Origin: a virus
Length of the DNA stretch: 20,412 bases
Reading direction: 5' to 3' (one strand)
Virus record (IMG/VR): IMGVR_UViG_3300017758_000198
Coordinates: 1-20,412 of that record
The notes beneath the pieces were generated by a model that was not told the origin of the DNA, searched no databases, and saw only the letters and a list, made by a program, of their open reading frames with translations. Shown here one piece after another: positions 1 through 20,412 of the stretch. The translations under genes and the position numbers were made by a program. Numbering within the stretch: the stretch's first letter is position 1; each line of letters begins with the position of its first letter.

Positions 1-203
1 AATTGATTTACTTCGTCAGGATTGCGCCCTATAATAGCATAGATAACAACTGATAAACTTCCTACAATCATTCCTACGATAGATACTATAATATCTTTGT
101 TCTCTCTAGGAATAGAATTATTAGCTAAATATAACAATAATAAAATTACTAGAACAAAAATTCCTGCTGCTCCTGAATAGTGTATTAAGTCTTTCTTTTT
201 CAT
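1..203 (-). CDS. Two-helix membrane protein, holin-like, 3' part missing at window edge
   Basis: This is the N-terminal part (67 codons visible) of a small integral membrane protein. A basic start (MKKKDLIHYS) is followed by a hydrophobic helix at about residues 10-27, a short polar turn (NNSIPRENKD), a second helix at about 37-58, and then a charged tail beginning GRNPDEVNQ that runs off the left edge. Its ATG overlaps the stop of the upstream 48-aa gene in an ATGA junction, which implies translational coupling. Two short helices plus a charged C-terminus, next to another tiny membrane protein and after the tail fibre genes, is the usual layout of a phage lysis cassette. A holin or holin-associated role is therefore inferred. 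No endolysin is visible to confirm it. It could equally be another small phage membrane protein. Confidence 0.7.
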   Translation of the reverse strand, partial: MKKKDLIHYSGAAGIFVLVILLLLYLANNSIPRENKDIIVSIVGMIVGSLSVVIYAIIGRNPDEVNQ

Positions 204-346
204 TTAATCTGCTTATAGATTTTAGTTATGGTATAGATTATGGTTAATATTAAAACGACCGTTTGTAGTTGCGCATTTATATTAGGCAAACTACTAAATA
301 CTACTGCTCCTATATTCAATCCGTATATTCTTAAATCTTGTATCAT
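200..346 (-). CDS. 48-aa single-helix membrane protein, candidate holin
   Basis: This 48-residue protein begins MIQDLRIYGLNIGAVVFSS and has one clear hydrophobic helix at about residues 28-42 (VVLILTIIYTI), ending with a basic tail (KIYKQIK). Its ATG shares a base with the stop of the upstream LamG gene (TAATG), and its TGA overlaps the ATG of the next membrane protein. It is thus locked into the same transcript on both sides. Small proteins of the pattern 'basic start, IYGLN, one C-terminal membrane helix' follow the tail fibre genes in several flavobacterial phages as I remember them. A holin-like role is inferred from size, topology and position only. Confidence 0.65.
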   Translation of the reverse strand: MIQDLRIYGLNIGAVVFSSLPNINAQLQTVVLILTIIYTITKIYKQIK

Positions 347-2415
347 TATACTTCTGTTTTGCCAAAAGTTGTAGCGTTTTGATTAAATAATGCTTGTGCT
401 TCGGCTGTTGTCATTGCTTTGTTAAACACTTTTACTTGTGCGATATCTCCATTAAAATAATAACCAGAATTGTATCGACCTATCTCGAAGCCAGTACCAG
501 ATGCAGAACCATTTGCCGATGAAATAGAAGTTGAACCTGCTGCAACTCCATCAATAAAGAAATTAACTTTACCTAATTCCCTATCCCTAATACATATAAC
601 GTGATACCAAGTATTACTCGATATTGAAGAACTACTTTGCTGGTTTACAGCAGTACCGCCAGAATGATATAAACGTAAATTACCATTTGCTTTTATAATG
701 TCTAATTGCAATCCGCTACCTCCCTGAATTGTAGCCATAATTACATAAGCTCCACCCCCTGATATTGAACCTTGTACATATATCCAAGCACTTAAAGTGT
801 AGCTAGAGCTTCCTAAATTTGTGTTAAACGTATTATTGTTATCGAAATAGTCATTAGAACCATCAAACGAAAAAGCATCGACGTCTGGATTTGTGTGAGT
901 TGAAGTGTCAAATATTGCACCATACTTACTCATATCTACTCCATTAGGATAGCTAGGCTTAGTGAAGTTATAGTTTTGTCTTACTTCGTCTTGGGTTAAT
1001 TCAGCTTTGTAAACTCTTATCTGTCCTAATTGCCCGTCACTTCCATAGGCTGGAACAAAATCTACATCACCAACTCTTATTCCTGCTATTGATTGCGCCC
1101 CAGCTCCAACAGTACTAAAAGTATCTGATCGTTTAAGTTCACCATTAAGGTAGAATTTCATAGATGTTGGTGTCTTGGAGATGGAAACGTGATTCCATTT
1201 ATTTAGTGTAAGACCTAACGTGCTTAAATTAATCGCTTGGGCGGCTGTGCTAGACGTGCCGTAATAATATGACAGTAATTGCGAATTATAAAAACCAATA
1301 TGCCATCTGCTTTCCGAAGTTTTTTGGAATTGTACGATCGCATTTTGTGCTGTTAAGCTATCTGGATTGTACCAAAATTCAACAGTTGTGTTCCCTGAAG
1401 CATCTTCGATATTACCTGTGTAACTGTCGTTTCCGTAATATCCACCGCCAAAGTCTATCCAATCACCTAGTTCATCATCGTAGTTTACTGTACCGCTTTT
1501 TGTAAGGGCAACAGATGACTTTTTATCAGTCCAAGTAGTATTTGCCGATGACGTTAAATCTGCTGCATCAAAATGTAGTTTTAAATTTGTATCGTCTATA
1601 AGGTCTGTATAAACATAATCTCTACCGTGTCGGTAGTTTTGTCCTACTTCTGATGCTGAAAGTGCTATGCCATACACTCTAAAAGCACCCAAATAACCTT
1701 TCCATCTACCATCACTAGGGCTTATTTGTAGTGTTGTTAATGCAGTTCCAGTACCGCTTCCTTCTGATTCTGCATCAACTAAAACACCATTTATATAGAT
1801 ACTGGAAGTGTAAGAAGAAAAGGTAACTGCTATGTGATTCCATTTGTTAGTTGCCCAACCAGAACCGTTTGATGTTGGATTAAAATATCCTGTATCATTA
1901 TTAGTTCCACTTAAATACTTTATAAATCGCATTTGCGTACCACTAATAGTAAAGAAAGAAATACCCAAATCACTAAAAAGATATTGCGTTCCGCTATTAG
2001 TCGTTTGATAAACCCACATTTCAAAGCTAAATGTTGTTCCATCTAAAGCAGAAGTATTAGAACTAAAACTAATAGTGTTAGATGTTATGTCAAAATAACC
2101 CCCATTATCTATATCGTAAGTTGAAGCTGATACAGTAGCATTATTATTTGATGTTAAATCAGTCCAAGTAGTGCCTGTGCCACCATAAGAAGTAGCATCA
2201 CTAGCGTTTAAGTGTAGTTCTAAATCATCGGCATTATCAGACAAAGGTATTGTTACATCGTGTTCTGATATATCGTACCAAATAGAGCCATCTCCATCAT
2301 AAGAATCTACGTCATTGGCATCTAGGTGTAGTATAAGTCCTTGTTCAGCCTCATTAGCCGCTCCACCGTTTCCTGCTGCTACCTCTGTATCTATAAGTCT
2401 TTCGTTAATCGCCAT
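346..2415 (-). CDS. Triple LamG-domain virion adhesin / tail fibre protein
   Basis: A 689-residue protein carrying three laminin-G/concanavalin-type beta-sandwich domains at about residues 105-262, 315-482 and 513-681. Each has the family signature of W-x-H-[IV] followed by a strand ending in NG or DG: WNHIAVTFS with YINGVLVD, WNHVSISK with FYLNGELK, and WYHVICIRD with FFIDGVAAG. Each also ends in a strand such as LGAFRVYG, LGQIRVYK or IAQVKVFN. A shorter header motif of the type LHLDAxDxxSYxGxGxxWxD occurs at about 27-50, 65-87 and 278-297. No signal peptide is present. LamG domains bind glycans or proteins, and this gene follows a fibre-like gene and a tail-fibre-assembly-like gene. A receptor-binding role on the tail tip is therefore likely. 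The host ligand cannot be read from the sequence. Confidence 0.85.
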   Translation of the reverse strand: MAINERLIDTEVAAGNGGAANEAEQGLILHLDANDVDSYDGDGSIWYDISEHDVTIPLSDNADDLELHLNASDATSYGGTGTTWTDLTSNNNATVSASTYDIDNGGYFDITSNTISFSSNTSALDGTTFSFEMWVYQTTNSGTQYLFSDLGISFFTISGTQMRFIKYLSGTNNDTGYFNPTSNGSGWATNKWNHIAVTFSSYTSSIYINGVLVDAESEGSGTGTALTTLQISPSDGRWKGYLGAFRVYGIALSASEVGQNYRHGRDYVYTDLIDDTNLKLHFDAADLTSSANTTWTDKKSSVALTKSGTVNYDDELGDWIDFGGGYYGNDSYTGNIEDASGNTTVEFWYNPDSLTAQNAIVQFQKTSESRWHIGFYNSQLLSYYYGTSSTAAQAINLSTLGLTLNKWNHVSISKTPTSMKFYLNGELKRSDTFSTVGAGAQSIAGIRVGDVDFVPAYGSDGQLGQIRVYKAELTQDEVRQNYNFTKPSYPNGVDMSKYGAIFDTSTHTNPDVDAFSFDGSNDYFDNNNTFNTNLGSSSYTLSAWIYVQGSISGGGAYVIMATIQGGSGLQLDIIKANGNLRLYHSGGTAVNQQSSSSISSNTWYHVICIRDRELGKVNFFIDGVAAGSTSISSANGSASGTGFEIGRYNSGYYFNGDIAQVKVFNKAMTTAEAQALFNQNATTFGKTEV

Positions 2416-2424
2416 ATAAGGGAT

Positions 2425-2934
2425 TTAGAAGTTAATATCGTACTTCAATATAGAAGCCTTTGTAGTAAGAGCGTTTATTTCGCCCTCTTTAGTTGTTACG
2501 ATCGTTCTTATACCGCTTCTTTCCGTTACTACGTCAGAAGGGATAGCAGTACCGTTTTCAGCTTTTCTAATAGCGTACCAGTCGGTTGTAGCTAGTTTAT
2601 CATAGGCTACTTTTTTAAGTTCGCTTATACGCTCTGTTTTAAGTTGTGCTACCGTTTCGCTAATTACCTTAGTCTTTACATCGTAAATAAAAACTTCTCT
2701 AGTAATATCACTACCATCAACATCGGTATCTGCATAAGCGTTGTCAAAGTGTAGATTATGTATTGCCTGTGTTATAGGGTCATAATCTGGCACAATGACG
2801 TCAAAGAATCCAATCTCTTCTAATTCAGAACTAGATAACATCTTAGCATTTAGATAGCTCTTATTGTTTGCTAAAACTGTGTCTGGTATTTGGGAATATT
2901 TAACAATTTTTCCATTCTCTATTTTTGCTTTCAT
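2425..2934 (-). CDS. Tail fibre assembly-like / fibre-associated protein
   Basis: A 169-residue protein. The N-terminal half (MKAKIENGKIVKYSQIP, then a stretch with FFDVIVPDYDP) looks like the small 'current value/position' domain of tail fibre accessory proteins. The C-terminal half (about 95-169) is helical: VAQLKTERISELKKVAYDKL, DWYAIRKAENGTAIPSDVV, then EINALTTKASI. That helical pattern is common in phage proteins encoded beside tail fibres, including chaperone-like fibre assembly proteins. The gene sits 1 nt from the upstream fibre-like gene and 9 nt from the LamG adhesin, which supports a role in making or attaching the fibre. It could instead be a structural fibre part. The function is inferred. 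Confidence 0.65.
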   Translation of the reverse strand: MKAKIENGKIVKYSQIPDTVLANNKSYLNAKMLSSSELEEIGFFDVIVPDYDPITQAIHNLHFDNAYADTDVDGSDITREVFIYDVKTKVISETVAQLKTERISELKKVAYDKLATTDWYAIRKAENGTAIPSDVVTERSGIRTIVTTKEGEINALTTKASILKYDINF

Positions 2935-2935
2935 A

Positions 2936-3688
2936 TTATGCTACGTTTGAAATAGTGGCAAACATTTCTGAACTGCCGTTGGTTGATATAATTTGAATTA
3001 CGTTTTTAGATGCCGTTCCAGAATAAGTTCCGTTTAAACTTGTTACTCCTGTCATCGCTAAAGTTTGATTACCACTAATAACTAAAGTTTTAACCATACC
3101 TGTCTCAACATTAGAAAATGTTAATGTAGTTGATCCTGTTAATGTTTTAGTAAATACTGCTGCAGAACTAAAATCTACTTCTGACGCTGATATTGTTGCA
3201 CTTGTTGTAAATTCTCCTGCTAGTTTATCATAATCAATACCATCATCTTTTACTCTTAATGCACCTGTTCCATCAGTCGCTGATAATTCGATTGTAGCAC
3301 CATCAACTGTGGCTTCTACTTCATTAGCATTTACTGTGATACCATCGCCACCAACGACATTTAGAGTGGCATCGTCCGTATCTAAAGATGTACCAGTTAA
3401 ACCATCACCAGCTACAATAGATGTAATGTCACCATCAAATTCCGCTTTCCAAGTAAATCCACCCGTACTAGAATTGTATGTCAACACATAACCATCTACA
3501 GCAGAATTACTAGCTTTTATTTGGTTTTCATCGATTTCGAATGTTACCCCAGATAAATCACCTTGTTCTGAATAAGTTTGTCCGTATACTTCGGCAAACA
3601 TCTGTTTTACTTTAATGAATGCCTCCCTTAGAGTATTCCCATCATTAGCATTAGCTGCCGTTCCTACATTTAAATTTTGTGATGCCAT
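2936..3688 (-). CDS. Fibre-like structural protein
   Basis: A 250-residue Gly/Thr/Asn/Asp-rich protein. The start MASQNLNVGTAANANDGNTL followed by REAFIKVKQMFAEVY resembles the N-terminal attachment region of marine phage fibre and structural proteins. The middle (about 95-165) has short beta repeats such as VAGDGLTGTSL, VVGGDGITVNANEV and GALRVKDDGIDYDKL, the style of fibrous trimeric shafts. The C-terminus (about 165-250) is a beta-rich cap (TKTLTGSTTLTFSNV, LVISGNQTLAMTGV). It is a probable tail or head fibre. A TAAATTTG sequence just before the ATG (3693-3700) matches a Bacteroidota -7 element but sits too close to the start to be convincing. Confidence 0.7.
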   Translation of the reverse strand: MASQNLNVGTAANANDGNTLREAFIKVKQMFAEVYGQTYSEQGDLSGVTFEIDENQIKASNSAVDGYVLTYNSSTGGFTWKAEFDGDITSIVAGDGLTGTSLDTDDATLNVVGGDGITVNANEVEATVDGATIELSATDGTGALRVKDDGIDYDKLAGEFTTSATISASEVDFSSAAVFTKTLTGSTTLTFSNVETGMVKTLVISGNQTLAMTGVTSLNGTYSGTASKNVIQIISTNGSSEMFATISNVA

Positions 3689-3708
3689 ATTGCAAATTTA
3701 CTATTTTT

Positions 3709-3816
3709 TTAGTTCATACAGGCTGGTTCAGAGGCGATATCTATAGAAGTTTCATTGGCACTATTACCAAACCAACTACTACAGTATATTTCACCCCAGT
3801 TTATATTATTAGCCAT
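3709..3816 (-). CDS. 35-aa WG-type phage microprotein
   Basis: A short reading frame giving MANNINWGEIYCSSWFGNS followed by ANETSIDIASEPACMN. Its start overlaps the end of the preceding 51-aa gene by 8 nt, and it ends 20 nt before the fibre-like gene. Residues W7-G8-E9-I10-Y11 and the later WFG repeat the pattern WGKVYxxTNFG of the upstream microprotein, so the two are probably related. Tiny proteins starting 'MANNINWG.IY' ahead of fibre genes are familiar to me from flavobacterial phage genomes, where they have no known function. I infer a virion-associated or assembly role from position only. Confidence 0.65.
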   Translation of the reverse strand: MANNINWGEIYCSSWFGNSANETSIDIASEPACMN

Positions 3817-3964
3817 TTAATCTATTATTTATACTATCAATCAGTATGTTTATACTATCTATAAAAATGTTAGAGCTTAGTGCCAGAGCTTTGTTGAAAC
3901 CTAAATGGATTTCTGCTATCAACTCACCGAAGTTTGTTGTCTCGTACACTTTCCCCCAACTCAT
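3809..3964 (-). CDS. 51-aa WG-type phage microprotein
   Basis: A reading frame giving MSWGKVYETTNFGELIAEI, then HLGFNKALALSSNIFIDSIN and a final ILIDSINNRLNG. The N-terminal WGKVY...NFG matches the next gene's WGEIY...WFG. The C-terminal 30 residues are amphipathic and contain a small internal duplication (IDSIN ... IDSINN). Its ATG lies inside the upstream 44-aa frame, and its stop overlaps the ATG of the 35-aa gene. The chain of overlaps fits real, coupled genes. Function is unknown. Confidence 0.6.
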   Translation of the reverse strand: MSWGKVYETTNFGELIAEIHLGFNKALALSSNIFIDSINILIDSINNRLNG

Positions 3965-4058
3965 AATTATGCTTTCTTATATAACTAGAAAGCCTAATTT
4001 CGTTCTTTTGCTTTGGACGATATTGTCCTACTTTTTTTCTTTTCTTTATAATACCCAT
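3924..4058 (-). CDS. 44-aa basic microprotein overlapping both neighbours
   Basis: This frame gives MGIIKKRKKVGQYRPKQKNE, then IRLSSYIRKHNYELGESVRD and NKLR, a very basic product with the lysine/arginine residues mostly in the first half. The ATG lies inside the end of the connector gene (13-nt overlap). The frame also overlaps the start of the 51-aa microprotein by 41 nt, which is a long overlap for this operon. Without it, about 80 nt would be non-coding, which would be unusual in such a tightly packed operon. A nucleic-acid-binding role would fit the charge but is not shown. Confidence 0.45.
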   Translation of the reverse strand: MGIIKKRKKVGQYRPKQKNEIRLSSYIRKHNYELGESVRDNKLR

Positions 4059-4549
4059 CCACTAAACCCAGAGTCCTTATCTGGATAAATCTCTTCATTG
4101 TTGTTGCTGTAATATTCTGGAAACTTACTGGGAGCATTATACGTCATATAATCTATAAAACGATTTGTATAGTAGTCGGCATAATCTCTCTCCTTAGCAA
4201 TCAACTGGTCAATCTCACTCTTAGAAGCAATCTGGCTGCTTTCACTAGTGTGCTTATGAACCCCACCATTTGATACTGTATAAGCAGCAAAAGGAAGGTA
4301 TTCTGCCATCGCAAAATGGATAAGCATATCCTGTATATAGTCGTTGACCAAAGCGAGGTAATCCCCTGTGAGGCTTCCTGCAATAATATCGTTACTAATT
4401 TTATCGTATAAGTCACTACCTAAGTAATTTCTAATATGTATTTCTTGTGCTAATTTGATGAAGTGAATAAACTTATCTGTGTCTACGTTACCACTTAAAG
4501 CAGTATTCTTAACCAGATCATCTCTTTTGATAAATAGTGCTGTAGCCAT
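4046..4549 (-). CDS. Head-tail connector-like protein (DUF6712-type)
   Basis: A 167-residue, mainly helical protein. It begins MATALFIKRDDLVKNTALSG and then HFIKLAQEIHIRNYLGSDLY. It continues with LVNDYIQDMLIHFAMAEYLP and VSNGGVHKHTSESS, and ends with a helix (EIDQLIAKERDYADYYTNRF) and a polar tail. The pattern of an aqueous N-terminal helix pair, a 'HF.AEYLPF..Y.VSNGGV' segment and a conserved 'Y..R...Y' helix is that of the small head-completion/connector proteins in Bacteroidota phages that I associate with DUF6712. It starts one base after the portal stop, consistent with working on the portal ring. Family assignment is from memory of the pattern. Confidence 0.65.
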   Translation of the reverse strand: MATALFIKRDDLVKNTALSGNVDTDKFIHFIKLAQEIHIRNYLGSDLYDKISNDIIAGSLTGDYLALVNDYIQDMLIHFAMAEYLPFAAYTVSNGGVHKHTSESSQIASKSEIDQLIAKERDYADYYTNRFIDYMTYNAPSKFPEYYSNNNEEIYPDKDSGFSGWVL

Positions 4550-5760
4550 TATTCTTCAGTTTCTTCGTTAATCTCTTCTTCTCTCTTTACTTCTGTTGGC
4601 TTTACACCAGTTTCTTTTTCAACTTCGGCATCAGTCATAGCGTTGGTTAAATCAGTAAACTCTAAAGGCTGTAAAGTCTGGAAGTATAAGTCTAATTCAA
4701 TTTCGTTATACTCTAGTATCTTCTGTAGAGCGTCTATAATAGTAACCTGCATTGGACGAATAACTGTGTTATCCATAAGGATAGATGCAGTCTCTAGTTC
4801 CTGGGCATTGTTACCTAAACCAGTCTGGTCTTTAATCCCTACCAACATAGGTGATACGATTCTGTGAGATACCATAACCTTCTTCATACTTTCATCAGAA
4901 AGGAACTGGTATTGCTGGTGAGCATCGTTAAGCATTACAGGCTCAATAGAGGCAGCTAACTCTTTACTGTCGTTGAATGCCAATATGAATCTACCTGCGT
5001 TTGAAGTGCCAGAGAACTTATCATAGATTGCTCTTTCAATCTCATCTCTCTGCTCTTTATTTGGAGTACCGTTGTTAAAGTTAATTAACATACTAGGCTG
5101 CAAACCGTTCTGTATGTTATTTATATGATAATTGGCAATCTCTTCTTCTAATTCTGCGTATTGTAACCCTCCTTGATAATCTACAGGAGAGTAGTAGTAG
5201 AACCCTGCCTTATATGGGCGAATATAGAGTATCTCTAAGCCCTCTTTAGACGTTCCGAATGCTGGAATACGTTTAGGCTTCTCATCTCTTCGCATATCGC
5301 TCCAATTTGGATGATAATAGTACGCCTTAACATCTCCTATAGTAGCCTTCTCTGCTCTTAATGTTTCGATTGGAATATGTCTTGCTTCCACAATCCTAGA
5401 ATGGTCTTTACTATATATAACCTGTAGCGCAGCCTGTCCCATCATTTTGTAGTCGTATGTAATCTTCTTCATACATTCTTTACGGAACAATTCCCTCATA
5501 CGAGAATACTCTTCTGGTTTCTCTTCGCTATCTGTAGCTTCTAAACCTCTTCCATAAATCATTTCAGAGATGCCATTAACAGCAGCATTGTTTGTGGGAG
5601 AACCGTTGTAACGGTCTATTAAGTACTGAAAGTAGTTATTATCTTCACCATACTCTACCCAATCGTATCTAGTGTTCTCAATTACTGGGGGAGCTGTATA
5701 TGAGGATAAGTTCATTACGTGAACAGCATCTTTAACCCTTTCTATATTCTTTTCTTCCAT
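4549..5760 (-). CDS. Portal protein
   Basis: A 403-residue protein with portal-family features. An N-terminal clip/wing segment contains RYDWVEYGEDNNYFQYLIDR and NAAVNGISEMIYGRGLE. A central region includes HIPIETLRAEKATIGDVKAY and YYYSPVDYQGGLQYAELEEE. The C-terminal helical crown and stem contain HRIVSPMLVGIK, TGLGNNAQELETASILMDN and VIRPMQVTIIDALQKILEY, the typical portal segment in which a GLGN motif precedes the long helices. The last 25 residues are highly acidic (VEKETGVKPTEVKREEEI). The portal is the dodecameric channel at one capsid vertex, used for packaging and for attaching the tail. It is overlapped by 1 nt with both the upstream 111-aa gene and the downstream connector. Confidence 0.85.
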   Translation of the reverse strand: MEEKNIERVKDAVHVMNLSSYTAPPVIENTRYDWVEYGEDNNYFQYLIDRYNGSPTNNAAVNGISEMIYGRGLEATDSEEKPEEYSRMRELFRKECMKKITYDYKMMGQAALQVIYSKDHSRIVEARHIPIETLRAEKATIGDVKAYYYHPNWSDMRRDEKPKRIPAFGTSKEGLEILYIRPYKAGFYYYSPVDYQGGLQYAELEEEIANYHINNIQNGLQPSMLINFNNGTPNKEQRDEIERAIYDKFSGTSNAGRFILAFNDSKELAASIEPVMLNDAHQQYQFLSDESMKKVMVSHRIVSPMLVGIKDQTGLGNNAQELETASILMDNTVIRPMQVTIIDALQKILEYNEIELDLYFQTLQPLEFTDLTNAMTDAEVEKETGVKPTEVKREEEINEETEE

Positions 5761-6095
5761 TATAAAATTACAAAGTCATTATCGTAACCGCTTTCAGTTA
5801 CATATTCGTCTTTATTGATAAAGTATTTATCTAAGTCAGTTTGATCTGTACAGAAGATTAAACCTCTATATATCTCCGTAGAGCCATCTTTAACTCTAAA
5901 TGAGTATTGACTACCTTCCTTCAGAGAAAATGCACCAGTAAGCACCATATAGTCTCCATCAGTCGTTTTAGTGACCGATATAGTAGAAGTAGTGCGCTTA
6001 ATCTTATCAGTAACCGTAAGAGTAGGGCTAGAAACGTCCTTTCTCGGCACAATCTTAATAGACTGATTAGCTGTTGATGTTGTCAGTATTTGCAT
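5760..6095 (-). CDS. Hypothetical phage structural protein (beta-rich)
   Basis: A 111-residue protein rich in Thr/Ser and predicted beta strands: IKIVPRKD, TLTVTDKIKRTTSTISVT, DYMVLTGAFSLKEGSQYSF, then a short acidic tail with KYFINKDEYVTESGYDNDF. The layout (two or three strands, a 'LKEGSQYSFRV' hairpin, then 'EIYRGLIFCTDQ') resembles small Ig-like virion proteins found near the portal in related phages. It starts just after a terminator that closes the upstream gene and ends on the portal ATG. Function is unknown. It may be a minor head protein. Confidence 0.55.
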   Translation of the reverse strand: MQILTTSTANQSIKIVPRKDVSSPTLTVTDKIKRTTSTISVTKTTDGDYMVLTGAFSLKEGSQYSFRVKDGSTEIYRGLIFCTDQTDLDKYFINKDEYVTESGYDNDFVIL

Positions 6096-6133
6096 ACCTA
6101 AATAACTAAATGCATATATTTTGTTTCAAGGTA

Positions 6134-6167
6134 CAAAAAAAGGGCATACAAATGTATACCCTTTTAA
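6134..6167 (-). terminator. Rho-independent terminator after the tube-like gene
   Basis: A stem of 13 bp with one mismatch (6138-6150 pairing with 6153-6165, loop of two bases) is followed on the minus strand by seven T residues. It lies 17 nt past the stop of the tube-like gene. The complementary A-run on the other side means the plus strand has only a four-T tract, so the minus orientation is the stronger one. Confidence 0.8.
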
Positions 6168-6184
6168 AGTAACGTTGATTGTTA

Positions 6185-6772
6185 TTATACAGCAGTTGGA
6201 GTACCTACTGTTACAGTTCCAGCTTCACCAGCTACACCTTCCATTAAATCTAATGGGTAGTCTGCCGAACCAGCTCCTCCAGTTTCAACAAAGTTTGGTG
6301 GAGAAACTTCTTGTGCAGTAAAGGTTAGGTTGTAACCATTAAAGTCACCTAAAGCGTTTCCAGTAGAAACAGTACCTGCTGTTACGTCAGCACCATTCTC
6401 TTTACCCATTAAGAATATGTTGTCATTCTGGTCAACGATTAAGACGTGAGGTCTTCCTGCTGCCAATAACTTCAATTCTTTGTGGTCTTCTTTAGTTAGT
6501 TTCTTTAAAGTGATGTTTAGGGTTTGCTCATAAAATACAGTACCATTCTCCCTAGAAGAATTTATAGTTGTTTCAAACGAGTTATTACCTTTCACTTCGT
6601 ATGTATGTAAGGTGATTGCATTGTTAGTGTCACCAGTCATATTTGTTACCTCGTCATTACTTCCTGTTGTTACAGTTCCCATACCTCCAAAATCTATAAA
6701 GTAGACTTTTTTGATACCAGCAACTGTGTCTTTACAGGCTTCTGCACGAGATCGAGTTAAATTACAAGACAT
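6185..6772 (-). CDS. Probable tail tube / major structural protein
   Basis: A 195-residue protein if started at MSCNLTRSRAEACKD (6772). An upstream GTG at 6826 would add 18 residues but lies inside the terminator hairpin, so I reject it. The start with paired cysteines and 'KDTVAGIKKVYFIDFGG' is typical of a small major structural protein in Bacteroidota phages. The body is beta-rich: HTYEVKGNNSFETTINSS, VFYEQTLNITLKKLTKED, VLIVDQNDNIFLMGKENGAD, GDFNGYNLTFTAQE. That repeated 'strand, GKENGADVTAGT, FNGY.LTFTA.E' pattern is the style of tail tube proteins. It is isolated by a hairpin on each side, fitting separate, high-level expression. A head decoration role is the main alternative, since its neighbours are capsid and portal genes. 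Confidence 0.55.
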   Translation of the reverse strand: MSCNLTRSRAEACKDTVAGIKKVYFIDFGGMGTVTTGSNDEVTNMTGDTNNAITLHTYEVKGNNSFETTINSSRENGTVFYEQTLNITLKKLTKEDHKELKLLAAGRPHVLIVDQNDNIFLMGKENGADVTAGTVSTGNALGDFNGYNLTFTAQEVSPPNFVETGGAGSADYPLDLMEGVAGEAGTVTVGTPTAV

Positions 6773-6793
6773 ATTTTTTTTGTTTTTGATATG

Positions 6794-6830
6794 AAAAAAG
6801 GGTAGGTAGGCTCTCGGCTCACCCACCCTT
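6794..6830 (-). terminator. Hairpin terminator between capsid and tube-like genes
   Basis: On the minus strand, AAGGGTGGGTGAG can pair with CCTACCTACCCTT (stem of about 10 bp including G-U pairs, short loop CCGAGAG region) and is followed by six T residues. It lies 22 nt beyond the capsid stop and about 20 nt before the next ATG. Most transcripts would end here or be stabilised here, with limited read-through to the next gene. Confidence 0.75.
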
Positions 6831-6852
6831 ATTCAAAGATTATTGCTTATTC

Positions 6853-7848
6853 TTAGTTAGCAGAGTTAGGGATTCCGTAAGTAACGATGTCCTCTACAGA
6901 AGCGTACTGTACACCTGCTGTAAATCGCATAACGATACGAGCGTTTTGTGAACCATCTAAGTCAGCCATATCTAACAATTTAACTTCGTTGTGGTCAGCG
7001 ATTAGTCCAGTTCCGAAGAATAAGTTAGATTTAGTAGTGGCGATAGCGTCGTTGTCAGCCAATCCGTTTGCTACGAAGATTTTTACTCCGTCAAAAGAAA
7101 GACCTCCACCTTGCCAGTGCATTGTACCTTGTCCACCAACACCATTAGCACCGATAGAAGCGATACCTACATTCTCGTCAGCAGCAGCGTTTTGTTGAGT
7201 GATAGAAGCAAATCCTCCTAAAGCTCTAACATAAGCTCTTGCGATGTTTTGAGATACATAGATAAATAAATCTTCAGCTCCGTATAAAGAAGAAGGAATC
7301 GCATCAACGATTTTTCCTAATTCAGTAATTACGTTAGCAGAAGTGATAGTAGTACCCGCTACTTCTTGTCCAGCAGGAAGATCAGCATCAGCAGCTAATA
7401 AAGTAGAGAATCCATCGAATTGTCCGTTAGTTGCAGTTGAACCTGCCCAGATAGACTTTTCAGTACGCTCTGCTACTTTTGCAGCAACATATCCTAATAG
7501 GAAGTCTGCAAAGCTAGGTGGTACATTGTGATAAGCTGAATATCCCATTTGGATAGCTTCCCAGTCAGATACGAAGTCTTTCTTACAGATTTGTAAGTTT
7601 ACTTGCTGCTCTTCTGGAGATAGGATTTTTTCAGTTAAAGTGATTGTAGAAGTAGCATCGAAGTCACAAGATGCATCTTTAACGATATCGTCAACAGATA
7701 CTTTCTTTAGTACTTCTTTGAACTTTACATTTGGTTTTACGGTAATACCACCTTGTGCAAGGGTATTAGCTTCTAGTAAAGCAGCAGCGACATATTGTCC
7801 TGCAAACTCACCAGCGTAAGTTGTTGTAATTGATGTAGTTGTAGCCAT
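6853..7848 (-). CDS. Major capsid protein
   Basis: A 331-residue protein with the composition of a highly expressed virion protein: Ala/Gly/Val/Thr-rich, and codon use favouring a small set of codons. The N-terminal 60 residues (MATTTSITTTYAGEFAGQYV, then VKPNVKFKEVLKKVSVDDIV) lead to LQICKKDFVSDWEAIQMGYS. The block NVPPSFADFLLGYVAAKVAE follows, with a long helix like the HK97-fold spine. Later stretches include IVDAIPSSLYGAEDLFIYVS and KIFVANGLADNDAIATTKSN, ending in VMRFTAGVQYASVEDIVTYG. It starts 2 nt after the scaffold-like gene and ends at a terminator, as expected for the capsid gene. The capsid shell is built from hundreds of copies. Confidence 0.85.
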   Translation of the reverse strand: MATTTSITTTYAGEFAGQYVAAALLEANTLAQGGITVKPNVKFKEVLKKVSVDDIVKDASCDFDATSTITLTEKILSPEEQQVNLQICKKDFVSDWEAIQMGYSAYHNVPPSFADFLLGYVAAKVAERTEKSIWAGSTATNGQFDGFSTLLAADADLPAGQEVAGTTITSANVITELGKIVDAIPSSLYGAEDLFIYVSQNIARAYVRALGGFASITQQNAAADENVGIASIGANGVGGQGTMHWQGGGLSFDGVKIFVANGLADNDAIATTKSNLFFGTGLIADHNEVKLLDMADLDGSQNARIVMRFTAGVQYASVEDIVTYGIPNSAN

Positions 7849-7850
7849 TT

Positions 7851-8342
7851 TTATTTATTGGTTAAGCGATTAAATACTCGATCTAGTGTACTTTGTGGTC
7901 TCTGCATTCCGAAGTTGTACACAGGTTTTTTCTCGGTTGCAGCTTCTGGTGTGTGGTTGATTGCTTCAGCAGCGGGTTGTTCTGACAATTTCTCTAATTG
8001 AGAAGACAGCTCTTCAGCTTTTGTCTTATAACCTAATTCGCTGTCCATCATAGCAGCCATTTCCGCCATTTTGGCTTCCATTTCTGCAATCTTAGATGCG
8101 AACGCTTCTTCAGTAACGTACCCTTCCATAAGTTGAGTTTCTTCTTCCGCTTCAACGACCTCTTCAGATAATTCTTCAGATGCCTCTTCAGCAGGAGCTT
8201 CTTCCTCAACAGCAGGAGCTTCTTCTTCTTCAATAGATAGTTCTTCTGCGATAACTTCTGTTTCGTTTACCGCTTCAGCATCTACATCTAAAAGAGATAG
8301 CTTCTGTAGGATCTCATTAAGAATTTCGGTTGATTTGCTCAT
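7851..8342 (-). CDS. Acidic coiled-coil scaffold-like protein
   Basis: A 163-residue protein. Residues 20-75 are nearly pure Glu/Ala/Val (EEEEAPAVEEEAPAEEASEE), followed by a methionine-rich coiled coil (MEAKMAEMAAMMDSELG and KAEELSSQLEKLSEQ). A short basic C-terminal peptide (NFGMQRPQSTLDRVFNRLTN) ends the protein. Acidic, helical, low-complexity proteins directly before the major capsid gene are usually scaffolds for procapsid assembly. The basic C-terminus is where scaffolds generally contact the shell. The gap to the capsid gene is 2 nt. The assignment rests on composition and position. Confidence 0.65.
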   Translation of the reverse strand: MSKSTEILNEILQKLSLLDVDAEAVNETEVIAEELSIEEEEAPAVEEEAPAEEASEELSEEVVEAEEETQLMEGYVTEEAFASKIAEMEAKMAEMAAMMDSELGYKTKAEELSSQLEKLSEQPAAEAINHTPEAATEKKPVYNFGMQRPQSTLDRVFNRLTNK

Positions 8343-8397
8343 TTTACTAAAAATTTATATAATTAACGATTAAAAAATATTGTGTTGCATTTTTAAC

Positions 8398-8871
8398 TTA
8401 TGCCTTCTTCTGGATTATAAACCACTCCGTACCATTACCCCATATCTTAATACCTTCATAGGCTCTGTTTAAATCAAAGGAATCATTATCACCATCTAAA
8501 TTTTGTGAACCAAAAGGCGTGAGATTAGCGTGTGTAGAGTTACTAAATGTAGAGTCTGTTATAAAACGCATTGTACGGTTAAGGTTTTTACTTTCTGTTA
8601 CATCGGGCAAAGTTAAAGTAGCTGTACCCGCACCACCACTCCAGGATAACACAATAAGCTCTGATTGGTCATAAATAGCAGCACCTAAGTCGTAAGTTTC
8701 ACCATCAGTTACCGTTAGTGTGGTAGGTTCTAGGTGGTTTACAATATAATGCTGGACATCTGTTAATGATGTTTTCTTAGTAGTTCCTGATTGTACAATA
8801 GGCAAATCCTCTGCGCCTGTTATATTTGCTGCTGTTACTGATGTTAATTGGCTAATTTTTTTGTCTGCCAT
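8398..8871 (-). CDS. Putative head fibre / decoration protein with KISQLT N-terminus
   Basis: A 157-residue protein. Its N-terminal segment (MADKKISQLTSVTAAN, GAEDLPIVQSGTTKKTSLTD) is the recurrent 'K.SQL....TG.E.LPIVQ.G.TKK.S..D' segment found at the N-terminus of many phage fibre, spike and decoration proteins. The rest is a compact beta domain (YDLGAAIYDQSELIVLSWSG, ATLTLPDV, then a C-terminal IKIWGNGTEWFIIQ). A fibre-type N-terminal segment between protease and scaffold genes suggests a head fibre or decoration protein rather than a tail part. It shares its first base with the stop of the 70-aa gene. Identification is by motif only. Confidence 0.6.
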   Translation of the reverse strand: MADKKISQLTSVTAANITGAEDLPIVQSGTTKKTSLTDVQHYIVNHLEPTTLTVTDGETYDLGAAIYDQSELIVLSWSGGAGTATLTLPDVTESKNLNRTMRFITDSTFSNSTHANLTPFGSQNLDGDNDSFDLNRAYEGIKIWGNGTEWFIIQKKA

Positions 8872-9083
8872 TATACGAATATTTTATGGTTATTTTCTTG
8901 AATAAATATTTCTCCCTCTTCTGTATATAGAAAGAAGTTGCTTCTGGTTATACTTCCTATTCCCTGTCCCTGTAAGCTACCGTCACAACATTTAGATGAG
9001 TAACTGCCATCTGGACATTGGCAGCCCCTAGAGCCTCCTTTAGGGCTAGAGCGACTGTAGGTATAGTTTCTTCTTTTTCTCAT
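8871..9083 (-). CDS. 70-aa Cys-rich phage protein
   Basis: A basic N-terminus (MRKRRNYTYSRSSPKGGSRG) is followed by a C-x-C ... CC cluster in GCQCPDGSYSSKCCDGSLQG, then QGIGSITRSNFFLYTEEG and a short hydrophobic end. The 'C.DG.YSS.CCDGSLQ.QGIG' pattern recurs beside head genes in related phages as I recall them, always small and without an assigned role. The four cysteines could hold a metal or form disulfides. Its start overlaps the protease stop by 4 nt and its stop shares a base with the next ATG. Confidence 0.6.
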   Translation of the reverse strand: MRKRRNYTYSRSSPKGGSRGCQCPDGSYSSKCCDGSLQGQGIGSITRSNFFLYTEEGEIFIQENNHKIFV

Positions 9084-10045
9084 TTCTTAGGTGCTTTCTT
9101 TGAAGGATTGACTTTTCCATCTTCGTCTATTTCTGCTAGTTCTAATGAATTTAGTTTTGATTCTGCCCAACGTAAACCTGCTTTACCACCCCACGCATCG
9201 TACATTAATTTACCACATCCATCTCCATAAGATTTAGATGACTTTAAGTCTCCTGCGTGTCTAGCTAAGAAGCTACGCATACGTTTGATAGTAGATACGG
9301 TGATTGCCTGTTTTGATGCTAATTGGTTTGCTCTACGTTTTCCTACAGCAGTTCCACAACTACCCCATCCATTCTTATCAGCCCATTCTAAGGCTCTTTT
9401 AGCGTTGTTTGAAACAGCATCTGGATAGTCAGCATAGGAAGCCATTTTAAGTAGGTTGTCTCGCATCTCATTGAGTACCTCTTCTAGTATTTCTTTTGCC
9501 TCTCGTTCGGATACAAAGTCACTAGACATCTCTAGTTTATCCGTAAAGTAGCCCTCAATAGAGAATCCTTTCACTTTACCCGTCTTAACGTAGTTTTCCC
9601 AAACCTCATCGTTGTTTACCTTCATAGATACCATCCACGTACCTACAGGAAGCTCCATACCGTACTTTCTCGACTTATCGTGGGTTTCATCCTCAATAAT
9701 CCAAGATTCAACGACAGAGAGTCCGTGAAGGTCTGCTTCGTGTTCTAAGGTTGATTTGTTTTGATTGCCTCTCATTAAGAAAAGTTCCGATGCTTTGCGT
9801 ACCGTATTTTCGGAGAAGTAAATGTAGTATTCTTCATCTTCGTTCTGACGATAGATATTTTTGTTTGGCACTAAAGCAGCACCCATCAAAATACGTTTCT
9901 CGGCATCAACTTCCTGAAGCTCTACTTTGTGTTCTTTAGACAGCGCAATGAAGTTCTCTTCTATTGCAGGTCTATCTACAATGCTAATGGCTTCTATTCC
10001 AGAAAACATTGCATCTTCGTCAATAACTAGTTCTACTATTCTCAT
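9080..10045 (-). CDS. XkdF-like prohead protease with C-terminal extra domain
   Basis: A 321-residue protein. Residues 1-190 match the XkdF-type phage serine protease: the start MRIVELVIDEDAMFSGIEAI with VDRPAIEENF, a strand at RILMGAALVPNKNIYR, then STLEHEADLHGLSVVESWII with a candidate catalytic His102. KVKGFSIEGYF carries a candidate catalytic Ser162. This enzyme trims scaffold and capsid during procapsid maturation. Residues 205-300 form a second part: MASYADYPDAVSNNAKRALE, SCGTAVGKRRANQLASKQAI, TIKRMRSFLARH, CGKLMYDAWGGKAGLRWAES. I recall this segment as an add-on in other Bacteroidota phage proteases, and its role is not known to me. It starts 4 nt after the tape measure stop. Confidence 0.8.
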   Translation of the reverse strand: MRIVELVIDEDAMFSGIEAISIVDRPAIEENFIALSKEHKVELQEVDAEKRILMGAALVPNKNIYRQNEDEEYYIYFSENTVRKASELFLMRGNQNKSTLEHEADLHGLSVVESWIIEDETHDKSRKYGMELPVGTWMVSMKVNNDEVWENYVKTGKVKGFSIEGYFTDKLEMSSDFVSEREAKEILEEVLNEMRDNLLKMASYADYPDAVSNNAKRALEWADKNGWGSCGTAVGKRRANQLASKQAITVSTIKRMRSFLARHAGDLKSSKSYGDGCGKLMYDAWGGKAGLRWAESKLNSLELAEIDEDGKVNPSKKAPKK

Positions 10046-10049
10046 ATTT

Positions 10050-12236
10050 TTAACTATTTGATCCTGTTCTTACATTTCTGTAGTATTCGTCAAGAGTGTT
10101 TATTGCTCCTTTTGCAGTTATGTAAGCAGGAATCGGTTTATCTAATTTATTTGATACATCTACCATAAGCAAATCTAATGGTGATGCTCCAACCACATTA
10201 AATGCTGGTGCTTGTACATTAACTGAAGAACTTATTCCAGATACATCTCCACTGCTTAGTATTGATTTTGCTTGGTTTACTGCTGAAAGTAGTGTAGCTA
10301 CTTGAGCTGCATATGTTGCTGCCGCTATAAAAGGGGCTGCTGGGCCAGTACCTTGAGATGCTTCCTGGGCTAACCTAAATCCTTGAATCATACTTACTGA
10401 AGTGTTTGCTGCAATAGCTGTTAAAGAAAGAGCTTTCTGTAGGTCAGAACCTTCTTTGGCGAGTCTAGATGATTCTTCCATTATATCTGCAATACTACTG
10501 GCTAATTGTAATTTAGAGGCAAAAACAGCATCATCTGTTTCCCTAGCTATTCTTTTTGTTTCTTCACCGTAGGTCTTTTCTAGATTTATCTTTCTCTGAA
10601 TTAATCCTTCGTAGGCGTCTCCATCAATCTTAGCTGTAGCTATTTTTGCATTTAAATTAGCTAAATCCTGCTGAAATACGGAATCTAATAATTTTTGTTC
10701 TAATTGTAGCTGAGTACTTTTCTCTCTAGAATACTCCTGCTCGAATGCTATTCTATCTTGAATACCTTTTATTGATTCAGCAGCAAACATTTTTAAATCA
10801 TCCAACCTTTGTTGATCCACAATCTCGTCTTGCATCCTACCGTATGAACCTAAAATAGAAGTGGTTGTTTTCTCAAATTGTACTCCTAAGTCTTGTATTG
10901 TCTTTGTATATTTTCTATTGGCATCAGCTTCCGCTTCAGTAAATTCAGTTATTATTTCAGCCTTTTGCTTTTCAGTTTCAGCCCTATCTAATAATGATTG
11001 TTTTCTTAAATTAAGGTCTAAAATATATTCTTGATATCTTACTTTTTCATTCTCTAGAGCAGTTCTAGCCCTTAGATTTAGTTCTTCAATAGCGAATTGT
11101 TTTTGTAGGTCTAGCTTTTGTATAGCCGTTCTTTTTACTAGACTTAATTCTTTTTTTCTAGCTTTTTGAGCATATTTATCAAAATCATTTAGTCTTGTTT
11201 CATACAATTCAAAAGTAGCTTCTCTGTCTAATTTAGCAGCTCCTTTCTTTGTTTCCAGGTCAAATAACTTTTCTAATCTAATTTTTTTCCTAAGAAGCTG
11301 AAGTTCTTCGGTAAGTGCTGTCTGTCTGTCGGCTGTATTTTGCCTAAGCACTAAATTACCTTCATCATCTACCCTGCTTAACCTTTCTCCAGCAATAGCT
11401 AATTGTCTTCTAACCTCTAGCAATTCTCCAAACTTTTTTCTAAGTTCGTCTTGAGCAGCTACACCAGATAATATCTTATCTTCCTCGAACATATTATCGC
11501 TCCATACAGTCAATGTCGCTCCCTCTTCTATAGCATCCATAGCTTTCTTGAATTCACTAAAAGAGTCAGATAAAAACATATTAGCGTCTGCTCCAAGTTT
11601 CCCTACGTTACCATATTTTTCAACTGCACTAGTTAATTTCTCATATGTGTTAATTTGTTCATCTATGGATTTAGTAGCATCATCCATTGCTTTCTGGAAC
11701 TTATTCACCTCCTTGGTGCTATCGCTAAAGTAAGCTATAATCTTAGGTAGAAATGATATAAGTAACTGAACACCTATCATAACCCCACCAGCGCCTAGCA
11801 AAGAATCTCTTAACTGCTTAAAAGATTCTATTGCACTTCCGTTAGTCCTAACAAAACTTTGTGTTAATGAAACCACCTGTGAAAGGTTATTCGCAATAGC
11901 GGTAAAACCAAAAGAAGCATCAGAAGCTAATCTACCAGTTTCTAGAAGAATAGCGTTATTAAGACCCGCTTGCGCTCTGGCTGTTTTATTAGCACCTGCT
12001 GACCTTAATTGAGCCGCTGCCAAATCTTGCACTTGAAGTTTAGTGGCTTTCCTCTGTATAGCTAGTTTTTGCTCCGCTGTAAGAGCCTCTAATTCTGATT
12101 TTGTTAGCTCATCAAATGACTTAGCGTATAAATCGTTTGAGGCTTTAGCGCTGTCAGTAGATTTTTTTACATTACCTAATTTAGCTTCAGCTTTACCAGA
12201 ATTTACGTTTATACTAACTAGAATTTCTTGCGCCAT
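10050..12236 (-). CDS. Tail tape measure protein
   Basis: A 728-residue protein, the second longest in the window. Its N-terminus (MAQEILVSINVNSGKAEAKL) is followed by GRLASDASFGFTAIANNLSQ at 101-120, a motif I recognise from Bacteroidota tape measure proteins. A hydrophobic segment lies at about 147-170 (GVMIGVQLLISFLPKIIAYF). Long coiled-coil helices run through about 180-600. An alanine-rich hydrophobic C-terminal region lies at about 602-660 (AIAANTSVSMIQGF, PAAPFIAAATYAAQVATLL). Tape measure proteins set the tail length at about 0.15 nm per residue, so roughly 110 nm here. The upstream 52-aa frame overlaps its start by 23 nt, and the gene ends 4 nt from the protease start. Confidence 0.85.
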   Translation of the reverse strand: MAQEILVSINVNSGKAEAKLGNVKKSTDSAKASNDLYAKSFDELTKSELEALTAEQKLAIQRKATKLQVQDLAAAQLRSAGANKTARAQAGLNNAILLETGRLASDASFGFTAIANNLSQVVSLTQSFVRTNGSAIESFKQLRDSLLGAGGVMIGVQLLISFLPKIIAYFSDSTKEVNKFQKAMDDATKSIDEQINTYEKLTSAVEKYGNVGKLGADANMFLSDSFSEFKKAMDAIEEGATLTVWSDNMFEEDKILSGVAAQDELRKKFGELLEVRRQLAIAGERLSRVDDEGNLVLRQNTADRQTALTEELQLLRKKIRLEKLFDLETKKGAAKLDREATFELYETRLNDFDKYAQKARKKELSLVKRTAIQKLDLQKQFAIEELNLRARTALENEKVRYQEYILDLNLRKQSLLDRAETEKQKAEIITEFTEAEADANRKYTKTIQDLGVQFEKTTTSILGSYGRMQDEIVDQQRLDDLKMFAAESIKGIQDRIAFEQEYSREKSTQLQLEQKLLDSVFQQDLANLNAKIATAKIDGDAYEGLIQRKINLEKTYGEETKRIARETDDAVFASKLQLASSIADIMEESSRLAKEGSDLQKALSLTAIAANTSVSMIQGFRLAQEASQGTGPAAPFIAAATYAAQVATLLSAVNQAKSILSSGDVSGISSSVNVQAPAFNVVGASPLDLLMVDVSNKLDKPIPAYITAKGAINTLDEYYRNVRTGSNS

Positions 12237-12372
12237 AGTACTTACGTTTTAGTGATTGTTTAACTTCTGTCATATTCTTGACAGCCTTATATTTACCTTT
12301 GGCAATATCTACATCTTCCGATACACCGTACCAGTCATTAGTATTCAGTAATTCTAATATCTCTTTTACCAT
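12214..12372 (-). CDS. 52-aa microprotein before the tape measure gene
   Basis: The frame gives MVKEILELLNTNDWYGVSED, then VDIAKGKYKAVKNMTEVKQS and LKRKYYGARNSS. Its ATG shares a base with the stop of the 798-aa gene (TAATG) and its stop lies 23 nt inside the tape measure gene, so both junctions look coupled. It is mixed-charge with a basic C-terminus. Small tail assembly proteins often precede the tape measure, but this product is shorter than the gpG/GT type and has no recognisable domain. Function is unknown. Confidence 0.6.
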   Translation of the reverse strand: MVKEILELLNTNDWYGVSEDVDIAKGKYKAVKNMTEVKQSLKRKYYGARNSS

Positions 12373-14768
12373 TATAGTATCTCTGTATATTCTAGGTTAA
12401 TTAACTCTAAACTACTTTTTCCTGTAGTAAGATTTATATCTAACGAATTAATCCGATATACGGTATCTTGTATCTTTAGTTGATCGTTTAGTTTATAATT
12501 TACAATGAAACTAGGTGGAAGGAATGCCTCAAATTGATGAAGTCTCTTCTTTTGTTCGAGAATCATCTTGATGTAATTCCTGTAGAATAATGCATAAAGT
12601 GAATTTAACGCTGTAGCACCAGACCATTCATCTAGGTCTATTCCAAAATTAAGATAATATGTTGCTAATAAACTAGCATCCTCTATATTGTCTGAAATGT
12701 CTGAAACAGATGAATCCTCATTACCATTAGAAGGTCTGAAATATGTAGTTACAGCTTCCACATCATCTATCGTATCGTTGAAATTTATAGGTGTGCTAGT
12801 TATATCTGTTTCTATTGCATAAAATATAAGTGGTTTAACGTCCTTAGAGTCGTAATTACCTTTAGGAGCAACTATATTGTTTGAGTCCGAATAATTAGCT
12901 GGAGTAGTCTTAAAATCACCCCCTGCGGCATAACCCCATTGTATATCTGTGCCTAATAAACGCTCATACTTAAAGTGAGAAAAAGGAACTTCTATATCGT
13001 AAACTTCATCGTGGAAAAACTTACCGAATTCAGATTCTATTGAATTATTGGCATTACCAAAGATTTTACCGTTAGCTATTTTTTTATGCTGCTCTATTAA
13101 GATAATATCTGTCTCTTCATACTCGAAATTTATCTCCCTAAACGGAAGCATAGTATCTACGTTATGCATAGAAACATCAATATACTTAGTTATGTCTATA
13201 GTTCCTAACGATACGTTATTTGAGGCATCTGCGTAGTAATCATCATACGTCATAACCTTAACTACATTTGGAGTTCCTAATCTTAGGGTAGTGCTAGTAC
13301 CGTATTCTGAATTAGATTCGTCATCTATAATGAAAGCAACTAGGTTAAACATCTTAAACAGTCCATTGATGAAATCTATTATCTTAATCTCTGGAATCTG
13401 CTCATTAAGAAAAACTTTAGGTGTATCTATATCAAAAGAAGCAGTAGTGAACAGTTCTTGTTTGTTTAAATTTATACCTAGTTGTTTTATAGTGCCAGGT
13501 GTATCTCTATGTATACCCACTTCAACTATTGTATTAGTCATAGCTGTTTGAGAAGACAATTCAATATTATATCTCTTAGGGTCAGAACCTGGAGGTAATT
13601 CAGGTAGTTTAAATATATAATCATTTTTACCACTACCAGAACCTGTTTGAACATTACCCGTATCAATGTCTACTAACTTAACCCTGTAATTTATATTTTC
13701 CTCACCAGAAGATGGACGTACTCTAACAAAAAATTTACTCCTACCAGATTCAAGGTCACCATAAAAGAAAATTGCTGTTGCAGTATTTAAATGATCATAT
13801 GCAGATTCTATGGTGATTATCTCATTGTCATCACCGCTAATAGAGAAGAAAGGGAAATCTATGTCATCTATTCCTGAATTTGTTTTAGTGGTATATCCTT
13901 CAGTTATAGTCTTAAAAGCATAATCCTCTTCACCTTCTTCTCCATATATATTTCCTGCTTTACTACTCAACCACATATATAGATTAGCAAAAGCTTCATT
14001 ATGCTTAGAGAAGAAATCCTTTGTGCCAGAAGCATCATTAGGTATAAGCACTAGGTCATATTTAGCTTCTATTGCTTTTATAAATTGATACAGTTTTATG
14101 GCAGGTTTTAAATCGTATTCGGAAATACCTCTTTTGTGATACCTATCTATATCAAATCCTGAAGAAGGAATGTGTAGATTTCCATCAAAGTTTTCATCGT
14201 CTGTATTACCAATAGTATCATCATAAAACAACCTCTTCTTTGATGTTATAAGTGGATATATAAGTGCATTATCATCTCCGTTTACTGTTTTTCCATTCTT
14301 AAATATGGACTTTACTTCGGTATGGGTGAAATCGTGATGAAAATCTGTTAAATCTAAAGAAGATAGTAAATCGTCAGCAAATATATCTTTCAGCGAAGCA
14401 ATACTACCATAAAAAACAACCTTGTAAAACATAGGTTTGTTGTTCTTCATATTTACAGAACTAAGGAACATTTTACCTTTTCTGTAGGGTAGGCTGTTTA
14501 TCTCTATAAATGCGTTCTGTCGAAGTCTAGCATCAAAATACCCGCTAGATATATCAAAGTTGTAAAAGTGCTTAAATACTTTATTATTTGTAGCAGAAGC
14601 AGGTAGTGTAAATGATTGCGTATAGTCAGAGTATATCGTACCTATGTCTTTAGCCTGTTTAATAGAAGAGGTAACTTCTATAGATTCGTCTTTATACAAG
14701 TCTAATCTAAAGTCTTTAACATTACCAGAAGCGTCTAGTCCTTTTAAGTATATCTGTACCTGTCTCAT
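12372..14768 (-). CDS. Large tail-tip / baseplate-like structural protein
   Basis: A 798-residue protein and the longest in the window. The N-terminus (MRQVQIYLKGLDASGNVKDF) leads to the block KQAKDIGTIYSDYTQSFTLP, then NNKVFKHFYNFDISSGYF and LPYRKGKMFLSSVNMKNNKP. This 'IG.I..DY.QSF.LPAS..NNK.F.HFYN.D' block I recognise from a tail protein common to flavobacterial phages. Later it has beta-rich segments and a long variable middle, ending with SLYALFYRNYIKMILEQKKR and a final FIVNYKLNDQLKIQDTVYRI. It is probably part of the tail tip or baseplate, working with the 374-aa product one base upstream. The exact part is not identifiable. Confidence 0.7.
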   Translation of the reverse strand: MRQVQIYLKGLDASGNVKDFRLDLYKDESIEVTSSIKQAKDIGTIYSDYTQSFTLPASATNNKVFKHFYNFDISSGYFDARLRQNAFIEINSLPYRKGKMFLSSVNMKNNKPMFYKVVFYGSIASLKDIFADDLLSSLDLTDFHHDFTHTEVKSIFKNGKTVNGDDNALIYPLITSKKRLFYDDTIGNTDDENFDGNLHIPSSGFDIDRYHKRGISEYDLKPAIKLYQFIKAIEAKYDLVLIPNDASGTKDFFSKHNEAFANLYMWLSSKAGNIYGEEGEEDYAFKTITEGYTTKTNSGIDDIDFPFFSISGDDNEIITIESAYDHLNTATAIFFYGDLESGRSKFFVRVRPSSGEENINYRVKLVDIDTGNVQTGSGSGKNDYIFKLPELPPGSDPKRYNIELSSQTAMTNTIVEVGIHRDTPGTIKQLGINLNKQELFTTASFDIDTPKVFLNEQIPEIKIIDFINGLFKMFNLVAFIIDDESNSEYGTSTTLRLGTPNVVKVMTYDDYYADASNNVSLGTIDITKYIDVSMHNVDTMLPFREINFEYEETDIILIEQHKKIANGKIFGNANNSIESEFGKFFHDEVYDIEVPFSHFKYERLLGTDIQWGYAAGGDFKTTPANYSDSNNIVAPKGNYDSKDVKPLIFYAIETDITSTPINFNDTIDDVEAVTTYFRPSNGNEDSSVSDISDNIEDASLLATYYLNFGIDLDEWSGATALNSLYALFYRNYIKMILEQKKRLHQFEAFLPPSFIVNYKLNDQLKIQDTVYRINSLDINLTTGKSSLELINLEYTEIL

Positions 14769-15892
14769 TAACGAATGCTTTGTATAAGTTCCGAATCCAT
14801 ATCAAACTGTAATTCATAGTTTATCAGCTTATCGTATCTTCTTGTTTTTATATCAAGTGAACCAGTAACTACATTTACAGGAACAGCTAAATCGTAAGAT
14901 GCATTACTAGGGCTACTTCTGAATTTATCGTGGATATATACAAATTCAGATACCATAAGTTGTTTCATCACTTCTCCATAGCTTTCGTGGATGAATCCCG
15001 TATTCATTGTAATTTGCTCTCTACCTTGATTCTCAAGATACACATTTTGATGATCTGATATATTGTAGTTTACTGCTGTGCCATCAGTTTTAAGGGTTGA
15101 CTTTTTATAGCTTTCTCTTTCAGTTGAAATACTATCTTTTTTTCTAGCGAAGAACCATATGTCTTGTATTACACCAAATTTATTTAGGAATGATATTTTA
15201 TGAGGAATGTTTTTACACTCATCTATACATTCTATTTTTATACTTTTAGTAGTTCCGTCTGCAAGACTGAATTCTACTTCATCTGAATCAGCGGGAGCTA
15301 AACCTTCACTTACATTAGAATCAGACTGTGAAGTAACACTTGCTGTTTTATCAATGGTTATCACATCATTTATTGATGTAGCTACGTTTATAGATTGGGC
15401 GATAGTGAAAAGACTAGCATTACCTAATGTAGATGTTTTAAGGGATGAGCCATCAGCCTTGTATTGAACTTCTGTAGCACCCTCATCATCCTTTGAGAAT
15501 GTATAGATTGGTACATTTATAGGCTCTCCACATTTATTATTTATAACTGTATTAGATATAAGCAGACCTTTTGATAATTCTGGATTTATCCCATCTGTTA
15601 TTTCACCATATCCTCTAAAGGCTAAATTTAATCTAGTATAACTATCAGTATTTTCATTACTATGTGTTCTTGTTACTCTATAAAACACCCATTTAGTTTG
15701 TTTTATATTTTCATAGTTACCATCAAATTCTATATCGATATAATCCTTTACAAGTTCAGATATTTCAAACGTTACTGTTTGTTCACCAGCAATAGGTGAT
15801 TTAGTTATCGTGTATTGTGGATATTCTGGTATATTATCCGATGCACCACCGTAAATATAAAGTTCTAATTTTGCATTATCTAGATTTGCCAT
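14768..15892 (-). CDS. Tail-tip structural protein
   Basis: A 374-residue protein. The first half is beta-rich (MANLDNAKLELYIYGGASDN, TFEISELVKDYIDIEFDG, QTKWVFYRVTRT). The second half has the recognisable block IPHKISFLNKFGVIQDIWFF with RKKDSISTERESYKKSTL. It then has NLQGREQ-like text (VYLENQGREQITMNTGFIHE) and SYGEVMKQLMVSEFVYIHD. The 'FLNKFGV.QD..F..' to 'Q..E...TGF..E.Y.EV.KQL..SE' order is characteristic of a virion protein shared by flavobacterial phages, encoded beside the large tail-tip protein. Cys222 and Cys226 (IECIDECKN) are close together and could bind metal or pair. Distal-tail or baseplate location is inferred. Confidence 0.65.
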   Translation of the reverse strand: MANLDNAKLELYIYGGASDNIPEYPQYTITKSPIAGEQTVTFEISELVKDYIDIEFDGNYENIKQTKWVFYRVTRTHSNENTDSYTRLNLAFRGYGEITDGINPELSKGLLISNTVINNKCGEPINVPIYTFSKDDEGATEVQYKADGSSLKTSTLGNASLFTIAQSINVATSINDVITIDKTASVTSQSDSNVSEGLAPADSDEVEFSLADGTTKSIKIECIDECKNIPHKISFLNKFGVIQDIWFFARKKDSISTERESYKKSTLKTDGTAVNYNISDHQNVYLENQGREQITMNTGFIHESYGEVMKQLMVSEFVYIHDKFRSSPSNASYDLAVPVNVVTGSLDIKTRRYDKLINYELQFDMDSELIQSIR

Positions 15893-15897
15893 TATTT

Positions 15898-17154
15898 TTA
15901 TATTTTAGGTATTATGAAGAATTCTGGCGTAATTGTTTCCTTAACACTAGTTACATTAGATGAATTTACACTTGCTAATATTGCCTGGCTAGATAATTCC
16001 GTAGAATTTGATCCTGTGAACTTTATTGTAAATTCAGAAGATGCTCCACGCAATGTTCCCTTTGCGTGAATAGCTGTTAGGTCATATCCATCACCATTAC
16101 CCATTATCGTAAGTGTGCCGCCAATATCTACGATTGGATGTCTAGTTATTACAACGCCTATGGTTATAAAGTCAACAGCCCTATATGAAGTCGGTGTTGT
16201 TATTTTTATTGTGTTTGAACCAGAGTCATTTAATACTCCTAGACCTTCAAATTCTGTTTCTATTTGTGGTCTTGAAGCAGGGTTAGAAGGGTAAAAAGGG
16301 TTTTCAAAATAGCTAATTTCATTGCAGTCAATACTTGATATTTTCCAGAACAAACCACGCATAAAATTTATATTGCTTTGATTAGATAATATATTCGAAT
16401 CTGTATTGTCTCCCGTTATAGGTAGGTTAGAGTCGCTAAATATAAATCGTCTAGTTCTCCCTTCACTTCCAGTTGCGGAATTGTTAAAGGCGTATGCATT
16501 ACCAACATAAGTTCCATTTACCGACATTGGCACGTCGTGAATTCTTGTTCCTCCACCAGAAATATAACAACTTATAGAAAGGACGGAATCGCCATCAGTA
16601 AGTGAAGGAGCAGTAGCTATTGCTGGGCAACTTAATGAAAACCCATAGGTAGAGTCAGTGATTAATGGGTGTTGTATTTCTAACATTATGCCATCATCTG
16701 ATGTTGATGTGTATGTTGCAGTTACACTTACTCCATTTGGATTAGATGCGGCAGATGAAAGAGAACCTGGGGACACAGAAGAAACAGCAGATATTAGTTG
16801 AGTCTCATAGGTATCTAAACCAGCTAATGTAAGAGGTTGACTGGATAAGGTACTCTTTAAGCCTATCCTATAAAAAATAGGAGTTTTGATGCTAGAGAAT
16901 GAAACAGTATAGTCCCCATTAGTACGACCTAATGCGTTTATATCATATTTCTTAATACCCACATACTGACCAACACTTTTGTTTGCACCACATAAAAATA
17001 ACTCTTCAGTAACTTCGGGTTCAGTTGCAATTATATCTGGGTCTTCTCCTATGATTACGTCATCTGGTTCTTCATCTATTATTTCTTCGGTAGATTTACC
17101 CACTGTTACATAGTAGGGACTTCTTACGTTTATTTTCTTAATATTATATGCCAT
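15898..17154 (-). CDS. Virion structural protein, beta-rich
   Basis: A 418-residue protein. The start MAYNIKKINVRSPYYVTVGK includes the 'INVRSPYYV' peptide that I recall opening structural proteins in related phages. An acidic linker (about 24-50, EEIIDEEPDDVIIGEDPDII) is followed by Ser/Thr/Gly-rich sandwich-like stretches (FLCGANKSVGQYVGIKKYDI, VSVTATYTSTSDDGIMLEIQ, GTLTIMGNGDGYDLTAIHAK). No catalytic motif or membrane segment is seen. It shares a base with the preceding gp10-like gene and is 5 nt from the next tail-tip gene, so it is probably a tail or tail-associated surface protein. The function is unknown. Confidence 0.6.
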   Translation of the reverse strand: MAYNIKKINVRSPYYVTVGKSTEEIIDEEPDDVIIGEDPDIIATEPEVTEELFLCGANKSVGQYVGIKKYDINALGRTNGDYTVSFSSIKTPIFYRIGLKSTLSSQPLTLAGLDTYETQLISAVSSVSPGSLSSAASNPNGVSVTATYTSTSDDGIMLEIQHPLITDSTYGFSLSCPAIATAPSLTDGDSVLSISCYISGGGTRIHDVPMSVNGTYVGNAYAFNNSATGSEGRTRRFIFSDSNLPITGDNTDSNILSNQSNINFMRGLFWKISSIDCNEISYFENPFYPSNPASRPQIETEFEGLGVLNDSGSNTIKITTPTSYRAVDFITIGVVITRHPIVDIGGTLTIMGNGDGYDLTAIHAKGTLRGASSEFTIKFTGSNSTELSSQAILASVNSSNVTSVKETITPEFFIIPKI

Positions 17155-17693
17155 TACACAAATTTTATCGTTTTACCCTTCAAATCAAATCCTGCCTCCA
17201 TTAGTAGTGCCTCGACATTGTCTTTTACATCTGCCACAACAGGCTCTATTAGTTTCAGATTCTTCAGATGAGCATTTACTGTTCTTTCTATAAAGTTGTT
17301 CGGTCTCGTTCCTACTTTGTTTATCTTCTCTGTAATCCTTGATGCCAGTCTCCTTGTAGTCGGATCGTTTACGTCTCTTAATGTTACCGAGAATCTCTTT
17401 GTTTCGTATTTTACTGGTTTTGCTACTATCCATTCAGCTATTTCGTTTACTTCTGCTGTTTTAGTTCCTTTTTCTACTTCTAGTAAATAATCGTTACCTA
17501 CTATCTCAAATATACCTTTTCCGTAATCAACCACCTTTAAACTCCTAGAACCTTCACCTGTGGCATCAATAGCAGGATTGTCATAACCAGACCTGTCCTG
17601 TTGAGGTGTAGCCATCTCTTTCTTTAGAAGCCCTACTAGCTTTTCAGCATAAGACTTCATATAGGCTTCGGTATTTTTAGTTTTTATGGACAT
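17154..17693 (-). CDS. HK97 gp10-like head-tail joining protein
   Basis: A 179-residue protein with the general layout of gp10-type tail completion proteins: an N-terminal helix (EAYMKSYAEKLVGLLKKEMA), a beta segment (RSLKVVDYGKGIFEIVGNDY, LLEVEKGTKTAEVN), a 'WIVAKPVKYETKRFSVTLRD' segment, then RRLASRITEKINKVGTRPNN and FIERTVNAHLKNL. 'GTRP.NFIERT' near the C-terminus is typical of this family. It overlaps the tail terminator-like gene by 10 nt. The pair would close the top of the tail and join it to the head. The assignment is by pattern. Confidence 0.6.
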   Translation of the reverse strand: MSIKTKNTEAYMKSYAEKLVGLLKKEMATPQQDRSGYDNPAIDATGEGSRSLKVVDYGKGIFEIVGNDYLLEVEKGTKTAEVNEIAEWIVAKPVKYETKRFSVTLRDVNDPTTRRLASRITEKINKVGTRPNNFIERTVNAHLKNLKLIEPVVADVKDNVEALLMEAGFDLKGKTIKFV

Positions 17694-18175
17694 TGGCTAC
17701 CATCTGCGTTAATTAAGCCCATATCGTTGTTAGGCATATTTATATTAACCGTCATCGACCATCCTGTTACTTTGTTCTCGAATCTATCCTCAAACAATTG
17801 TGCCTGTGGATTACCTTCAATCTCAAAATTAGCATCGTACAAACCACCTCTTCGCAAAGATGACTGTAGACCATTAACAACGTTTAAAAGGCTGTTATGC
17901 ACATCGTGAGTATTATCTAAGCCTAAATGCGGGTCTACCTTATCTAACTTATTATCTTTATCCTCGTCTACCATATCCATTACGATAATGTTTAGACTGG
18001 CAGTCATAATGTACTCACCAAAGGTTATGTTGGAGATTCCGATATGTGCCAGGGGAAAAATAGTCTGCTTTGACAAATCTACTTCTAACAGATCACCGAA
18101 TGTTACGGTATTGATTAGCTGACTACCGTTTAGGTAGGTGTATAGTTTGTCAATTAGGTTATAATAGGTTTTCAT
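17684..18175 (-). CDS. Tail terminator/completion-like protein
   Basis: A 163-residue protein. It starts MKTYYNLIDKLYTYLNGSQL, continues INTVTFGDLLEVDLSKQTIF with PLAHIGISNITFGEYIMTAS, then LNIIVMDMVDEDKDNKLD, and ends with SLRRGGLYDANFEIEGNP and FEDRFENKVTGWSMTVNINM. This 'NTVT.GD...VDL.KQTIFPLAH', 'MD.VDE', 'L.RG.LY' and 'F.DRFEN...GW' order is a recurrent flavobacterial phage protein that sits between the tail chaperone and the gp10-like gene. Small alpha/beta proteins in this position usually cap the tail tube. Its ATG overlaps the stop of the frameshifted chaperone frame (ATGA). Confidence 0.65.
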   Translation of the reverse strand: MKTYYNLIDKLYTYLNGSQLINTVTFGDLLEVDLSKQTIFPLAHIGISNITFGEYIMTASLNIIVMDMVDEDKDNKLDKVDPHLGLDNTHDVHNSLLNVVNGLQSSLRRGGLYDANFEIEGNPQAQLFEDRFENKVTGWSMTVNINMPNNDMGLINADGSQCP

Positions 18176-18456
18176 TTGTTATACTGTTTCTTTATCATTT
18201 TTGCTTCTAACTCATTTTTCTCTTTCTCAAACATTAAGAACGTTAAGCATTGGTGTATTGGAAGGGCTGTAACTTCGTCAAATCGTCTGACATCTCCTTT
18301 AGCGAGTGCATAAATTGACTGATACCAACCCCACTTTTCTCCAAAGCCGTCTTCAGAGCTAAGTTGGTACTGCTCTCCTTCTCCAGAATTGCTGCTGTAT
18401 AATTCAGGGTAGCCTTTGACAACTGAGTCCCTAAACGATAAAAAAAAACCGTACAT
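18172..18456 (-). CDS. Overlapping -1 frame extension of the tail chaperone (GT-like)
   Basis: This frame overlaps the 233-aa gene and continues 71 nt past its stop. As a free frame it begins MYGFF, but its probable use is by -1 frameshifting at the nine-T run (18440-18448). That would add 89 residues from LSFRDSVVKGYPELYSSN to the first 168 residues of the chaperone, giving 257 aa. Its distinctive core FGEKWGWYQSIYALAKGD, then VRRFDEVTALPIHQCLTFLM and FEKEKNELEAKMIKKQ is the conserved 'KWGWY..IYALA.GD..RF..VT......C' tail assembly segment of related phages. Its stop forms an ATGA overlap with the next gene. Tail assembly chaperones of this type bring tape measure and tube subunits together. 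Confidence 0.75.
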   Translation of the reverse strand: MYGFFLSFRDSVVKGYPELYSSNSGEGEQYQLSSEDGFGEKWGWYQSIYALAKGDVRRFDEVTALPIHQCLTFLMFEKEKNELEAKMIKKQYNK

Positions 18457-18944
18457 CCTAGTGCCACACTTAATGGCATCTCTTTCATTAGTTCCGTTAT
18501 CTCATCATTCGGTTTATACGGAGCAATCGTATACTTATCTCCCTTAGAGAAATTAACAGGACGGTATAGTACAGCCATAGCTTTATGCATATTGTCCCAA
18601 TCTCCAATTGTTGCCTCAACATCTATATACTCTCCCAGACTCATATCATCTAGTTTAGGTATAAATCCCATATCGACATCTAACAGATCAAACCGTAAGG
18701 TGTGGTCATAATCCCTCTCAAAAGCCATTTTAAGAGCTTCTAAGAGCTTTTCTATGTCTCTAAGGGGTATAGAGTCCACTAACTCGTATTCAATGCCGCA
18801 GAAGGCTTCTATGAGCTTCTTGTTAATTACCTCGGCATCCTTTTCCTCATCTAATCCCTTAATGGAGGATAAATACTGTTGGTATTGCCCTAGTGTAACT
18901 TCCTCTAAGGAATCTGGCACAATAAGTTTAACTTCTGTTGACAT
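18243..18944 (-). CDS. Tail assembly chaperone, 0-frame product (G-like)
   Basis: A 233-residue acidic protein. It starts MSTEVKLIVPDSLEEVTLGQ with YQQYLSSIKGLDEEKDAEVI, has a GFIPKLDDMSLGEYIDVEAT motif (about 93-112), continues with KAMAVLYRPVNFSKGDKYTI and ends with helical segments (LGTQLSKATLNYTAAILEKE, HSLKEMSDDLTKLQPFQY). 'P.LDDMS.GEYID...' with 'MAVLYRPV' and 'DKY.I..Y' is a recurrent combination in phage tail assembly proteins of this host group. At codons 166-169 (V-F-F-Y) the mRNA has nine consecutive U residues, where a -1 shift leads into the overlapping frame. Two products from one start would match the lambda G/GT strategy. Confidence 0.75.
   Translation of the reverse strand: MSTEVKLIVPDSLEEVTLGQYQQYLSSIKGLDEEKDAEVINKKLIEAFCGIEYELVDSIPLRDIEKLLEALKMAFERDYDHTLRFDLLDVDMGFIPKLDDMSLGEYIDVEATIGDWDNMHKAMAVLYRPVNFSKGDKYTIAPYKPNDEITELMKEMPLSVALGCTVFFYRLGTQLSKATLNYTAAILEKESSTNLALKTALEKSGVGISQFMHSLKEMSDDLTKLQPFQYTNA
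18440..18450 (-). promoter_or_regulatory. Putative -1 ribosomal frameshift slippery site
   Basis: The minus strand reads GGTTTTTTTTTATCG, nine T residues. In the chaperone frame it is GTT TTT TTT TAT, so a slip of one base at the last two TTT codons keeps full tRNA pairing and continues as TTA TCG TTT AGG in the overlapping frame. Nothing as clear as a following pseudoknot is visible to me. The same run is also a place where a sequencing or assembly error would change the count. Confidence 0.65.
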
Positions 18945-19197
18945 ATTATAGTAATTGGATTATGGTTTTATGTATCTTAAACAATATCATCTGACTGGGT
19001 GGCATATCTTAGTATACAGTATGTATATATATTATTATATATATCTTTATTATGTACATAATTATATAGCATAATAGTATACATATAGTTTATATATACA
19101 GTATAGTAAGTATACTGTATGTACAATATATATAATCCCCTTTTCTTTCTTATATATACTATTATATATAGTGCTGTCAAAAAGACAGTTGGAGATA
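18945..19197. repeat. AT-rich palindromic island between two genes
   Basis: A 253-nt stretch without a supportable gene. It is extremely AT-rich and full of TATA/GTATAC steps. It contains a perfect 10-bp inverted repeat with a 5-nt loop at 19096-19120 (ATACAGTATA ... TATACTGTAT). It also has an imperfect direct repeat of AGTATAC[AT]GTATGTA at about 19011 and 19109, a further TAGTATACATATAG near 19076, and a small hairpin CTGTC-AAAAA-GACAG at 19174-19188 just past the preceding stop. The only long frame across it would be a Tyr/Ile-rich 67-residue product, which I reject. Possible roles are a regulatory or replication-type site, or a processed intercistronic RNA. Confidence 0.6.
19096..19120. 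repeat. Perfect 10-bp inverted repeat
   Basis: ATACAGTATA (19096-19105) is the exact reverse complement of TATACTGTAT (19111-19120), separated by GTAAG. It could form a hairpin in RNA from either strand or be a dimeric protein-binding site. It is not followed by a T-run on either strand, so it is not a typical terminator. Confidence 0.8.
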
Positions 19198-19518
19198 TCA
19201 GTTGTTTGTATCATAGAAATGGCAGTAAAGTTCACTCATTTTAACATTAGCTTCCTGTTGAGAATACAATTTAGGAGATAGAGAATAAACACCGTTGTTA
19301 TTTATAGCTATTTTAACTAGTCCTTTCTCGTAGGTGTTCTTAATCTTCTTAACAGTTATTTTTCTTCTGTTCTTCTTAGTGCCAGTCCATTCTTCAGCTG
19401 AATATTCCTCGCCCATATTTATATGCATTCTAATGCCGTTGTTAATACACCAACTCATACACTTGCTCTGATCTTCCCTAAACATAGGTGCGCCCTTTAA
19501 TATCTTCTTCTTTGCCAT
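19198..19518 (-). CDS. Lysine-rich hypothetical protein at the start of the late operon
   Basis: A 106-residue protein that I do not recognise. It has a basic start (MAKKKILKGAPMFREDQSKC), a C-x3-C pair at about residues 20 and 24 (KCMSWCINN), a GEEYSAEEWTG segment, a second basic patch (KKNRRKITVKKIKNTY) and a C-terminal half that looks like a small beta/alpha fold (LVKIAINNNGVYSLSPKLYS, then KMSELYCHFYD). It is the first gene after the terminator at 19840 and is preceded at about 26 nt by a TATATTTG promoter-like element. The charge would suit nucleic-acid binding. That is inference only. Confidence 0.6.
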   Translation of the reverse strand: MAKKKILKGAPMFREDQSKCMSWCINNGIRMHINMGEEYSAEEWTGTKKNRRKITVKKIKNTYEKGLVKIAINNNGVYSLSPKLYSQQEANVKMSELYCHFYDTNN

Positions 19519-19543
19519 ATTGAATTTACATTCCTATTGAATT

Positions 19544-19551
19544 CAAATATA
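19544..19551 (-). promoter_or_regulatory. Bacteroidota-type -7 promoter element (TATATTTG)
   Basis: The minus strand reads TATATTTG, an exact match to TAnnTTTG, the -7 element of the Bacteroidota primary sigma factor. The expected start point would give a leader of about 20 nt before the ATG at 19518. No good TTTG -33 element is seen at the usual spacing, so it may be weak or need an activator. Confidence 0.45.
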
Positions 19552-19686
19552 CATAAAAAAGCCGAAACCCTTTGTCAGGTGGAAAAGATGTTATGTGTAG
19601 AGTGGTGGTTAATATAGCCCAGCCAACCCTTTTTACGGTAGAGTTATGCACGCATAGTAAATTTAAGCCGTTTTAAGAGCCTTTTA

Positions 19687-19694
19687 TATCTTTG
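19687..19694 (+). promoter_or_regulatory. Plus-strand promoter-like element (TATCTTTG)
   Basis: An exact TAnnTTTG match on the plus strand with a TTTA at 19662-19665, about the spacing expected for a -33/-7 pair. It would transcribe against all known genes, toward the terminator hairpin at 19840. It may be chance in AT-rich DNA. Confidence 0.25.
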
Positions 19695-19831
19695 TGGGGG
19701 TAATGTACCATTGAGGGGGTGAAGTGCGCTTAAATATAGCTTAGAATGCCTTAGAATGGAAAAAAACGCCATATCCAGCCCTAAAATAAACTTAATTACA
19801 TTGATATCCAATGCTTTATAAATTTAGACCA

Positions 19832-19860
19832 TAAAAAAACCCCCTAATTAAAGGGGGATA
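19832..19860 (-). terminator. Rho-independent terminator after the CCGAP gene
   Basis: A 6-bp stem with five G-C pairs (19840-19845 with 19852-19857, loop of 6) is followed on the minus strand by seven T residues (19833-19839). It sits about 40 nt past the stop of the 33-aa gene and closes the right-hand gene group. On the plus strand the stem is followed by ATAAAAATT, a poor tract, so it acts mainly on minus-strand transcripts. Confidence 0.85.
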
Positions 19861-19900
19861 AAAATTAAATGCTAATCTAAAAAGCCTAATTAATTTTAAT

Positions 19901-20002
19901 TTATTCTATTTCTTCAACTTCGCAATGTTCGAGGCAGTCACTACAAAGGTCTTCATAAATGTAGTGTAAAGGTGCGCCGCAGCAATCTGAAACAATTTCC
20001 AT
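19901..20002 (-). CDS. 33-aa CCGAP zinc-ribbon-like microprotein
   Basis: The frame gives MEIVSDCCGAPLHYIYEDLC followed by SDCLEHCEVEEIE. Cysteines at 7, 8, 20, 23 and 27 form the CCGAP ... CxxC ... C pattern that would hold one zinc ion as a minimal ribbon. Small proteins with 'S.CCGAP ... CS.C.EHCE.EE' occur widely in phages of marine and aquatic bacteria. Their role is not established. The acidic tail follows immediately. The start lies 7 nt after the stop of the 55-aa gene, with a strong terminator after it, so it is the last gene of a short operon. Confidence 0.75.
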   Translation of the reverse strand: MEIVSDCCGAPLHYIYEDLCSDCLEHCEVEEIE

Positions 20003-20009
20003 ATTTATT

Positions 20010-20177
20010 CTATTTTATTATTTGAGTTGTGATTTGTTTGCATAAACCTTTATTCAATTGGTTTAAATAATATTTGTAAACTGAAGTTGCTTTTATTCTT
20101 TTGCAGTTCTTATATATTCTTTGATAGAAACTATCACTATATTTTACGGTGATTAGATACCTTTTTTCCTTTTCCAT
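20010..20177 (-). CDS. 55-aa basic hypothetical protein
   Basis: The frame gives MEKEKRYLITVKYSDSFYQR, then IYKNCKRIKATSVYKYYLNQ and LNKGLCKQITTQIIK. It is strongly basic, with a beta-like start (RYLITVKYSD) followed by two likely helices. That layout resembles very small ribbon-helix-helix proteins, but I cannot show it. It starts about 2 nt from the stop of the 73-aa gene upstream and ends 7 nt before the CCGAP gene. Function is unknown. Confidence 0.6.
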   Translation of the reverse strand: MEKEKRYLITVKYSDSFYQRIYKNCKRIKATSVYKYYLNQLNKGLCKQITTQIIK

Positions 20178-20178
20178 T

Positions 20179-20400
20179 TTAGTAGTCGTTTTTTAGTTCT
20201 GTTATTTTTTGATTTGCTTCTTTTATTGTGCCATCAATAGATAAATAATAGTTTACTATCTCATTTTCTATGTGTTGAAAATTCCAGTGCCTGAAACGGT
20301 CTTTAGTTAGTTTCTCTAGATCGTTTTGAATATTTAACCCGCTTTTGATCTTTATTTCAATGTAAAATTGTATTAAGTTTTTTCTATGTTTTAATTCCAT
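20179..20400 (-). CDS. 73-aa helical hypothetical protein
   Basis: The frame gives MELKHRKNLIQFYIEIKIKS, then GLNIQNDLEKLTKDRFRHWN, FQHIENEIVNYYLSIDGTIK and EANQKITELKNDY. It is helical and charged, without a signal or membrane segment. The ATG is only 12 nt from the right edge, so an upstream in-frame start beyond the window cannot be excluded, although AT-rich sequence precedes it. I do not recognise the family. It heads the group of three small genes closed by the terminator at 19840. Confidence 0.6.
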   Translation of the reverse strand: MELKHRKNLIQFYIEIKIKSGLNIQNDLEKLTKDRFRHWNFQHIENEIVNYYLSIDGTIKEANQKITELKNDY

Positions 20401-20412
20401 ATTATTTTTTAT

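Follow-up and report, generated by a model that had tools for sequence, protein, structure and literature searches.

The question raised by this locus is whether two overlapping reading frames that meet at a run of nine T form one gene with two products, and if so which machine, the RNA polymerase or the ribosome, makes the slip between them. The gene lies on the minus strand of the window, by which we mean the whole stretch of 20,412 nucleotides that was analysed. ORF A (18243..18944, coordinates checked) encodes the unshifted, gpG-like product of 233 aa and matches PHROG 32199 with an E-value of 7.8e-16. The putative slip site (18440..18448, minus strand) is a run of nine T, read as GTT TTT TTT TAT in the 0-frame and containing the heptamer T_TTT_TTT; on the plus strand it appears as nine A, and it is the sole A/T run of at least nine in the 20.4 kb window. 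The -1 frame, B, is open from 18501, stops at 18172 and would measure 94 aa if counted from the ATG at 18456. As used in the fusion (18172..18441, minus strand) it is the gpT-like extension and supplies 89 residues, LSFRDS...QYNK, before the stop. A slip after F168 joins residues 1-168 of A to these 89 residues of B, giving a fusion of 257 aa. Counted from the 18456 ATG, A and B overlap for 214 nt (18243-18456), and the dual-coding stretch proper, consisting of 65 codons of A and its stop that are read as B in the -1 frame, occupies 18243..18439 (minus strand). The stop of B overlaps the start of the next gene as ATGA (18172..18175, minus strand), and that gene (17684..18175, minus strand) encodes 163 aa of unknown function assigned to PHROG 30964. 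The coordinates, the 214-nt overlap, the nine T, the F168 junction, the 257-aa length and the ATGA had all been given in a preliminary description of this DNA, and every one of them holds on the minus strand. Just upstream of the slip gene, positions 18960-19180 are strongly AT-rich with TATA-like repeats, a possible promoter or regulatory region.

We gathered relatives by scanning viral contigs and, once, bacterial genomes, with confirmation by tblastn. This yielded over 400 loci, and removal of duplicates left 330 unique homologous pairs, which fall into more than 50 clusters that share less than about 60% identity. These viruses of Bacteroidota range from marine phages to gut Bacteroidales prophages (among them Dysgonomonas and Prevotella prophages) and the cultured Nonlabens phage P12024L. 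B is in the -1 frame relative to A in 330 of the 330 unique pairs, and the junction run consists of nine T in 295 of them, ten T in 35 and fewer in none. The same run, the same phase relation and two open frames thus recur in 330 unique relatives, and a T-run with two open frames at this frequency is far beyond chance. The comparison demonstrates, at the level of sequence, both the frame relation and the conservation of the T-run, and it answers the earlier question of whether the run is conserved (at least nine T in 330/330 unique relatives) and bears out the earlier claim that a programmed frame change joins the frames, as indicated by the constant -1 relation together with the constant run. 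Judged by this recurrence, the two-product gene is real and deeply conserved.

P12024L has nine T at the junction. In this phage (L160 12001-12695, NC_018272) the two annotated genes gp40 and gp41 are the halves of one slip gene, entered in the record as two hypothetical genes, and gp41 is annotated to begin ~30 residues into the true extension. PHROG 32199 and PHROG 38404 are likewise the two halves of the slip gene (gp40 and gp41 of Nonlabens phage P12024L/S), which the PHROGs catalogue keeps apart as unrelated families without known function, with no annotation of the junction. A tblastn search of cultured phages with the fused protein and deeper relatives returned Nonlabens phages only, or nothing.

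The preliminary description had proposed a G/GT-style frameshift. The programmed slip stands, while its ribosomal nature is not established, and the evidence leans to transcriptional slippage. The run reaches at least nine T in several codon phases around full Phe codons, according to lineage: nine T are composed as 2+6+1 in most sequences, as 1+6+2 in Bacteroidales-type sequences and as 0+9+0 in one (L353), and ten T as 2+6+2 and 0+9+1. A change of the eighth T to C would be silent in either frame and would keep a heptamer, T_TTT_TTC, but it is found in 0/284 of the T9 sequences in the main phase (phase 2). It would be expected in 29-51% of cases [in these genes TTC accounts for 29% of all Phe codons and for 51% of those followed by a codon starting with T]; taking the lower rate over 58 clusters below 60% identity, the chance of its absence is ~3e-9. 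No RNA structure was found in the 60 nt downstream of the run (mean z +0.09 for 55 sequences, relative to mononucleotide shuffles only), and SD-like motifs occur in just 2/54 sequences; against this as an argument for the polymerase, lambda G/GT also functions without a strong stimulator. In many bacteria, nine is also the A/T run length at which selection acts against transcriptional slippage, and Thermus dnaX uses a nine-base run for transcriptional slippage (PMC1088944). Because the run is never seven or eight T, the T8-to-C change is absent, structure is lacking and SD-like motifs are almost lacking, we favour the polymerase, and consider it somewhat more likely than not, from these sequence patterns, that the slip is made during transcription. 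The evidence points to slippage by RNA polymerase over -1 frameshifting by the ribosome, and falls short of proof.

The alternative that survives best is ordinary -1 programmed ribosomal frameshifting on T_TTT_TTT, with the full nine T being partly a by-product of the flanking amino acids; we regard it as possible, but it is not the reading to which we give most weight. In every relative T_TTT_TTT is phased as tandem -1 slippage by the ribosome requires, UUU may be more slippery than UUC on the ribosomes of these hosts, and P2 slips on T TTT TTG. The first and ninth T can be explained in the main lineage by the residues on either side (V/L/I before, Y/W after), although a ribosomal heptamer requires seven T, and at least nine are kept in several codon phases. 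Ribosomal frameshifting of G/GT pairs is widespread in tailed phages (PMC5009743). The missing T8-to-C change speaks against this alternative all the same, as the last position of a heptamer is normally tolerant and none of the 284 sequences carries the doubly synonymous C, and so do the missing conserved downstream structure and SD-like element (55 and 54 sequences, respectively). Runs outside the slip sites were counted in 54 representative loci (434 kb). A/T runs of at least ten are absent elsewhere (0 vs about 12 expected) and A runs of at least nine are depleted (9 vs about 29 expected), whereas coding-strand T runs of at least nine are not (8 vs about 5 expected); the first two counts speak for the polymerase and the last against it. 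Coding-strand T runs of 7-8 outside the slip sites are commoner in these loci than a Markov model predicts.

The preliminary description had also held that the stretch after the slip codes in two frames at once, and had suggested comparing synonymous sites in the overlap. Four-fold variation is lower inside the overlap for both frames: for A, difference at four-fold sites falls from 0.647 before the overlap to 0.289 within it, and for B it is 0.365-0.388 within the overlap against 0.566-0.598 after it. As a null model, we recoded B randomly with synonymous codons and scored the effect on the tail of A (200 simulations for the set of 42 sequences). For the 42 divergent representatives the null model puts 142 ± 8 stops (minimum 121) into the A tail, where none is observed, and gives a tail identity of 25.2 ± 0.4%, where 37.0% is observed; among 31 representatives, 99 stops are predicted and again none is observed. 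The four-fold and recoding figures carry no correction for phylogeny, although synonymous sites outside the overlap are near saturation. Part of the excess similarity of the tail could come from shared ancestry or from constraint at the RNA level. The claim of coding in two frames at once is upheld by these results, which demonstrate selection on both frames as far as codon comparisons can and support the view that the 0-frame tail codes in its own right and is selected as such.

It is unlikely, in our judgement, that the slip is real while the 0-frame tail is a functionless by-product passively imposed by the codons of B. Such a passive origin would accommodate the position of the most conserved tail residues, GVGI, which face KWGWY of B, as well as the variable length of the tail, which has 65 codons here, 23 to 87 among relatives and just 24 in P12024L. 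It does not accommodate the absence of stops against 142 ± 8 expected and the identity of 37.0% against 25.2% in the 42 sequences given B, nor the drop in four-fold variation of B itself from 0.598 after the overlap to 0.388 inside it. We therefore retain the tail as a selected coding frame, the function of which is probably lineage-specific in detail because its length varies so widely.

A separate B gene with its own start codon is very improbable. The window does have a B-frame ATG at 18456, and GenBank lists gp41 of P12024L separately, but 248/257 relatives have no B-frame ATG ahead of the conserved tryptophan, 160 of the 257 have no ATG, GTG or TTG there, and an independent start would leave the invariance of the T-run without a reason. 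We rejected independent initiation on the count of relatives without their own ATG; the lack of an independent start is demonstrated by these counts, which indicate that B is reached solely through A. The spacing between the stop of B and the next start is -4 in 147/243 relatives (ATGA, as in the window) and -1 in 46/243.

That the locus is a sequencing error or a degraded gene, with ten T and a single reading frame as the true sequence, is scarcely credible: homopolymers are prone to error and a T10 fusion does exist in one Dysgonomonas prophage, yet nine T are read in 295 unique relatives from many assemblies and in the cultured phage P12024L, and both frames are under selection. A constant T-run, two selected open frames and the rarity of an ATG proper to B together lead us to reject sequencing error, a pseudogene and independent initiation alike. 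The ten-T form as one continuous gene, which the preliminary description had named as a result that would overturn it, was seen once (L167), the 35 other ten-T sequences keeping two frames; the other such result named there, a lack of conservation in either the 0-frame tail or the T-run, is not what relatives show, as both are kept. L167 (7536-8285, a prophage of Dysgonomonas sp. 520) has ten T in the phase that gives one ORF of 250 aa, and in the genome of that strain a closely similar prophage, L166 (7528-8282), has nine T and two frames. The T10 fusion joins the frames at exactly the proposed slip point, and the pair indicates, on sequence grounds, that the fused protein is the natural product.

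We used this natural fusion as the model of the fused protein, in place of the window's own 257-aa product. AlphaFold2 predicts its fold with confidence (pLDDT 93.5, pTM 0.85), which argues that the B part is a real domain. For ORF A the AlphaFold2 model has a confident globular N-terminal part (residues 1-185, the boundary being approximate) and a long helix at 158-203 that runs across the slip point, the C-terminal tail being the 65 residues encoded after the T-run. In VIA, the top match of the fused model is the HK97 chaperone 2ob9, with a Z-score of 3.5 that is below the confident range (rmsd 3.8, 80 residues aligned), and we set the HK97 gp13 fold aside as proof of identity at this score. 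Foldseek searches of the viral library BFVD returned many unnamed phage proteins of 240-267 aa and two proteins annotated as tail assembly chaperones (E about 0.01); against the PDB, neither the A model nor the fusion model had a significant match. No Pfam domain scored above the cut-off in A, B or the fused protein, hhalign found no relation to lambda G, and sequence comparison with PDB chains gave no credible homolog, the match to 7uek (E 2.6e-4) covering ~55 residues. A fold like that of the fused model (Foldseek E 2.3e-5) is seen for gp10 of Flavobacterium phage 6H (L418 10040-10927); downstream of it a -1 frame stays open over a long distance, but T9 was not found there.

The gene sits in a virion module with a portal (PHROG 33693) and an XkdF-like protease (PF14550) and, by reading of the sequence, a capsid-like protein and a probable tape measure. 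The latter is a helical protein of 728 aa (10050..12236, minus strand) with weak matches to families without assigned function; its gene is downstream of the slip gene on the same strand and in the same module, five genes away. At 349-2415 the window encodes a structural protein of 689 aa that resembles a run of LamG-like domains and is probably a receptor-binding or adhesin-type tail protein. The preliminary description had called A and B a tail chaperone pair. The G/GT-like architecture is confirmed, and the identity as chaperones is not established by the architecture, the context and the fold match at Z 3.5; these weigh together to make a role in tail assembly chaperoning our best guess and a probable one.

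The mechanism that we favour on balance, with some caution, is slippage of the polymerase on T9 to give products of 233 aa and 257 aa that form a pair like lambda gpG and gpGT. One start would then serve two proteins. Most mRNAs would carry nine U and yield the unshifted 233-aa protein, and in a fraction of mRNAs the polymerase crossing T9 would add one U, so that these messages would be read into the -1 frame and yield the 257-aa fusion, to which the C-terminal domain derived from B would be exclusive. The pair would most likely act as in lambda, as an abundant chaperone accompanied by a less abundant extended form that tail assembly requires, with an evolved C-terminus of 65 residues replacing the usual short overhang in the unshifted form. 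Whether the mechanism extends to a widespread family of Bacteroidota phages, with a G/GT pair that arises from polymerase slippage at an obligatory T9/T10 and an unshifted protein that has its own conserved, dual-coded C-terminus, appears to us evenly poised.

Tail assembly in many phages is governed by G/GT pairs, which are commonly cited as ribosomal frameshifting. A large lineage that keeps at least nine T through different codon phases, and also at doubly synonymous sites, offers a clean natural test of polymerase against ribosome, and its 0-frame tail is an example, in a DNA phage, of dual coding that is deeply conserved. PHROGs 32199 and 38404 gain a shared identity, and two genes that were annotated apart are now joined.

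Compared with known systems, the gene resembles lambda G/GT, HK97 gp13/gp14 and P2 E/E' in having an overlapping -1 second frame without its own start, a slippery junction, a probable place in the tail module and an extended form that gains a C-terminal domain. It differs from these pairs in its greater size, in having a homopolymer, T9/T10 without exception, as its slip site, and in not adjoining the probable tape measure gene; sequence similarity to them was not found. The length of the 0-frame tail, described earlier as unusual, is indeed so: after the slip the 0-frame continues for about 5 codons in lambda G, HK97 gp13 (a figure taken from the printed position of the heptamer) and P2 E, compared to 65 here and 23-87 in relatives. 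Thermus dnaX, Shigella mxiE and IS elements (PMC1088944) share with this gene a run of nine and two overlapping frames; in them an extra RNA base restores or switches the frame, as is proposed here, but they are cellular or IS genes, whereas this is a phage gene, and in the literature that we searched, polymerase slippage was not described for any phage pair of the G/GT type. A further comparison, gp40/gp41 of Nonlabens phage P12024L/S, has the same gene halves and the same nine T, with a 0-frame tail of only 24 codons. What is new here is the absence of the silent T8-to-C change and the presence of at least nine T across several codon phases, and the marks that distinguish this gene among those of the G/GT kind are its invariant T9/T10 tract and its selected 0-frame tail.
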